From assembly GCA_013377075.1 (NCBI GenBank), contig JACABD010000002.1:1-64000 (forward strand): 64,000 bases of DNA, in the 5' to 3' direction. Numbering within the stretch: the stretch's first letter is position 1; each line of letters opens with the position of its first letter. The notes below the pieces were generated by a model. That model searched no databases, was not told the origin of the DNA, and worked only from the letters and a program-made list of their open reading frames with translations. The DNA comes from Geobacteraceae bacterium (GTDB lineage: Bacteria > Desulfobacterota > Desulfuromonadia > Geobacterales > DSM-12255). The position numbers were made by a program, and so were the translations under genes. Of the stretch, positions 1 through 64,000 are shown in pieces.

Positions 1-12
1 GTGGATTCTACA

Positions 13-40
13 TTGACAAAATCCTGAAATATTGTATACA
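13..40 (+). promoter_or_regulatory. Sigma-70 promoter of acnB with palindrome at -10
   Basis: TTGACA (13-18) is followed after 16 bases by TATACA (35-40). Transcription would begin near base 47, so the first ATG of the ORF track (43) would lie outside the transcript, which supports the acnB start at 103. The -10 element lies inside the palindrome TGTATACA (33-40), where a GntR-like or other dimeric repressor could bind; that is inference. Confidence 0.6.
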
Positions 41-102
41 GTATGCACCATTTTTATTCAAAGACACCTGCAAAATGCAGATATACAAGGAGGAGGAGAG
101 AG

Positions 103-2634
103 ATGATTGAAGCGTATCTGAAGCATGAAGAAGAGCGTAGCGCACAGGGTATTCCTGCGCTTCCACTGACCCCGGAGCAGACTACAGACCTCTGTAAATT
201 ACTTGAAAACCCACCGGCAGGCAAAGAGGAGTTTCTTGTTCACCTCCTTAAAGAGCGTGTTTCCCCAGGTGTTGACCCGGCTGCTGAAGTAAAGGCGGGT
301 TTTCTTGCTGAAATAGTAAAAGGGGCGAAAAAGTCTCCACTCGTCTCTAAAGTTGAGGCCGTAAGGCTTCTTGGCACAATGCTTGGCGGCTATAACGTTT
401 ATCCGCTTGTTGACGCACTCAAGGACGCAGAGCTTGCCGATGAAGCAGCAGCTGCTCTTTGTGGCATGACACTTGTCTATGACGGCTTTGATCGCGTTGT
501 TGAACTTTCTGCCAGCAATGCTGCTGCCAAAAAGGTTCTTACTTCATGGGCAAATGCCGAGTGGTTTACAAACCGTCCCGGCGTTCCTGAGACAATCAAA
601 GTAAAAGTATTCAAGGTTGAGGGTGAGATCAACACCGATGACTTCTCTCCTGCCGGAGATGCCTGGAGCCGTCCTGATATCCCCCTTCACGCCCTTGCAA
701 TGGGTAAAACCCGCTTTCCGAATCGCCTGAAAGACATTGCTGCATGGCGCGCTGCCGGTCATCAGGTTGCTTTTGTCGGTGATGTTGTCGGCACAGGATC
801 TTCACGTAAGTCTGCATGTAACTCGGTTCTCTGGCACATGGGTCAGGATATTCCCTGCGTGCCTAACAAAAAAACAGCCGGCGTAATCATCGGCGGCGTC
901 ATCGCTCCGATCTTCTTTAATACTGCCCAGGATTCCGGCGCACTACCTCTCAAGGCCGATGTTTCTAAAATGAATGACGGCGATGTCATCACCATCAATA
1001 CTGTAAAGGGCGAAATCACCAGCGAGAAGGGTGAAGTTCTCTCCACTTTCACAATCAGCCCTAACACTCTTTCTGATGAGTTCCGCGCCGGTGGCCGTAT
1101 CCCGCTGATTATTGGCCGTGCAGTCACTGTGAATGCTCGCAAGGTCCTTGGTCTTGGTGATACCGATGCCTTTACTCTACCTGTAAACCCGGTTGCAAAG
1201 GCTGGTCAGGGGTACTCGCTTGCACAAAAAATGGTCGGTAAGGCTTGTGGCGTTACCGGTGTTCTCCCGGGGACAGCCTGCGATCCGAAGATGACAACAG
1301 TAGGCAGCCAGGATACAACCGGCCCGATGACTGCTGACGAGCTCAAAGAGCTTGCCTGCCTGAAGTTTCTTTCACCGATGTTCATGCAGTCATTCTGCCA
1401 TACAGCAGCCTATCCAAAGCCTGCCGATGTGAAGATGCACAAGAACCTGCCAAAGTTCATCACTGACCGTGGCGGCGTCCCCTTGAAGCCGGGCGATGGC
1501 GTAATTCACTCATGGCTGAACCGTCTTCTTCTTCCTGATACAGTCGGAACCGGCGGAGATTCCCATACCCGTTTCCCGATCGGCATCAGCTTCCCGGCCG
1601 GATCAGGTCTCGTTGCCTTTGCAGGTGCCATGGGCTTCATGCCTCTTGACATGCCTGAGTCAGTGCTTGTCCGTTTCAAAGGCAAATTCAACCCGGGCAT
1701 CACCCTACGTGACGCTGTTAATGCAATCCCTTACTGGGCAATCAAGCAGGGACATCTTACCGTTCCTAAAAAGAACAAGATTAACATCTTCAATGGTCGT
1801 ATTCTTGAGATGGAAGGTCTGCCTGAGCTGACAGTCGAGCAGGCTTTCGAGCTTACCGATGCAGCAGCTGAGCGTTCTGCAGCAGCAGGCTGCATCCAGC
1901 TTTCCAAGGAGTCGGTTGCAACTTACCTTCGCTCCAACGTAGCCCTTATGAAGCAGATGATCAAGGAAGGTTACCAGGATGCTCAGACCCTGCAAAACAG
2001 GATTGATGCAGTAAATGCCTGGCTTGCCAAGCCTGAACTGCTCGAAGCTGACAAGAATGCCGAGTATGCGGCGGTTATTGAAATTGATCTCTCCGAAATC
2101 ACCGAGCCGATCCTTGCCTGCCCGAATGATCCCGACGATGTCAAGCTTCTCTCTGACGTTGCCGGTACACCGATTCAGGACGTTTTCCTCGGTTCATGCA
2201 TGACCAACATCGGTCACTTCCGCGCTGCAGCAGAAATCTGGCGTGGTCAGAAGTTCAACCCGGCTGTCCGCACCTGGATCTGTCCGCCGACCCGCATGGA
2301 TCAGGCAAAGCTGAAGGACGAGGCCTACTTCTCTGTCTACAGTGCCTTTGGCTGCCGTATCGAGATTGCTGGCTGCTCCCTCTGTATGGGCAATCAGGCA
2401 AGGGTTCCGGACGGAGTAAACATGTTCTCTACCTCGACCCGTAACTTTGATGATCGTATCGGTGATGGAGCAAAGGTATACCTCGGCTCTGCTGAACTGG
2501 GTGCAGTAGCGTCACGTCTTGGCAAACTGCCGACAGTTGCCGAGTTCATGGCAATCTACAACGAGAAGGTTGAGCCGAACAAAGAGAAGATTTACAAATA
2601 TCTCCAGTTTGACGAGATGCCAGAGTACAACTAG
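103..2634 (+). CDS. acnB: Aconitate hydratase B (bifunctional aconitase / 2-methylisocitrate dehydratase)
   Basis: Interconverts citrate and isocitrate through cis-aconitate in the TCA cycle in the cytoplasm; AcnB enzymes can also hydrate 2-methyl-cis-aconitate. The reading frame is open from 43, but the strong Shine-Dalgarno AAGGAGGAGGAG lies just before the ATG at 103, giving 843 residues, close to the 865 of E. coli AcnB. The N-terminal HEAT-like domain, the swivel domain and the catalytic domains follow in AcnB order. The three cluster cysteines are visible at about C699 (GSCMTN), C758 and C761 (GCSLCMGN); their 59 and 3 residue spacing matches that of E. coli AcnB. The gene stands alone with its own promoter and terminator. 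Identification is secure. Confidence 0.97.
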
Positions 2635-2654
2635 TAGTCTGGTCGTTTAGACGC

Positions 2655-2690
2655 AAAAAGGGCTTGCCGGTTTCGGCAAGCCCTTTTTGT
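2655..2690. terminator. Bidirectional intrinsic terminator between acnB and the ParM-like gene
   Basis: A perfect 15-bp stem, AAAAAGGGCTTGCCG against CGGCAAGCCCTTTTT with a 4-base loop, is followed by T residues on both strands. It lies between two convergent genes and can end transcription from either side. Confidence 0.9.
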
Positions 2691-2727
2691 TGATCATTTA
2701 TGGCATAAAAAAAGTTTTGAAAGTAAT

Positions 2728-3789
2728 CTAGCCGGCAGTAGATTCGCCATTGTCTTGCGTCGGTGGGGTTGCAACCCCTCTTGACCAGAGATGCTTTCCG
2801 TATTTCCAGTACCCCTTGACATTACAGAGTCTAGGATCTTTGCCTGGATCAACGGCAACAATCTGACCGTTAATCAGAGGTTGCAGATGCTTGGCCAGAG
2901 CAGCTCCGCCACCGCCGGTCAGAACAATCGTGTCGATATCCCAGTCATCTGTCCAGAGTCTGTCCACTTCGCTGGCAATTGAAGCTGCAAGCTGGCTGAA
3001 TACGGCATCAGTCGGCCCTTTGAGGTCATATTCTTTACCTTTGATCTTGATGCTACCCTTGTCAACTGCATCGTAAAGTCTGTAAAGCTCGATGTTCACG
3101 CCGCTCTTTTCATGGAGTTTACTGGCAATCATGCCGAATGCCTTTGAGATGCCGGTGTCTGTGGTTTTGCTGCCACGCTCCGAATATCGCATTTTGTCGG
3201 CAACAGTGAAATCGGAGGTTTTGAAGCCAACATCGATAATCCCTATTTTTTCATGTACATATTTCTTTTCCCCAAGCTCACCAAGGTCGTTCATCATCAG
3301 ATTAAAAAGTGAGCCGAATGGTTGAGGGATAACCTTGACTTCGTTGATTCTTATGGTTTTCTCTTCACGCTTTCCGGAAAGAGATGTGAGCACTATCTTG
3401 TGATCTCCCTGAAGAGCTTTGATGACAGATTCCCTGTAGGCGCGGAAATAGCCGATAGGCAGTCCTGTAATGAGGCCGGTCGGAAGGAATGATCCGGAAA
3501 GTCTTGATGCTGCTGCAAGGGCAAGGGGTTTTAGGTGGGCTGCAAAGAACTGTGCCTGATCCAGGGTGAAAGAGCGGACATTACTCTGTCTTTCTGCCAT
3601 TTCTCCGATAAAATAGGACTGCCCGTCAATTTCTATGTGGATATTTTCGTCCGGAGAAGATTCCCCGAGAATTCCACCCTTAAACTGAATGTCGGTAGAT
3701 TCGCCGAGGATTGATTTGAATATGATTGATTTGCTGTTGTTGGTAGCTTTTGTAAAACCGAAGCCTGTATCAATGGCCAGAATCTCCAT
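2728..3789 (-). CDS. ParM/StbA-like actin-family ATPase
   Basis: An actin/Hsp70-fold ATPase of about 353 residues of the ParM/StbA (ALP) type, whose plasmid relatives form filaments that segregate DNA. The nucleotide-binding signatures are visible: phosphate 1 ILAIDTGFGFTKA at the N-terminus, phosphate 2 IGIIDVGFKTSDF in the middle, and the adenosine motif VLTGGGGAAL near the C-terminus. Three ATGs lie close together at 3807, 3798 and 3789. GGGGAG sits 10 bases before the third, so I chose 3789; the track uses 3807. No ParR-like adaptor gene or centromere-like repeat array is visible nearby, and the gene is flanked by ordinary chromosomal genes. It is divergent from the PilZ gene. The cellular role is unknown; a chromosomal filament protein or a domesticated plasmid gene are both possible. 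Confidence 0.8.
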   Translation of the reverse strand: MEILAIDTGFGFTKATNNSKSIIFKSILGESTDIQFKGGILGESSPDENIHIEIDGQSYFIGEMAERQSNVRSFTLDQAQFFAAHLKPLALAAASRLSGSFLPTGLITGLPIGYFRAYRESVIKALQGDHKIVLTSLSGKREEKTIRINEVKVIPQPFGSLFNLMMNDLGELGEKKYVHEKIGIIDVGFKTSDFTVADKMRYSERGSKTTDTGISKAFGMIASKLHEKSGVNIELYRLYDAVDKGSIKIKGKEYDLKGPTDAVFSQLAASIASEVDRLWTDDWDIDTIVLTGGGGAALAKHLQPLINGQIVAVDPGKDPRLCNVKGYWKYGKHLWSRGVATPPTQDNGESTAG

Positions 3790-3833
3790 AAAAGTCATAC
3801 TCCCCATAGCTTTATTGGTTTAAAACTGGCGTG

Positions 3834-3863
3834 AAGATAGCATTTAGCCTTGAATAAAGTCAA
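3834..3863 (-). promoter_or_regulatory. Candidate sigma-70 promoter of the ParM-like gene
   Basis: Read on the minus strand, TTGACT (3863-3858) and TATCTT (3839-3834) are 18 bases apart, about 40 bases upstream of the chosen start. It is a moderate match to consensus. Confidence 0.45.
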
Positions 3864-3875
3864 TTAATCTATGAA

Positions 3876-3903
3876 TTGACATTTCATGAATCTTTGCTAG
3901 ATT
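3876..3903 (+). promoter_or_regulatory. Sigma-70 promoter placed for a leaderless PilZ mRNA
   Basis: TTGACA (3876-3881), a 16-base spacer and TAGATT (3898-3903). The expected +1 is at or within a base or two of the ATG at 3910, and no Shine-Dalgarno sequence precedes that ATG, so the transcript is predicted to be leaderless. Confidence 0.6.
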
Positions 3904-3909
3904 ACAACC

Positions 3910-4590
3910 ATGAAAAATATACTCATCGTCAGCTCTTCTCCTTCTTTTTTGGAGCGTAACGGAACTTTATTAAGGCGATCTGATTTCAGGATACTGACCG
4001 CAGATAATACTTCTGAGGCTCTTTCTATATTTCAGTCCGAGCTTATTGAGCTTCTTTTTATTGATACAAAAATTGATGAAGAAACCGGCGAAACTTTTTG
4101 TTCTAGAATAAGAAACTGTCAATCAAAAACAAAACCGGTAATAATTCTTGTCTGTAATGACTCAGAAGAGGAGTTTGCAAGGTTGAAGGGCTCCGGAGCT
4201 GATGCCATTATTGCACGGCCTATCAAGCCTTTGCAGTTGATCAAAACTGTAGGACAGTTCCTTTCCGTACAACTGGTAAGAAGCAGAAGGGTCTCATTGA
4301 GAGTTAAAGTAATAAGTAAAAAGGATGAAGTCGAGTTCTTCTGTATCTCCCATAATATAAGCCTCACGGGTATGCTTATTGAGACTGAATTCTCTCTGGA
4401 TGTCGGCAGCGTAATCATCTGTCAGTTTTCTATTCCGGGGTCACTTGATGTCGAGACTGAAGGCGAAATAGTCCGGTCTGCAAGGACGATGGATGGAGCC
4501 CACCTCTACGGAATTCATTTTACTACATTGAGCCGTAATTTCCGACATGAGATTGATCAGTATATTGCTTCTGTAATAAGAGGCGACTAG
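3910..4590 (+). CDS. Pseudo-receiver / PilZ domain protein (probable c-di-GMP effector)
   Basis: A 226-residue cytoplasmic protein with an N-terminal receiver-like fold (about 1-120) and a C-terminal PilZ domain (about 125-222). The PilZ part shows the RxxxR-type motif in RSRRVSLRV and the NISLTG form of the D/NxSxxG motif, the standard c-di-GMP contacts. The receiver keeps a possible phospho-acceptor Asp (D52, in FIDTK), but the acidic pair normally after the first strand is replaced by serines (ILIVSSSPS) and the conserved Lys region reads ARPIKP. It is therefore probably not phosphorylated in the usual way. The gene is monocistronic with its own promoter and terminator and has no adjacent kinase. 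Target and output are unknown. Confidence 0.85.
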   Translation: MKNILIVSSSPSFLERNGTLLRRSDFRILTADNTSEALSIFQSELIELLFIDTKIDEETGETFCSRIRNCQSKTKPVIILVCNDSEEEFARLKGSGADAIIARPIKPLQLIKTVGQFLSVQLVRSRRVSLRVKVISKKDEVEFFCISHNISLTGMLIETEFSLDVGSVIICQFSIPGSLDVETEGEIVRSARTMDGAHLYGIHFTTLSRNFRHEIDQYIASVIRGD

Positions 4591-4624
4591 TTTCCTTGTC
4601 AATATGGCAGGACCCTGACAAATT

Positions 4625-4645
4625 CCCGCTATGGCGGGTTTTTTA
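4625..4645 (+). terminator. Intrinsic terminator after the PilZ gene
   Basis: A short GC stem, CCCGC-tatg-GCGGG, is followed by a run of six T residues, 35 bases past the stop codon. Confidence 0.85.
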
Positions 4646-4670
4646 TTGCTCACTCTATCAATCGTTGTTT

Positions 4671-4696
4671 CGACTGTTGCAATTATGCTACAGTCG
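4671..4696. promoter_or_regulatory. Inverted repeat upstream of the aminotransferase gene
   Basis: CGACTGT (4671-4677) and ACAGTCG (4690-4696) form a 7-bp inverted repeat with 12 bases between the arms, ending 23 bases before the start codon. TATGCT in the spacer could be a -10 element. It may be an operator or an mRNA hairpin; the evidence is only the symmetry. Confidence 0.35.
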
Positions 4697-4719
4697 CTGA
4701 AAATTATTTTGGAGGCTGT

Positions 4720-5922
4720 ATGGCTATAGCTGAGAAAATCCAGAGATGCATCGAAAGTTCTTCGTGGATCAGGAAGATGTTTGAAGAGGGCGCAAAGCTA
4801 CGTCAGATTCATGGCTCTGAAAATGTCTATGATTTTACCCTGGGCAATCCTAATATCGATCCGCCGCCGCTTTTTTATGAAGAGCTGATGAAGATTGCCG
4901 CTGCGCCTGAACATGGACAGCACCGCTATATGAGCAACGCTGGATACGATGAGACACGGGATGCTGTAGCCTCCTTCATTGCCTCTTCATCAGGTGTTGA
5001 TCTGCAGCGCCGCAATATCCTCATGACCTGCGGCGCCAGTGGCGCCCTGAATGTCTCTTTGAAGACAATGCTTAATCCTGGTGATGAGGTTATTATCCTC
5101 GCTCCTTATTTTGTCGAATACAAATTCTATATCGATAATCATGGCGGTGTCCCGGTAGATGTTTGGACTAACAGGGATTCCTTTCAGCTTGATATCCCTG
5201 CAATAGAGCGGGCAATTACTACAAAGACACGCGCCGTGATCATCAATACGCCTAACAACCCGACTGGAGTCATCTATCCTGCTGAATCACTGTCAGCCCT
5301 TGGACAGATTCTGGAGCGAAAAGAGCGAGAGCTTGAACGGCAGATTTACCTTATCTCCGATGAGCCGTATGCCCGCATCGCCTATGATTTGCTTGAAGTG
5401 CCAAATATCTTCAAATATTACGATAATTCCATTATTGTCACCTCCCACTCAAAAGATCTGGCTCTTCCTGGCGAGAGAATCGGCTACATAGCCACAAGCC
5501 CGACGATGACCCATGGCGACCTCTTTATGGAGGGGGCGATTTTCTGCAACAGAACTCTTGGCTTTGTAAATGCACCGGCACTCATGCAGCGCCTTGTGGC
5601 AAAGCTTCAGCATGAGTCTGTCGATGTTGACGACTACCGTGAAAAACGCGATCTGCTCTATGAAAATCTGACAGCCATGGGCTACTCCATGGTCAAGCCG
5701 GATGGTGCATTCTACCTCTTCCCGAAATCACCACTTGCCGATGATGTAGCTTTTGTAAGGGCTGCCCAGAAGCATAACCTACTTCTTGTCCCTGGCGCCG
5801 GCTTTGGCGCACCTGGGTACTTCAGGGTTGCATACTGCGTTGATATTGAGATGATAAAGCGAAGTCTTCCTGCCTGGAGAGCCCTGGCTATTGAGACAGG
5901 TCTGTCCGGGGAGTCTAAATGA
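4720..5922 (+). CDS. Pyridoxal-phosphate aminotransferase, class I/II (aspartate aminotransferase-like)
   Basis: A fold-type I PLP transaminase of 400 residues, the usual family length. Visible motifs are the substrate-binding YDFTLGNPN near residue 40, NTPNNPTG (176-183), SDEPYARI (213-220), and the PLP Schiff-base lysine K245 in SHSKDLALPGERIGY. The ATG at 4720 follows TTTTGGAGG. It very probably moves an amino group between an amino acid and a 2-oxo acid, but the substrate cannot be fixed from sequence; aspartate or a related dicarboxylic or aromatic substrate is possible. Its stop overlaps the start of the response-regulator gene (ATGA), so the two are translationally coupled. Confidence 0.9.
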   Translation: MAIAEKIQRCIESSSWIRKMFEEGAKLRQIHGSENVYDFTLGNPNIDPPPLFYEELMKIAAAPEHGQHRYMSNAGYDETRDAVASFIASSSGVDLQRRNILMTCGASGALNVSLKTMLNPGDEVIILAPYFVEYKFYIDNHGGVPVDVWTNRDSFQLDIPAIERAITTKTRAVIINTPNNPTGVIYPAESLSALGQILERKERELERQIYLISDEPYARIAYDLLEVPNIFKYYDNSIIVTSHSKDLALPGERIGYIATSPTMTHGDLFMEGAIFCNRTLGFVNAPALMQRLVAKLQHESVDVDDYREKRDLLYENLTAMGYSMVKPDGAFYLFPKSPLADDVAFVRAAQKHNLLLVPGAGFGAPGYFRVAYCVDIEMIKRSLPAWRALAIETGLSGESK

Positions 5923-7283
5923 AGGATTCAATTTTAATCGTAGATGATGAAGAGGCAATCAGAAGCTCTTTGCAAGGTATTCTGGAAGATGAGTCATACC
6001 AGGTCTCTCTGGCTGTTGACGGTCTCAATGCCCTTGCAGTCCTGGAAAAGGAGCTTCCTGATCTGGTGCTGCTCGATATCTGGATGCCTGGCCTTGATGG
6101 CCTTGAAACCCTTGCAAAAATAAAAGAGATTTACCCTGATCTTGCTGTAGTTATGATCTCCGGCCACGGTACTATCGAAACGGCTGTTAAGTCTACCAAG
6201 CTCGGTGCCTTTGATTTTATTGAAAAACCGCTCTCCCTTGAAAAAGTGCTGGTGACTGTTCATAACGCAATCAGTATGAGTCGGCTCAAGCAGGAAAATG
6301 CCTCTTTAAGGGGGATTCTGGATGAGCGTTTTGAGATTGTCGGCAGCTCTGAATATGCTAAATTGCTCAGGGAACAGGTGAGGATAGTTGCCCAGACCAG
6401 CGCCCCGATTCTGATCTGCGGTGAAAAGGGTACTGGCAAGGAGTCTGTTGCCCATGCTGTTCATCGCTACAGCCTTAGAAAAGAAAAGCCCTTCATAACT
6501 GTAAACTGTGCAGCGATTCCCGAAGAGTTGATGGAATCTGAGATATTTGGCTATGAGAAAGCTGCATTTCCCGGTGCAGCATCTCTGCATAAAGGTAAAC
6601 TCGATATTGCTGCCGGTGGCACCATCTATTTTGAAGAAGTATCCGAGATGCCCCAAAGTCTCCAGCACAAGATAAGAAGGGTCATCGAAGAGCATAGGTT
6701 CGAACGTATGGGGGGTCTCAGGCCGATTGATATTGATGTCCGGGTTATGGCCTCAACCAGTATCTCCCTTGAAGTTGCTGTTGAGGCCGGGACGTTCAGC
6801 GAAGAACTTTTCTTTCTTCTCAACGTTGTACCATTTGATCTTTCCCCACTGCGTGCCAGAAAGTCGGATATCCCAGAACTGGTAGAGCATTTTCTCGAAA
6901 TTTTCTGTAAAAGGGAGATGCGTGAAAAAAAGGCCATAAACAGCGACGTTCTCGAAGTTATGAAGGGATATGACTGGCCCGGCAATATAAGGGAGCTGAA
7001 AAATATTATGGAGCGTCTGGTAATTGTCTCATCTGACACTATAGATATTATCCAGCTTCCCGAGGCTATTCTCGAAAGAGGCAGGCAGCGCCAGTCTTCA
7101 GCTGATGATTCCGGTGAAAGCCCATCCTTAAGGGGGGCACGCGAGGATTTTGAGCGCCAGTTCATCATGCAGAAGCTTGAGGAAAATGACTGGAATATCA
7201 CTAAAACCGCCGAGGCGATTGATCTGGAACGGAGTAACCTTCATCGCAAGATCCGCAGCTACGGAATTGAATTGAAAAAATGA
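5919..7283 (+). CDS. NtrC/NtrX-family response regulator with degenerate sigma-54 activator domain
   Basis: Domains in order: receiver (1-118, acidic pair D9/D10, phospho-Asp D53, Lys in FIEKPLS), AAA+ domain (about 135-370), Fis-type helix-turn-helix (about 405-452). The AAA+ domain keeps Walker A GEKGTGKE (168-175) and sensor II R358, but departs from sigma-54 activators at several key points. The GAFTGA loop reads AAFPGA (215-220), the Walker B Asp is Glu (YFEE, 237-240), and the paired Arg fingers of FREDLYYRL are Ser294 and Leu300 (FSEELFFLL). Alphaproteobacterial NtrX also lacks GAFTGA and works with sigma-70, so this may be a phosphorylation-controlled DNA-binding regulator that does not activate sigma-54. 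It is co-transcribed with the upstream aminotransferase, with a 4-base overlap; no kinase is adjacent. Confidence 0.88.
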   Translation: MKDSILIVDDEEAIRSSLQGILEDESYQVSLAVDGLNALAVLEKELPDLVLLDIWMPGLDGLETLAKIKEIYPDLAVVMISGHGTIETAVKSTKLGAFDFIEKPLSLEKVLVTVHNAISMSRLKQENASLRGILDERFEIVGSSEYAKLLREQVRIVAQTSAPILICGEKGTGKESVAHAVHRYSLRKEKPFITVNCAAIPEELMESEIFGYEKAAFPGAASLHKGKLDIAAGGTIYFEEVSEMPQSLQHKIRRVIEEHRFERMGGLRPIDIDVRVMASTSISLEVAVEAGTFSEELFFLLNVVPFDLSPLRARKSDIPELVEHFLEIFCKREMREKKAINSDVLEVMKGYDWPGNIRELKNIMERLVIVSSDTIDIIQLPEAILERGRQRQSSADDSGESPSLRGAREDFERQFIMQKLEENDWNITKTAEAIDLERSNLHRKIRSYGIELKK

Positions 7284-7305
7284 AAATGATTTTATTGGGA
7301 CAAAA

Positions 7306-9450
7306 ATGAAATTTATAAAGCGAACTTCCAGACAGGGTTTAAAGCCAGTATCCGGAACACTCTCTGTGCACAGGGATGGATACGGTTTTGTCACTCCTGA
7401 TGTGAGTGGTAATGATGTTTTTGTCCCGGCAAGGTATCTGCGTGAAAATCTCCATGGCGACAGGGTCGAAGTGGAGATTCAATCCGGCTCCAGAGGTGGG
7501 AAAAAGGAAGGTCGTATAGTTAAAACTCTGGAGCGCGCCATCAAGAGTGTAACCGGTATATTCTCGATGCGTCGTAGCGGAGGTTTTCTCAAGCCAACTG
7601 ATGAGCGGCTTCCCGGCTTTGCTGTTGCTGGCCCCTTCGGAAAGGCGAACGATGGCGAGGTGGTAGTTGCTGAAATTATCACCTATCCCAAGGATCGTCA
7701 GCCAGGTGTCGCAAAGATTGTAGAGATTCTCGGTGCCCCGGATAATCCCGAAGTAGAGGTTCTGTCAGTTGTCAGGAAGTTTGACCTGCCAGATACATTC
7801 TCGCCGCTGATATTGAAGGCTGCCAAGGCTGTGCCCCAATTACCCTCAGAGGCCGATATCACAGGGCGTCATGACCTTAGGGGCATAACAACCGTAACCA
7901 TAGACGGAGAGACTGCCAGAGATTTTGATGATGCCGTGTCAGTCAGCAGGGAGGGAGAAAAGTATCGACTTCGCGTATCTATTGCCGATGTTTCCCATTA
8001 TGTTCTTCCCGGTTCACCTATAGACAAGGAGGCATACCTTCGCGGTACATCGGTTTATTTTCCTGATCGCTGCATTCCGATGCTTCCTGAAGAGCTTTCA
8101 AACGGGATCTGTTCACTCAACCCCCATGTTGACCGCCTTACATTGACTGCAGAGATGCTGTTCAACAAGGATGGTGAGATGATAGCATCCTCGTTTTATC
8201 CAAGTGTTATAAAGAGTGCTGCCCGACTTACCTATACACTGGTTAGCCGTATCGTCGAACTTGATGAGGCTGATGCGAAAAAAGAGTATGACTTGTTATT
8301 GCCTGACCTTGCGGTTATGCAGGAACTTTCAACAGTACTCATAAAAATGCGTAAAGAGCGGGGGAGTATCGATTTTGACCTTCCGGAAGCTGAGATAATT
8401 CTCGATGAATTCGGTTCGACAGAGGCAATTGTAAGGGCAGAGCGAAACCAGGCCCACAAGCTCATTGAGTCGTTTATGCTTGCAGCAAACGAGGCAGTAG
8501 CCGGATTTCTTACAGAAAATGACATACCGCTTCTATACAGGATTCATGAACTGCCTGATCAGGATCGACTCGCTGCTCTTGCCGAATTTCTTCTCCCCCT
8601 TGGTTATGATCTCCCCCAGGGTGAAAGTTCAGCAAAACCTGCTGATATCCAGCGTCTCCTGGCAAAGGCCGAAGGTTCTCCAGAGGAACGCCTTGTCAAC
8701 CGGCTTTTGCTACGAAGCATGAAACAGGCACGCTATGCGGAACAGAATTTCGGCCACTTCGGTCTGGCAGCCCCGGTTTATACTCATTTCACATCGCCAA
8801 TCAGGCGCTATCCCGATCTTGTAGTTCACAGGATACTTAAATGGTATCTGATGAATAAATCTGCTGATAATCGCGGAAAATTCAAAGGTGGTCCCTTCCC
8901 GGGATTCCCTGCACTCTTAACAGACATGGGTGAGCATACAAGCAGACGGGAACGAGTTGCCATAGAAGCAGAGCGAGACATTATCGAGCTCAAGAAAGTT
9001 CAGTTCATGGTTTCAAAGGTCGGAGAGGAGTTTGAAGGATTCATTAGCGGAGTTTCTGCTTTCGGTTTTTTTGTAGAACTGGATGAACTCTTTGTTGAGG
9101 GACTTGTTCATATCTCCACTCTGCCGCAGGATCGTTACAATTTCAATGAAACCGCCCATATCCTTGCTGCTGAAGGGAGCAGTGCTACTTACAAGATCGG
9201 AGACCCGGTCAGAATCATAGTTGCAGCCGCAAGTCCAGAGAGGCGCCAGATCGAGTTTACCCTTGCAGGAGTGATCGCTAAAGCTGTTAAGGAAACTCAG
9301 GAGTATAGAAAGGTTCCTGTGAAAGGGAAAAAGCCGCAAGGGTGGATGGGTGGCAGGAAAAGCGATTCTTCCAGTAATGAGCGATCGCCAGGCTCAGGAA
9401 AACCTGCCAGGCGCGATGGCGGTGGCAGAAAAGGTAGAGGGAAACGGTAG
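7306..9450 (+). CDS. rnr: Ribonuclease R (RNase II/VacB family 3'-5' exoribonuclease)
   Basis: Processive 3'-5' exoribonuclease that degrades structured RNA and takes part in mRNA and rRNA quality control. In order: OB/cold-shock domains (about 15-150, starting SVHRDGYGFVTPD), the RNB catalytic domain (about 185-520, with the metal-binding cluster ARDFDDAVSV and IADVSHYV, and HFTSPIRRYPDL near the C-terminal part), an S1 domain (about 573-655, EEFEGFISGVSAFGFFVEL), and a Lys/Arg/Gly-rich tail ending GGGRKGRGKR that is typical of RNase R rather than RNase II. At 714 residues it is slightly shorter than E. coli RNase R. It starts 22 bases after the regulator gene, with no strong ribosome binding site. 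Confidence 0.95.
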   Translation: MKFIKRTSRQGLKPVSGTLSVHRDGYGFVTPDVSGNDVFVPARYLRENLHGDRVEVEIQSGSRGGKKEGRIVKTLERAIKSVTGIFSMRRSGGFLKPTDERLPGFAVAGPFGKANDGEVVVAEIITYPKDRQPGVAKIVEILGAPDNPEVEVLSVVRKFDLPDTFSPLILKAAKAVPQLPSEADITGRHDLRGITTVTIDGETARDFDDAVSVSREGEKYRLRVSIADVSHYVLPGSPIDKEAYLRGTSVYFPDRCIPMLPEELSNGICSLNPHVDRLTLTAEMLFNKDGEMIASSFYPSVIKSAARLTYTLVSRIVELDEADAKKEYDLLLPDLAVMQELSTVLIKMRKERGSIDFDLPEAEIILDEFGSTEAIVRAERNQAHKLIESFMLAANEAVAGFLTENDIPLLYRIHELPDQDRLAALAEFLLPLGYDLPQGESSAKPADIQRLLAKAEGSPEERLVNRLLLRSMKQARYAEQNFGHFGLAAPVYTHFTSPIRRYPDLVVHRILKWYLMNKSADNRGKFKGGPFPGFPALLTDMGEHTSRRERVAIEAERDIIELKKVQFMVSKVGEEFEGFISGVSAFGFFVELDELFVEGLVHISTLPQDRYNFNETAHILAAEGSSATYKIGDPVRIIVAAASPERRQIEFTLAGVIAKAVKETQEYRKVPVKGKKPQGWMGGRKSDSSSNERSPGSGKPARRDGGGRKGRGKR

Positions 9451-9511
9451 TATTCCTTTGCTGAATCGTTAGTAATTGAGAGTCTGGAAGGGCTGTATTT
9501 GAAAAAAATCC

Positions 9512-9540
9512 TTGCTTTTTTAGTAACCTCCATGTAAAAG
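9512..9540 (+). promoter_or_regulatory. Weak candidate promoter for the rimP-nusA-infB operon
   Basis: TTGCTT (9512-9517), a 17-base spacer and TAAAAG (9535-9540). The match is only partial, but spacing and position, 70-100 bases upstream of rimP and ahead of the terminator hairpin, make it a reasonable candidate. Confidence 0.35.
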
Positions 9541-9570
9541 GAATCCTACAAGTTAATGTTCACTCCGAAA

Positions 9571-9598
9571 GTGAGCTCTTCCAGGCTCACTTTTTTTA
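9571..9598 (+). terminator. Terminator hairpin directly before rimP (possible attenuator)
   Basis: GTGAGC-tcttccag-GCTCAC followed by seven T residues forms an intrinsic terminator that ends at the TTG start (9599) and 12 bases before the ATG (9611) of rimP. Almost no room is left for another promoter and ribosome binding site behind it. It may end rnr transcription, regulate read-through into the nusA operon, or both. Confidence 0.7.
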
Positions 9599-9610
9599 TT
9601 GGCAAAAATC

Positions 9611-10090
9611 ATGGCAAAAAAAGATGTAGTAACTCAGGTAACGGAAATAGCTCAGCCCATTCTCGACTCGCTTGGGCTCGAACTCGTTGATATAGAGTAC
9701 CGTAAAGAGGGGCACGGAATGATCCTTCGTCTCTTTATTGACAAGCCGGGCGGCATAATGTTGGACGACTGTGCTTGCTTTAGCAGGGAGCTTTCCGAGA
9801 TTCTCGACGTTGAAGAGGTTATCCCTACTGACTACAATCTTGAGGTCTCTTCCCCAGGGCTAAACCGCCCCCTTACCAAGGCTGCAGATTTCGAGCGGTA
9901 TAAAGGTAAACTGGTCAAGGTTCGTACGTACGAAATGTTCGCGGATAACTCTGGCAATCGCAGAAAAACTTTTCTTGGCCGTCTGGACGGCTTTGAGAAT
10001 GGTTCTATTAGTTTAACTCTAAATGAGGGGCAGTCCGCTTCTATCCCGTTCGACAGGGTAGCAAAGGCTAATCTCGAATTTGAATTCTGA
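9611..10090 (+). CDS. rimP: Ribosome maturation factor RimP
   Basis: Needed for assembly of the 30S subunit. The protein, about 159 residues, carries the family signatures LGLELVDIEY and LEVSSPGLNRPL and ends with the small SH3-like C-terminal domain (GRLDGFENGSISL). Two starts are possible: a TTG at 9599 used by the ORF track, and the ATG at 9611 chosen here because it gives the usual N-terminus. Neither has a visible Shine-Dalgarno sequence, and both sit immediately behind a terminator hairpin, so translation of rimP may be weak or regulated. It is first in the conserved rimP-nusA-ylxR-infB-rbfA order. Confidence 0.93.
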   Translation: MAKKDVVTQVTEIAQPILDSLGLELVDIEYRKEGHGMILRLFIDKPGGIMLDDCACFSRELSEILDVEEVIPTDYNLEVSSPGLNRPLTKAADFERYKGKLVKVRTYEMFADNSGNRRKTFLGRLDGFENGSISLTLNEGQSASIPFDRVAKANLEFEF

Positions 10091-10121
10091 TTTCTATTAT
10101 TGAAAAGACAGGAGATATCAA

Positions 10122-11273
10122 GTGGATACAACTCTTAACCTCAAGCATATCATTGACCAGATCGTCAAAGAGAAGAGTATTGACAAGGCGATTGTAATCG
10201 AGGCTCTTGAGCAGGCAGTCTTGACCGCTGCTAATAAAAAATTCCGTAATACCAGGGATTTGGAGGCTCATTTCAACACGGATATATGTGAAGTTGAGCT
10301 TTTCGAGTTTGTAGAGGTTGTTGAGGACGTTGAGGACTCCTACAAGCAGATTACACTTGAAGAGGCGCAGGAACAGGATCCTGAAGTCGAAATCGGCGAC
10401 GTTATCGGTATGAAGCTTCCATCCAGCGAGTTTTCAAGAATAGCCGCCCAGACAGCTAAACAGGTAATTATCCAGCGTGTTCGTGAAGCTGAAAGAGAGA
10501 CTATATTCAATGAGTTCAAGGACCGCGTCGGCGAGCTTATCAACGGACTTGTACGCCGTTTTGAAAAAGGTGATCTTGTAATAGATCTTGGCCGTGTTGA
10601 AGCAGTTCTGCATCACAAGGAACTTGCTCCGCGCGAGGTCTATCGCCAGGGTGACAGAATAAAGGCTCTTATTACTGACATTCGTATGACCACCAAAGGG
10701 CCGCAGATACTGCTTTCAAGGACTGCACCGGCAATGCTGGCAAAGCTTTTTGAGGCTGAAGTCCCTGAAGTTGCCGAAGGGATTGTCGAAATCATGAATG
10801 TTGTCCGCGAGCCTGGTAGCCGTGCAAAAATTGCCGTTTATTCAAATGATTCTGATGTCGATCCGGTCGGGGCATGTGTCGGTATGCGTGGTAGCCGTGT
10901 TCAGAATGTTGTGTCAGAACTCCGTGGTGAAAAAATCGATATTATTCCATGGACAGAAGATGTTGCCCGTTTTGCCTGTAATGCACTCTCTCCTGCAACT
11001 GTTTCCAAGGTTTTTGTCGAGGATGAAAATCGCGCAATGGAGATCATCGTTCCTGACGACCAGCTTTCACTGGCTATCGGCAAGCGGGGCCAGAATGTAA
11101 GGCTTGCTGCCAAGCTGACAGGCTGGAGAATAGATATCAAGAGTGAAACCCGCCAGGCTGAAGCCGAGCTTCTCCAGTACTCCTCTTTTGACGGGTCTGC
11201 TGATGAAGTGGAAGAGGTTGCTCCGGAAGAAGCCGCTCCTGTTGTCGAAGTTGCTGAGCCGGAGGAAATTTAA
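10122..11273 (+). CDS. nusA: Transcription termination/antitermination factor NusA
   Basis: Binds RNA polymerase and controls pausing, termination and antitermination. In order: N-terminal polymerase-binding domain (1-130), S1 domain (about 135-200, LVRRFEKGDLVIDLGRVEAVL), and two KH domains (about 205-350, with VGMRGSRVQ and IGKRGQNVR). It is 383 residues with an acidic C-terminal tail and lacks the acidic repeats of E. coli NusA, as is usual outside gammaproteobacteria. The start is GTG behind ACAGGAGAT. It lies 31 bases after rimP and only 3 bases before the YlxR gene. Confidence 0.96.
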   Translation: MDTTLNLKHIIDQIVKEKSIDKAIVIEALEQAVLTAANKKFRNTRDLEAHFNTDICEVELFEFVEVVEDVEDSYKQITLEEAQEQDPEVEIGDVIGMKLPSSEFSRIAAQTAKQVIIQRVREAERETIFNEFKDRVGELINGLVRRFEKGDLVIDLGRVEAVLHHKELAPREVYRQGDRIKALITDIRMTTKGPQILLSRTAPAMLAKLFEAEVPEVAEGIVEIMNVVREPGSRAKIAVYSNDSDVDPVGACVGMRGSRVQNVVSELRGEKIDIIPWTEDVARFACNALSPATVSKVFVEDENRAMEIIVPDDQLSLAIGKRGQNVRLAAKLTGWRIDIKSETRQAEAELLQYSSFDGSADEVEEVAPEEAAPVVEVAEPEEI

Positions 11274-11276
11274 GGG

Positions 11277-11870
11277 GTGCCAAATACCGATCCTTTGAGA
11301 AGCTGCCTGGGGTGCCGGAAGGTAATGCCCAAGCAGGAGCTTCTTCGCTTTGTTCTTGATCCTGAGGGGGGGCTTTTCCCTGATGTGTCAAGAAAACTGC
11401 CGGGTCGTGGGGCATATACCTGTTTCAGCGCAACCTGCCTTGATGCAGCGCTGAAAAAAAAGCAGTTTGGAAGATCCTTCAAGCAGGAAGTCAGGATCCC
11501 ATCTTCCCCAGAGTTGACTGCACTGATTGTCAGGCTCCTGGAAGATAGGATCATTTCGACACTTGCTCTTGCAAACAAGGCAGGCAAGGCAGTTTCAGGC
11601 AGTGACACTGTCATGGAAACACTGAAGAAGGGTAGTGCAAAAATATTGATTTTGGCAGAAGATATATCTGTTGAGAGCGCGGCTAAATTTACTGCTGTTG
11701 CTCAAAAGACAGGGGTGGAAATGTACCGTTTTTCAATCAAGGAGCGACTTGGATCGCCCCTTGGTAAAGATATACGGACTGCAGTAGCAGTTCAAAAGAG
11801 CTCTTTTGCAGAGTCTCTGCAGACTGATTTGAAAAGATACTGGAACTTCTTCGAGGGAGGGGCGAACTAA
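11277..11870 (+). CDS. YlxR (DUF448) protein fused to an L7Ae-like domain
   Basis: Residues 1-90 form a YlxR domain, beginning [19 protein letters not shown] and containing the GRGAYTC signature. Residues 95-195 look like an L7Ae/L30e-type RNA-binding domain ([17 protein letters not shown]), equivalent to the separate ylxQ gene of Bacillus. YlxR-like proteins are nucleic-acid-binding and usually sit between nusA and infB, as here. The GTG start at 11277 is served by GGAGGAAA inside the end of nusA. The fused arrangement is seen in other deltaproteobacteria to my knowledge. The exact role in transcription or ribosome assembly is not settled. Confidence 0.88.
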
Positions 11871-11872
11871 TA

Positions 11873-14632
11873 ATGAGCAAGATTCGTGTACATGAGCTTG
11901 CGCAGAAGATGGGAATTGAGAACAAGGAACTTATTGTCAAACTTAAGGCGATGGGCGTTGAGATCAGTAACCATATGGCTGCCATAGATGAAGATGTAGC
12001 AAAAAAGCTCCAGGCACCTGCAACTGTCACCATGACAGTCAAGGATGTCTCCCAGGAAGAGACCAGGGTCACCTCTACAGTTATAAGACGCCGTGCAAAG
12101 GTTGTTGAAACCCAGGTTGAGGTAGCAGCTGAAGTGGTTGAAGTGGCTGAAAAACCTCAGCCAAAGGAACTTCTTACTGAGCCTGCTCCTGTTAAAGAGG
12201 AAACTCCTGAAGTTAAGCCTGTTGTAGCGACTGCTGTAAAACAGCCAGAAGCTGTACAGCCAGAAAAGGCTGAGGAAAAGCCTGTCCAGCCCAAAGCTGC
12301 GCCAGTGCCGGAAGAACCGCAAAAAGCTACTGCAAATCGTGCCGTAATACTTGGCCGCGTTGAGCTTCCTCCCGTACATAAGCCCCAGCCGCGCAATCAG
12401 GATAGAAATGCTGGCACATCTTCAGATAGGCCTGCTGAGAGACCTGCCCAGCGTCGTGAAGTAATCCCGCAGCAGGGGAGAACTGAAAGACCGGCTCCAA
12501 ATCGTGACAGAGCAGCTCCTGGTGGTGCTCCCGGGCAGACTCGTCCTCCATTCCAGAGACCGGGAAGTGCACCTGGATCCAGACCGGATCAACAGTTTGC
12601 CAAGCCTTCGGTCCAGCCAGCTGCTATTGCGCCTCCTGGCGCAGATGACCGCAAAGGTGTCCGTAAAGGACCACCAAAGAGCGGCCCATCCGGTGATTCT
12701 CGTCCTGTAAAAAAAGCTGTTGTACCTGATAAGCGTAAGGAACTTCTTCTCAGAGACGAAATTGCAGAAAAACGCGAACGGGTTTTTGAGCCTGGTAGAA
12801 GTAGTAAAGGTAAAAAGAAGCATCATAAGCAAGAGCGTGCTTCTGAAGGGAAAAAGACCGAGATTACTACTCCGAAGGCAATCAAGCGTATTATCAAGAT
12901 GAGTGAAACCATTACTGTCGGTGAGCTTGCCAAACGGATGGGTATCAAGGCAAACGAACTTATCAGGGCGCTGATGAAGATGGGGCTTATGGCTACCATT
13001 AACCATCCACTTGATCTTGATACAGCAACACTGCTTGCCAATGATTTTGCATTCGAAGTAGAGAATGTAGCAGTGGATCTTGATGAAATTCTTGAGTCTA
13101 TTCCGGATACACCGGAATCGCTCCAGGTCCGCCCACCTGTTGTAACCATAATGGGTCACGTTGACCATGGTAAAACATCACTTCTTGATGCTATCCGTGA
13201 AGCAAATGTCATTGCCGGTGAGGCTGGCGGCATAACCCAGCATATCGGTGCATACGATGTTGAGCTTAACGGCAGGAAAATTACCTTCCTCGATACTCCG
13301 GGTCACGAAGCGTTTACTGCAATGCGTGCCCGTGGTGCCAAGGTTACCGATATAGTTGTCCTTGTAGTAGCTGCTGATGACGGTGTCATGCCGCAGACCA
13401 AAGAGGCTATCAATCACTCCAAAGCTGCCGGTGTTCCTATTATTGTTGCTATTAACAAGATTGACAAGCCTGATGCCAAACCGGAACGGGTTAAGCAGGA
13501 ACTTACGGAGCAGGGGGTTGTTGCAGAAGAGTGGGGCGGCGATACTACAATGGTCGAAGTCTCTGCCAAGAAGAGACTGAACCTTGATGCTCTGCTTGAG
13601 ATGATTCTGCTCCAAGCTGATGTAATGGATCTTAAGGCAAACCCTGATAAGGCTGCCAAAGGGACTGTTGTAGAGGGTAAGCTGGACAAGGGGAGAGGGC
13701 CTGTTGCAACAGTGCTTGTACAGGATGGAACTCTGAAAACAGGCGATTATTGTGTTGTCGGTATCCATTCAGGCCGTGTCCGCGCAATGCAGAATGACCG
13801 TGGTGAGAAGGTTCTTGAGGCAAGTCCGTCCATGCCTGTTGAGCTGATCGGTCTCTCCGGTGTTCCTGATGCAGGTGATGTATTTGTGGCCATGAAGGAT
13901 GAGCGTCAGGCCAAGGAGATTGCAACACTTCGTCAGATCAAGCAGCGTGAGGTTGAATTTGCCAAACACTCCAAGCTCTCTCTTGAAGATCTCTACTCCA
14001 AGATTCAGGCCGGTGAAGTCAAGGATCTCAATGTTATTGTCAAGGGTGATGTTCAGGGCTCTGTCGAGGCAGTCGGCGAATCGCTGCGTAAACTCTCCAC
14101 CTCGGCTGTAAGACTTAACGTTCTTCACTCGGCTGTTGGTGCGGTTACTGAGACAGACGTAAACCTTGCTTCTGCTTCCAATGCAATTATTATCGGCTTC
14201 AATGTTCGTCCGGAAGTCAAGGCCCAGGCCCATGCCGAGAAGGAAGGGGTCGATATACGGCTCTACAGCATCATTTACAATGCTGTAGAAGATGTTAAAA
14301 AGGCGATGGAAGGGCTTCTTTCCCCTGTATTCAAGGAGAAATATCTCGGCAGGGCCGAAGTCAGGGAAGTATTCTCCGTCCCTAAAATCGGTAATGTTGC
14401 CGGATGTTACGTTCAGGACGGCAAGGTTGTGCGTAATGCCCAGGTTCGTCTCCTCAGGGACAATATTGTTATCTACGAAGGGAAGATGTCGAGCCTTCGC
14501 AGATTCAAGGATGATGTGAAGGAAGCCGCAAGCGGTTATGAATGCGGTATAGGCCTTGAGAACTACAACGACATCAAGCAGGGCGATATAATAGAAGCCT
14601 TTGAGATGGAAAAAACAGCAGCTACTTTGTAA
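11873..14632 (+). CDS. infB: Translation initiation factor IF-2
   Basis: GTPase that delivers initiator fMet-tRNA to the ribosome and promotes subunit joining. It has 919 residues. In order: a first IF2_N domain (1-50), a long Pro/Glu/Lys/Arg-rich linker (about 65-330), a second IF2_N domain ([20 protein letters not shown], about 345-395), the G domain ([21 protein letters not shown]), and the C-terminal domains II-IV ending [12 protein letters not shown]. The ATG at 11873 is 2 bases after the YlxR stop, with GAGGG upstream. The track shows several antisense ORFs over it; these are shadows. Confidence 0.97.
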
Positions 14633-14655
14633 TTGCAGATTAAGGTTTAAATCAT

Positions 14656-15024
14656 ATGTACAAACGTTCAGAAAAAGTTTCCGAGGCAATACACGAAGAG
14701 GTTTCCAAACTCCTTATCAAAGGGGTGAAGGATCCACGGGTCGGCTTTGTTACTATAACCGGTGTCAAGATGACAGATGATCTCCGTCTGGCAACAATAT
14801 ACTTCTCCTCTATCGGTACAGAAGAGGAGAAGAAAGATACTGAAACCGGTCTTAACAGTGCCAAGGGTTTTATTCGTCGTGAAGTTGGCAAAGTACTTAA
14901 GATGCGTTTTGTCCCTGACATAATCTTCAGGTATGACGCGGCTATTGAGTATGGCAACCATATAGAAAATATTTTGAAGCAGATCCATGACACGGATGAG
15001 AATAATGCTGAAGAAAATCAATGA
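14656..15024 (+). CDS. rbfA: 30S ribosome-binding factor RbfA
   Basis: A small cold-adaptation and 30S-maturation factor of 122 residues with a KH-like fold. It begins with the typical basic RSEKVSEAIHEEVSKLL helix and contains DPRVGFVTITGVKMTDDLR and the conserved RFVPDIIFRYD block. It follows infB by 23 bases. Its 3' end overlaps the start of the DHH phosphoesterase gene. Confidence 0.95.
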   Translation: MYKRSEKVSEAIHEEVSKLLIKGVKDPRVGFVTITGVKMTDDLRLATIYFSSIGTEEEKKDTETGLNSAKGFIRREVGKVLKMRFVPDIIFRYDAAIEYGNHIENILKQIHDTDENNAEENQ

Positions 15025-15955
15025 ACTGATATCTGCAGGAAGTTCATTTCTCATAACCACCCATGAGAGTCCGGATGGCGATGCAGTAGGTTCTTCACTG
15101 GCACTTGCCAACTATCTACGCGAGATCGGCAAGGATGTTGTTGTCCATTTTTGTGACCCGGTTCCTGAACTTTACAGGTTTCTGCCAATGGCAGATCAGG
15201 TATGTGCAACCATCCCGGACCGTTATTTTGATCTCTGCTTTGTGCTTGATGTCGGTGAGTTCAGGCGCGCAGGCAAGCAGATTGCCGACTGCAAACGAAT
15301 CGGTTCATTCATTAATCTTGATCATCATAAGACCAGTGAGCTTTTTGGGCTTGTAAATCTTATAGATGTCAAAGCTGCTGCAACCGGAGTTCTAATTTAC
15401 CGGCTCATAAATGATGCCGGTGGTGAAATATCCCTTGCAACGGCAACCTGTATCTATGTTGCGCTGCTTACTGACACTGGTTCCTTCCGTTACTCCAACT
15501 CCAACCCGGAATCCTTTTCAGCCGCTGGTGAGATGATAGCAAAAGGGGTCAATGCCTGGGATATCTCTTCACGTCTTTATGAGAGTCAGCCCCGCGCCAG
15601 AATTGAACTGCTTTCCCTTGCTCTGGCGACACTTGCTTTCTCCGATTGCGGACGCTTTGCGTCGATATCGGTTACTCTTGATATGTATGAAAAGACCGGC
15701 ACAGATGCCGAGCTTACAGATGGTTTTGTGAATTATCCCCGTTCGGTCAGGGGGGTAGAGGTTGCAATCTTCTTCCGGCAGACTTCTGAAAACAGTGTAA
15801 AAGTAGGTTTCCGTTCCAAGGGTGCTGTTGATGTTTCTCGCCTTGCAGAAGGTTTTGGCGGTGGCGGCCACCACAATGCTGCCGGATGCAATGTAGACGG
15901 AACAATTGCTGAAGTCCGTGAAAAGGTTTTCTCCCATATAAAGGCTATTCTATAG
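15005..15955 (+). CDS. nrnA: DHH-DHHA1 phosphoesterase NrnA (nanoRNase / pAp phosphatase)
   Basis: Degrades very short RNAs and, in characterised homologues, 3'-phosphoadenosine 5'-phosphate; related enzymes also hydrolyse pGpG or c-di-AMP products. The DHH metal motifs are visible: HESPDGDAVGSS near residue 20, NLDHHKTS near 100, ALLTDTGSFRYS near 150; the DHHA1 substrate motif GGGGHHNAAG is near 290. The frame is open from 14987, but MLKKINELISAGSS at 15005 is the normal N-terminus, giving 316 residues, and GATGAG precedes it. It overlaps rbfA by 20 bases and truB by 1 base (TAGTG). Confidence 0.93.
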   Translation: MLKKINELISAGSSFLITTHESPDGDAVGSSLALANYLREIGKDVVVHFCDPVPELYRFLPMADQVCATIPDRYFDLCFVLDVGEFRRAGKQIADCKRIGSFINLDHHKTSELFGLVNLIDVKAAATGVLIYRLINDAGGEISLATATCIYVALLTDTGSFRYSNSNPESFSAAGEMIAKGVNAWDISSRLYESQPRARIELLSLALATLAFSDCGRFASISVTLDMYEKTGTDAELTDGFVNYPRSVRGVEVAIFFRQTSENSVKVGFRSKGAVDVSRLAEGFGGGGHHNAAGCNVDGTIAEVREKVFSHIKAIL

Positions 15956-16896
15956 TGATTGACGGTTTTCTTGTTGTTGATAAACCCATCGGCATTACCT
16001 CCCATGATGTAGTCGCAATTCTCAGACGCACCCTCTCTCAAAAAAAGATCGGACATACCGGTACGCTTGATCCATTTGCAACAGGGGTTCTGCCCATTGC
16101 GCTGGGTGAGGGTACCAAAGCGATTCCTTATCTTGACGAGTCTATCAAAGAGTATAAGGCTCTTTTGCGGCTCGGCGTCAGTACGGATACTCTAGATCTG
16201 ACAGGGACTGTTATTGCGCAAAGAGATACCGGTCATCTTCGTCCTGAGGATATTCAAGGGATCATCCCCGCATTTATTGGGAGTATCTGTCAGATTCCAC
16301 CAATGTATTCGGCAGTGAAGCAGGGGGGGGTACCGCTCTACAAGCTAGCCAGAAAAGGTGAGACAGTTGAGCGCAAGGAGAGGTTAATAGAGATTCATTC
16401 TCTGGTAGTAGACCGGATAACTCTTCCCGATGTGGCCATAACTGTTCGCTGCTCAAAAGGGACTTATGTCCGGACACTGGCAGAAGATATCGGTGAAGCG
16501 CTTGGTGTAGGGGCTCACCTGACAGAGCTTCGCAGAACCGCCAGCGGGACATTTGTCCAGGCCGCTTCGCTGACACTTGATGAGTTGTCTTCTCTGTCAA
16601 TGGATGAATTAACTAATTCCAGGGTGGTAAGTATCAGAAGTGCTCTTGACCACCTAACCGAACTTGAGCTTAGCGAGAGCGGTTGCAAGCGGTTGAGAAA
16701 TGGTATTGCTCCGACGTTAGCCGATCTTTTGAGTGTTAATCCGGGTCAGTTGCATCAAGGTAGAGTCAAGTTGATTTTTGATGGTGTTCTACAGGCCGTA
16801 GCTGATCTATCAATTTCAGAAACTTCTTCCGAAGCCGTTAACATTAAGCTTGTACGGGTATTTAACCTGCTTTCTCCTTTACATCCGCAGGTTTAG
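15955..16896 (+). CDS. truB: tRNA pseudouridine(55) synthase TruB
   Basis: Converts U55 in the T-loop of tRNAs to pseudouridine. It has 313 residues, including an additional C-terminal PUA-like region. The catalytic Asp lies in the motif HTGTLDPFATGVLPIALG near residue 40, and YKALLRLGVSTDTLDLTG and VRCSKGTYVRTLAEDIG follow in normal order. It starts with GTG, overlapping the stop of nrnA by one base. The rpsO promoter overlaps its 3' end. Confidence 0.95.
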   Translation: MIDGFLVVDKPIGITSHDVVAILRRTLSQKKIGHTGTLDPFATGVLPIALGEGTKAIPYLDESIKEYKALLRLGVSTDTLDLTGTVIAQRDTGHLRPEDIQGIIPAFIGSICQIPPMYSAVKQGGVPLYKLARKGETVERKERLIEIHSLVVDRITLPDVAITVRCSKGTYVRTLAEDIGEALGVGAHLTELRRTASGTFVQAASLTLDELSSLSMDELTNSRVVSIRSALDHLTELELSESGCKRLRNGIAPTLADLLSVNPGQLHQGRVKLIFDGVLQAVADLSISETSSEAVNIKLVRVFNLLSPLHPQV

Positions 16897-16907
16897 TGTG
16901 TTATAAA
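16878..16907 (+). promoter_or_regulatory. Promoter of rpsO inside the 3' end of truB
   Basis: TTTACA (16878-16883), an 18-base spacer and TATAAA (16902-16907), each matching consensus at five of six positions. The predicted start near 16914 coincides with the first leader hairpin. Confidence 0.55.
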
Positions 16908-16913
16908 AAGAAT

Positions 16914-16948
16914 CCACAAAAGTGGCTGTATTTTATATTTAAAATACA
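16914..16948 (+). promoter_or_regulatory. Structured rpsO leader (candidate S15 autoregulatory site)
   Basis: Two hairpins precede the rpsO ribosome binding site: CCAC-AAAA-GTGG (16914-16925) and the AU-rich perfect repeat TGTATTTTA-tatt-TAAAATACA (16927-16948). S15 represses its own translation in several phyla through unrelated leader structures, so this is a plausible target, but only the pairing is observed. Confidence 0.4.
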
Positions 16949-16973
16949 AATTTCATAAAAGGAGGTGTAACTG

Positions 16974-17240
16974 ATGTTGGCTACAGACAAGAAGCAGGAG
17001 ATCATTAACTGCAACAAGCTGCATGAAAGCGATACCGGTTCTCCGGAGGTTCAGATTGCGATTCTTACCGAGCGCATAATTTATTTGACTGAACACTTCA
17101 AGACCCACAAAAAAGATCATCACAGTCGTCGTGGTCTTTTGAAAATAGTTGGCCAAAGACGTCGTCTGCTCGACTACGTTAAAGGTAAAAGCGTAGACCG
17201 TTACAAGAGCATCATTGAAAAGCTCGGAATACGCAGGTAG
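16974..17240 (+). CDS. rpsO: 30S ribosomal protein S15
   Basis: Primary 16S rRNA-binding protein of the platform of the 30S subunit. It has the standard 88-residue length and conserved blocks [35 protein letters not shown] and LDYV. The ribosome binding site AAAAGGAGGTG is very strong. The gene lies between truB and pnp as in many bacteria, and has its own promoter, leader hairpins and strong terminator. Confidence 0.98.
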
Positions 17241-17245
17241 TAGTT

Positions 17246-17286
17246 GGCAATATGCCCCAGGTGGGGCATATTGCCTTGTTTTTTTA
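17246..17286 (+). terminator. Intrinsic terminator after rpsO
   Basis: A perfect 13-bp stem, GGCAATATGCCCC against GGGGCATATTGCC with a 4-base loop, is followed by TTGTTTTTTT. Being so strong, it implies that pnp needs read-through or its own promoter. Confidence 0.92.
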
Positions 17287-17295
17287 ACACTTACT

Positions 17296-17369
17296 GTTGG
17301 GGGCGTGGATAAATGAGCTAAACTCTGTTTAGCTTTTTTCTCGACGGCCCCAACACCTGGTATCAGGTG
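17296..17369 (+). promoter_or_regulatory. Structured pnp leader
   Basis: The 5' leader can form an outer stem GTTGGGG/CCCCAAC (17296-17302 with 17348-17354) enclosing the hairpin AGCTAAA-ctctg-TTTAGCT (17316-17334) that ends in a T run. Next to it, CACCTG-gtat-CAGGTG (17354-17369) abuts the Shine-Dalgarno GAGGAG of pnp. In E. coli, PNPase controls its own mRNA through a leader hairpin cut by RNase III; the layout here is reminiscent of that, without sequence similarity being shown. Confidence 0.5.
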
Positions 17370-17383
17370 AGGAGATTCAAAAG

Positions 17384-19477
17384 ATGGCAAAACAAACCGT
17401 AGAAGTCGAATTCGGAGGACGTACCCTTTCGATTGAAACCGGACGCATGGCAAAGCAGGCAAATGGTTCAGTTGTAGTCAGAAGTGGTGACACAATTGTT
17501 CTGGTAACTGCTGTAGCATCAAAATCAATCAAGGAAGGGCAGGATTTTTTCCCGCTCACCGTAAACTATCAGGAAAAGGCCTATGCAGGCGGAAAGATTC
17601 CAGGTGGTTTTTTCAAGCGCGAAGCACGCCCATCTGATAATGAAACATTGACATGTCGTCTCATTGACAGACCGATTCGTCCACTTTTTCCGGAAACATT
17701 CCTCAATGACACCCAGATTATGGCTACTGTCATATCTGCTGACAAGGACAACGATCCAGGGATCCTCTCTATGATCGGCGCTTCAGCTGCTCTTGAGGTT
17801 TCTGATATTCCGTTTTTTGGACCTATTGCCGGCGTAAAGGTTGGACGTGTGGATGGTCAGTTTATAGCCAACCCAACAGCCGAGCAGCTTGAACTGAGTG
17901 ATATGGAAATTGTTGTCGCAGCCAGTCGTGATGCAATCTGCATGGTGGAAGGGGGCGCAAAAGTTCTTTCTGAAGACGTATTACTTGATGCTATCTTCTT
18001 CGGGCACAAGGCAATACAGCCTATTCTCGATGCCCAGGAAGAGCTTAAGGCAAAGGCCGGGGTTGCAAAGCGTGAAGTTATTGAGCCTGTTATTGATGTT
18101 GAACTCAAGTCAAAAGTTCAGGATCTTGCCTACTCTGGTATTTCAGATGCGGTTAGAATCAAGTCCAAGCAGGAGCGTCATAAAGCCATTGCTACTGTTA
18201 TTGATGAGACTATCGCAGCTCTTTCTGCTGAATATGAAGGTAAAGGCAAGCTAATCAAGGGTTTTATCGGTGATTTTGAATATGAGCTTGTCCGCAGAAA
18301 TATTACTAAAGACGGTGAGCGTATTGATGGCCGTGATACTAAGACAATCAGACCGATAACCAATGAAGTTTCCATACTTCCACGGGCCCATGGTTCAGCA
18401 CTCTTTACTCGTGGCGAAACCCAGGCTCTTGTCGCTGCGACACTTGGCACATCCTACGATGAGCAGAGAATTGATTCGCTTTACGGTGAGTCCAAGAAAC
18501 GTTTCCTTCTTCATTATAACTTCCCTCCATTTTCAGTTGGCGAGACCAGTTTCCGCCTTGGACCAGGTAGAAGGGAGATAGGTCACGGCGCACTTGCAGA
18601 GCGCGCACTCTCAGCAGTTCTTCCGGCCCACGACAGCTTTCCTTATACAATCCGAATAGTTTCGGATACTCTTGAAAGTAATGGTTCATCTTCAATGGCA
18701 GCTGTTTGCGGTGGCTCACTCTCCATGATGGATGCCGGTATTCCTATCAAAGCTCCTGTTGCAGGTATTGCCATGGGTCTTATCAAGGAAGGGGATGATA
18801 TCGCAATCCTCTCTGACATTCTTGGTGATGAAGATCACCTCGGCGATATGGACTTCAAGGTTGCCGGTACTGCTGAAGGTATTACGGCACTACAGATGGA
18901 CATCAAGATAACCGGTGTATCAAGAGATATCATGAAGAAAGCCCTTGAGCAGGCTCGTGAAGGGCGTCTGCATATTCTCGGCAAGATGGCTGAAACTCTT
19001 GCTGCTACCCGCGCAGACCTTTCAACATTTGCTCCGCGGATTACTACTATCTTTGTTAAGACTGACAAAATACGCGATGTTATCGGTACTGGCGGCAAAA
19101 ACATCCGCAACATTACCGAGACTACCGGTGTTGTTGTTGATATCGACGATACCGGCCGCATTAACATCGCCAGCAGCGACAAGGCCGCATGTGATCTTGC
19201 TATCAAGATGATTCGCGACCTTACTGCAGAGGCAGAAGAAGGGAAGCTCTACGAAGGGACAGTCAAGAAAATCATGGATTTTGGCGCATTTGTCGAGATC
19301 TTTCCAGGGACTGACGGCCTTGTTCATATTTCAGAGCTGGATACTGAACGAGTCAAGAATGTTTCTGATGTTCTCAAAGAGGGTGACAAGGTGCTTGTCA
19401 AGTGTATCGGTATTGACAAACAGGGGAAGATCAAGCTCTCCCGTAAGGAAGCGATGGGCGCTGCCCAGGCTGAATAA
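17384..19477 (+). CDS. pnp: Polyribonucleotide nucleotidyltransferase (PNPase)
   Basis: Phosphorolytic 3'-5' exoribonuclease and a core part of RNA turnover. It has 697 residues, the family norm. In order: first RNase PH domain (1-220), all-alpha linker, second RNase PH domain (about 310-540, with [10 protein letters not shown]-like [21 protein letters not shown] and the catalytic [16 protein letters not shown]), a KH domain ([16 protein letters not shown]), and an S1 domain ([20 protein letters not shown]). The start ATG follows GTGAGGAG. It is complete and ordinary. Confidence 0.97.
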
Positions 19478-19497
19478 AATCTATATTTATTGCTTTG

Positions 19498-19526
19498 AAA
19501 GGCGGCTTAATAGCCGCCTTTTTTAT
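19498..19526 (+). terminator. Intrinsic terminator after pnp
   Basis: AAAGGCGGC-ttaata-GCCGCCTTTTTTA: a GC stem followed by a T run, 20 bases past the pnp stop codon. Confidence 0.92.
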
Positions 19527-19550
19527 TGAGCAGAAAAAACGACTTGCAGC

Positions 19551-19578
19551 TTGCGCTATCATATTCTAAAGATATAGT
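19551..19578 (+). promoter_or_regulatory. Candidate promoter of the M16 peptidase operon (leaderless)
   Basis: TTGCGC (19551-19556), a 16-base spacer and TATAGT (19573-19578). The -10 element ends six bases before the ATG at 19585 and no Shine-Dalgarno is present, so the mRNA may start at the start codon. Confidence 0.45.
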
Positions 19579-19584
19579 TAACCA

Positions 19585-20841
19585 ATGATAAATAGAACTC
19601 TACTTCCAAATGGCATCAGGGTTATTTCCCAGCGGATTCCCCACGCAGCTTCAGTTACTACCGGTATCTGGGTTGTTGGTGGCTCAAGGCAGGAAACATC
19701 CAACCTGACAGGCATTTCCCATTTCATTGAGCATCTGCTTTTCAAGGGGACCGAAAAGAGGAGCTCTTTTGAAATTGCCTGTGAAATGGATTCCATGGGT
19801 GGATTCCTGAATGCCTTCACAGGCCGCGAATTTGTCTGCTATTACGCAAAGGTGTTGTCCGATTTTTTCCCAAAGACACTTGATCTGCTTGCGGATATCT
19901 TTCTTAACTCCCAATTTCCTGAAACTGAAATAGAAAATGAGCGCAAGGTTATCCTCCAGGAGATAAAAATGCTGGAGGATAATCCTGATGATCAGCTCCA
20001 TGAGCTTTTCCACAGGCTTTTCTGGAAGAGTCATCCCCTTGGGAAGCCTATTATCGGTAGTGCTGAGAGCGTAAAGGGGATGTCAAGGGAGACTCTGCTC
20101 GATTACAAGCGCGATACCTATCTAGGTGGAGATATTATTATCTCAGCTGCCGGTGATCTCGATCATCATCAGCTTGTGGAGATGATTTCCGGATATTTCC
20201 TTTCGATCCCTTCAGGTAGCAGTCGTATAATTACTTCGCCCCCTCTGTATACAAAAAGCTTTTCAAAAGAGCATAGAGATCTTGAGCAGCTTCTTTTTTC
20301 ACTCGGTACCCGTGGACTTCCGCAGAATCACCCAGGTCGTTATGATCTGCTTGTTTTGAATACGATTCTTGGTGGCAGCATGAGTTCAAGACTTTTTCAG
20401 GAAGTCAGGGAGAAGGAGGGGCTTGCCTATTCTATCTATTCATACCCTGAATCCCACTCTGATACCGGAGCATTTGTAATATCTGCGGGAACTACAGCAG
20501 ATCGCTTTTCAATGGTTATGGATATTGTCCTTCGAGAGCTGCGCAGACTTAAGAGTGAGCCTCTCTCCGATGAACTCCTTGCATCAGCAAGGGCGCAGCT
20601 TAAGGGTAATATTCTTCTGTCGCTGGAGAGCAGCGATAATATTATGTCCAAACTTGCTAAAAATGAGATATATTTAGGCGGCTACCAGTCAATCGAGCAG
20701 GTAATTGCTGGTTTCTCAGCTGTTACCGGTGAGACTGTGCTCGATCTATGTAATGAAATATTTGACGAAAACTCATTTACGCTCCAGCTTCTGGGTAATA
20801 TGTCTGATATTTCTTTTGAATCGGTAGACATCACTATTTGA
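19585..20841 (+). CDS. M16-family zinc peptidase (processing-peptidase-like)
   Basis: Metalloprotease of the insulinase/mitochondrial-processing-peptidase family, 418 residues, the length of the single-chain bacterial type. The inverted zinc motif HxxEH is in ISHFIEHLLFKGT near residue 50, with the distal glutamate in NERKVILQEIKMLEDNPDD near 125. The C-terminal half contains the R/Y region (GGSMSSRLFQEVREKEGLAYSIYSY). No signal peptide is visible. It stands between pnp and dut, the usual Geobacter and Bacillus order. The substrate is unknown. Confidence 0.92.
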   Translation: MINRTLLPNGIRVISQRIPHAASVTTGIWVVGGSRQETSNLTGISHFIEHLLFKGTEKRSSFEIACEMDSMGGFLNAFTGREFVCYYAKVLSDFFPKTLDLLADIFLNSQFPETEIENERKVILQEIKMLEDNPDDQLHELFHRLFWKSHPLGKPIIGSAESVKGMSRETLLDYKRDTYLGGDIIISAAGDLDHHQLVEMISGYFLSIPSGSSRIITSPPLYTKSFSKEHRDLEQLLFSLGTRGLPQNHPGRYDLLVLNTILGGSMSSRLFQEVREKEGLAYSIYSYPESHSDTGAFVISAGTTADRFSMVMDIVLRELRRLKSEPLSDELLASARAQLKGNILLSLESSDNIMSKLAKNEIYLGGYQSIEQVIAGFSAVTGETVLDLCNEIFDENSFTLQLLGNMSDISFESVDITI

Positions 20842-20850
20842 GAAGATGAA

Positions 20851-21306
20851 ATGCAGAATAATTCTATTAAGGTTGCCATAAAACGCATCCGTCCCCAATC
20901 ACAAATCCCATTCCCCTGTTATATGACTTCACATTCGGCCGGTATGGATCTTTATGCAGATCTTGAGGCTGATCTCGTCCTAGATCCAGGCTCGCGGTCT
21001 CTGGTCAGGACAGGAATAGCCATAGCCCTTCCAGACGGTTATGAGGCGCAGATCCGCCCCAGAAGTGGCCTGGCGCTTAAGCATGGCATCTCTCTTGTGA
21101 ACTCTCCTGGCACCATAGACTCTGATTATCGTGGTGAAATTGGCGTTATTGTCATAAATCATGGTGACGAACTATTCCTCATCAAGTCTGGTGAAAGGAT
21201 TGCGCAGATGGTCATTGCCAGGTTTTCCAGGGTCGAATGGCAGGAGGAAGATGAACTTGAATGTTCGGTTCGTGGAGCTGGTGGTTTTGGACATACGGGT
21301 AGGTGA
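20851..21306 (+). CDS. dut: Deoxyuridine 5'-triphosphate nucleotidohydrolase (dUTPase)
   Basis: Hydrolyses dUTP to dUMP and pyrophosphate, keeping uracil out of DNA and supplying dUMP for thymidylate synthesis. It is a homotrimeric-type enzyme of 151 residues with the five motifs in order: [41 protein letters not shown] and the C-terminal arm [10 protein letters not shown]. It starts 9 bases after the M16 peptidase gene and is probably in the same operon. Confidence 0.96.
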
Positions 21307-21317
21307 GGCAGGTAAAA

Positions 21318-21340
21318 GGCTGAAGGCTGAAGGTTGAAGG
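21318..21340. repeat. Three tandem heptamers GGCTGAA/GGTTGAA
   Basis: Two exact copies of GGCTGAA and one GGTTGAA variant follow one another in the 64-base gap between dut and the M29 peptidase gene. A short tandem repeat of this kind can change copy number by slippage; it is intergenic and no function is evident. Confidence 0.6.
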
Positions 21341-21370
21341 AAATTCTTTTTTCGATTTACAGGAGAGCTT

Positions 21371-22477
21371 ATGAAAGATTTGCGTGTGACTCAGTGGGCT
21401 GAAGTTCTGGTCAACTATTCGACTAAAGTAGAAAAGGGTGACGTCGTCTTTATCTCAGCAGGCGGAATCGAAGCGATCCCCCTTGTAAAGGAGCTCTACA
21501 GACTCTGTATTGAGAAAGGGGCAAAGTATGTTGAGTACGAGCTCTCTGTACCGGAGATAAACAGGCATTTCTACAACTCTGCAACGAGTGAACAACTATC
21601 TTTTTTCCCGCAGCACAAGCTTGACTTCATGAAGCAGGTTAATGTCTATATTGCCATTGGCTCTGCCGATAATTCCATGGTTATGGCCCAGGCCAACCAG
21701 TCAAACATGATTTCCTATGCAAAACTTACCAGGCCTATTGTCGACCAGAGGGTAAAGCATACAAGGTGGGTGGTGACACGTTATCCGACCCATGGCGGTG
21801 CCCAGGAGGCGCGTATGAGCCTTGAGGAGTACGAGGATTATATCCTTTCGTCATGCTGTATCGACTGGAGCATTGAATCTATAAAGCAGGATAGTCTGAA
21901 AAAACTTATGGACGAGGCTGATCAGATTAGAATCAAGGCTTCTGATACGGACCTTACTTTCAGCATAAAGGGTCTGGATGGCATTAAATGTGATGGTCGC
22001 TACAATATTCCTGATGGTGAAGTATTTACTGCACCTGTCAAAGAATCCGTTGAAGGTTATATCACCTATAACTGTCCATCAATCTACCAGGGGAAGGAGT
22101 TTAACGCTGTCAGGCTTGAATTCTCAAAAGGGAAAGTTGTTAATGCCGATGCCGGAAACATGACATCTGACCTTAACAGGATTCTCGATACAGATGAAGG
22201 TGCCCGTTATATCGGTGAATTTGCGATAGGAGTCAACCCCGGCATCCGTCGCCCCATGAGAAACATCCTTTTTGATGAAAAGATTTTCGGCTCGATCCAC
22301 TTTACCCCTGGGCAGTGCTACGATGAGTGTGATAACGGTAACCGCTCGGCTGTACACTGGGATCTTGTGAAAATCCTGCAAGGTGACGGTGAGATCTGGT
22401 TTGATGGTTTACTGATACAAAAGGATGGCATTTTTGTCCATAAAGATCTTTTGCAACTAAATCCAGGTGATCTCTAA
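21371..22477 (+). CDS. M29-family aminopeptidase
   Basis: A 368-residue protein matching the thermophilic aminopeptidase (M29) family: QWAEVLVNYSTKVEKGDVV at the N-terminus, the metal-ligand blocks IPDGEVFTAPVKESVEG and the C-terminal EFAIGVNPG, and GSIHFTPGQCY resembling the H-containing end of the site. Such enzymes are cobalt- or zinc-dependent and release N-terminal residues from peptides in the cytoplasm. The ATG at 21371 follows CAGGAGAG. The stop codon overlaps the ATG of the YciO-like gene. Confidence 0.88.
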   Translation: MKDLRVTQWAEVLVNYSTKVEKGDVVFISAGGIEAIPLVKELYRLCIEKGAKYVEYELSVPEINRHFYNSATSEQLSFFPQHKLDFMKQVNVYIAIGSADNSMVMAQANQSNMISYAKLTRPIVDQRVKHTRWVVTRYPTHGGAQEARMSLEEYEDYILSSCCIDWSIESIKQDSLKKLMDEADQIRIKASDTDLTFSIKGLDGIKCDGRYNIPDGEVFTAPVKESVEGYITYNCPSIYQGKEFNAVRLEFSKGKVVNADAGNMTSDLNRILDTDEGARYIGEFAIGVNPGIRRPMRNILFDEKIFGSIHFTPGQCYDECDNGNRSAVHWDLVKILQGDGEIWFDGLLIQKDGIFVHKDLLQLNPGDL

Positions 22478-23091
22478 TGATGATTTCGATAAACCCCGAT
22501 AACCCCCAGCAGCGTCTCATAGAGCAGGTCGCTGAGATTCTGCGCAGTGGCGGTGTTATTGCCTATCCGACCGATACTACCTATGGCATAGGGTGTAGCA
22601 TCTTCAATAAAAAAGGTATTGAGAGAATTTATCAGATAAAACAGCGGGAAAAGAAAAAACCTTTTTCTTTCATCTGTTCTTCACAGGCTGAAGTGGCAAA
22701 GTATGCAAAGGTCAGCAATTACTCTTTCAAGCTGATGAAACGCTATCTTCCCGGGGCATATACTTTTGTCATGGATGCCACCAACATAGTCCCGGATCTA
22801 TTGCAGACTAAACAGAAAACTGTCGGTATCAGAATGCCTGACAATCTGATCTGCTCGGCAATTGTCTCTGCGCTTGGTGCGCCGCTGGTCACAACTAGTG
22901 CCAATATTTCCGGTGAGGAGCCTGTTGGCGACCCTCGTGACATATTCAATATGCTGAGAAAACAGCTTGATCTGGTGGTTGACGGCGGGATTCTTCCCCC
23001 TGATGTAAGTTCAGTTATCTCGCTGCTTGGCGACACTCCGGTTGTTCTGCGAAAGGGAATCGGTGATGTCGGCTGGTGTGCGGAGGGGTAA
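22477..23091 (+). CDS. Sua5/YciO/YrdC family protein (YciO-like)
   Basis: A 204-residue protein of the fold that makes L-threonylcarbamoyladenylate for tRNA t6A. It contains the nucleotide-binding segments VIAYPTDTTYGIGC and PLVTTSANISGEEP and the Lys/Arg pocket KQREKKKPFSF. Its length and the absence of the C-terminal Sua5 extension fit the YciO branch, whose own role is less clear than that of TsaC. Starts at 22477 and 22480 (ATGATG) are both possible. It is coupled to the M29 peptidase gene by an overlapping stop/start, and its last base begins the next gene's ATG. Confidence 0.88.
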   Translation: MMISINPDNPQQRLIEQVAEILRSGGVIAYPTDTTYGIGCSIFNKKGIERIYQIKQREKKKPFSFICSSQAEVAKYAKVSNYSFKLMKRYLPGAYTFVMDATNIVPDLLQTKQKTVGIRMPDNLICSAIVSALGAPLVTTSANISGEEPVGDPRDIFNMLRKQLDLVVDGGILPPDVSSVISLLGDTPVVLRKGIGDVGWCAEG

Positions 23092-23447
23092 TGAGGAGGA
23101 AAACCGTAAGGACCGGATTAAGGTTTATGATCTCTGCAGTATTACTACTGCTTCTGGGGACTTTTTACAGCCAGCAGGTCAATACCATGTTTTCACTCCC
23201 AGCTGACGGTGCTTTCGAGTTTGTAAAACTTGCCTTTTTATGGAGTCTCATTTTCGGGGTTTCAGGTGTTATTATCTTTGTTATTGGCCTAATACGGAGA
23301 GCCGCCATTGCTGACAGGATTAACTTGTTACCATCCTTTATTTTGCTTATCCTGCTTATAGCTGTTTTTTTTACCCTTTTTTACAGGACGCCAGCTTTGC
23401 CCCAGATAGATAGACCACTTAAGCCCGGTGAGACATTGATAATATGA
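23091..23447 (+). CDS. Small three-helix inner-membrane protein, unknown function
   Basis: A 118-residue protein with a basic N-terminus (MRRKTVRTGLR) and three predicted membrane helices: ISAVLLLLLGTFY, LAFLWSLIFGVSGVIIFVIGLI and LPSFILLILLIAVFFTLFY, then a short Pro-rich tail. The track starts at a GTG (23076), but GGAGGGG directly precedes the ATG at 23091, which is the better start. It overlaps the upstream stop (TAATG) and the downstream start (ATGA), so it is likely translated with the NERD-like membrane protein that follows and may be its membrane partner. I do not recognise the family. Confidence 0.75.
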   Translation: MRRKTVRTGLRFMISAVLLLLLGTFYSQQVNTMFSLPADGAFEFVKLAFLWSLIFGVSGVIIFVIGLIRRAAIADRINLLPSFILLILLIAVFFTLFYRTPALPQIDRPLKPGETLII

Positions 23448-25045
23448 AATACACTTTTCCAACATACAGACTCCTGCTTGTCAGCGCAGCGAAGTTCCTT
23501 GTGATATTCACAGTTTCCATGGGTATTGCAACTATCGTCAATCACGAGACATATAAGGATTACTACGGCAAAAGACTCTTCAAGCTTCATACTTCCGACC
23601 TGACTACCCTTGCAGACCAGATGACAATCAAGCTTAATTATTTCTTGTCTCAAGGTGACAGACAAGGCATTCAGGATGTGCTGGATGGTAATTTTGGCCT
23701 GTTCGGCTTTGTTGTGACTGATTGCCTGACTGAAAACAGGCTCTGCCCTGAGCAAAAGGTCCTCTTTACATCTGATCGATCTCTTCCTTGGTCGCACCCA
23801 CCTAAAACTGAGGATCTTGCTTCAGGATCATTTGCCTTTCTTCGCCGTCTGCCTGGTATTACTCCGGCTAAATCACTCAGTCTGTCTAAGCCTGGCATAC
23901 CTGGCGAGATACTGGGACGATTGTATGTTGTTAATAATATGCCCCACAGCTTTAGCGAAGAGTTTCTGGAATGTATAAAATCGCCTTTTGCAAATGTGGG
24001 TGCCAGACGCTTTTATCTGCGAACTACACTAGCTTTTATGTCTGGCGCCACTATTATCTGGTTGATTTCCGAACTTTATTTTATGCTACGCAGGAAGCAG
24101 TTTGTATTAATGCGTAACCGTTATCAGGAGTTGGAGCAGTCTGTAAATAGACAGATGAAGTTGCTTTCAGAAAAGGATGCTCAGATTACCAGACTTAATG
24201 AACATTCCGGACGTCAGTATGAGGCTTATGTTGAAAAGATCCGCTCTTTGAATCAAAAAATACAAAATGAAGAGGAATATCGTCAACTTACAGAACAGAT
24301 AATTGAAGAGCTTGAAAAAGATAAAGTCATTGAGTCTGAAATGTATTTGGAAGAACTTGCCGTTGTTCGCTCGGATATGGAGAGGCTTCAGCAGAAAATT
24401 GAGCAGTTCGATCAGTCATCCAGTGAGAGGAAAGAATCTTCGTACAAGGAGCTGGAGGAGGCTGCAAGATCACCAAATTTCTCCAACGTTTTTGAACAGC
24501 GTGTTTTTGAAACAATTTCCGCATCTGAACAGTTCAAGAAGGGCGACTGGAGGCTGCTGATTAACTTTGATGTGGCACCAGGCCGCAATTACAGGCAGTT
24601 CACAGACTTTATTCTCTTTAATAAGGATGCGCTGATTATACTTGAAGCAAAATATTATGTAGGCCTGATTGATTCCCCCGGCGATTTTCTTAATGACATC
24701 TGGTTCAGTACCGGCAGCCAGAGAAAGAAGATCGATTCCCTTTGGGGTGAAAATCCGTATCATCAGCTTAACGAGTATTCAATGAGCCTTATGAAGATAC
24801 TCAAGCAGCGCAGTCCGTGGAACTTTCAGATATTCGGGGCAATCATATTCCCTGATGAGGCCGATATTTCAAAAGTCGGCGATCATCTTGGCAAGTTTTA
24901 CCGTGTAACGACAATTTCTAAAATCGTTACTCTTTTTGAAAGTATTTTTGCAGAATCAGCCCGTTTTCAGGCGCAGAAGAATCCAAATCGTCCCAAAGTT
25001 GAACAGGTCGAGAACATGCTTCGCGGCCGTAAAGTTTCAGCGTAA
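23444..25045 (+). CDS. Membrane protein with periplasmic domain, coiled coil and NERD-like nuclease domain
   Basis: A 533-residue protein of unusual architecture. In order: membrane helix (about 9-31), a periplasmic domain (about 32-192, sensor-like in position and size), second membrane helix (about 194-214), a long coiled coil (about 218-340), then a C-terminal domain resembling the nuclease-related domain (NERD, PD-(D/E)xK fold). The candidate catalytic pattern is D388 (RQFTDFILF) followed by E401-A-K403 (IILEAKYYVG), the D...ExK arrangement of NERD. The nuclease-like domain would face the cytoplasm. It overlaps the upstream small membrane protein by 4 bases. The function is unknown; membrane-anchored DNA or RNA cleavage, or a non-catalytic role, are all open. 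Confidence 0.7.
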   Translation: MKYTFPTYRLLLVSAAKFLVIFTVSMGIATIVNHETYKDYYGKRLFKLHTSDLTTLADQMTIKLNYFLSQGDRQGIQDVLDGNFGLFGFVVTDCLTENRLCPEQKVLFTSDRSLPWSHPPKTEDLASGSFAFLRRLPGITPAKSLSLSKPGIPGEILGRLYVVNNMPHSFSEEFLECIKSPFANVGARRFYLRTTLAFMSGATIIWLISELYFMLRRKQFVLMRNRYQELEQSVNRQMKLLSEKDAQITRLNEHSGRQYEAYVEKIRSLNQKIQNEEEYRQLTEQIIEELEKDKVIESEMYLEELAVVRSDMERLQQKIEQFDQSSSERKESSYKELEEAARSPNFSNVFEQRVFETISASEQFKKGDWRLLINFDVAPGRNYRQFTDFILFNKDALIILEAKYYVGLIDSPGDFLNDIWFSTGSQRKKIDSLWGENPYHQLNEYSMSLMKILKQRSPWNFQIFGAIIFPDEADISKVGDHLGKFYRVTTISKIVTLFESIFAESARFQAQKNPNRPKVEQVENMLRGRKVSA

Positions 25046-25057
25046 AAGAGGTTTATC

Positions 25058-25234
25058 ATGACTACTGTTTTGAAGTGCCCCACCTGTAAAACAGCTGCAG
25101 AATATACAGGTAATCCGTTCAGGCCGTTCTGCTCCGAGCGTTGCAAGCTCATAGACCTGGGAGCCTGGGCCACCGGTGATTATCGTATTCCATGCATGGA
25201 TCAATCTGTAGAGCAAGAGCTTGAAGAAATGTAA
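25058..25234 (+). CDS. yacG: DNA gyrase inhibitor YacG (zinc-binding), too short for the ORF track
   Basis: A 58-residue protein read directly from the sequence. It begins [16 protein letters not shown] and contains the YacG zinc pattern CPTC followed by [14 protein letters not shown]. In E. coli YacG binds one zinc through four cysteines and inhibits DNA gyrase. The C-terminal end is acidic ([10 protein letters not shown]). GAGG stands about 6 bases before the ATG. It lies between the NERD-like gene and gltX, 22 bases before the gltX start. Confidence 0.88.
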
Positions 25235-25256
25235 TAATCAATCTTTAGGAGTCAGC

Positions 25257-26669
25257 ATGTCCAAAATACGTCTTCGTTTTGCCCCTAGTCCCACAGGGTA
25301 TCTTCATATTGGTGGTGCCCGTACAGCTCTCTTTAACTGGCTTCTTGCCAAAAAACTCGGCGGAACATTCATACTCCGCATAGAGGATACCGATGTGGCA
25401 CGCTCTACCCAGGTGTCTGTTGATGCGATTCTTCAGGGTATGGAGTGGCTCGGCCTTGACTGGGATGAAGGTCCTTTTTATCAGTCAGATAATTTCCCAC
25501 TCTACAAGGAGAAGGTTCAGCAACTTCTAGCAGAGGGGAAGGCCTATAAATGCTACTGCACAGCTGAGGCGCTTGAAGCAAAGCGGGAGGCGGCCCTAAA
25601 ATCCGGAGGAAAACCAAAATATGATGGAACGTGCCGTAACCTGAATGACACTCCTGAGGACAAACCGTTCGTAATCCGCTTTAAAGCTCCTCTGGATGGT
25701 GTCACTGTTTTCAACGATCTGATCAAAGGTTCCATCTCGTTCAATAATGAAGAACTTGATGACCTTATAATCCAGAGAACGGACGGTACTCCCACTTACA
25801 ATTTTGTCGTTGTAGTTGATGATGCCAGCATGGGGATTACCACCGTAATCCGCGGAGATGATCATGTTAACAATACTCCGCGCCAGGTCTTGCTCTATCA
25901 GGCGCTCGGTGCTCCTGTGCCGCAGTTTGCCCATGTGCCGATGATTCTGGGGAGCGACAAGGCGCGTCTTTCCAAACGTCATGGTGCAACCAGCGTAATT
26001 GCCTATCGTGATATGGGGCTTTTGCCCGAAGCAATGATAAACTACCTTGTACGGCTCGGCTGGAGCTCTGGCGATGAAGAGATTTTCAGCAAAGAGGAGC
26101 TTGTTGAGAAATTCACCATTGAGGCTGTAGGAAAGTCTGCGGGGGTATTCAACCCTGAAAAACTTCTCTGGCTGAACGCCCATTATATCAAGGCAGGGGA
26201 TCCGGAAAGGCTGGCTGAGCTTCTGCTGCCGTTTCTTGCTGACCGTGGCATAACAGCAAGGCCGGCTCAACCTGATCTTGTAAACGTCGTCAAGACACTT
26301 CAGGAGAGATCGAAGACAATGCTTGAAATGGCAGACGGAGCTCTCTTCTACTACAAAACAGAGCTTGAGTATGACCAGGAGGCGGTTCAAAAGAACGTGA
26401 AACCTGAGTCTTCAGGTTACTTAAAGAGTTTGTCAGCAGCGCTGTCAACTGCCGATAAATTCGATCATGAATCAATAGAATCGGTTTTCAAAGGTGTCTG
26501 CGCTGATCTTGGGATCAAGATGGGGCAGATAGGTCCTGCTGTCAGGATTGCACTCTCCGGCGGCACTGTCTCCCCGAGCATTTACGAAGTTATGGAAGTC
26601 CTTGGAAAAGAAGAGACCTGTCGCAGACTTGATCTTGCAACAGCCCGTTTTACGGCAGCCCAGGGGTAG
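25257..26669 (+). CDS. gltX: Glutamyl-tRNA synthetase
   Basis: Charges tRNA-Glu with glutamate. The class I signature HIGH appears as YLHIGG near residue 15 and KMSKS as ARLSKRHG near 245; FAPSPTG at the N-terminus is typical. The frame is open from 25221, but the ATG at 25257 behind TTAGGAG gives the normal start [14 protein letters not shown] and 470 residues, the family length. The anticodon-binding helical domain fills the C-terminal third. The overlapping 264-residue antisense ORF is a shadow. Confidence 0.97.
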
Positions 26670-26676
26670 AAATCCA

Positions 26677-26706
26677 TTGACAAGCAATGCCTGTTTAGGG
26701 TAAAAA
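26677..26706 (+). promoter_or_regulatory. Promoter of tRNA-Gly
   Basis: TTGACA (26677-26682), an 18-base spacer and TAAAAA (26701-26706). The predicted start is a few bases before the tRNA 5' end at 26718. Confidence 0.55.
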
Positions 26707-26717
26707 CTAACTCCGTC

Positions 26718-26792
<75 letters not shown>

Positions 26793-26801
26793 ATAGAACC
26801 C

Positions 26802-26834
26802 AAAGGGGTCAGGTCTCAGGCCTGGCCCCTTTTC
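26802..26834 (+). terminator. Intrinsic terminator after tRNA-Gly
   Basis: AAAGGGGTCAGG pairs with CCTGGCCCCTTT (one G-U pair) around a short loop and runs into TTTT, 10 bases past the tRNA. Confidence 0.85.
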
Positions 26835-26855
26835 GTATTCTGAGGTGGTGATCAT

Positions 26856-27536
26856 ATGCTCAAAGCGGTTATCTTCGATTTTGACGGCATCATTGTTGAT
26901 AGCGAACCGTTGCACTACAAGGCTTTTCAACGGGTTCTTGAACCCCTCGGCGCCAGTTTTTCATGGGATGATTATATCGAGACCTACATGGGGTTCGATG
27001 ATCGCGACGCCTTTCGGGAAGCTTTTGCTCGGGCCGGTAAGACGCTGGATGATGCAAGGCTCCATGAACTGATTGCTCAAAAGGCTGAGCTCTTTCAGCA
27101 TGTCGCTGCTGATGGTGTCACTGCATACCCTGGTGTCTGCGAGCTCATCCGTGCCATTTCCGGCAATCTGCCACTTGCCATCTGTAGCGGCGCACTGCGC
27201 TCCGACATTGTACCGATACTTGCAACCCTTGGCCTGACAGGCTGTTTTGACTGTATGGTAACTGCCGATGATGTGCCACAGAGCAAACCCGACCCTGCAA
27301 GTTACCTGGAGGCTGTAAAGCGCCTTCAGTTCTGCTTTCCTGAAAAGATGATCCTGGCAGAAAACGCAGTTGCCATTGAGGACACACCGGCCGGTATCTC
27401 ATCGGCAAAAGGGGCGGGCCTGAAAGTTGTGGCGGTAACCAACAGCTATGCCGCCACTGAACTCACCACTGCTGATGCAGTTGTTATAACCCTTGCGGAG
27501 CTGGGAATCGAGGGTCTCTGTAGCCTGATTCAATGA
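26856..27536 (+). CDS. HAD-superfamily hydrolase, beta-phosphoglucomutase/phosphatase-like
   Basis: A 226-residue HAD hydrolase with an alpha-helical cap. Motif I is FDFDGIIVDSEPLHY (nucleophile Asp near residue 9), motif II is the CSGA segment near 112, the motif III Lys is in QSKPDPASYL, and motif IV is IEDTPAGISSAKGAG. The pattern fits the subfamily of beta-phosphoglucomutases and small-sugar or 2-deoxyglucose-6-phosphate phosphatases; the substrate cannot be told. The stop overlaps the hrpB start (ATGA). Confidence 0.9.
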   Translation: MLKAVIFDFDGIIVDSEPLHYKAFQRVLEPLGASFSWDDYIETYMGFDDRDAFREAFARAGKTLDDARLHELIAQKAELFQHVAADGVTAYPGVCELIRAISGNLPLAICSGALRSDIVPILATLGLTGCFDCMVTADDVPQSKPDPASYLEAVKRLQFCFPEKMILAENAVAIEDTPAGISSAKGAGLKVVAVTNSYAATELTTADAVVITLAELGIEGLCSLIQ

Positions 27537-30034
27537 ACCGGCTCCCGGTAGATGACGTAATGCCTGAGCTTCTGCTGGCGCTTGAAAAAAACGCTGTTGT
27601 CACACTGCAAGCCCCCCCCGGTTCTGGCAAGAGTACCCGTGTTCCCCCCTGTCTGCTCAATTCTCCTCTTTTTGCAGCTAAACGTCTTGTCATGCTGGAG
27701 CCGAGACGTCTTGCCGCTATCAACGTTGCTCACCGTATTGCCAGTGAAGAGGGTGAAGCGGTCGGCGGACGCATCGGCTACTCGATCCGCTTTCAAAAAA
27801 AGGTCTCAAGCCGCACCAGACTTGAGATTGTCACTGAAGGCCTCCTCCTTGCCCGTATGCAAGGTAACCCTTTTCTTGAAGATATATCACTTGTAATTTT
27901 CGATGAATTCCACGAACGCTCTTTGCATAGTGATACCCTGCTTGCCCTCTCTCTTTACATCCAGCGAAACTTCCGCTCTGATCTGAAAATTCTTATCATG
28001 TCAGCTACCCTTGATCTTGCTCCGATCCTGAAGCTTGCCCCGGATGCAGTCTGTATCTCCTGTGAAGGGAGGCTGCACCCGGTCTCACAGAGGTATCTTC
28101 CAGCAACTGACCGTGATCTGGCAATAGCAACAGCAAAGGCGGTGCAAAGCGCATACGGGCAGGAGGAGGGGGATATTCTCGCCTTTCTCCCGGGCTCTGC
28201 CGAAATCCGCCGTTGCCAGCGTTATCTTGCCGGTGTAATGAAACCTGAAGAAGCCCTGTTGCTGCCGCTCTATGGTGATCTATCCTTCAAGGAGCAGGAG
28301 GCAGCGCTTGCTCCTGCCATGAAGCGGAAGATCGTTCTGGCGACAAATATCGCCGAGACGAGTCTGACCATTGACGGAGTACGGGTCGTCATCGACTCCG
28401 GTGTTGTCAGACGTCTCAGGTTCGACCAGTCAACCGGGCTTGACCGGCTGGTTACTGAGAAAATATCAAAGGCATCTTCGATCCAGAGGGCCGGTCGCGC
28501 CGGTCGGACAGCGCCGGGAGTGGTCTACAGGCTCTGGAGCGAATTTGAACAGACGACACTTCTTGATAGTGATCCGCCTGAGATAATGATTGCCGATCTT
28601 GCGCCGCTCTCCCTTCTCATCGCCAGTTACGGCATCAATGACATGGCTGATCTGCCATTTCCGCAAGCCCCCCCTGAAGCCGCTATTGCAGAGGCGTCAC
28701 GGCTGTTAACGCTGCTCGGAGCTTTTGACGGTGAAGGGCGGATTACCGCCGTTGGTAAAAAGATTGCCAGCTTCCCCCTTCATCCCCGACTTGGCGCTCT
28801 CCTTGTCAAGGGTGAAGAGCTGGGAGCGCTTCATCTTGCTATTGATATGGCGGCGCTGCTCTCTGCCAGGGATATTATGCCAAGGCGGGGAGGTGGAGGT
28901 GATCTGTTCGATCAGCTTCGGATGCTCCATGAAGTCAGGCAGCACGGGGGGAGAGCTAATGCCGCCATTGACGGGGCCGCAGTGGCGGAGGTTGAAAAGA
29001 TTGTCCTTGGCATAAGGCGAAGCATTAATGCCCATGAAAGCTCTGCTCCTCTGAATCTTGAAGTCGTGGCAAAACTGCTTGCCACCTCATACCCGGACAG
29101 AATCGCCATGAAGCGGGAAGGAACCGGCGGCAGGTATCTGCTGGCAAATGGCAAGGGTGGAGAGCTTGCCGCCGATGCGGCTGTTCATGCCGGTCAGTTC
29201 ATAATCGCCCTCAGGGTCGATGCCGGGCAGGTTGGTGATGCGCGGATTTATGCCGCAGTGCCTTTGACCGAGGAGATAATCAGGGAACTGTTTGCAGAAA
29301 GGCTCGAGAAGCGGCGCAAGGTCAGCTGGGATGGGGTTTTAAGGCGTGTGACTGTGCGGGAGGAGCTCTCTTTTGCCAGGCTGACCCTTGAATCAAAGGT
29401 TGCGTCGCCCACAAGGGCTGATCTGAAAAACGGACTTATTGAGGCAATTTCTGCTGGTCGTGATGGCCTGATTTTCGCCGATGACGATGCTGCTGCCCAG
29501 CTTCGGGGCAGGGTAGGGCTGCTGCGGCGGATATTTCCCGATGATGGCTGGCCCGATCTCTCTACTGCCGACTTGACTTTGGCTGTAGCGGATTGGCTTC
29601 CCGAGCTGGTAGATTCCCTCGATTCTGTTCAGGCGATTTCAGCGGTGAATCTGGATAAGGTTTACAAGATCGTTCTTGGTAGAAAACGGCTCAGCCAGCT
29701 TCAGGAATTCTTGCCGGAGAGTTACACTCTGCCGTGCGGAAGAAAGGCGAAGATCAGCTATGCGGAAGAGGGAGAACCATTTCTCTCCGCACGTCTCCAG
29801 GATCTCTTCGGAGTTGCTAAAACCCCGTCAATAGCCGGAGGACGGGTACAGCTCCTTGTTCATCTGCTCTCCCCGGCGGGCAGACCGCTTCAGGTGACAA
29901 AGGATCTTGCCGGTTTCTGGAGCGGCAGTTACCAGAGTGTGAAGAAGGAGATGAAAGGGCGTTATCCAAAGCATAACTGGCCAGAAGATCCGTTGAGCGC
30001 TCCGCCGGTGAGGTTCAGCGGGAAGAAGAGTTAG
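27533..30034 (+). CDS. hrpB: ATP-dependent RNA helicase HrpB
   Basis: A DExH helicase of 833 residues, the usual HrpB length. Walker A is APPGSGKST near residue 30, motif II is the HrpB-specific DEFH (IFDEFHERS), SAT is in MSATLD, and ATNIAETSLTIDGV and QRAGRAGR give motifs V and VI. The HA2 region and the HrpB C-terminal domain (PVRFSGKKS end) follow. The cellular role of HrpB is poorly known in bacteria. It is coupled by a 4-base overlap to the HAD gene. Confidence 0.95.
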   Translation: MNRLPVDDVMPELLLALEKNAVVTLQAPPGSGKSTRVPPCLLNSPLFAAKRLVMLEPRRLAAINVAHRIASEEGEAVGGRIGYSIRFQKKVSSRTRLEIVTEGLLLARMQGNPFLEDISLVIFDEFHERSLHSDTLLALSLYIQRNFRSDLKILIMSATLDLAPILKLAPDAVCISCEGRLHPVSQRYLPATDRDLAIATAKAVQSAYGQEEGDILAFLPGSAEIRRCQRYLAGVMKPEEALLLPLYGDLSFKEQEAALAPAMKRKIVLATNIAETSLTIDGVRVVIDSGVVRRLRFDQSTGLDRLVTEKISKASSIQRAGRAGRTAPGVVYRLWSEFEQTTLLDSDPPEIMIADLAPLSLLIASYGINDMADLPFPQAPPEAAIAEASRLLTLLGAFDGEGRITAVGKKIASFPLHPRLGALLVKGEELGALHLAIDMAALLSARDIMPRRGGGGDLFDQLRMLHEVRQHGGRANAAIDGAAVAEVEKIVLGIRRSINAHESSAPLNLEVVAKLLATSYPDRIAMKREGTGGRYLLANGKGGELAADAAVHAGQFIIALRVDAGQVGDARIYAAVPLTEEIIRELFAERLEKRRKVSWDGVLRRVTVREELSFARLTLESKVASPTRADLKNGLIEAISAGRDGLIFADDDAAAQLRGRVGLLRRIFPDDGWPDLSTADLTLAVADWLPELVDSLDSVQAISAVNLDKVYKIVLGRKRLSQLQEFLPESYTLPCGRKAKISYAEEGEPFLSARLQDLFGVAKTPSIAGGRVQLLVHLLSPAGRPLQVTKDLAGFWSGSYQSVKKEMKGRYPKHNWPEDPLSAPPVRFSGKKS

Positions 30035-30104
30035 GTAGGTTTTCGCATCAAAATGAAACCAAGATTTGAAATATTTCTGCTACGTATTATTTTAAATATA
30101 TAAA

Positions 30105-30136
30105 AAGCCTAATAATGCAGGTCCGTTATTAGGTTT
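30105..30136 (+). terminator. AT-rich hairpin after hrpB (weak terminator)
   Basis: AAGCCTAATAA and TTATTAGGTTT form an 11-bp stem (one G-U pair) around a 10-base loop, followed by only a short T tract. It is a plausible but weak terminator, lying in the 407-base gap between hrpB and the large surface protein. Confidence 0.45.
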
Positions 30137-30153
30137 ATGCAATGAATTATCAT

Positions 30154-30183
30154 TTGACGTATCCGCCGTTATAGTTGTATCCT
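30154..30183 (+). promoter_or_regulatory. Candidate promoter of the riboswitch-adhesin transcript
   Basis: TTGACG (30154-30159), an 18-base spacer and TATCCT (30178-30183). Transcription would begin near 30190, about 30 bases before the riboswitch aptamer. Confidence 0.5.
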
Positions 30184-30220
30184 TCCTTCTAATTAAAAAG
30201 TCGACAATCAGTATAACTAC

Positions 30221-30308
30221 ACATTTTCCGATAATAGCAACTCCGGAGCAATCCGGGGACGCAGAGCCAGGGGTCCCAAGTGGACAGCCCAGCCGCCGAA
30301 GAAAATCG
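30221..30308 (+). ncRNA. GEMM-I riboswitch (cyclic dinucleotide; probably 3',3'-cGAMP type)
   Basis: The GEMM-I aptamer is visible base by base. A P1 stem pairs ATTTTC(C)G with CG(AA)GAAAAT. A P2 stem CTCCGG/CCGGGG is capped by a GCAA (GNRA) tetraloop, followed by the core GGACGCAGAGCC (consensus GGACGCAAAGCC). P3 is GGGGTCC...GGAC..CCC, followed by AGCCGCCG. The base aligned by eye with G20 of the V. cholerae Vc2 c-di-GMP aptamer is A (AATAGCAAC). A20 is the feature of the GEMM-Ib group found in Geobacter that prefers cGAMP. The class call is firm; the ligand call is inference from one aligned base. Confidence 0.85.
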
Positions 30309-30358
30309 TTATTTCAATTCGTTGTTTCAAGGCCACTTCTGCCAGCGAAATGATAAAC

Positions 30359-30396
30359 GCCCGCCTTCGGTCTGACCGGAAGCGGGCTTTTTTTTT
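30359..30396 (+). terminator. Riboswitch expression platform: intrinsic terminator
   Basis: GCCCGC pairs with GCGGGC, with an inner TTC.GG/CC.GAA extension, followed by nine T residues, 46 bases before the start codon of the surface protein. CTTCGG (30365-30370) in its 5' arm is complementary to CCGAAG (30296-30301) in the 3' part of the aptamer, which would allow an alternative antiterminator pairing. Confidence 0.88.
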
Positions 30397-30441
30397 ATCT
30401 CATCAAATTGATCCTTAAATTCAGATAGCGGAGGCTCTACT

Positions 30442-33400
30442 ATGACTAGTTTCCAATCAACAAAATTCCTGTCATTTTATCGATCTGTAAACTTTTCCCG
30501 TATAGCCGCATTACTCCTGTTTGGCACTCTTTTCTTCTTGCAGGAGTGGTCATGGCCGGGAAAAGCAGAAGCTGCCGACTGCACGTCTGCAACTTCCTGG
30601 CATACAACAGGCAATGGAGGTAACTGGTCAAGCAATGCGATATGGCAATGTAATACTGGTTCATGGGTTGCTCCAAATGCCGGTCAATATCCGGGCTTTG
30701 GCGGCAGGACTACAGATAATGTGCAGATCCTGGAAGGGACTGCTACCACTACAGTAACTCTGGATACCAGTGTAACCATTGCCAGTCTGGCATTCCCTAC
30801 TTCGGGAGTCGGAATGGCCACCAACCTTAACCATAGTGGAACAAATACCTTGAATGTTACCGGTACTGTTGCCATGAATCAGCCATCTCTAACTGCTTTT
30901 CTTTATACCTGGAACATTGGCGGTGGCAGTGCAACCGTCGACGGTTTGATCAGCTTCAACGGTACTTTAGCTGGTGCCAACAAGCGGATCACGGTAGGTG
31001 CGGGAACCCTGAATGCCAATGCAGGCATCAGTTTCCCGACAGGCGGCGCAGCAGCTGCCAATGTACTTTACATGACCGGCGCTGCCGGAAGGATAAATCT
31101 GAAAGGTGTGGTGACCAACCCGACACTCGGCACCCTTACCGGTGGCACTACTGGCAGCATTTTTAACTTTGCTGACACGACAAATGCGCAAACTATTCCC
31201 ATGACCTCTACCTGGACATACAACAATCTTTACATCAACAACACCAGTGCAAATGGAGCGTCTTTGAATGCAGTCGTATCGGCAGCCAGGGTTACCGGTG
31301 ACCTGCGGGTGCAAAGCGGCACCCTGAACAACGGCGGTTTTGCCATAGTTGGAGCTGCTACCAAGGCCTTTGAGGTGGTAAATGGCTCTACTTTTCTCCT
31401 TAGCGGCACCACAAGTGCCATGCCAACTGGCTTTTTATCAACATCTCTTGGCACAACCAGTACAGTGAATTTTGGCGGAACCGGTATCCAAACCATTAAT
31501 GCTGTTAGCTACGGAAATCTTATCAGCAGCAGTACCGGCGCACGTACTCTTGCAAGCAGCGGCACCATTGGTGTCGCCGGTTCATTTACACCGGGCACGA
31601 ATACATACACAGTGACCGGCAGCACAGTCAATTTTAACGGCGCTGCCCAGAACGTGCCGGCCTTAACCTATAACAACCTGACATTCAGTGGAAGCGGCAC
31701 CAAGTCAACTGTAAGCGGCACAACTGTCAACGGCACTCTGAATATCCCCGCAGGAGGTGCCACAGCCAGCCTTGCAGCTCCAATAACAGCAAACATTCTG
31801 ACATTGGGCAGTATGGGCACTGCAAATACAACCTGGGGCGGCACTGGTTCGGGTGCTACCTATATTAATTCAACATTCTTTAATCCGGCAACAAGCGGAA
31901 ACTATGTAACTGTCTCAACCAATACCCGGGCTGCGCAGGCAGCATTGACAGTGACAGCTCCAACCGGTATCACCTATGGCTCAACCGGTCAGATAGTCAC
32001 GTCAGGCGGCTCAGGTACAGGAGCAATGTCATACAGTCATGGTGCATCCAGCGGCTGTACGGTTAACCCAACGACCGGTGTTATAGCCGTAACCAATGCC
32101 ACTGGCAGCTGTTCAGTAACCGCCACGAAAGCTGCTGACGGCAATTACTCAGTTGCGACTTCAGCCGTTTATCCGGTCACGCTCACAAAGGCAACCCCCA
32201 GCGTAACAACCTGGCCGACCGCAAGCGCCATTAACCTCGGCGATGCGCTTTCAGCTTCAACCCTTACCGGTGGCAGTGCCTCTGTTGGTGGCGTTTTTGC
32301 TTTCACCAACCCTTTGACGGTTCCGTCATCGTCAGGAACCTACAACGCTTCGGTAACCTTTACCCCGGCAGATACTACTGACTACAACACCGCTACCGGT
32401 TCAGTGAATGTTACAGTTAACGTGGGCAAAACCGACCAAACCATCACCTTCGGTGCCTTGTCTCCTGTGACCTACGGCGCAGCTAATTTCGGTTCCGGCG
32501 CCACCGCCTCTTCCAGCCTGACCGTGACCTATAGCAGCTCTGACACCAATGTCGCCACCATAGTTGGGGGATTGATTCATGTTGTTGGAGCAGGTACAAC
32601 AACCATCTATGCCGATCAGCCAGGAGATGCCAGTTATAATCCGGCTCCGCAGGCCTCCCAGACCCTTACGGTCAACAAGGCTACTCTGACTGTTGCCGCA
32701 CAGAATGAAAGCCGTTCCTATGGTTCGGCGAATCCGATCTTTACCCCGACCTACAGCGGCTTTGTCTATGGAGAGAGTGCAGCAGTGCTGACCGGTGTTC
32801 CCAGTCTTATCACCACCGCTGACAGTAACAGCCCGGTGGGGAGTTACGACATAACTGCCAGCGTCGGCACTCTGGTAGCAGCTAACTATGATTTCTCTTT
32901 CGGTACAGGCACTCTGGCCGTCAGCCTGGCCAGCCAGACCATCACCTTCAATCCGCTGGCTGCCAGGACCTATGGCGATGCTGTCTTTGATCTGACTGCC
33001 ACTGGCGGGGCTTCCGGAAACCAGGTCACCTATGCTAGCTCCGACCTGACAGTAGCTACTGTGAGCGGCGCCACTGTCACCATAGTCGGCCAGGGAATTA
33101 CCACCATCACTGCTAATCAGGCTGGCAACAGCAACTATGCCTCCGCAACAGCCCAACAGAATCTGGTTATCAACAAGAAGACCCTCAACGTAGCCGCACA
33201 GAATGAGAGTCGGCCCTATAATACCGACAACCCGACCTTGACGCCGAGTTACACTGGTTTTGCATATGGAGATACCACAGCAGTGCTGACCGGAACTCCG
33301 GTCATAACTACTGCGGCAACCAAAACCAGCCCGGTGGGGAGCTATGACATTGACGTTGCCGTTGGCAGTCTGACCGCGGCCAATTACTCATTTAGCTTTA

Positions 33401-34926
33401 CCAAAGGCATACTTGCAGTCGGCCTCGCCAGCCAAACCATTGCATTCACAGCTCTGCCAGCCAAGACGTACGGCGAATCCACTTTCGAACTCTTAGCCAC
33501 TGGCGGCGATTCCGGAAATTCGATTACCTTCGCCAGTTCCAATACTGCCGTCGCCGCTGTAAGCGGAACAACCGTCACTATTGTCGGGGCAGGGACCACC
33601 ACCATTACCGCCAGCCAGGCTGGCAACAGCAATTATGCCTCAGCAACAGCGACACAGGACCAGCTGATCAACAAGGCAGCGCTGACAGTAACGGCTCTTG
33701 TTTCCAGCCGCGATTATGGTACGAGCAACCCGACCTTCGCTCCTGACTACAGCGGCTTTGCATATTCTGACACTGCCGCAGTTCTGCAAGGGGCACCCAG
33801 CCTTACTACTGATGCAGTTATCGGCAGTCCGGTCGGGGCTTACCAGATCAATGCGGCTCAAGGCAATCTGTTCTCAAATAATTATTCATTCAGCTTTGTT
33901 GCCGGGACCTTGACCATCAACAAGGCATCTTCAAACATAACCACCTGGCCGACAGCCAGTGCCATCACCTACGGCCAGACACTGGCCTCCTCGATCCTTG
34001 GCGGCGGCGCAGCCACACCTGCTGGCAGCTTTGCCTTCACCACCCCGTCCACATCCCCTGCTGTTGGCACAGCCACCCAGAGTGTCACCTACACACCGGC
34101 CGATTCCGCCAACTACACTGTTGCTGTAAGTACGGTGAGTGTAATAGTCAACATGGCCAGCCAGACCATCGGCACCATCAGCTTCAGCCCTCCGACCCTT
34201 ACCACCGGCGGCACCACAGCGGCCAGCGCCATTGCCAGCTCCGGACTTCCGGTCAGCTTCAGCAGCAACACGCCGACCGTCTGCACAGTAAGCGGCAGCA
34301 CGGTATCTGCAGTAACCGCCGGAACCTGCACCATCAAGGCAAGCCAGGGTGGCAACGGCAACTACACTGCTGCCATTGATGTCACCCAGGATCTTACGGT
34401 TACATCAGCCAGCGCCACACTGACCGTAACAGTTCTCGGCACAGGCGGCGGTTCAGTCCACAGCTCTCCACAGGCAATTGCCTGCGCAAGCGGCTCTGCA
34501 ACCGACTGCAGTAAATCATTCTCAAACGGTACACCTGTAACACTAACTGCCACGCCTGATTGGAAGTCTGTCTTTAGCGGATGGGGAGTTCCATGTAGTG
34601 GCACAGGCAGCTGCATGATCACTCTTGATGGTGATGCCGGTGTTTCAGCCAGCTTTAATGTTAATGGTCAGGCAACTATCATAGGGCACACACTAACCGA
34701 ATACGGCAGTTTGCAGGATGTATACAATGCCGCCAGTAACGGCAGCATAGTTGCCGCCCATGTCTACACCTTTGCGGAAAACCTAATCCTGAACAGGCCG
34801 ATCTCAGTTACCCTTGATCTTGGCAAAGGGAGTCTCTATCTTAGTCCGGCAGGTTACACAACCCTGCAGGGAACGCTGACTATTGAACAAGGGACAGCAA
34901 CTGTTAGCAACTTGATCATAGATTAG
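30442..34926 (+). CDS. Large secreted repeat protein with MBG/Ig-like domains (putative surface adhesin)
   Basis: 1494 residues, beginning with a signal peptide (hydrophobic RIAALLLFGTLFFLQ, likely cleavage after KAEA near residue 44). Residues 45-500 are Gly/Ser/Thr/Asn-rich with beta-helix-like repeats. Then comes an ordered array: module A (KATPSVTTWPTAS), three 166-residue units each made of an Ig-like part (QTITF...) and an MBG part (TVAAQNESRSYGSANP), and a second module A (KASSNITTWPTAS). Near the C-terminus is a divergent InlB-B/Flg_new-type repeat (GGGSVHSSPQ ... WKSVFSGWG). No sortase, PEP-CTERM or autotransporter end is visible. MBG-type proteins are extracellular and mostly uncharacterised. 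It follows a cyclic-dinucleotide riboswitch, which suggests biofilm or surface-contact control. SD AGCGGAGG precedes the ATG. Confidence 0.85.
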   Translation: MTSFQSTKFLSFYRSVNFSRIAALLLFGTLFFLQEWSWPGKAEAADCTSATSWHTTGNGGNWSSNAIWQCNTGSWVAPNAGQYPGFGGRTTDNVQILEGTATTTVTLDTSVTIASLAFPTSGVGMATNLNHSGTNTLNVTGTVAMNQPSLTAFLYTWNIGGGSATVDGLISFNGTLAGANKRITVGAGTLNANAGISFPTGGAAAANVLYMTGAAGRINLKGVVTNPTLGTLTGGTTGSIFNFADTTNAQTIPMTSTWTYNNLYINNTSANGASLNAVVSAARVTGDLRVQSGTLNNGGFAIVGAATKAFEVVNGSTFLLSGTTSAMPTGFLSTSLGTTSTVNFGGTGIQTINAVSYGNLISSSTGARTLASSGTIGVAGSFTPGTNTYTVTGSTVNFNGAAQNVPALTYNNLTFSGSGTKSTVSGTTVNGTLNIPAGGATASLAAPITANILTLGSMGTANTTWGGTGSGATYINSTFFNPATSGNYVTVSTNTRAAQAALTVTAPTGITYGSTGQIVTSGGSGTGAMSYSHGASSGCTVNPTTGVIAVTNATGSCSVTATKAADGNYSVATSAVYPVTLTKATPSVTTWPTASAINLGDALSASTLTGGSASVGGVFAFTNPLTVPSSSGTYNASVTFTPADTTDYNTATGSVNVTVNVGKTDQTITFGALSPVTYGAANFGSGATASSSLTVTYSSSDTNVATIVGGLIHVVGAGTTTIYADQPGDASYNPAPQASQTLTVNKATLTVAAQNESRSYGSANPIFTPTYSGFVYGESAAVLTGVPSLITTADSNSPVGSYDITASVGTLVAANYDFSFGTGTLAVSLASQTITFNPLAARTYGDAVFDLTATGGASGNQVTYASSDLTVATVSGATVTIVGQGITTITANQAGNSNYASATAQQNLVINKKTLNVAAQNESRPYNTDNPTLTPSYTGFAYGDTTAVLTGTPVITTAATKTSPVGSYDIDVAVGSLTAANYSFSFTKGILAVGLASQTIAFTALPAKTYGESTFELLATGGDSGNSITFASSNTAVAAVSGTTVTIVGAGTTTITASQAGNSNYASATATQDQLINKAALTVTALVSSRDYGTSNPTFAPDYSGFAYSDTAAVLQGAPSLTTDAVIGSPVGAYQINAAQGNLFSNNYSFSFVAGTLTINKASSNITTWPTASAITYGQTLASSILGGGAATPAGSFAFTTPSTSPAVGTATQSVTYTPADSANYTVAVSTVSVIVNMASQTIGTISFSPPTLTTGGTTAASAIASSGLPVSFSSNTPTVCTVSGSTVSAVTAGTCTIKASQGGNGNYTAAIDVTQDLTVTSASATLTVTVLGTGGGSVHSSPQAIACASGSATDCSKSFSNGTPVTLTATPDWKSVFSGWGVPCSGTGSCMITLDGDAGVSASFNVNGQATIIGHTLTEYGSLQDVYNAASNGSIVAAHVYTFAENLILNRPISVTLDLGKGSLYLSPAGYTTLQGTLTIEQGTATVSNLIID
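32191..34155. repeat. In-frame tandem array A-[B]x3-A within the surface-protein gene
   Basis: Three B units start at 32431, 32929 and 33427, exactly 498 bases (166 codons) apart. They are flanked by two copies of a different module beginning at 32191 and 33925 (both encode a TTWPTASAI segment). B units are diverged at DNA level but still share long blocks such as the run ending in GGCAACAGCAA. Recombination between units would change the protein length without shifting frame. Confidence 0.85.
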
Positions 34927-34950
34927 AGTAATCATTTATAAATTGTTAAG

Positions 34951-34979
34951 AAGAGCCCACTGATTTCAGTGGGCTCTTT
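34951..34979 (+). terminator. Hairpin after the surface-protein gene
   Basis: AAGAGCCCACTGA and TCAGTGGGCTCTT form a long, nearly perfect stem, but only TTTA follows, so it is an imperfect intrinsic terminator. The A-rich upstream arm could serve the opposite strand. Confidence 0.7.
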
Positions 34980-35105
34980 ACGTTTCAAGGTGGATGGCAT
35001 CTGATTTATAGCAGGAATTACCTTCTTGTTTGAACGGATTTGAATTGCCTGTTTTTCGAACAGTCGGTTTTTACGGCCACCTGCTGCATAAACGGCAGAA
35101 ACTGT

Positions 35106-35135
35106 TTGACACCGTCATGGAACTTATGTTAGATA
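35106..35135 (+). promoter_or_regulatory. Promoter of tRNA-Ala
   Basis: A perfect TTGACA (35106-35111) is followed after 18 bases by TAGATA (35130-35135), placing +1 about 8 bases before the tRNA. The rest of the gap 34980-35105 holds small imperfect inverted repeats only. Confidence 0.6.
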
Positions 35136-35148
35136 CATATTTCGTTTT

Positions 35149-35224
<76 letters not shown>

Positions 35225-35233
35225 TAAAATATC

Positions 35234-35265
35234 AAAGGGTTAGGCAATTGCCTGACCCTTTTTTA
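35234..35265 (+). terminator. Intrinsic terminator after tRNA-Ala
   Basis: AAAGGGTTAGGCA-at-TGCCTGACCCTTTTTT: a 13-bp stem with one wobble pair followed by a T run, 28 bases before lgt. Confidence 0.85.
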
Positions 35266-35292
35266 TTAACGCAACGCTGTCAGGAGAATTCC

Positions 35293-36087
35293 ATGCAGTT
35301 GCCAACCATTGATCCTGTGTTTCTCCGATTAGGTCCCCTTGAGTTCAGATGGTACGGGCTCATGTATATTCTCGGCTTTCTTGCTGCATATCTCATAATC
35401 AGGCAACAGGCAAAAAAACGAAATATTGATCTATCATCAGAAACAATTTCCGATATTGTTTTTTTCATAGCTATGGGAATTGTTCTGGGTGGCCGTAGCG
35501 GCTATATCCTTTTCTATAATTTTGCCTGGTATATTGCTCACCCACTGAAAGTATTTGCAGTCTGGGAGGGTGGGATGTCATTTCATGGCGGGATTATAGG
35601 TGGTGTGATTGCCGGTCTCTATATTGTCAGGAAACATTCTCTGGGGACATGGGAGATGGGAGATATCATTGCGCTTACCATCCCTGTAGGGCTTGGGCTT
35701 GGCAGGTTAGGTAACTTTATTAACGGGGAGCTTTTCGGTAGGGTTACAAATGTTTCCTGGGGCGTCATTTTCCCTTCAGGTGGCAACCTTCCCAGGCATC
35801 CATCACAACTGTATGAAGCTTTTCTGGAAGGGCTTCTTCTCTTTATAATTACCTATTCGGTTAGCAGGATGAATCCTCCCAAAAGTGTCGCTTTCTGGAC
35901 TGTTATCGGCGGTTATGGTCTTTTCAGGTTTATTGTGGAGTTTTTCAGGGAACCTGATCAGCAGCTCGGATTCCTATGTGGTGGTGCTACAATGGGGCAA
36001 ATCTTGAGTTTACCTATGTTCGCTCTTGGAATGGTTATGATAGTTGTTGCCTATTACAGGCGGAGAAAGGTCAATCAAGCTGTTTGA
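35293..36087 (+). CDS. lgt: Prolipoprotein diacylglyceryl transferase
   Basis: Transfers diacylglycerol from phosphatidylglycerol to the lipobox cysteine of prolipoproteins, the first step of lipoprotein maturation in the inner membrane. The start at 35293 follows CAGGAG and gives 264 residues; the track start at 35164 lies inside tRNA-Ala. Seven membrane helices are apparent. Signature motifs are the HGG segment in MSFHGGIIGGVIAG and RLGNFINGELFGR; the family's essential region near the C-terminus reads GYGLFRFIVEFFREPD. It converges with the RsbW-like gene, overlapping it by 17 bases. Confidence 0.96.
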   Translation: MQLPTIDPVFLRLGPLEFRWYGLMYILGFLAAYLIIRQQAKKRNIDLSSETISDIVFFIAMGIVLGGRSGYILFYNFAWYIAHPLKVFAVWEGGMSFHGGIIGGVIAGLYIVRKHSLGTWEMGDIIALTIPVGLGLGRLGNFINGELFGRVTNVSWGVIFPSGGNLPRHPSQLYEAFLEGLLLFIITYSVSRMNPPKSVAFWTVIGGYGLFRFIVEFFREPDQQLGFLCGGATMGQILSLPMFALGMVMIVVAYYRRRKVNQAV

Positions 36088-36499
36088 TCATTTCCAGCAC
36101 ATTGCCGTTATCGCCGTTTCTGATATATGTTACTGAGTCCATGATCTCCCGGATCAAAAAAATTCCTCTTCCCCTGTCTTCAAGTTGATTAAAGTCAGGT
36201 GACTGCACTTCGTTGATATCAAATCCCTGCCCAAAATCAAAAATCCGGATAAGAAGCTCATTTTCCGCAATGTTGATAAGGATATGTACGCAGTTGTCAC
36301 TACAGTCACTGTTGCCATATTTTATGGCATTTGTCATTGCCTCTGTGAGTACCAGGTTTATCTGATAGGCAAGTGTCTCCCTGTCGCCGGAGAAGCGGTC
36401 TATCTCTCTTGCAATATCTTCGCCAATCCTGCCGATAAGGCTTAAGTACCTTGTCTGGTTTGGTACCTTTATATCGAGTTCAATGTCACGGTTTCGCAT
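36071..36499 (-). CDS. RsbW-like anti-sigma factor / serine-protein kinase (HATPase_c)
   Basis: A 142-residue GHKL ATPase of the RsbW/SpoIIAB type, with the N box VLTEAMTNAIKYGN, G1 IFDFGQGFDI and G2 DRGRGIFLIREIM. Proteins of this type bind a sigma factor or other target and phosphorylate a STAS antagonist. It lies 8 bases downstream of the STAS gene in an operon headed by a transporter-phosphatase, forming a complete kinase/antagonist/phosphatase set. No sigma-factor gene is adjacent, so the final target is unknown. The 3' end overlaps lgt on the other strand by 17 bases. Confidence 0.9.
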   Translation of the reverse strand: MRNRDIELDIKVPNQTRYLSLIGRIGEDIAREIDRFSGDRETLAYQINLVLTEAMTNAIKYGNSDCSDNCVHILINIAENELLIRIFDFGQGFDINEVQSPDFNQLEDRGRGIFLIREIMDSVTYIRNGDNGNVLEMIKQLD

Positions 36500-36507
36500 A
36501 AAGCTAT

Positions 36508-36840
36508 CTAGCCTTCCAGGGCATCGGCTACAGTGGGGAAAATCTCAAAAACCCGATGGAGTCTTGTCAGCTCAAACATTGATTTTACCTGGGGTTGTAG
36601 AGAGGAGAGCTTCAACGTGCCATGATTTGTTGTTGCATTCTTGAAACCGGAAACGAGTGCACCGAGACCCGAACTGTCTATGAATCTGACGGTTTTCAAG
36701 TCAATAAGAAGACTTAGTTTGCCTTTCTCGAAAAGACTCTGAACCTCAGCTTTGAGCTCACCGGAGTTGTGAGCATCAAGGCGTTCCTCATTTATCTGGA
36801 TTACTATGGTGTTCTTAATTTCCTCAGTAGTTATATTCAT
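36508..36840 (-). CDS. STAS-domain anti-sigma factor antagonist
   Basis: A 110-residue SpoIIAA/RsbV-type protein. The phosphorylation site is in the typical loop VRFIDSSGLGALVSG (Ser56/Ser57). When dephosphorylated, such proteins bind the RsbW-like kinase and release its target. GGAAGG precedes the ATG. It is placed between the SpoIIE-type phosphatase and the kinase genes, which are its expected partners. Confidence 0.92.
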   Translation of the reverse strand: MNITTEEIKNTIVIQINEERLDAHNSGELKAEVQSLFEKGKLSLLIDLKTVRFIDSSGLGALVSGFKNATTNHGTLKLSSLQPQVKSMFELTRLHRVFEIFPTVADALEG

Positions 36841-36901
36841 AAATTTACCTTCCTTCCCAAAAAAAGAATTTCTTTAATTATAACATATAAAATCAGTTTT
36901 G

Positions 36902-39900
36902 CTAATCCTGTTGGTCATAGGGTGACTGCTCAATCCTGAATGCCACCATTGATACGTCGTCAGTCAGTGGATTACCTCCTGAAAAGCAGATAACCTCCCG
37001 GTATATGTGGTCAACTATCTGTTGAATAGGCTCATCATGGCATTTAATAAGAATATTCTCAAGCCGCTCAATACCGAACAATTCACCGTCATCGTCTGTT
37101 GCCTCTGTTACTCCGTCTGTGTAAAGTAACAGTAGATCGCCCGGGTTTAACATAATAGATCTGTCCTCAAAAACTATATCTCCCTTCACACCTATGATCA
37201 TCCCTTCCGCATCCAGCATCTGACATTCCTGTTCTGTTGCCTGGTATAGCAGGGGGGTGTTATGACCAGCATTAGAGTAAGTGAGCCACTGGGTTGCACA
37301 GTCATATTTTATATAAAACATCGAGATGAATAGTTCCGCCCTTGTCAAATCCGGCAATAGAAGGTTATTAAGAGATGCCAGTATTCCCGAAGGAGTAGTG
37401 TTGATATTTACCTGTGCTCTCAGGACTGATCGGGTTTCAACCATGATAAGTGCGGCTCCGACATTGTGTCCTGAGACATCCGCTATCACAGCATCAAAAA
37501 ATCTGTCATCGCTGACAAAGAAATCATAATAGTCTCCTCCGACATGGTCGGCGGAGACTGAGAGTGACGCAATCTGCAATCCTGAAATGTTCGGCGGAGC
37601 ATCTGGAAGCAGTGAGAGCTGTATCTGCTTGGCCATCTCCATTTCGTGCTGAACAGCGGCATTTTTAAGAAGTGCGGCATCTTTCTCGTTCTTTTCATGT
37701 TCACGGGCCTCTCGCTCATCTACTAGCTTTACGGCAAGAGCAAGCTGACCAGCCAGGCTTGATAGCAGGTTCAGCAGTTCTTCAGTAAAAAGGCCTACTA
37801 TTGATATTGAATATACCGAGAGTACCCCCAGAGGCTCTTCGTCCCCTACCAGTGGAATGTGGGCAAATGCGGCAAATGTGTCAACAGGCGTGACCGCCGA
37901 AGCTGTTCTTCTGGTAATGTTTCTGGTGTCGTTGGCAAATTGTGATTTTTTGGTTGTAAGAAGTTCTGAAATAAAGAAGTCCTCTGTCGGGCTGATTTTT
38001 GCAGATATGCGAAAGTCGCCATTAAGAATGCTTTTTTCAGACAGAAGCGGCATGTTTCTATCGTTGTCTATCAGTCGGACAGTTACCAGGTCAAAGTGGA
38101 ACTCCTTGACTAAAAGTTCAAGTAACTCTTTGGTGATTGATTGCAAGCTGCCAGACCTGTTCATTATTTCAGATGATTTAAGCCTGACATAAAGAGCTTC
38201 GCGGCTTTCTTCAAGTGATGATCGGACTGACCTGAAAGCGTCATAAAATGATTCCATGCCTGAACCGACATCAGAGAGGTAGTTTTCTATAATTGCGCTT
38301 GCCGCAGCAGAACCAACCGAACCTGCGATGGTTTTCTCGACAAATCTCTTCAGGCTGGGAAGCTCGAATTCAGATACCATCCCCTTTTCATCAATTTCAT
38401 GAAGGGATAGATATTCGCTAATAGCCTCATGAGCCTGTTTTTCGCCGATAAAGTTTTCCATTAGGCCGACAAATTCGATAATTGTGACAGGTTTTGAGAG
38501 CCTCTTTGTCTCCCAAAGATCAGTACGTGTTCCCTCTGAATAGGGTTCAGCAAATTTGATGCATTGCTCTTTCTCGGCTTCGCTCTGATTTAGAAGGATG
38601 GAGAAAAGAAGGTAGCCGCCAATGTTGAAGAGCATGCTCCAGAAAAGCGAGTTGCTCCACATATCCAGACCGGTCAGACCGAAAAGCTCTGTTGGTTTGA
38701 GTATTGAAAGGCCGAACAAACCATGTTCAAGGATGTCTGTATCTATCCATCCGGACTTGATGACAGAGGGGAGAAGAAGGGTGTAAAACCAGATAGAAAA
38801 CCCACCCATAATGCCAGCAATGGCGCCTGCGGCATTACCTCTGGGCCAGTATATTGCGCCTATTAGTGAAGGTGCTAGCTGAATTGCGGCTGAAAATGAA
38901 ATCAGGCCTATATTCACCAGCATGAAAGTGTCACCTATTATCTGGAAATAGGCATATCCAAGAAAAATGACAAGGAATATACTCATTCGCTTCAATGCCA
39001 GTATGAGTGTTGAAAAAGAGTCGGTAATTCTCAGCCTGAGCACTAAAGGCATCAGAAGATGGTTAAGTATCATTGTTGATGTTGCAACTGATTCAGCAAT
39101 GACCATCCCTGCTGCAGCTGAGAACCCTCCAAGAAATGCCAGTAGTGCAAGCCAGTGATGACCAGTGTTCATTGGTATTGTCAGTACAAAATAATCTGCT
39201 CCGCTGTTACTTCCGTTTAATAGAATCCCTCCGAAAGCGATAGGGATAACAAACAGGTTTATTGCAAACAGATAGGCAGGAAAACGCCACATTGCCTCCT
39301 TGATATGATTTTCATCAGAGTTTTCAATAACCATGATCTGGAATTGTCTCGGAAGTAGCATTACGCTTCCCATGGCAAGGAAGAGGTTGGTGGACCAGTT
39401 GGCATAACTTGTCTCGTTTAAATCGCCAAGAGTTGTCAAATGATCAAATAAATAGGGATATTTGGATGACATTTGCCCCATGATGTCAGTGAATCCATTG
39501 AAAAGGAAGTAAGTCACATATATGCCGACGCAGATGAAAGCCAGAAGCTTTACCACGGATTCAAAGGCTATTGCAGCTACAAGCCCTTCATGACGGCGCT
39601 GTGTGGCAAGGCTTCTTGCTCCGAACATGATTCCGAAGATACTGATGAAAATGGCGAAAAAAAGTCCAGAGTTATTAATTGCAAAAGAGTTTTTGAGGTG
39701 TTCCGGGAGCTGAAAGGAGGGGTGATTGCAGATAAGTATGAATGTTGATGAGACAGCCTTTAGTTGCAGGGCTATATACGGGATTATTCCCATGACCGCA
39801 ATGATGGTTATAGCTGCACCGAGAAACTGGGATTTGCCATATCTTGAACTGATAAAGTCTGATATGGATGTTATGTTGTTCTCCTTGGTAATTCTCACAA

Positions 39901-40168
39901 TTTTTCTTAGAATAAACCACCATGTAAATGCAGTGAGTGATGGGCCAAGGTATATGACTATGAAGTCTATGCCAGATGTGGCAGCCCGGCCTACACTTCC
40001 ATAGTATGTCCATGATGTGCAGTAGACGGTTATTGACAGGGAGTATACAAATGAGTTGGAAACAATGCTTCTCCCTTTCTGATAGCGTTTGTACGCATAA
40101 ATTGCCACCAGAAAGTGAAGGCATATGTATAAGGAGATGGCAATTAATAGAGACTGAAAACTTATCAT
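36902..40168 (-). CDS. Sodium:solute symporter fused to GAF and SpoIIE-type PP2C phosphatase
   Basis: 1088 residues. The first 540 or so form an SSS-family (SLC5-like) transporter with about 13 membrane helices (opening SLYICLHFLVAIYAYKRYQ). A cytosolic linker (about 545-690) follows, then a GAF-like domain (about 690-840) and a SpoIIE/RsbU PP2C phosphatase (about 860-1080) with metal-binding motifs DHVGGDYYDFF and IADVSGHNVGAALIM. SSS domains fused to histidine kinases (the CbrA type) are known; here the output is a protein phosphatase that should dephosphorylate the adjacent STAS protein. The transporter domain is therefore a likely nutrient or ion sensor. The substrate is unknown. No clear Shine-Dalgarno sequence is visible; the start is 6 bases after the small membrane gene. 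Confidence 0.88.
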   Translation of the reverse strand: MISFQSLLIAISLYICLHFLVAIYAYKRYQKGRSIVSNSFVYSLSITVYCTSWTYYGSVGRAATSGIDFIVIYLGPSLTAFTWWFILRKIVRITKENNITSISDFISSRYGKSQFLGAAITIIAVMGIIPYIALQLKAVSSTFILICNHPSFQLPEHLKNSFAINNSGLFFAIFISIFGIMFGARSLATQRRHEGLVAAIAFESVVKLLAFICVGIYVTYFLFNGFTDIMGQMSSKYPYLFDHLTTLGDLNETSYANWSTNLFLAMGSVMLLPRQFQIMVIENSDENHIKEAMWRFPAYLFAINLFVIPIAFGGILLNGSNSGADYFVLTIPMNTGHHWLALLAFLGGFSAAAGMVIAESVATSTMILNHLLMPLVLRLRITDSFSTLILALKRMSIFLVIFLGYAYFQIIGDTFMLVNIGLISFSAAIQLAPSLIGAIYWPRGNAAGAIAGIMGGFSIWFYTLLLPSVIKSGWIDTDILEHGLFGLSILKPTELFGLTGLDMWSNSLFWSMLFNIGGYLLFSILLNQSEAEKEQCIKFAEPYSEGTRTDLWETKRLSKPVTIIEFVGLMENFIGEKQAHEAISEYLSLHEIDEKGMVSEFELPSLKRFVEKTIAGSVGSAAASAIIENYLSDVGSGMESFYDAFRSVRSSLEESREALYVRLKSSEIMNRSGSLQSITKELLELLVKEFHFDLVTVRLIDNDRNMPLLSEKSILNGDFRISAKISPTEDFFISELLTTKKSQFANDTRNITRRTASAVTPVDTFAAFAHIPLVGDEEPLGVLSVYSISIVGLFTEELLNLLSSLAGQLALAVKLVDEREAREHEKNEKDAALLKNAAVQHEMEMAKQIQLSLLPDAPPNISGLQIASLSVSADHVGGDYYDFFVSDDRFFDAVIADVSGHNVGAALIMVETRSVLRAQVNINTTPSGILASLNNLLLPDLTRAELFISMFYIKYDCATQWLTYSNAGHNTPLLYQATEQECQMLDAEGMIIGVKGDIVFEDRSIMLNPGDLLLLYTDGVTEATDDDGELFGIERLENILIKCHDEPIQQIVDHIYREVICFSGGNPLTDDVSMVAFRIEQSPYDQQD

Positions 40169-40174
40169 ATTCTT

Positions 40175-40426
40175 TTATTGGCCGTCATTGCGAGGGCTCT
40201 TGTCAATGATTGATATCGTGAAAAGATATATGACAATGATTGAAATGGCCCAGCCACCTATTATGTAAATCAGCAACAGTGGAAAACCTAAAAACAGGTC
40301 AGGCTTGTTAAATATATTGAGAAAGGGGTAGTTAAGCATGATAAGGCCGAGTATGAAAAATATCACCCAGGACTCTTTCATGCTCAGCCTTTGCAGAAAG
40401 TTTTGCTTTAGTTTTCCAGTTTTCAT
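40175..40426 (-). CDS. Small membrane protein, probable partner of the symporter-phosphatase
   Basis: 83 residues with two predicted membrane helices (SWVIFFILGLIMLNYPFLNIF and FPLLLIYIIGGWAISIIVIYLF). Small two-helix proteins of this shape commonly accompany SSS-family transporters (for example the DUF4212-type small subunit), which fits its place as first gene of the operon, 6 bases before the transporter. A second in-frame ATG at 40381, behind AAAGG, may be the real start and would remove the basic N-terminal 15 residues. The family assignment is by size and context only. Confidence 0.7.
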   Translation of the reverse strand: MKTGKLKQNFLQRLSMKESWVIFFILGLIMLNYPFLNIFNKPDLFLGFPLLLIYIIGGWAISIIVIYLFTISIIDKSPRNDGQ

Positions 40427-40483
40427 GTATTAATAATAACATGTTTCAATTCTAATACAACCGGCTTATCTGTCCGGATTTAG

Positions 40484-41605
<1,122 letters not shown>

Positions 41606-41663
41606 AAAAATACAATCTTGAACATACCAGAGCTGAAAGATTACTTTTGTCTCTTTATTCCAT

Positions 41664-42680
41664 ATGATAGAGTTTCCTCTCGACATAATCCTGCCTGTCT
41701 GGAATCGCCCTGTTGATGTGCGTGCCGCCCTTGCATCCTTTGTCTCTGACTCTCCAATGGCACGTATTATAATGGTTAACAATGGCAGTGAACGAGAAAC
41801 CGAATCGATCCTTGATGAATTTGCCGAAGCACTAGATGATCGTGCTCTGCTCGTGGCAACTGCTAGAAATATAGGCACAATAGCTGCGCTTAATCTCGGC
41901 TTTTCAAAGTCCACTGCACCATTAATGCTTGTCGCGTCTCCTTTTACAAGGCTTTCTGCGGGATGGTTTGAATCTGTCGCCGCGCATTTAGCAAACCGCC
42001 CTGATACTGGCTCGCTAAAAATCGCAAAGGCTATTACGTCAACTTCGTCTCCCTCCATCGAGTCTGATCACGGCTCTTTTGATTCTATGATAATCAGGAA
42101 TACCCTTTATAGTGCAATCGGCGGTTTTGACGAAAATATGGACGGATCTTTATGGGCACTTCGTGATTTTGCAAGACGCTCACTGACGAAAGGTTTTCTT
42201 ACTGAATCACTCTTTTCTAGAAATCTTACACTTCTTGACTATAGGGAGCTTGGCTCAGACTCAAAGCGTAAAGAGCGTATCTTTTCAGCCAGAGAGTGCT
42301 ACATGCTGAGGTGGGGGGGGCAGCGGACTTTCCTTCTCAATTGCGGTGACTTTCTTTTTGGAACTGATGCTTCTTCACTTAAAAATGCGCTGCTACAAAC
42401 CGCAAGGCACGGTGACAGGGTTGTTCTAACTGCTGAAAACAGTATCGCAAGAGAGCTCAAGTCGTACGGGTTTGCAGGTATGCATGAAAATGTATCTTTT
42501 CAGCCACTCCCCAGATTTTTCTCTCAAAGAGCACTTGCCAGGATCATTGAGAGCACTCTTGCCTTAGACGCTGCGGCTTTTTTAATATCAGATTCTCCTG
42601 AATTTGAAGCAGGTCTGCAAAAACTCTCTTTTGAGGATTTTCTTGCAATGACAGACAAACGTAATGAACTGTACTGTTAA
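41664..42680 (+). CDS. Family 2-like glycosyltransferase (GT-A fold)
   Basis: 338 residues. It begins DIILPVWNRPVDVRAALAS, the typical GT2 opening, followed by IIMVNNGS and ARNIGTIAALNLGF. The DxD-type position is not clear (VASPFTRLSAGWF), so donor and activity are uncertain. The C-terminal third (RTFLLNCGDFLFGTDASSL) resembles nothing I recognise, and it could instead bind or process a sugar nucleotide. No Shine-Dalgarno sequence is visible before the ATG. It stands between mreB and gmhA and probably acts in lipopolysaccharide or another surface glycan. Confidence 0.65.
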   Translation: MIEFPLDIILPVWNRPVDVRAALASFVSDSPMARIIMVNNGSERETESILDEFAEALDDRALLVATARNIGTIAALNLGFSKSTAPLMLVASPFTRLSAGWFESVAAHLANRPDTGSLKIAKAITSTSSPSIESDHGSFDSMIIRNTLYSAIGGFDENMDGSLWALRDFARRSLTKGFLTESLFSRNLTLLDYRELGSDSKRKERIFSARECYMLRWGGQRTFLLNCGDFLFGTDASSLKNALLQTARHGDRVVLTAENSIARELKSYGFAGMHENVSFQPLPRFFSQRALARIIESTLALDAAAFLISDSPEFEAGLQKLSFEDFLAMTDKRNELYC

Positions 42681-42691
42681 AGGAATAAAAC

Positions 42692-43264
42692 ATGATTGAA
42701 TCTATAAAGGCTCAATTTGCCGATCATGCTGCAACAATTGAAACTATTAATAAGTGTCTCACCGATACAATTTCAGACGCTATTGTCATGATTGAAGATT
42801 CTCTTTCTTCCGGTCAAAAACTACTGATAATGGGTAACGGTGGTTCCGCAGCGGATGCGCAGCATTTTGCTGCAGAAATTATCGGACGCTTCAAGATGGA
42901 ACGTCGTGCGCTTCCCGCCATAGCCCTTACTACCGACAGCTCTGCACTTACGGCAATCGGCAATGATTACGGTTTTGAATCGGTGTTTTCACGTCAGGTG
43001 GAGGGTCTGGCTGCCCCCGGTGATGTTGTTTTTGGTATATCAACCAGTGGCAACTCGCCAAATGTGTTTGCCGCTCTTGCAAAGGGGCGTGAGTCCGGCT
43101 GCCGCACGATCTCGCTTCTTGGAAAAGATGGTGGCTCCATAAAAGATGTCTCCGATATATCGATAATTGTGCCGAGTCACGATACTCCACGTATCCAGGA
43201 GGGGCATATCACAATTATACATATCATCTGCGACCTCCTTGAAAAACGCCTTTTCAAGGTTTAG
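42692..43264 (+). CDS. gmhA: Phosphoheptose isomerase (sedoheptulose-7-phosphate isomerase)
   Basis: Converts sedoheptulose 7-phosphate to D-glycero-D-manno-heptose 7-phosphate, the first step to the heptose of the LPS core or other glycans. It has 190 residues with a SIS domain; motifs [36 protein letters not shown] and [12 protein letters not shown] are intact. It is 11 bases after the glycosyltransferase gene and 10 bases before gmhB. Confidence 0.95.
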
Positions 43265-43274
43265 TTAATCTCTT

Positions 43275-43829
43275 ATGGCCATGCACAGGGCAGTTTTTCT
43301 TGACAGGGATGGAACCATAAACGAGGAGAGCGGTTATCTCCACAAAATAGAGGATTGCCGTTTCATACCTGATGCAATAGCTGCTATTGCCCGGCTCAAA
43401 GCTGCCGGTTTTCTAGTTGTAATAGTTACAAATCAGTCCGGAATAGCCCGCGGATACTATACAGAAGATGATCTTCTAAGGCTTCATCAGTATATGGAGA
43501 TCGAGATTGTAAACGGTGGTGGTAGGGTTGATGGCTGGTACTTCTGTCCACATCACCCCGACTTTTCTGATGACTGTGACTGCAGAAAGCCTTTTCCGGG
43601 GATGCTTCGCACCGCTGCCGATGAACTTGAAATTGATCTGGCTTCATCATGGATGATTGGTGACAAGATAGCTGATATTGAAGCAGGAATAGCTGCAGGT
43701 TGCAAGGCTGCTCTTGTAAGAACCGGATATGGCCGCAGGGAGGAAGCTCTACTGCCTGCTCAGTTACCTGTTTTTGACGATATATGCTCAGCTGTAGAAT
43801 ATATTACAAATCCAGATTCTAAGAGGTAA
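43275..43829 (+). CDS. gmhB: D-glycero-D-manno-heptose 1,7-bisphosphate 7-phosphatase
   Basis: A HAD phosphatase of 184 residues in the heptose pathway. Motif I is [15 protein letters not shown], motif [14 protein letters not shown], motif [15 protein letters not shown]. The zinc-binding insertion typical of GmhB is present ([21 protein letters not shown]). It lies directly downstream of gmhA, so consecutive pathway steps are adjacent. The kinase/adenylyltransferase (hldE) and epimerase are not in this window. Confidence 0.94.
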
Positions 43830-43833
43830 GTCT

Positions 43834-44736
43834 ATGGCAATCAAAAAAGGAATTTTACTTGCTGGTGGTGCGGGCAGTCGTCTCTATCCGCTGACTCTAG
43901 TTGCAAGCAAACAGCTGCAACCTGTCTATGACAAACCGATGATCTACTATCCTCTCTCAACGCTGATGATGGCTGGAATAAACGATATCCTCATTATCTC
44001 GACACCTCATGATACTCCGCGCTTTGAAGCTTTGCTTGGTGACGGTTCACGGTGGGGGATAAAGCTGTCATACAAGGTCCAGCAGGAGCCAAACGGTATT
44101 GCGCAGGCTTTTATCCTTGGCGAAGAGTTTATCGGTAAAGATTCAGTTGCCCTGATTCTCGGCGATAATATCTTTTACGGCAAGATGGGACTTGATACCC
44201 TGACGAAAGAGTTCAATGGCGGTGCCAGAATCTTCGGCTATTACGTAAATGACCCTGAGCGTTACGGTGTTGTCGAGTTTGATGAAAACGGAAAAGCCAT
44301 AGGTATTGAAGAAAAACCCTCAGTGCCGAAATCAAATTATGCCGTCCCAGGTCTCTATCTTTACGATAATCGAGTCGTTGAAGTATCAAAAAACATGAAA
44401 CCTTCTGCCCGCGGTGAGCTTGAGATTACCGATGTAAATAAGGAGTATCTCCAAAAAGGTGAGCTGATGGTTGAAAAACTAGGCAGAGGAATTGCCTGGC
44501 TCGATACCGGTACCCACCAGAGTCTTCTTGAGGCAAGCCATTTCATAGGCACTCTTGAGGCCAGACAGGGTCTGAAGATTGCTTGTCTTGAAGAGGTAGC
44601 ACTGAGGATGGGTTATATTGATTGTAAGAAGATGTCAGAAGTAATAGATGAAACCCCCAAGTCCAGTTATCGGGAATATCTTGTCAGGGTTTACAATGAA
44701 ACCGGACTCTGTGGCGCGAAAGGGGGCGTGAAATGA
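43834..44736 (+). CDS. rfbA: Glucose-1-phosphate thymidylyltransferase
   Basis: Makes dTDP-glucose from dTTP and glucose 1-phosphate, the first step to dTDP-L-rhamnose and other deoxysugars. It has 300 residues with [36 protein letters not shown] and [18 protein letters not shown]. It is 4 bases after gmhB and overlaps the next gene by 4 bases. The usual rfbB and rfbD partners are absent from the neighbourhood. Confidence 0.95.
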
Positions 44737-45221
44737 GCAGTAATGTCGTATATCAGAAAGGCAGAATCCACGATGTTGTAGCAAATCCTCTAGGTAAGTT
44801 TCTTGACGAGCGGGGATGGCTGTCCGAGTTGTTTAGAACTGATGACCTGCCAGAAGGGTTCCGTCCCGAAATGGCCTATATATCCATGACCGTTCCTGGT
44901 GTTGCCCGTGGTCCCCACGAACATGTTGAACAGAGTGATTATTTCTGTTTCATAGGCCCTGCAAATTTTAAGGTATATCTTTGGGATGCCCGTAAAGATT
45001 CTCCTACTTTTGGCTTAAAACAGACTATTTTCTGCGGTTTGGATTCACCAATCTCTTTGATCGTCCCTCCGGGAGTTGTTCACGCCTATAAAAATGTCAG
45101 CCTCGAAAACGGCATAGTTTTCAATGCGCCTGACCGGCTATATGCTGGCAAAGGGAAGAGTCAGAAGGTTGATGAAATCCGTCATGAGGATGTAGTTGAT
45201 TCTCCCTTTACACTGGACTGA
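44733..45221 (+). CDS. dTDP-4-dehydrorhamnose 3,5-epimerase-family protein (RmlC-like)
   Basis: A 162-residue RmlC-type cupin. It contains [21 protein letters not shown], resembling the RGLHxQ region of RmlC with the catalytic-type His, and [14 protein letters not shown] with the second conserved His. The protein is shorter than typical RmlC (about 180 residues), so it may be a divergent epimerase or act on a different sugar nucleotide. It is translationally coupled to rfbA and 8 bases before mreC. Confidence 0.8.
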
Positions 45222-45229
45222 TTAATATC

Positions 45230-46039
45230 ATGTGGGATCTCTTTAGAAAAAAGAGGACTCTTTTTGCCGCAGGTGCTATTGCCGCAGCATTTCTTGTCTA
45301 TTCCTACAGTCTTAAAAGCCGTGAGCACGCTAATGTCTTCGAGAGAAGTGTGATGACCGTATCAGCCCCTATGATGGGGGTTTTTACAGGTTTTAACGGC
45401 TACGTTCTCTCTTTTTGGGACAACTATCTTGCCCTTATCTCTACTCACAGGGAGAATCAGAAGCTTAGAGAGTCAGTTCGTCAGTTGAACGTTCGTATCA
45501 TAGAATCTCAGGACACCATTCTCGAAAATGAGCGTCTCAAAAAACTGCTTGCCCTTAAAGGAGCCGTTCAGACCCCTTCTGTAGCAGCTACCGTTATTGG
45601 AGAAGACAGTGCGCCATGGTACAGAAGTATCGTAATTGACAGAGGGACTGTTGACGGGCTTTCGGAAGGGATGCCTGTCATGGCTACAAGCGGAGTGGTA
45701 GGGCGTGTTGTCAAGGTTGCTGCAAACAGTGCACGGGTTCTTCTTCTTACAGACCACGCCAGTTCCATTACTGCCATGATCCAGCGTTCCCGGGCAAGGG
45801 GAGTGCTTAAAGGTAAGGGTGGCGGTTCCTGTTCGCTGGAATTTACCGTACGCGAGGATGATGTCAAGGTCGGTGATATTGTCACAACCTCAGGAGTAGG
45901 TGGAGTTTTTCAGAAAGGGAGAATCCTTGGTGAAGTGACCATGGTTAAAAAGGGTGAGTATGGCATGTTTCAGACAATTGACGTAAAGCCCGCGGTAAAT
46001 ACATTTCACCTAGAAGAGGTATTAGTCCTTTTACAATAA
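45230..46039 (+). CDS. mreC: Rod shape-determining protein MreC
   Basis: Bitopic membrane protein of the elongasome; its periplasmic domain bridges MreB/RodZ to peptidoglycan synthases. It has 269 residues: a membrane helix (about 11-27, FAAGAIAAAFLVYSY), a coiled coil (about 75-112), and a two-lobed beta domain with VIGEDSAPWYRSIVIDRG, GVVGRVVKVAANSARVLLLTD and GDIVTTSGVGGVFQKG. No mreD or penicillin-binding protein gene follows; a terminator comes straight after. Confidence 0.94.
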   Translation: MWDLFRKKRTLFAAGAIAAAFLVYSYSLKSREHANVFERSVMTVSAPMMGVFTGFNGYVLSFWDNYLALISTHRENQKLRESVRQLNVRIIESQDTILENERLKKLLALKGAVQTPSVAATVIGEDSAPWYRSIVIDRGTVDGLSEGMPVMATSGVVGRVVKVAANSARVLLLTDHASSITAMIQRSRARGVLKGKGGGSCSLEFTVREDDVKVGDIVTTSGVGGVFQKGRILGEVTMVKKGEYGMFQTIDVKPAVNTFHLEEVLVLLQ

Positions 46040-46051
46040 ATTGCGGCTGTT

Positions 46052-46088
46052 AAAAAGGCGACCATCATAAGGTCGCCTTTTATTAATA
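46052..46088. terminator. Bidirectional terminator between mreC and amtB
   Basis: AAAAAGGCGACC-atcataa-GGTCGCCTTTTATT forms a 10-12 bp stem with A and T runs on either side. It lies between convergent genes and can serve both. Confidence 0.9.
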
Positions 46089-46112
46089 TTTGATTGATCG
46101 TGTGTACGATAT

Positions 46113-47333
46113 CTACCTTACAGATTCCTCAGGATAAGCGCCGGTGTGATGGTAGGCTAGATCCGGTCCGGCATATTCGTCATCTTCATTCATCCTGATT
46201 CCAACGGTCTTGTGCAGTACGCCGTAAACAAGAAATCCGCTGGCTAGTGCAAAGGCGATTGCCAGGAGAGTTCCACCAACCTGGGAGATAAAGGAAACGC
46301 CGCCTATTCCGCCGAGCCATTTCTGACCGAAAATCCCTGCTGCAATCCCCCCCCATGAACCGATGATGCCGTGCAGTGGCCATACTCCGAGTACATCGTC
46401 GATCTTGAGTTTCTCCTGCTCGATGTGGAAACCGTAAACAAAAATAACAGCTGCAATCCCTCCGGTTGCAAAGGCACCCAGCGGGTGCATCAGGTCGCTC
46501 CCGGCGCAGACAGCTATAAGGCCAGCCAGAGCGCCGTTGTGAATAAAGCCGGGGTCATTTTTCCCGGCTATCAGGGCAGCAATTACCCCGCCAACCATTG
46601 CCAGAAGGGAGTTTACAGCCACAAGCCCGGAAATCTTGTCAAGATGTCCTGAACTCATGACATTGAAGCCAAACCAACCGATTGCGAGGATCCATGAGCC
46701 CAGGGCAAGAAAGGGGATATTACTTACAGGGATGGGGTTAGAGCGGGTTTTCAGATAACGTCCCATTCTTGGGCCAAGGATCAGAACGGCCGGAAGTGCC
46801 AGCCAGCCACCTATGGAGTGAACAACAACCGAACCGGCATAGTCGTGGAATTCAGCACCGCCGATTTTTTTGAAAATATCCTGAAGGAGCGAGGCGTTCT
46901 TTCCCCAGATAAACGATTCAAAGAGAGGGTAGGCCAGGCCTGCAAAGATCGCCCCTGCTACAACCTGGGGCCAGAATTTGGCACGCTCGGCAATTCCTCC
47001 TGAGATAATGGCCGGTATACATGCGGCAAAACAGAGGAGGAAGAAGTAGTGAACCAGATCGTACCCCTGACTCTCTGAGATCAGCTGGTCAGCCGGTTTG
47101 AGAAATGAGATGCCATAGGCGAGTGGAAAGCCGATAAGAAAATATACGACTGTAGATACTGCCCAGTCAGTAAGTATCTTTACAAAGGCGTTTACCTGGC
47201 TTTTCCTGCGGACTGTTCCGACTTCAAGAAAGGCAAAACCAGCGTGCATGGCAAATACCATGACTGCGCCAAGCATTAGAAAGAGGACATCGGTGCTCGC
47301 CTTGAGACCGGCAATAGTTGATACTGGTTCCAT
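46113..47333 (-). CDS. amtB: Ammonium transporter (Amt/MEP/Rh family)
   Basis: Inner-membrane ammonium channel of 406 residues with about 11 helices and no cleavable signal peptide evident. The twin pore histidines appear in SVVVHSIGGWLALPA and VWPLHGIIGSWGG. GFAFLEVGTVRRKSQVN and FNVMSSGHLDKISGL match the Amt family. No glnK/glnB gene is adjacent, unlike many amtB operons. A near-perfect sigma-54 promoter and a long inverted repeat lie upstream, consistent with nitrogen-limitation control. GGGGG lies six bases before the ATG. Confidence 0.94.
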   Translation of the reverse strand: MEPVSTIAGLKASTDVLFLMLGAVMVFAMHAGFAFLEVGTVRRKSQVNAFVKILTDWAVSTVVYFLIGFPLAYGISFLKPADQLISESQGYDLVHYFFLLCFAACIPAIISGGIAERAKFWPQVVAGAIFAGLAYPLFESFIWGKNASLLQDIFKKIGGAEFHDYAGSVVVHSIGGWLALPAVLILGPRMGRYLKTRSNPIPVSNIPFLALGSWILAIGWFGFNVMSSGHLDKISGLVAVNSLLAMVGGVIAALIAGKNDPGFIHNGALAGLIAVCAGSDLMHPLGAFATGGIAAVIFVYGFHIEQEKLKIDDVLGVWPLHGIIGSWGGIAAGIFGQKWLGGIGGVSFISQVGGTLLAIAFALASGFLVYGVLHKTVGIRMNEDDEYAGPDLAYHHTGAYPEESVR

Positions 47334-47353
47334 GATTACCCCCGTTGGTAATA

Positions 47354-47383
47354 GTTCTGTTCACCGTTCTTTGTGAACAGAAC
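47354..47383 (-). promoter_or_regulatory. Perfect 11-bp inverted repeat in the amtB leader
   Basis: GTTCTGTTCAC and GTGAACAGAAC, separated by 8 bases, lie between the predicted +1 (about 47380) and the amtB ATG (47333). It would be a stem-loop at the very 5' end of the mRNA, or an operator. No T run follows, so it is not an intrinsic terminator. Confidence 0.75.
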
Positions 47384-47391
47384 TTCCTACA

Positions 47392-47407
47392 GCAACTATT
47401 CTGCCAA
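47392..47407 (-). promoter_or_regulatory. Sigma-54 promoter of amtB
   Basis: Read on the minus strand, TTGGCAGAATAGTTGCT has the invariant -24 GG and -12 GC separated by exactly 10 bases (consensus TGGCAC-N5-TTGC). It lies about 60 bases upstream of amtB. The remaining gap up to the TTG start of the pyrophosphatase gene (47408-47606) shows no gene or further clear signal. Confidence 0.85.
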
Positions 47408-47606
47408 AATGCAACTGTCTGTAATTACGAGATATCTATTTTTTTGTGCAGCTGCTTACAACCCAAAGTGATGAGAAAATGTGCAGTGATGATTAGAAGT
47501 AAGGCGTTTGGTCACAGATGATATTTTACACAGGAGCACTGTAGTTATTGAATCATAGTCGTTGCTCTGATAACTTTGACCAGATTGTCTGATAACGGAG
47601 GAGACG

Positions 47607-49253
47607 TTGGAAAAAATAACCTATGTAGTCGGGCACAGAAATCCTGATACCGATTCGATCGCATCGGCAATTGCCTATGCAGAGCTTAAGCAGGCGATCG
47701 GCATGAAGTCGGTTGTGGCGGCAATGGCCGGAGAGCCCAATCCGCAGACACGCTACATCCTTGAGCGCCTGGGGATACACCATCCGCGCTATCTGGCTGA
47801 TGTCCATCCAAAGGTGCTCGATATCGTCAAGCCGAATCCGGTAACGGTCAGTGAGGATGAGCCTGCCTATGAGGCGCTGGAGAAGTTTCATGCAAGCGGA
47901 GTCAGAACTCTGCCGGTTATTGATGCGGAAGGTAAACCTCAAGGGGCGCTGTCACTTCTCAGGCTTTCGGAAAAATATCTCTTGCGGGACAGCGACCGCC
48001 AGCGGGAGTTTGTGACGACACTTGCCTCTCTTGCAATGACTCTCAAGGCGACCTTTGCCGCCGGATCTCCGGATAATGAGCCGATCTCCCTGAAGCTCTT
48101 TATTGGCGCCATGCTGGAAGAGTCGTTTTCCGAGCGGATAGATGGTGTTGATCCGGCAACGCTGCTTATTATGACCGGCAATCGCCGTACTATTCAGCTC
48201 TCTGCCATTGAGCGCGGAGTCAGGCTCCTGGTGGTTACCGGCGGACATCCGGTTGATGCCGATGTACTTGCCCAGGCAAGGGAAAAGTCTGTGACGCTCC
48301 TGTTGACCCCCCACGACACGGCAACAGCTGCCTGGCTGGCGCGTCTCTCCACCCCTGTCGGGCTGATCGCAGGCAAACGCTTTTCTGTTGTCAGTGAGGG
48401 GGAGACGGTAAAAAACCTGAAGAAAAAGATGCTGGCATCAGGTGAATCTGCGCTTTTCGTAATTGACGGCGACGGTGTTTTGGCAGCTGTTGCCACCAAA
48501 TCATCCCTGATGACGCCGATCCCCCATTCACTTATCCTTGTCGATCATAATGAGCTTGCTCAGGCGGTTCCGGGTGCCGAGGATCTGGAGATACTTGAAG
48601 TAATTGATCATCACAAGCTCGGTAATAGTCACACCGCTTCGCCGATCACCTTCATTACTTCGCCAGTTGGTAGCACCTGCACTCTTGTTGCCCTGCGCTA
48701 CCGTGAATGCCGCATCGAGCCAGACGAAAAGATAGCAGCACTCCTTTTGGCTGGAATTCTTTCCGATACGGTAATCCTCAAATCGCCTACAACTACGGCT
48801 ATTGACAGGGAGATAGCCCAATGGCTTGGGGAGATCAGCAAGATGGAGCTTGAGCAGTTCGGCAGAGAGATTTTTGCCGCAAGCAGCTCACTCAGTCTCT
48901 ACGGCTCCCCCATGAAGGCTGTAGAGGCCGATTTCAAGCTCTTCAGCCAGGACGGCAAACGCTTCGGTGTCGGACAGGTTGAGGTGGTCGGCTTCGATGA
49001 GTTCGAAGAGATGAAAGGGGGGCTGCTTGAGGCGCTGGCAGAGGTGAAAAAGCGGGAGAACCTCTTCATTGCCGCACTCATGGTGACCGACATCACAGCC
49101 GAGAGCACCCTTTTACTGGTTGAGGGGCATACTCGCATTGCACACGTAATGGAATACCCCCAGCTGGAACCGCACCTCTACGAACTGAAAAATGTCATGT
49201 CGAGGAAGAAACAGATGGTTCCTCATCTGATCAAGGTGCTGGGGAAGGCGTGA
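47607..49253 (+). CDS. Manganese-dependent inorganic pyrophosphatase with CBS and DRTGG domains
   Basis: Hydrolyses pyrophosphate (family II, DHH/DHHA2). It has 548 residues, far longer than the core enzyme of about 310, because of a regulatory insertion: CBS motifs (about 65-120 and 245-300) around a DRTGG-like domain (about 130-245). CBS-PPases of this form are regulated by adenine nucleotides. Catalytic motifs are GHRNPDTDSIASA at the N-terminus, LVDHNE, VIDHHKLGN and GILSDTVILKSPT. The DHHA2 domain ends the protein. The start is TTG, well supported by GGAGGAG about 7 bases upstream. Confidence 0.94.
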   Translation: MEKITYVVGHRNPDTDSIASAIAYAELKQAIGMKSVVAAMAGEPNPQTRYILERLGIHHPRYLADVHPKVLDIVKPNPVTVSEDEPAYEALEKFHASGVRTLPVIDAEGKPQGALSLLRLSEKYLLRDSDRQREFVTTLASLAMTLKATFAAGSPDNEPISLKLFIGAMLEESFSERIDGVDPATLLIMTGNRRTIQLSAIERGVRLLVVTGGHPVDADVLAQAREKSVTLLLTPHDTATAAWLARLSTPVGLIAGKRFSVVSEGETVKNLKKKMLASGESALFVIDGDGVLAAVATKSSLMTPIPHSLILVDHNELAQAVPGAEDLEILEVIDHHKLGNSHTASPITFITSPVGSTCTLVALRYRECRIEPDEKIAALLLAGILSDTVILKSPTTTAIDREIAQWLGEISKMELEQFGREIFAASSSLSLYGSPMKAVEADFKLFSQDGKRFGVGQVEVVGFDEFEEMKGGLLEALAEVKKRENLFIAALMVTDITAESTLLLVEGHTRIAHVMEYPQLEPHLYELKNVMSRKKQMVPHLIKVLGKA

Positions 49254-49284
49254 AAGCAAGTATTGTATTGAAGGAGGCAGTTTC

Positions 49285-51084
49285 ATGTCAGCAAAAGTAA
49301 GAATTCTCCCTGAACAGCTTGCCAACAAGATCGCTGCCGGCGAGGTTGTTGAAAGGCCGGCCTCGGTCGTCAAGGAACTTGTGGAGAACTCTCTTGATGC
49401 TGGAGCGTCAGAGATTGTCGTCGAGATCGAGGATGGGGGCAAGAGACTTATCCGCGTTACAGACAATGGCAGCGGCATGTCCAGGGAAGATGCTCTCATG
49501 TCTCTGGAACGCCATGCAACAAGCAAAATATCTTTGGACAGTGACCTGTTCAGCCTTAATACACTTGGCTTCAGGGGAGAAGCGCTCCCTTCCATTGCTT
49601 CTGTTTCCAGATTTTCCATCTCTACCAGAGTAGCTACGGCACTGGAAGGTGTGGAAATATACGCTGAAGGTGGAAAAATCAAGGATCTAAAGGCGTGCGG
49701 CATACCTGTCGGCACTTCTATAGCGGTCAGAAACATATTTTTCAATACTCCGGCACGACTTAAGTTCATGCGTAGCAAAGAAACCGAATCGGGCCATGTA
49801 AATGAAATCATCAACCGGCTTGCCCTCTCAAGGCCAGATGTACGCTTCTTTTACAAGGTTGATGAAAAACAGGTAATGACCCTTTTGAACGGCGATATTG
49901 CCAGCCGGGCAAAGGAGGTTCTGGGCAAGAGCCTTATAAATGACCTTTATCGCATTGATGCCGAAGATAACGAGGTTGCCCTTGAGGGACTTGTCGGCTC
50001 TCCGGCGGCAAGCAGATCAACTTCAGCTGGTATTTACACATTTATTAATGGCCGCTATGTCCGTGACAGGGTGGTACAGCATGCCATAATGCAGGCCTAC
50101 AGAAATATTCTTGAGCGTGGTCGTTATCCGGTGCTTGTTCTCTTCATTACTCTTTCGCCGGAAGATGTTGATGTGAATGTCCACCCGACAAAACATGAAG
50201 TCCGTTTTCGCGAGCAGTCAAAGGTTCATCAGATCATCTCCGGTCTGCTTGAAGCATTTCTGAGGAAATCGCCTTGGCTAGTGCAATCTACACCAGGCAG
50301 CCTGTCATTGCCACCTCGCCAATCTTCACCGAGTCTGTCGCGGATTGAGGAGGTGAGGGAGGCGCTACTCAAATACTCTTCCGATCCGGCACAGACGCCG
50401 CTCCATTTCCCTGCTGCCCAGGCTAAGCCAGCAAGATCAGTTCATTCAGATGATAGTTCCTTCCGTCTTCCTAATGACAGTGCTACATCCTTAGATGGCG
50501 GCTATTTTTCGTCACTGCGGATCATTGGCCAGTTAAAGGCTGCTTATATCCTTTGTGAAGATGACAACGGTCTTGTGCTCATCGATCAGCATGCTGCCCA
50601 CGAACGAGTCGTTTTCGAGGAGCTGAAGCAGGGGTTCAACTCTGAGTCAATGGAGGGGCAGCAGCTTCTCTTCCCCGAAACTGTTGAGTTTATGCCCGAT
50701 GAAGCTGCTCTACTCAAAGAGCAAGGCGATGTAATATCAAGGCTTGGCTTTGAACTCGAACATTTTGGCGGCAGTACATGGATCTTGAACTGCGTCCCCC
50801 AGGTCCTTGCCGGTCATGATTATAAACAGGCATTGAGAGATGTTATTGAAGAGATGACAGGAATTGGTTCAAGTCGTCTCATAGATGAAAAGCTGGATGA
50901 CATGCTTGCAACAATCGCCTGTCATTCCGTGGTAAGGGGTGAGTGGCACCTTGGTGTCAGCGAGATCGGTCAGCTCTTTGCGAGGATGAACAGAACCGAT
51001 TTTTCCGGGCATTGTCCCCACGGTCGTCCCGCAGTTGCACGGATTGCATTAAGGGATGTGGAAAAGCTGTTTAATCGCACATGA
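49285..51084 (+). CDS. mutL: DNA mismatch repair protein MutL (endonuclease type)
   Basis: Couples mismatch recognition by MutS to strand removal. It has 599 residues. The N-terminal GHKL ATPase shows ELVENSLDAGA, VTDNGSGM and GFRGEALPSIASVS; the variable linker is about 335-410. The C-terminal domain carries the latent endonuclease motif DQHAAHERVVFEE with the companion motifs ATIACHSVVRG and HCPHGRP. It is therefore of the nicking type found in bacteria without MutH. GGAGGC precedes the ATG; mutS is not nearby. Confidence 0.97.
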   Translation: MSAKVRILPEQLANKIAAGEVVERPASVVKELVENSLDAGASEIVVEIEDGGKRLIRVTDNGSGMSREDALMSLERHATSKISLDSDLFSLNTLGFRGEALPSIASVSRFSISTRVATALEGVEIYAEGGKIKDLKACGIPVGTSIAVRNIFFNTPARLKFMRSKETESGHVNEIINRLALSRPDVRFFYKVDEKQVMTLLNGDIASRAKEVLGKSLINDLYRIDAEDNEVALEGLVGSPAASRSTSAGIYTFINGRYVRDRVVQHAIMQAYRNILERGRYPVLVLFITLSPEDVDVNVHPTKHEVRFREQSKVHQIISGLLEAFLRKSPWLVQSTPGSLSLPPRQSSPSLSRIEEVREALLKYSSDPAQTPLHFPAAQAKPARSVHSDDSSFRLPNDSATSLDGGYFSSLRIIGQLKAAYILCEDDNGLVLIDQHAAHERVVFEELKQGFNSESMEGQQLLFPETVEFMPDEAALLKEQGDVISRLGFELEHFGGSTWILNCVPQVLAGHDYKQALRDVIEEMTGIGSSRLIDEKLDDMLATIACHSVVRGEWHLGVSEIGQLFARMNRTDFSGHCPHGRPAVARIALRDVEKLFNRT

Positions 51085-51120
51085 AAACCTGCTAAAGGCC
51101 TCTGATTCTCCCCTTGCAGC

Positions 51121-51149
51121 TTGACACTACCCTTTTAATGATGTAGATT
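51121..51149 (+). promoter_or_regulatory. Strong sigma-70 promoter of the acyl-chain biosynthesis operon
   Basis: A perfect TTGACA (51121-51126), an optimal 17-base spacer and TAGATT (51144-51149). It implies a leader of about 85 bases before the first gene, containing only a small imperfect hairpin (GCCGGTT/AACCTGGC). The same TTGACA/TAGATT pair precedes the PilZ gene. Confidence 0.75.
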
Positions 51150-51240
51150 TCGAGCCATTCTTGTATAAATATTAGCAGTATGCACCGTTAGAAATGCCTG
51201 TTCAGTTGGTGGCCGGTTCAACCTGGCATGGGGTGCTGAG

Positions 51241-52809
51241 ATGATTGAAAATGATGCCCTGATTCCTGATGAGTGTGATGTTGCAATAATCGGAGCTGGT
51301 GCTGGCGGACTTACTGCAGCTGGTTTATTAGCAAAAGCAGGCTTGAAGATCCAGGTCTTTGAATCAAATTCCTCTGCAGGTGGCTATCTGGCCGGATTTA
51401 AGCGGAATGGTTTTCAATTCAGCTCTTCCATAGAGTGGCTGAATCACTGTAACCCGGGCGGTTTTGTACACAAAATCTTTAGTCATTTGGGAACTGACTT
51501 TCCTGAATGCCCGCCAATAAGAAATATCCGCCGCTTCAAGAGTGATTCTTTCGATTACTTACTGACATCTAATCCTGAAGATTTGCGCGATGCAATGATT
51601 CGCGATTTTCCTGGTGACGAGCAGGGTATCAGATCTTTTTTCCGGGATGCAGAGCGTATCGGTGAATCCTTGCGGTTGATCGACCGTAAGACGGTGGGCA
51701 AGGAAACACTGAATTTTGTGGAAAAAGTCAGGCTCGGGCTGGAGATGCTCATCTGGTCTTTTCCTTTCATCCGTTTTGTACGAGCCCCTATTGACAAGGG
51801 GCTCGCCAGGTATTTCAGCTGCGGTGCCGAGCAGGTTTTTAACAGCCATGAATCGATGATGGGGCTTATGGTTTCCATTGCCTGGGCATCTTCCGGAAAC
51901 ATGCAGTCAGTACCTGTCGGAGGAAGCAATGCTCTTGTTGAGTGGCTGGAAAACAGCATAGATACTGCCCGCTCAAGGGTCTTCCTCAATAAGAGGGTTG
52001 AACGGGTATTGCTTGATCGTAAAGGTAGTGCCTGCGGTGTTATGCTTTCAGATGGCACAAAGGTTAATGCCAAATATGTCATCGCTGCCTGTGATCTTCA
52101 GACCTTGTACGAAAAAATGCTCCCTCAGGGCGTCATATCTGACCGCCTTCTTGGGAGCCTGCGTAATGCAGATCTCTACAACTCCAGCTTCACTATCTTT
52201 CTTGGCCTTGGATGTAATCCTGAGGCTCTCGGGTTCGGTGAGGAGACTCTTCACCTTACAAGAAGTGATGTTACCCGGGCAGAAATGAGCGGCGGTGATC
52301 CAGCGCTGACACTAATAACCGTTAATGCACCTTCGTTGCGCGACCCCACTCTTGCACCTTCTGGAAAGGGGACTTTAACGATTCATTGTGCTGCCCATAT
52401 TGATTACGCTGATAGATGGAAGACTGCTGACGGCATGGCTCGTGGTGAGGCTTACCGGCGCTTCAAAAAAACATTTGCCGATCTTCTCATAAGCCGTGTA
52501 GAGGCCGTTGTGCCTGGTCTGCGTAGTAATATTGAAGTCATGGAAATTGCTACACCAATTACATACTGGCGCTACACCGGTAACACCAAAGGGTCAATTT
52601 CGGGAACGAAACCGACCGGTAAAAATATCCGTGCCGGGGTTGCCCATTATAAAACTCCGGTGAAGAATCTGCTTGTCGGCGGCCATTATGGTGAATATGG
52701 CGGCGGAGTGCCGATGGCTGTAAAGGCTGCCACAAATGCATCTCTTATCGTCATGAAGAGCCTGGCACCATCGGCTTATGCCGAGCTCAGGGATGTTCTA
52801 AGAAACTGA
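51241..52809 (+). CDS. CrtI/carotenoid-isomerase/retinol-saturase-like FAD oxidoreductase (first copy)
   Basis: 522 residues. The N-terminal dinucleotide motif VAIIGAGAGGLTAAGLL is followed by VFESNSSAGGYL, the standard opening of the phytoene desaturase / CrtISO family. The C-terminal FAD-binding segment is NLLVGGHYGEYGGGVPMAV. Members desaturate, saturate or isomerise polyene chains. It is the first gene of a long operon of fatty-acid-type enzymes, with no phytoene synthase nearby, so the substrate is more likely an acyl chain than a carotenoid; that is inference. The ATG follows GGGGTGCTGAG. A second, shorter relative lies two genes downstream. Confidence 0.85.
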   Translation: MIENDALIPDECDVAIIGAGAGGLTAAGLLAKAGLKIQVFESNSSAGGYLAGFKRNGFQFSSSIEWLNHCNPGGFVHKIFSHLGTDFPECPPIRNIRRFKSDSFDYLLTSNPEDLRDAMIRDFPGDEQGIRSFFRDAERIGESLRLIDRKTVGKETLNFVEKVRLGLEMLIWSFPFIRFVRAPIDKGLARYFSCGAEQVFNSHESMMGLMVSIAWASSGNMQSVPVGGSNALVEWLENSIDTARSRVFLNKRVERVLLDRKGSACGVMLSDGTKVNAKYVIAACDLQTLYEKMLPQGVISDRLLGSLRNADLYNSSFTIFLGLGCNPEALGFGEETLHLTRSDVTRAEMSGGDPALTLITVNAPSLRDPTLAPSGKGTLTIHCAAHIDYADRWKTADGMARGEAYRRFKKTFADLLISRVEAVVPGLRSNIEVMEIATPITYWRYTGNTKGSISGTKPTGKNIRAGVAHYKTPVKNLLVGGHYGEYGGGVPMAVKAATNASLIVMKSLAPSAYAELRDVLRN

Positions 52810-52833
52810 TATCTGATCAATAGGGGTAGCTTT

Positions 52834-53586
52834 GTGAATACCGTTTCTGAAACAGATGAATCTCCTAAAAAAATTGCACTGGTAATCGGCGGCAGCAGAG
52901 GGATAGGCCGTTCAATTGCTCTGAAACTCTCTGCATCCGGGTTCCATGTCTGGCTGACCTACAAGGGGAATCACGACGCAGCAAACGAAGTTAAGGGCGA
53001 GATAGAGCGCCTTGGCGGCAGCTGCGAGGCTTTTGCTTTTGATGTTTCCAGCTTTGAAGAGGTTGAGGCAGCACTGGCTCCCCGACTTGAAATAGCAGCT
53101 CCGGATGTCATGGTCTTTAACTCTGGTGTTGCCAGGGATAACCTGCTTATGTGGATGTCAAAGGAAGAGTGGGATACTGTCATGGATACCAACCTTGACG
53201 GTTTCTTCAATGTCACAAGGCAGATCGTCTTTTCCATGTTAAAGGCAAAGCGCGGCAGAATTGTCGTTATTTCATCCACCTCAGGCCAGATCGGTCAGGC
53301 CGGACAGGTTAACTACTCTGCCTCAAAGGCCGGACTTATTGGCGCTGCCAAGGCTCTTGCCAGGGAGATCGGTAAAAAGGGGATACTGGTAAATGTTGTT
53401 GCCCCAGGTTTTATTGATACCGAGATGACTGCGGAGATCCCCAAAGAGCATGTATTGCCGTTGATCCCCCTTAACCGCGTTGGCAGAGTTGAAGATGTGG
53501 CTTCAATTGTTGATTTTCTCTGCTGCGAAAAGAACATGTATATCCATGGTCAGGTTATTGGCGTAAACGGCGGACTTTCAATGTGA
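52834..53586 (+). CDS. FabG-like 3-oxoacyl-ACP reductase (SDR family)
   Basis: 250 residues. The cofactor motif GGSRGIGRS follows a short N-terminal extension, and the catalytic Ser-Tyr-Lys lies in VISSTSGQIGQAGQVNYSASKAG. NSGVARDNLLMWMSKEEW is typical of FabG. It reduces beta-ketoacyl-ACP with NADPH. The start is GTG with AGGGG upstream. Its location between two FAD oxidoreductases and upstream of a ketosynthase and ACP points to a dedicated pathway copy rather than the housekeeping fabG. Confidence 0.9.
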   Translation: MNTVSETDESPKKIALVIGGSRGIGRSIALKLSASGFHVWLTYKGNHDAANEVKGEIERLGGSCEAFAFDVSSFEEVEAALAPRLEIAAPDVMVFNSGVARDNLLMWMSKEEWDTVMDTNLDGFFNVTRQIVFSMLKAKRGRIVVISSTSGQIGQAGQVNYSASKAGLIGAAKALAREIGKKGILVNVVAPGFIDTEMTAEIPKEHVLPLIPLNRVGRVEDVASIVDFLCCEKNMYIHGQVIGVNGGLSM

Positions 53587-53607
53587 AAATGAGAAACTGA
53601 TTCCTAT

Positions 53608-55104
53608 ATGACCATATATGATGACATAGTAGTGGGAAGCGGAGCCAGTGGCCTGACAATGGCTCTCCTTCTTGCCATGGGGGGCCGAAGGGTACTCATT
53701 CTTGAAAAAGCCCCTCTGATCGGTGGCTCGCTTTCCATGTTTTCCCGTGGTCGAGTCCGTTTTGATACCGGATTCCACTTTACCGGTGGACTGAATGAGG
53801 GTGGTATCCTTTCGGAGATGCTGACTCTTCTGGGGATGAAAGAGCTTGTTGAGCCGGTCTTTTTGACAAAATCAGTACAGAACCGCTTTGTCTTCGAGGA
53901 GTCCGGCAAGGTTTTTGAGCAGCCTCCCGGAATTGAGCCGGCAAAAATGAAATTCAAGGCTGATTTCCCCTCTGAAGGTCAGGCAATAGATGCCTATTTC
54001 GAGATGATAGCTTCCGTGTGCAACAGAACCCCCTCAATGAATATTCAGGAAAATCTGATTGCTCCGCCAAATCTTGAAGAGGATTACGTATCACTTGATT
54101 CAGTACTGAAGAAACTGACCGGCAATCCCCTGTTACGCGGGCTTTTGTCCGGCTACGCAATGTGTTATGGCGTAAGACCGGACGAGATCTCTTTTGCCAA
54201 CCATGCCCGCATGGTTAACAATTTTTACGAGTCCATTGCCTTTGTAAAAGATGGTGGTGACGGGTTGATAATGGCGTTCAAAAAGCGACTCGATTTTTAT
54301 GGTGTAGATATCCGCTGCGGAGTTTCGCTGCTGCCGTTTTCAGATATCAAGGATGGCATGGTAAACAGCTTTACCCTTACAAACGGTGAGTCTGTGTCTG
54401 CAGAGCGGGCTGTTTTCACCATACATCCACAGGAGATACTCTCCTTAATTCCTGAAAAGTCGCGCAGCAGGGCATTTGCATCCAGGATCAGCTCTTTTGA
54501 GTCTTCGGCAGGTTTCTTTTCCGTGTTTGCAAAGATACGAAACGGCGCAGTTGATCCTGAACCGGACTCTGCCATCATTTCGCTCTTTCCGGATAATGAT
54601 GTAAACGCTCTTCTTTCGCCTGAGTACTGCGGTAAACCTGCAGTTGTTATCATAAAGCCGCCCCATGCTGCCCACGATGCCTGTGAAAGAGGTGTCTGTA
54701 TACTTGAGCCTGCTTTCCCTGAAAAAATCGCTCAGTGGGGCGATTCAACTGTCGGTAAACGATCATCCGCCTACAGTGATTATAAAGAGGAGAGGGTTGA
54801 GGCAATCAGGGCCCACATAGCTGCCCAGTTGCCTGCATATTCTGATGTCCTTGAGTTTGTGGATGCCGCGTCAACTCTTACCTACAGGGACTATCTCTGC
54901 AGTCATGACGGCAGTGCCTACGGAGTGAAACAGAAGATCGGCCAGTTCAATCTTATCGGCAGACTGCCGCTGCACAATCTCTACGCCGCTGGTCAGAGCG
55001 CCCTTCTTCCTGGTGTTGTCGGTGCGATGATGTCATCTCTCATTGTTGGCAGATCAATCATAGGAAAAGATCGTTACGGACGACTTCTTGGAGGTGTATC
55101 TTGA
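53608..55104 (+). CDS. CrtI/retinol-saturase-like FAD oxidoreductase (second copy)
   Basis: 498 residues, distantly related to the protein at 51241. The N-terminal motif is DIVVGSGASGLTMALLLAMGG, followed by ILEKAPLIGGSLSMFSRG; the C-terminal FAD segment is HNLYAAGQSALLPGVVGAMMSS. The family includes polyene desaturases, isomerases and saturases. Its stop overlaps the start of the ketosynthase gene by 4 bases. Two diverged copies in one operon suggest two different redox or isomerisation steps, or a heterodimer. Confidence 0.83.
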   Translation: MTIYDDIVVGSGASGLTMALLLAMGGRRVLILEKAPLIGGSLSMFSRGRVRFDTGFHFTGGLNEGGILSEMLTLLGMKELVEPVFLTKSVQNRFVFEESGKVFEQPPGIEPAKMKFKADFPSEGQAIDAYFEMIASVCNRTPSMNIQENLIAPPNLEEDYVSLDSVLKKLTGNPLLRGLLSGYAMCYGVRPDEISFANHARMVNNFYESIAFVKDGGDGLIMAFKKRLDFYGVDIRCGVSLLPFSDIKDGMVNSFTLTNGESVSAERAVFTIHPQEILSLIPEKSRSRAFASRISSFESSAGFFSVFAKIRNGAVDPEPDSAIISLFPDNDVNALLSPEYCGKPAVVIIKPPHAAHDACERGVCILEPAFPEKIAQWGDSTVGKRSSAYSDYKEERVEAIRAHIAAQLPAYSDVLEFVDAASTLTYRDYLCSHDGSAYGVKQKIGQFNLIGRLPLHNLYAAGQSALLPGVVGAMMSSLIVGRSIIGKDRYGRLLGGVS

Positions 55105-56327
55105 GTCTGCGACGTGTTGTCATAACCGGCAGCGGGGTGGTTTCTCCTTTTGGTGAAGGGGTAAAGGCTTTAATGGACGGCATACATAATAATTCCAGTG
55201 CCGTGAAATACATGGATGGCTGGGATCAGTATGTAGGACTGCAGAGCCTGGTTGCTGCCCCTGTAGATACTATTGACGAAAAGAGAATCCCGAGGCAAAA
55301 GCGCCGCTCCATGGGGAGAATGAGCATCTTTGCCGCCCTTGCTGCAGATGAGGCAATCGCTGATTCCGGCATATCCCTTCAGGCCGAGGATCTCTGGCGT
55401 ATGGGGTGTGTTATTGGCTCTACAATGGGGAGCGCCAAGAGTATCAATGATACTTTTGAAACAATGCTCCCTGACAAGGACTTGAGCCGACTCAATTCGA
55501 CAATGTTCTTTCAGTGCATGTCCCATACTGCGGCGGTCAATACGGCGCAGTATCTGGGGCTTGTCGGCACGGTCATGGCGCCTGCGGCTGCCTGTGCATC
55601 GGCTCTGCATTCGATTGGCACCGCATATGATCTGATACGTCTCGGCAGGCAGGATGTTGTACTTTGCGGTGGTGCTGAAGAGCTTCATCCGACCGTTACC
55701 GGCTCATTTGATATTCTTTTTGCCACATCGACCGGCCATAACGATTCTCCTCAAACGACACCGAGACCATTTGACCGCGACAGGGACGGCCTGGTCTGTG
55801 GTGAAGGGTGCGGCATCCTGGTTCTTGAGGAGTATGAAAGGGCCGTAAAGAGAGGTGCCACCATCTATGCTGAGGTTACAGGGTTCTGTACCACTGCCAA
55901 TGGTATTCATGTCAGTCAGTCCAATCGTGACTCAATGACTGTCTGCATGAAAAGAGCCCTTGCGGAGGCCGGAATCTCCCCTGAGCGGATAGATTACATA
56001 AGTGCCCATGCAACGGCAACTGTTCAGGGTGATGCCGAAGAAGCTGAAGCAGTGCGCGAACTGTTTGCTGACAACGTGCCCATAAGCAGTCTTAAGGGGC
56101 ATATCGGTCATACACTTGGTGCTTCCGGTGCAATTGAACTTATAGCTTCACTTATGATGATGAAAAACAGCATAATTTATCCGACCCGTAATCTTGAAAA
56201 TATTGCTGACGATTGCAGCGGCATCTGCCATGTGACTGAACCACGGAGCGCCGAGATATCTGCTATCCTGAAGAACGGCTTTGCATTTGGCGGAATTAAC
56301 GCAGCTCTTGTTTGCCAGAAAGTATGA
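55101..56327 (+). CDS. Beta-ketoacyl-ACP synthase (FabF-like)
   Basis: 408 residues, complete thiolase fold. The catalytic triad is Cys165 (PAAACASALHSIG) with the two histidines in SAHATATVQGDAEEA and SLKGHIGHTLGASG. It condenses malonyl-ACP with an acyl primer. The start is TTG behind GGAGGTG, in a 4-base overlap with the FAD oxidoreductase gene. It is followed closely by its presumed ACP. Only one ketosynthase is inside the window. Confidence 0.93.
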   Translation: MSLRRVVITGSGVVSPFGEGVKALMDGIHNNSSAVKYMDGWDQYVGLQSLVAAPVDTIDEKRIPRQKRRSMGRMSIFAALAADEAIADSGISLQAEDLWRMGCVIGSTMGSAKSINDTFETMLPDKDLSRLNSTMFFQCMSHTAAVNTAQYLGLVGTVMAPAAACASALHSIGTAYDLIRLGRQDVVLCGGAEELHPTVTGSFDILFATSTGHNDSPQTTPRPFDRDRDGLVCGEGCGILVLEEYERAVKRGATIYAEVTGFCTTANGIHVSQSNRDSMTVCMKRALAEAGISPERIDYISAHATATVQGDAEEAEAVRELFADNVPISSLKGHIGHTLGASGAIELIASLMMMKNSIIYPTRNLENIADDCSGICHVTEPRSAEISAILKNGFAFGGINAALVCQKV

Positions 56328-56337
56328 TGGAGGTTTT

Positions 56338-56595
56338 ATGACAGAAGAGGAAATTATTGAGAAGACCAACAGGGTTTTTGAGGAATCGTTCGAAATAGAA
56401 CCAGGCCGTCTCAAGGCCGATGCCCATATCTTTACTGACCTTGGTCTGGACAGTCTCGATATAGTCGATCTTGTTGTTGCCCTGCAAAGCAGTTTCGGCG
56501 TTAAGATAAGGACAGACGAAAAAGTTCGCGAGATCAGGACTCTTGGTGATGTCTACAGTTTTATTGCCAGAGTCAAAAACGGTGAGCAGGATTGA
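56338..56595 (+). CDS. Acyl carrier protein (pathway-specific)
   Basis: 85 residues with the phosphopantetheine-attachment Ser39 in FTDLGLDSLDIVDLVVALQ. The track starts at 56281 inside the ketosynthase gene; the ATG at 56338 behind ATGGAGG is right. Compared with housekeeping AcpP it is less acidic at the start and has a longer C-terminal helix (IARVKNGEQD). It presumably carries the growing chain made by the neighbouring synthase. Confidence 0.93.
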   Translation: MTEEEIIEKTNRVFEESFEIEPGRLKADAHIFTDLGLDSLDIVDLVVALQSSFGVKIRTDEKVREIRTLGDVYSFIARVKNGEQD

Positions 56596-56601
56596 TGAAG
56601 G

Positions 56602-57354
56602 ATGTTTGTCAGTTTGTTAAACTTTTTCTTTAACTTCTACTTCTATCTGCTTTTTATTCTAGCGGTTCTTGTCCTGATCCCGCTTTTTACGTTATATGTG
56701 GCTCTGACAAGAACTTTCTCAAACCACCGTTCAACCATGAGAAGATTTCGTCGCGCAATGGTCTGGTGGGGGAAGACGGTAGCTTTTATTCCGTACCCTT
56801 TTATCAGATTCAGATACGAACTTAACGGTGAAAATGATACAAAAAAGTCATATATTTTCATCTGTAACCACCGCTCGGCAGTAGATGCTTTTTTGATGAA
56901 AGTTCTGCCCCATGAATTTGTCGAGATTGTAAATGACTGGCCGTTCAAAATTCCGGTTCTTGGCATTTTTGCAAGATTTGCAGCCTTTCTTGACATAAGA
57001 TCCATGAGCCATGAAGCCTTTATGGCAAAAGCTACAGAACTCTTAGGGCAGGGTGTTTCTATAGTTTTCTTCCCGGAAGGGACAAGGTCCGTAGATGGCA
57101 GAATGGGGAGTTTTCACAGTGCCGCATTTCGCCTTGCAGTTGAGACTGGCACCCCTTTAGTACCTTTATGCATCACAGGAAATGAGATAGTAATGCCTAA
57201 AGGGTCCCTTTTTATCAAGCCCGGGATCATAAAAATCCGTCAACTGCCACCGCTTGCAGCAGATGACTTTACCGGTTTAACTCCGTTCACCCTGAAGTCG
57301 AGGGTGTGGAAAATCATGGAACAGGAACTTTCCGCCATGGAAAGTACGTTATGA
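56602..57354 (+). CDS. PlsC-like 1-acyl-sn-glycerol-3-phosphate-type acyltransferase
   Basis: 250 residues: an N-terminal membrane helix (about 10-37) and the acyltransferase motifs NHRSAVD (HX4D, H90/D95) and FFPEGTRS near 157. Such enzymes transfer acyl groups from ACP or CoA to a glycerol phosphate or other acceptor at the inner membrane. In aryl-polyene-type clusters a related acyltransferase is thought to attach the product to a lipid. It starts 7 bases after the ACP gene and overlaps the ligase gene by 4 bases. Confidence 0.88.
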   Translation: MFVSLLNFFFNFYFYLLFILAVLVLIPLFTLYVALTRTFSNHRSTMRRFRRAMVWWGKTVAFIPYPFIRFRYELNGENDTKKSYIFICNHRSAVDAFLMKVLPHEFVEIVNDWPFKIPVLGIFARFAAFLDIRSMSHEAFMAKATELLGQGVSIVFFPEGTRSVDGRMGSFHSAAFRLAVETGTPLVPLCITGNEIVMPKGSLFIKPGIIKIRQLPPLAADDFTGLTPFTLKSRVWKIMEQELSAMESTL

Positions 57355-58655
57355 TAAATTTTACAGCATCTACAAATCCCGAGTTTTTGCCAAAAGAGGA
57401 AATTCGCACTCTTCAAGACAGGCTCCTTCGCGAGCATCTGCTCTATGCCTGTAGTGCTTCACCATTCTACCGATCCCTGTTTGCCCTCAATTCCATAGAT
57501 CCATCGGTTGTCACACTGGAGAATCTGAAGGACATCCCCCTTACGGACAGGACTGTTCTGGGTGAAAGGAACGAGGATTTCCTTGCAGTACCTATGTCGA
57601 TGATTGTCGATATTGTCCTTTCTTCAGGGACTACCGGCATTCCCACAAGCGTCATGTACAGTGAAAATGATCTTCAGCGGCTTGCCTATAATGAAGAGAT
57701 CTCCTTTCGATCCTGTGGTATAGTTCCTGAAGATATCGCACTTCTTACCTGTACTGTTGACAGATGCTTCATTGCCGGACTTGCCTATTTCTCTGGTATT
57801 AGACGACTTGGTGCGGCAGCAATCCGTAACGGTCTTGCCTCTCCTGAAAGCCACCTTGAGATCATCAAACGATTGCAACCCACGGTTCTCATCGGTGTTC
57901 CTACCTTTCTCCTCAAGCTTGCCAAGTATCTGGTTTCACAAGGGATTGATCCTGCTGTAACGGCTGTGAGAAAGCTCGTCTGCATCGGCGAGCCGATTCG
58001 CAATGCCGGGCTTGATTTCTTAAGGGCAGGTGAAGAGCTTGAGAAAATATGGGGAGCTGACGTATACTCAACCTATGCGTCATCAGAAACAATCACCAGC
58101 TTCTGTGAATGCACTGCCAAGGCAGGAGGACATCTCCACCCCGAGCTTGCTATTGTCGAAGTTGTTAATGAAGCAGGCGAGCCATTGCCGATCGGTGAAA
58201 CCGGTGAAGTGGTAGTTACCCCACTTGCCATTGAAGGTATGCCTCTGGTACGGTTCAGGACCGGTGATATCAGTTTCCTCATCGATGAGCCTTGCTCCTG
58301 CGGTCGTAACTCCATGAGGCTTGGTCCGATTCTCGGACGAAAAAAGCAGATGATGAAAGTCAAGGGGACGACTGTCTATCCGGAGTCTATCTACTCGGTG
58401 CTTGATGCAATACCTTGCGTTTCAGAATATTTTCTCACTGCTTCATCGGATTATGATCTTTCTGATATTCTAAAGATTCATGTTGCGGTGAATGATTCAA
58501 GCTGCACCCAATCAATGATTGTAGACAGGCTACAGGCTATACTTCGAGTTACTCCTGAAGTTATCATTACCTCAGAAGAAACGGTAAACCGATGGAGAAA
58601 TGCCGGCAATTCACGCAAACCAGTCAGATTTATTGACGATAGAAAGGAAATATGA
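57351..58655 (+). CDS. PaaK-like adenylate-forming ligase
   Basis: 434 residues of the ANL superfamily, closest in layout to phenylacetate-CoA ligase: P-loop SSGTTGIPTSVMYSENDLQ near residue 100, YASSETITSFCEC near 245, FRTGDISFL, and the C-terminal Lys region KQMMKVKGTTVYPESI. A cysteine-rich patch (EPCSCGRNSMRLGPI) matches the PaaK family. It probably activates a carboxylic acid (perhaps aromatic) and loads it on CoA or the adjacent ACP as primer. The track start (57306) lies inside plsC; the ATG at 57351 in ATGA overlap is preferred. Confidence 0.85.
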   Translation: MINFTASTNPEFLPKEEIRTLQDRLLREHLLYACSASPFYRSLFALNSIDPSVVTLENLKDIPLTDRTVLGERNEDFLAVPMSMIVDIVLSSGTTGIPTSVMYSENDLQRLAYNEEISFRSCGIVPEDIALLTCTVDRCFIAGLAYFSGIRRLGAAAIRNGLASPESHLEIIKRLQPTVLIGVPTFLLKLAKYLVSQGIDPAVTAVRKLVCIGEPIRNAGLDFLRAGEELEKIWGADVYSTYASSETITSFCECTAKAGGHLHPELAIVEVVNEAGEPLPIGETGEVVVTPLAIEGMPLVRFRTGDISFLIDEPCSCGRNSMRLGPILGRKKQMMKVKGTTVYPESIYSVLDAIPCVSEYFLTASSDYDLSDILKIHVAVNDSSCTQSMIVDRLQAILRVTPEVIITSEETVNRWRNAGNSRKPVRFIDDRKEI

Positions 58656-60133
58656 CTACCTGCCAGACACGCATATACGGATCTGAGTTTAACCAGATAG
58701 ATATTGAAGAGGCTGTTAAAAACGGACGTCTTTTGTCCATGGAGATCGAGTTCAACCAGACCTGCAACTTTCGCTGCATCTACTGCTATGCGCTTGATAA
58801 CCATAAAAACAGAAACGAACTGACTATTGACGAGTTCAAGGATGTCATCAATCAAGCCGCTGCCATGGGGGCTCGCAAGATCATCATCCTCGGCGGAGAG
58901 CCTCTTCTCTATCAACATATCATTGAGATGATCGGTTTCATAAGGGGTCTTGATCTTGAGATAGAGCTTTTTAGCAACGGAACCAAGATAGACAGGGCGA
59001 TGGCTCAGACGCTTTACGATAATGACGTCAGGGTTGTATTGAAGATGAATTCCTTTGATGAGAGTCTTCAGGATACACTTACCGGTCGCAAAGGGTCATT
59101 CAAGATGATCCAGGATGCTCTGGCAAATCTGAAAGAGGCCGGATACCCGTCAGATACTCATCCGCTCGGTGTCAGCTCAATCATCTGTCAGCAGAACATT
59201 GAAGAGCTTCCTAAAATGTGGGAGTGGCTCAGAGATCAGAGTATTCTTCCTTATTTCGAAATGATGACCCCCCAAGGTGGCGCCCGCAGGCATAACATGT
59301 TGGAGATAGATACCAGACAGGTCGAGGATTTCTTCCACGAGATAGCCGAGATTGACAGCAGAAAATACGGTAATCACTGGGATCCAAAACCACCCCTTGT
59401 CGGTGGTGAGTGTCTGCGCCATCAGTTTTCATGTGCAGTGAACTCTGAAGGGTATGTGCAGTCCTGTGTCGGCATCACCATTCCGATTGGCAATGTCAGG
59501 AAGCAGCCGCTGAAGGAGATTCTCCGGGATAGTGAGGTGGTGCAGGATCTGAAAAGCTACAGGAATACGATCAAGGGGCCTTGCGGAGAGTGTGAGAAAC
59601 TTGATGAATGTTACGGCTGTAGAGGTACTGCGTACCAAATGACTGGCGATTATCTCGCCTCAGATCCAACCTGCTGGAAGAACCTGGACCGACGCGATGA
59701 AATCATGTTCCTGCCCGTAAATGCTGAACGTGTTGTCCCCCACAAGCCACCGATGCTGATGATAGATACGCTTTTAGAGGTGATGGAGAGAGCGTCAGTC
59801 TCTGAGATGACAGTGCGAAGTGATATGCCCTTTGTCTCTGAAGACGGTATTCTCGACGATGCAGCATATCCAGAGATCATTTCGCAGGCAATAGCCGCCC
59901 AGGAAGGGTTCAGAAGAATGGGTGGTAAAAATCCTGATTTTGAGGGTTTCCTTCTTGGGGTCAAGAAAATGGAGGTTTTTGCCAGAGCCAAGGTAGGCGA
60001 TACCTTGAGAATCTCTGTCTACAAGGCCTCTAAATACGGTGATTTCGGCATAATTGAAGGGGAGGTTTTCCGTGGTGATGAACTCCTTGCCAAGGGTGAG
60101 ATAAAAGTCTGGCAGAGCGGCGGAGAGTCTTAA
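58652..60133 (+). CDS. Radical SAM/SPASM protein fused to a hotdog 3-hydroxyacyl-ACP dehydratase-like domain
   Basis: 493 residues. Residues 30-250 form a radical SAM domain: CxxxCxxC at C38/C42/C45 (CNFRCIYC), then the GGEPLL motif. A SPASM-type region follows with cysteines in GECLRHQFSC, SCVGI and CGECEKLDECYGC. From about residue 350 a separate domain begins (VVPHKPPMLMIDTLLEV), matching the start of ApeP/FabA-like hotdog dehydratases, and runs to the end. There is no stop or frame change between the parts. The fusion suggests radical chemistry on an ACP-bound chain coupled to dehydration. It overlaps the ligase gene by 4 bases. I know no characterised protein with this architecture. Confidence 0.85.
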   Translation: MTTCQTRIYGSEFNQIDIEEAVKNGRLLSMEIEFNQTCNFRCIYCYALDNHKNRNELTIDEFKDVINQAAAMGARKIIILGGEPLLYQHIIEMIGFIRGLDLEIELFSNGTKIDRAMAQTLYDNDVRVVLKMNSFDESLQDTLTGRKGSFKMIQDALANLKEAGYPSDTHPLGVSSIICQQNIEELPKMWEWLRDQSILPYFEMMTPQGGARRHNMLEIDTRQVEDFFHEIAEIDSRKYGNHWDPKPPLVGGECLRHQFSCAVNSEGYVQSCVGITIPIGNVRKQPLKEILRDSEVVQDLKSYRNTIKGPCGECEKLDECYGCRGTAYQMTGDYLASDPTCWKNLDRRDEIMFLPVNAERVVPHKPPMLMIDTLLEVMERASVSEMTVRSDMPFVSEDGILDDAAYPEIISQAIAAQEGFRRMGGKNPDFEGFLLGVKKMEVFARAKVGDTLRISVYKASKYGDFGIIEGEVFRGDELLAKGEIKVWQSGGES

Positions 60134-60136
60134 ATT

Positions 60137-60793
60137 ATGAAAATCATACTTATCCTGCCGACTTTTCTGCTAATGATTTCAGCAGCTTTTGCCGCCCCTG
60201 AGAAAACTGCCGAGCAGCCGTCTGATCTGCCAAAATTCATGTCTGAACTCGGCAAAAGGGCCTCTGATTTCAAGACACTTAAAACTGATTTCATTCAGGA
60301 AAAGCGTATGGCCATGTTCAAGGAGAAGATGGTCATGAAGGGGCGTATCTATCTGCAAAAGCCGAGCAAAATCGCCTGGCATGTGGATTCACCCCTTCGA
60401 TATTCCGTTCTGATTACCGATAAGCTGATAAGGCAGTGGGACGAAGACAGTGACAAGGTTCAGGAGATTTCCCTTACCAAAAACCCCATATTCCAGAATG
60501 TGCTCAATCAGATGAATGTCTGGTTCTCCGGAGAGTACGGTACAATGCTGGAGACAAATACGGTCAGGATTATAAAAAATGATCCTCTTATTATGGAGTT
60601 TATCCCGAAAGAGGGGAATATAGCCAAAAAGGTCATCAAGACCATTACCATAACCTTTCGCAGCGACCAGAAGTATCTCCAACAGATCAAAATCCTCGAA
60701 AACTCCGGCGATGTCACCACGATCCGCTTCACCAACACTCTGTTAAATCCTCCATTGAATAACAGCAATTTCGAGGTCAAAGGGCGTGTTTGA
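60137..60793 (+). CDS. LolA-like outer-membrane lipoprotein carrier
   Basis: 218 residues with a signal peptide (MKIILILPTFLLMISAAFA, cleavage near 19/20) and the LolA fold signature: LKTDFIQEKRM near residue 50, GRIYLQKPSKIAWHVDSPL, and paired beta strands to the end. Aryl-polyene and related export clusters carry a dedicated LolA homologue to carry hydrophobic product or lipoprotein through the periplasm. Its stop overlaps the GTG start of the MMPL gene by 8 bases. It may serve this pathway only, not general lipoprotein transport. Confidence 0.85.
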   Translation: MKIILILPTFLLMISAAFAAPEKTAEQPSDLPKFMSELGKRASDFKTLKTDFIQEKRMAMFKEKMVMKGRIYLQKPSKIAWHVDSPLRYSVLITDKLIRQWDEDSDKVQEISLTKNPIFQNVLNQMNVWFSGEYGTMLETNTVRIIKNDPLIMEFIPKEGNIAKKVIKTITITFRSDQKYLQQIKILENSGDVTTIRFTNTLLNPPLNNSNFEVKGRV

Positions 60794-63158
60794 CCGTTTA
60801 TTTCTGCTGGTATACGAAGCTGTCCATCGCCATAAGAAGAGAACACTGACAGCAGTTGTTCTGGTCACGCTTCTCTTTACTGCGATCCTTCCATTTATCC
60901 GCTATGAAGGGAGCATCGACCTTATGCTCCCGCCGGACAGGGAGATCACCAGAAGCATGAACTTTCTGAAAGATTCGAATCTTTCGGACAAGATGGTAGT
61001 CTCCCTCGCCCTGACTGATTCATCTATGGGGAAACGTGAGCTGTTTGAGGCAGTAGATTCCCTTGCAGCTTCCCTTAAAAAGCCATATTTCAAGAAGGTG
61101 ATGACCGGCTTTTCAGTCGGCAACCTGATGGAGGAATTTTCCGTACTTCAGTATGGCCCACAGATCCTTGGCGATGAAGAGATGTCGCAGATAGCTGCGA
61201 TGCTGACCCCTGAAAACGTCTCGAAAAAAATTAAGGGTATCTATCTCCAGTCAATGCGGCCCGATGGCATATTCACCGCATCAATGTCCCGTACCGACCC
61301 CCTTGGTATCAAGTTGATGATTCTGAATAAGCTAAAGGCCATACCGGCCTCAATGAATTTTGATGTCTCCATTGAAGACGGGCATTTTATCAGCCGTGAT
61401 GGACGCCATGCCATGCTGGTCATCCAGACCGATGTGCCAATGATGGATGCCGTTAGATCAAAGGGTCTTGTCAGTGAGCTTGAAGCAAAGCTTAAACTTC
61501 TCCCCCCCTATATTGCTGCTGACATAGTCAGTGGACATCTGCACACTGTCAGTAACGAAAAGGTGATCAAGAGAGACATAGCAGTTGCATCATATATCGC
61601 ATCAGCAGCTTTTTTGATTCTTTTCCTTGGAATCTTTCGTGATCCCAAGGTCATATTTGTCTTTATCATTCCGTTTATGGCCGTTGTCTGGTCAATCGCC
61701 CTTGCCACACTTGTTGAAGGAAAACTCTCCTTTCTTGTCATCGGCTTTGGCACTTCAATTGCCGGTATATCCATAGATTACGGTCTTCTGGTTTACATTG
61801 CCATAAAACGGGGCATTGACAAAGTCCGCATGCTCAAGATGGCAAAACTGGTGACCGTTGATGCCATGACCACGGTATTCAGCTTTGTGGTTCTCTTTTT
61901 CTCCATGATCAAGGGGTATCACCAGCTGGCCCTGTTCTCAATCCTCTGTGTTCTCATCTGCCTGCTCTTCTCACTTTTTGTGCTCCCCCTGGTAATTTCA
62001 GTCAAAGGAGAGGCAACGGAACGGGACAGCTCAGTTGGCGACAGGCTCAGAAATTTCAAGTGGCCCGCCAAACCGTGCATAGCTGTCTGGCTGATACTGT
62101 CAGCAGTGGCCCTTTATCAGTCAATGTCGGTGAAATTTGACAGTGACCTGAAGAGATTTGACGGTACTGAACCGCGAATTCTACAGATGGAGAAGAATTT
62201 CAACACTATCTGGGGTGGCAAGGATAGTCAGGCCATTATGGTAGTTACCGGAAAGAGCCTGGAAGAGGCAATGCAGCTTAATGATTCTCTTTTCAAGGAA
62301 GCTTCTGCACGGCTTCCCAAGGGGGAATTTTCCAGTCTTGCCTACTTCTGGCCATCTGAAAAGACAAGAACAGAGAACCGCGCACGGTGGCTCAGTTTTT
62401 GGAAAGATGGTGGAGAAGAGAGACTGAAGAGCCTCATACGGAGCAGCTCTTTACAGTATGGATTTACTCCGGAGGCGTTCACCCCATTTTTTGACGGACT
62501 CTATGCACTCCCCAATGAAGGTCAGGCAGCTACGGGGGTTATGGCTCAACTAAAAGAGCGCTACGTCATTGAAAGGAACGGTTCTGTGAGGCTTCTCTCC
62601 TTTTTCCCTGACAAAAAGGAGTATCTTGACGCCCTTGCCCCAATTGTTAAAGAGAACACCTTCATTGTCTCCAAATTAGCCATTTCCGAGTCCATGACAC
62701 GCTTTACGCTGAAAGAGACAAAATTGCTTGCGCCCCTGGCAATCCTATTTAATATTCTTCTGGCCTGGATCTTTTTCAGAAGCTGGAAAGAGGCTCTGAT
62801 AGCGCTTGTACCGCTTTTTACCGGTGTTGTCTGGTTCATCGGCATAATGTCTTTTTTCAATGTGCCGCTCAATATTGTCAACATTATTGCAGCCATCATC
62901 TCCACCGGAGTCATTGTTGACTACGGTCTCGGCATGACCTATGAATACCGTTATAACCTCAAACTTGGGACAGTGGTTGCTGTCACCCTGTCAGCGGCGA
63001 CAAACATGATCGGCTCCGGAGCCCTACTCTTTGCCAACTACCCGGCCCTTTACTCGACCGGCATCGCTATGGTTGTCTGCATGGTTTCCGGATATCTCTC
63101 TTCGTTGATTATCATTCCTTCGCTGATAAGCCTGATGAAGCCGGTTGAGACCAAATGA
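60786..63158 (+). CDS. MMPL/RND-family exporter
   Basis: 790 residues with the duplicated MMPL layout: helix 1, a large periplasmic loop (about 40-250), helices 2-6 (about 258-405), helix 7 near 425, a second periplasmic loop, and helices 8-12 (about 645-785). The Asp in the membrane-embedded IDYGLL/VDYGLG segments (GISIDYGLLVYIAIK and STGVIVDYGLGMTYEY) appears in both halves and fits proton coupling. MMPL proteins of such clusters export lipid-like products from the inner membrane. The start is GTG. Confidence 0.88.
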   Translation: MFDRLFLLVYEAVHRHKKRTLTAVVLVTLLFTAILPFIRYEGSIDLMLPPDREITRSMNFLKDSNLSDKMVVSLALTDSSMGKRELFEAVDSLAASLKKPYFKKVMTGFSVGNLMEEFSVLQYGPQILGDEEMSQIAAMLTPENVSKKIKGIYLQSMRPDGIFTASMSRTDPLGIKLMILNKLKAIPASMNFDVSIEDGHFISRDGRHAMLVIQTDVPMMDAVRSKGLVSELEAKLKLLPPYIAADIVSGHLHTVSNEKVIKRDIAVASYIASAAFLILFLGIFRDPKVIFVFIIPFMAVVWSIALATLVEGKLSFLVIGFGTSIAGISIDYGLLVYIAIKRGIDKVRMLKMAKLVTVDAMTTVFSFVVLFFSMIKGYHQLALFSILCVLICLLFSLFVLPLVISVKGEATERDSSVGDRLRNFKWPAKPCIAVWLILSAVALYQSMSVKFDSDLKRFDGTEPRILQMEKNFNTIWGGKDSQAIMVVTGKSLEEAMQLNDSLFKEASARLPKGEFSSLAYFWPSEKTRTENRARWLSFWKDGGEERLKSLIRSSSLQYGFTPEAFTPFFDGLYALPNEGQAATGVMAQLKERYVIERNGSVRLLSFFPDKKEYLDALAPIVKENTFIVSKLAISESMTRFTLKETKLLAPLAILFNILLAWIFFRSWKEALIALVPLFTGVVWFIGIMSFFNVPLNIVNIIAAIISTGVIVDYGLGMTYEYRYNLKLGTVVAVTLSAATNMIGSGALLFANYPALYSTGIAMVVCMVSGYLSSLIIIPSLISLMKPVETK

Positions 63159-63838
63159 AATCTGTTTTACTGATCATACTGCTGCTCTGTGCTGCGGCCT
63201 GCACACCGGCTGTTTTCCCAAAGGGACAGAGTGTATTAATAAATAATGTTAATCCTGCTGAACTTGTCGAACGCTACAAAAGCTCACTCCCCGAAACCCT
63301 TAACTCCTTGAATTCGGTTGTTTTTGACTATGCCGGCATTAAATTTCTTGGTCTCGGATTTATCGAAATTGATCGTAAAAACGAGAGCTTCAGGGTTGTA
63401 TGTCTCAATCCCATGGGGGTCAAGTTGTTTGATCTCAGTGGCGACAAAATAGGTACAGTGACAAATTTCGCCATAGAACCGATGGCAAAGCAGGGTGATA
63501 TTGCCGCACTGGTTGCTGCGGATATCCGTCGTATCTATTTTAATTCTGTTCTGGAGAAATATGTCGAACTGCGCCATGGCGAGCATGAACTCCTTTTCGG
63601 AGGCGGTACACCAAGCGGCTATCTGGAGCATATCTATTCAGGCATAAATGGCGACCTTGCAGAAAAGAGATTCTATAAAGATCAGTTTATCTCCTGGCAG
63701 GTCAGTTACCATGATTACAGGAGCATCGACGGCAAACGTTTTCCCCATGGAATAGTGCTTACAAATTACCGTGATGGTTATCAGCTTGTCATTCGAGAGA
63801 AGGAGCGTGACCTTGAAAAAGATAAAGAGTCAGATTGA
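63155..63838 (+). CDS. DUF3261-like lipoprotein
   Basis: 227 residues with a lipoprotein signal (LLLCAAAC, lipid-modified Cys near residue 16). The middle contains VVCLNPMGVKLFDLSGDK and the C-terminal VLTNYRDGYQLVIREKERD, a pattern I associate with DUF3261 lipoproteins of aryl-polyene clusters, which are LolB-like in fold. It would sit in the outer membrane and may receive product from the LolA-like carrier. It overlaps the MMPL gene by 4 bases and the following dehydratase gene by about 26. Confidence 0.78.
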   Translation: MKSVLLIILLLCAAACTPAVFPKGQSVLINNVNPAELVERYKSSLPETLNSLNSVVFDYAGIKFLGLGFIEIDRKNESFRVVCLNPMGVKLFDLSGDKIGTVTNFAIEPMAKQGDIAALVAADIRRIYFNSVLEKYVELRHGEHELLFGGGTPSGYLEHIYSGINGDLAEKRFYKDQFISWQVSYHDYRSIDGKRFPHGIVLTNYRDGYQLVIREKERDLEKDKESD

Positions 63839-64000
63839 AGAGCTGCTTAAACTAAGGCCTATTGCGGATGGCACTGTAGAAGGATTGTTTACCTTCCCTC
63901 CAGATTTTATCGGTTTTCAGGGACATTTTCCCGGTGGAGCCATTCTTCCCGGGGCCTGCCAGATTCAGGCGCTTCTTTCCTTACTGGAGAAATCTGTAGG
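63813..64000 (+). CDS. 3-hydroxyacyl-ACP dehydratase, FabZ/ApeI-like (partial, runs off the window)
   Basis: Only the first 62 or so codons are present. The hotdog signature GFQGHFPGGAILPGACQIQALL contains the FabZ-type catalytic His in GHFPG. GGAG lies 7 bases before a TTG at 63813, the start chosen here; a GTG at 63807 is also possible. It dehydrates 3-hydroxyacyl-ACP in chain elongation. It is not in the ORF track because it is truncated by the window end, and it shows that the operon continues. Confidence 0.85.
   Translation, partial: MKKIKSQIEELLKLRPIADGTVEGLFTFPPDFIGFQGHFPGGAILPGACQIQALLSLLEKSV

Follow-up and report, generated by a model that had tools for sequence, protein, structure and literature searches.

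Within the window, the 64,000-nucleotide stretch of Geobacteraceae DNA that was analysed, a GEMM-I RNA and a separate intrinsic terminator precede the gene for a large secreted protein. The features of the locus are given below.

30147 to 30175, +: alternative promoter-like sequence TTATCA-17-TATAGT (consensus scan, weak evidence)
30154 to 30183, +: promoter-like sequence TTGACG-18-TATCCT (consensus scan, weak evidence)
30223 to 30228, +: 5' strand of P1, AUUUUC, with its partner GAAAAU at 30301 to 30306 (folds; pairing in 24 related RNAs)
30226 to 30300, +: GEMM-I (c-di-GMP-I) aptamer (RF01051, 48.5 bits)
30236, +: A at the position of Vc2 G20 (Infernal and MAFFT alignments)
30237 with 30262 and 30238 with 30261, +: lower P2 pairs G21-C46 and C22-G45 (Infernal and MAFFT alignments)
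30248 to 30251, +: GCAA tetraloop capping P2 (sequence)
30296 to 30301, +: putative antiterminator strand CCGAAG, the 3' end of the aptamer on the ligand pocket side
30307 to 30358, +: intervening hairpin, which brings the aptamer end beside the 5' arm of the terminator (folds)
30359 to 30396, +: intrinsic terminator, wholly downstream of the aptamer (hairpin 30359 to 30387, U tract 30388 to 30396)
30365 to 30370, +: CUUCGG in the terminator 5' arm, partner of 30296 to 30301
30430 to 30434, +: Shine-Dalgarno sequence GGAGG (sequence)
30442 to 34926, +: target gene, encoding a 1494-aa secreted MBG-repeat protein
34672 to 34923, +: C-terminal 84-aa module, common to other large proteins of the family

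The promoter-like sites are weak evidence, as 3 were found compared with 1.2 in shuffles; one of them begins at 30154, where the earlier note on this DNA also began.

A scan of the window against Rfam returned a single c-di-GMP-I (GEMM-I) aptamer. The cmscan match to RF01051 (E=2e-6) lay above the gathering score of 35 bits and covered the model at full length, positions 1–87. With a model made from family aptamers the RNA scored 76.5 bits, the window sequence itself being among the members of that model. We found all of the GEMM-I hallmarks in this RNA: P1, P2 with its GNRA loop, the core GGGGACGCA, P3, A47 in J2/3 and the 3' CCGAA, together with covariation in P1. P1 cells were paired in 83% of cases across 24 related RNAs, compared with 47–65% when the strands were slid by 1–3 bases, and C-G to U-A exchanges were seen. 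The earlier note had proposed a GEMM-I aptamer with a GNRA-capped P2, a GGACGCA core, P3 and an A aligned with Vc2 G20, followed by a strong terminator and then the gene in a transcriptional layout, and had named an Infernal search as a check. Each of these elements was recovered.

The target gene was likewise as described there, a 1494-residue repeat protein with a signal peptide. We found three stretches of MBG_2 (PF18676, E=1.6e-43) and, read by eye, a hydrophobic signal peptide at the N-terminus, while the ORF contained no tandem DNA repeats at the TRF threshold. That the protein serves attachment is a guess. Its C-terminal 84-aa module has 43 matches, spread over 12 of the 13 family genomes; it closes many large secreted proteins and often terminates very large ORFs. 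By coordinates, five of these matches are in ORFs that immediately follow GEMM-I riboswitches. The module (window 34672–34923; L285–L293; L338 5589–5813) gave no Pfam or NCBIfam match and may be a signal for sorting or anchoring.

In both genomes of the same genus hrpB lies 5' of the riboswitch (window 27533–30034; L338 15873–18392), a linkage seen in the window and in G001 and not found at the other fetched loci. Apart from the C-terminal module, the genes regulated in these two genomes differ, as though the regulator were retained while the secreted protein is replaced. Beyond the target gene, window positions 36071–40168 (−) encode what by eye is a partner-switching cluster, with an anti-sigma-factor-like ATPase, a STAS-like protein and a 1088-aa sensor that has a SpoIIE-type phosphatase end.

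We surveyed all 145 GEMM-I matches in 13 family genomes and read base 20, bases 21–22 and the terminator position for each. A20 with C21-U22, which pair with G45-G46, was present in 95 RNAs, and on these bases we assign them to the canonical Geobacter GEMM-Ib (cGAMP) subgroup. In 87 of the 95 the aptamer's 3' strand doubles as the 5' arm of the terminator, which makes aptamer and terminator mutually exclusive and the platform of the ON type. Counting the window RNA, there are eight GEMM-I aptamers in the source genome (3.7 Mb in 126 contigs), and the other seven all have the canonical core, six of them with an overlapping terminator. The window RNA has the A20 of GEMM-Ib; its lower P2 is of the c-di-GMP type, with G21-C46 and C22-G45 where the canonical RNAs have C21-G46 and U22-G45, and its 3' strand is not the terminator 5' arm. 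It is one of 9 family RNAs with A20 and G21-C22 (A20-GC), none of which takes a terminator from the aptamer strand (0/9 compared with 87/95; Fisher 9e-9, among relatives that are not independent). Common to all 9 is a separate hairpin 20–60 bases downstream, including one RNA scored as 'none' for its terminator, in which the U tract is interrupted and the hairpin is still visible. Among the genes that follow other A20-GC RNAs are those for large secreted proteins, for RCC1-like and kelch-like proteins, and for response regulators (names by eye).

Two tandem pairs of canonical GEMM-Ib RNAs were present in the source genome (L149, G000:C1 62461 and 62669; L148, G000:C13 21515 and 21681), one of them upstream of a gene for an RCC1-repeat protein. 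In the C1 pair the second aptamer (L005) is without a terminator and may act otherwise. The G20 RNAs of the family had mixed terminator layouts. The G20-GU aptamers L105, L106, L091, L142, L143 and L046 end GGCGAGAAACAG with a terminator directly after, which starts AAACAG and ends CUGUUUCUUUUUUUUU, a further platform type.

In the window RNA the terminator hairpin (about −19 kcal/mol, followed by 9 T) starts 59 bases after the aptamer and has no strand in common with it. When folds were constrained at transcript ends 30372–30384, the antiterminator helix between CCGAAG and CUUCGG was favored over the P1 structure by about 6–9 kcal/mol. From 30388 onward, when the hairpin is complete, P1 together with the terminator becomes favored, and the two are able to coexist. 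In the full-length RNA the terminator state has the lowest energy, also in the ligand-free fold (−56.7 vs −53.8), so switching depends on kinetics. By folds and complementarity this is the arrangement of a Cd1-type platform, in which aptamer and terminator can coexist and the antiterminator takes a strand of the aptamer. The earlier note had missed this relation between terminator and aptamer, and also the predicted OFF layout. As read from its sequence, the window RNA is a real GEMM-I riboswitch with an A20 discriminator, a c-di-GMP-type lower P2 and a predicted OFF platform. The aptamer, P1, the terminator and the antiterminator complementarity, with its recurrence in related RNAs described below, were computed directly.

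Our data suggest that this riboswitch is likely a transcriptional OFF switch. We consider c-di-GMP the most likely ligand, and given A20 some binding of cGAMP is probable. In the ligand-free RNA, CCGAAG would pair with CUUCGG once the 5' arm of the terminator has been transcribed, and this antiterminator would prevent the terminator so that the secreted protein is made. With a cyclic dinucleotide bound, P1 and the pocket would retain the CCGAAG strand, the terminator at 30359–30396 would form and transcription would end. Since P1 and the pocket use the same strand as the antiterminator, ligand binding should free the terminator and turn the gene OFF, probably opposite in sign to the usual Geobacter GEMM-Ib riboswitches. 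We infer this sign, and with it the ligand and the strength of the switch, from the features above.

Ligand preference is not readable from sequence alone. The earlier note had called the riboswitch probably cGAMP-type from its A20 and had assumed a Hypr-type GGDEF enzyme as the source of the messenger. We found one such enzyme in the genome, outside the window: a 363-aa GAF-GGDEF protein on contig C70 (L273 1456–2544, −), in which Ser replaces Asp (GHLTGS signature; signature residues from PMC6456294) and the GGDEF motif is kept. Its closest solved relative by sequence, the best PDB match, is the G. metallireducens Hypr domain 6d9m. The remaining readable GGDEF domains of the genome have Asp, and L275, L280 and L282 gave no readable motif. 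Thus, cGAMP could be made in the cell. This enzyme, the seven canonical GEMM-Ib RNAs beside it, the A20 of the window RNA and the binding of cGAMP by Vc2 G20A (PDB 4YB1; PMC6274999; PMC7288161) all speak for a cGAMP-selective GEMM-Ib riboswitch that acts as an OFF switch through its platform. However, the lower P2 pairs are c-di-GMP-type, and changes there alter selectivity (PMC9262584).

The distribution of A20-GC also stands against cGAMP selectivity. A pattern scan over 85,000 named genomes gave at least 116 A20-GC loci, and by the covariance model nearly all of those listed are GEMM-I aptamers. Among the matches listed, more than 100 A20-GC aptamers fall in about a dozen phyla, with hosts that include Bacilli, Clostridia, Chloroflexi, Gemmatimonadota, Omnitrophota, Acidobacteria, Actinomycetota and others. 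A Ser-type (Hypr) GGDEF was not seen in four Bacilli genomes with an A20-GC aptamer, where every readable domain had Asp or Asn and a few were unread. A20 alone is therefore no mark of cGAMP, and we rejected it as proof of this ligand. A natural A20 aptamer from Desulfobacca acetoxidans, in a c-di-GMP-like background, gained affinity for c-AMP-GMP and retained much of its c-di-GMP binding, which was perhaps slightly weaker, i.e. dual binding (PMC9481103). We consider selectivity for cGAMP rather unlikely in the window RNA; of the earlier proposal the A20 and the enzyme stand, and the step from A20 to the ligand is its weak part.

A constitutive terminator behind a real aptamer would also fit the layout, the CUUCGG match then being incidental. 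UUCG is common in terminators, and the full-length minimum holds the terminator with or without ligand. The UUCG of the window terminator, however, sits in a stem arm and not in the loop, and the complementarity recurs. Among 24 Desulfuromonadota A20-GC RNAs with a normal CCGAA end, which are relatives and not independent samples, 17 could form 5 bp or more between the end of the aptamer and the arm of the terminator and 7 had little complementarity, compared with 5 of 50 control terminators drawn from the same DNA at a distance from any riboswitch (p=2e-7). Shuffling each RNA gave a median p of 0.12 and a combined value of 5e-7; this test was weak for some members, so the control terminators were used as the comparison instead. 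The complement also tracks changes in the aptamer end, since the Desulfuromonas RNA L210 has CAUGGA in place of CCGAAG and an arm that reads UCCAUG. The corresponding pairings were CCGAAGA:UCUUUGG in L229 and GCCGAAGA:UUUUCGGU in G005. This suggests that constitutive attenuation is improbable. In G001 and G005:C171 a long hairpin that reaches from the 3' end of the aptamer to the U tract resembled an overlapping terminator and was set aside, as it is mostly antiterminator helix with large internal loops.

We give equally little credence to a canonical ON switch, in which ligand would block termination and raise the secreted protein. In its favor, the characterised Geobacter GEMM-Ib RNAs are ON (every downstream gene fell in a gacA deletion; PMC6456294) and the seven other GEMM-I RNAs of the genome have the canonical GEMM-Ib core. 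The position of the terminator disfavors it: terminator and aptamer fold together in the minimum-energy structure, and an overlapping terminator was scored in no A20-GC RNA of the family.

Since the layout predicts an OFF switch, the sign would be wrong in a reading that has cGAMP turn attachment on. Descriptions of the Geobacter cGAMP riboswitches present them as ON switches in contact-dependent metal respiration. Through an A20 subgroup with the opposite platform, surface proteins would be open to repression by these same messengers. It is possible, and we put this forward tentatively, that a second A20 subgroup of Geobacter-type bacteria (A20 with G21-C46) responds to cGAMP, or to both dinucleotides, and turns large secreted surface proteins OFF, alongside canonical GEMM-Ib RNAs that turn cytochromes and pili ON in the same cell. 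If so, two related RNA subgroups would convert one signal into opposite outputs. Annotation of ligand specificity should not rely on base 20 alone and has to take in the platform and the lower P2 pairs as well.

Like the Cd1 c-di-GMP-I riboswitch of Clostridioides difficile, a proven OFF switch, the window RNA combines a GEMM-I aptamer with a separate terminator able to coexist with it and an antiterminator from the aptamer-stabilising strand (PMC9262584). Unlike Cd1, which controls a flagellar operon, it belongs to another phylum and its OFF action is predicted. The pilM riboswitch, an ON switch, has the opposite topology (PMC9262584). With the Geobacter GEMM-Ib RNAs (pilM, pgcA and Gs1761; PMC8835794, PMC6456294, PMC9262584), a type with seven members in the same genome, the window RNA has in common its fold and A20. 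These ON switches have C21-U22 paired to G45-G46 (from our reading of the 95 family RNAs) and use the aptamer 3' strand as terminator 5' arm, whereas the window RNA differs in its lower P2, G21-C22/G45-C46, and in keeping the terminator separate. The Desulfobacca acetoxidans A20 variant is similar in having A at the discriminating base of an otherwise c-di-GMP-I-like aptamer, with better c-AMP-GMP binding and c-di-GMP binding largely kept; unlike the window RNA it stands in tandem with a cobalamin riboswitch and is predicted by its authors to be ON (PMC9481103). In Geobacter sp. Bin_37_8 the syntenic RNA (G001:C92:23707–23781) also follows hrpB and has an A20-GC aptamer that is 84% identical, with a CCGAAGA:UCUUCGG antiterminator. 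It controls a 3016-aa propeller/Ig-like protein that has only the C-terminal module in common with the window protein.
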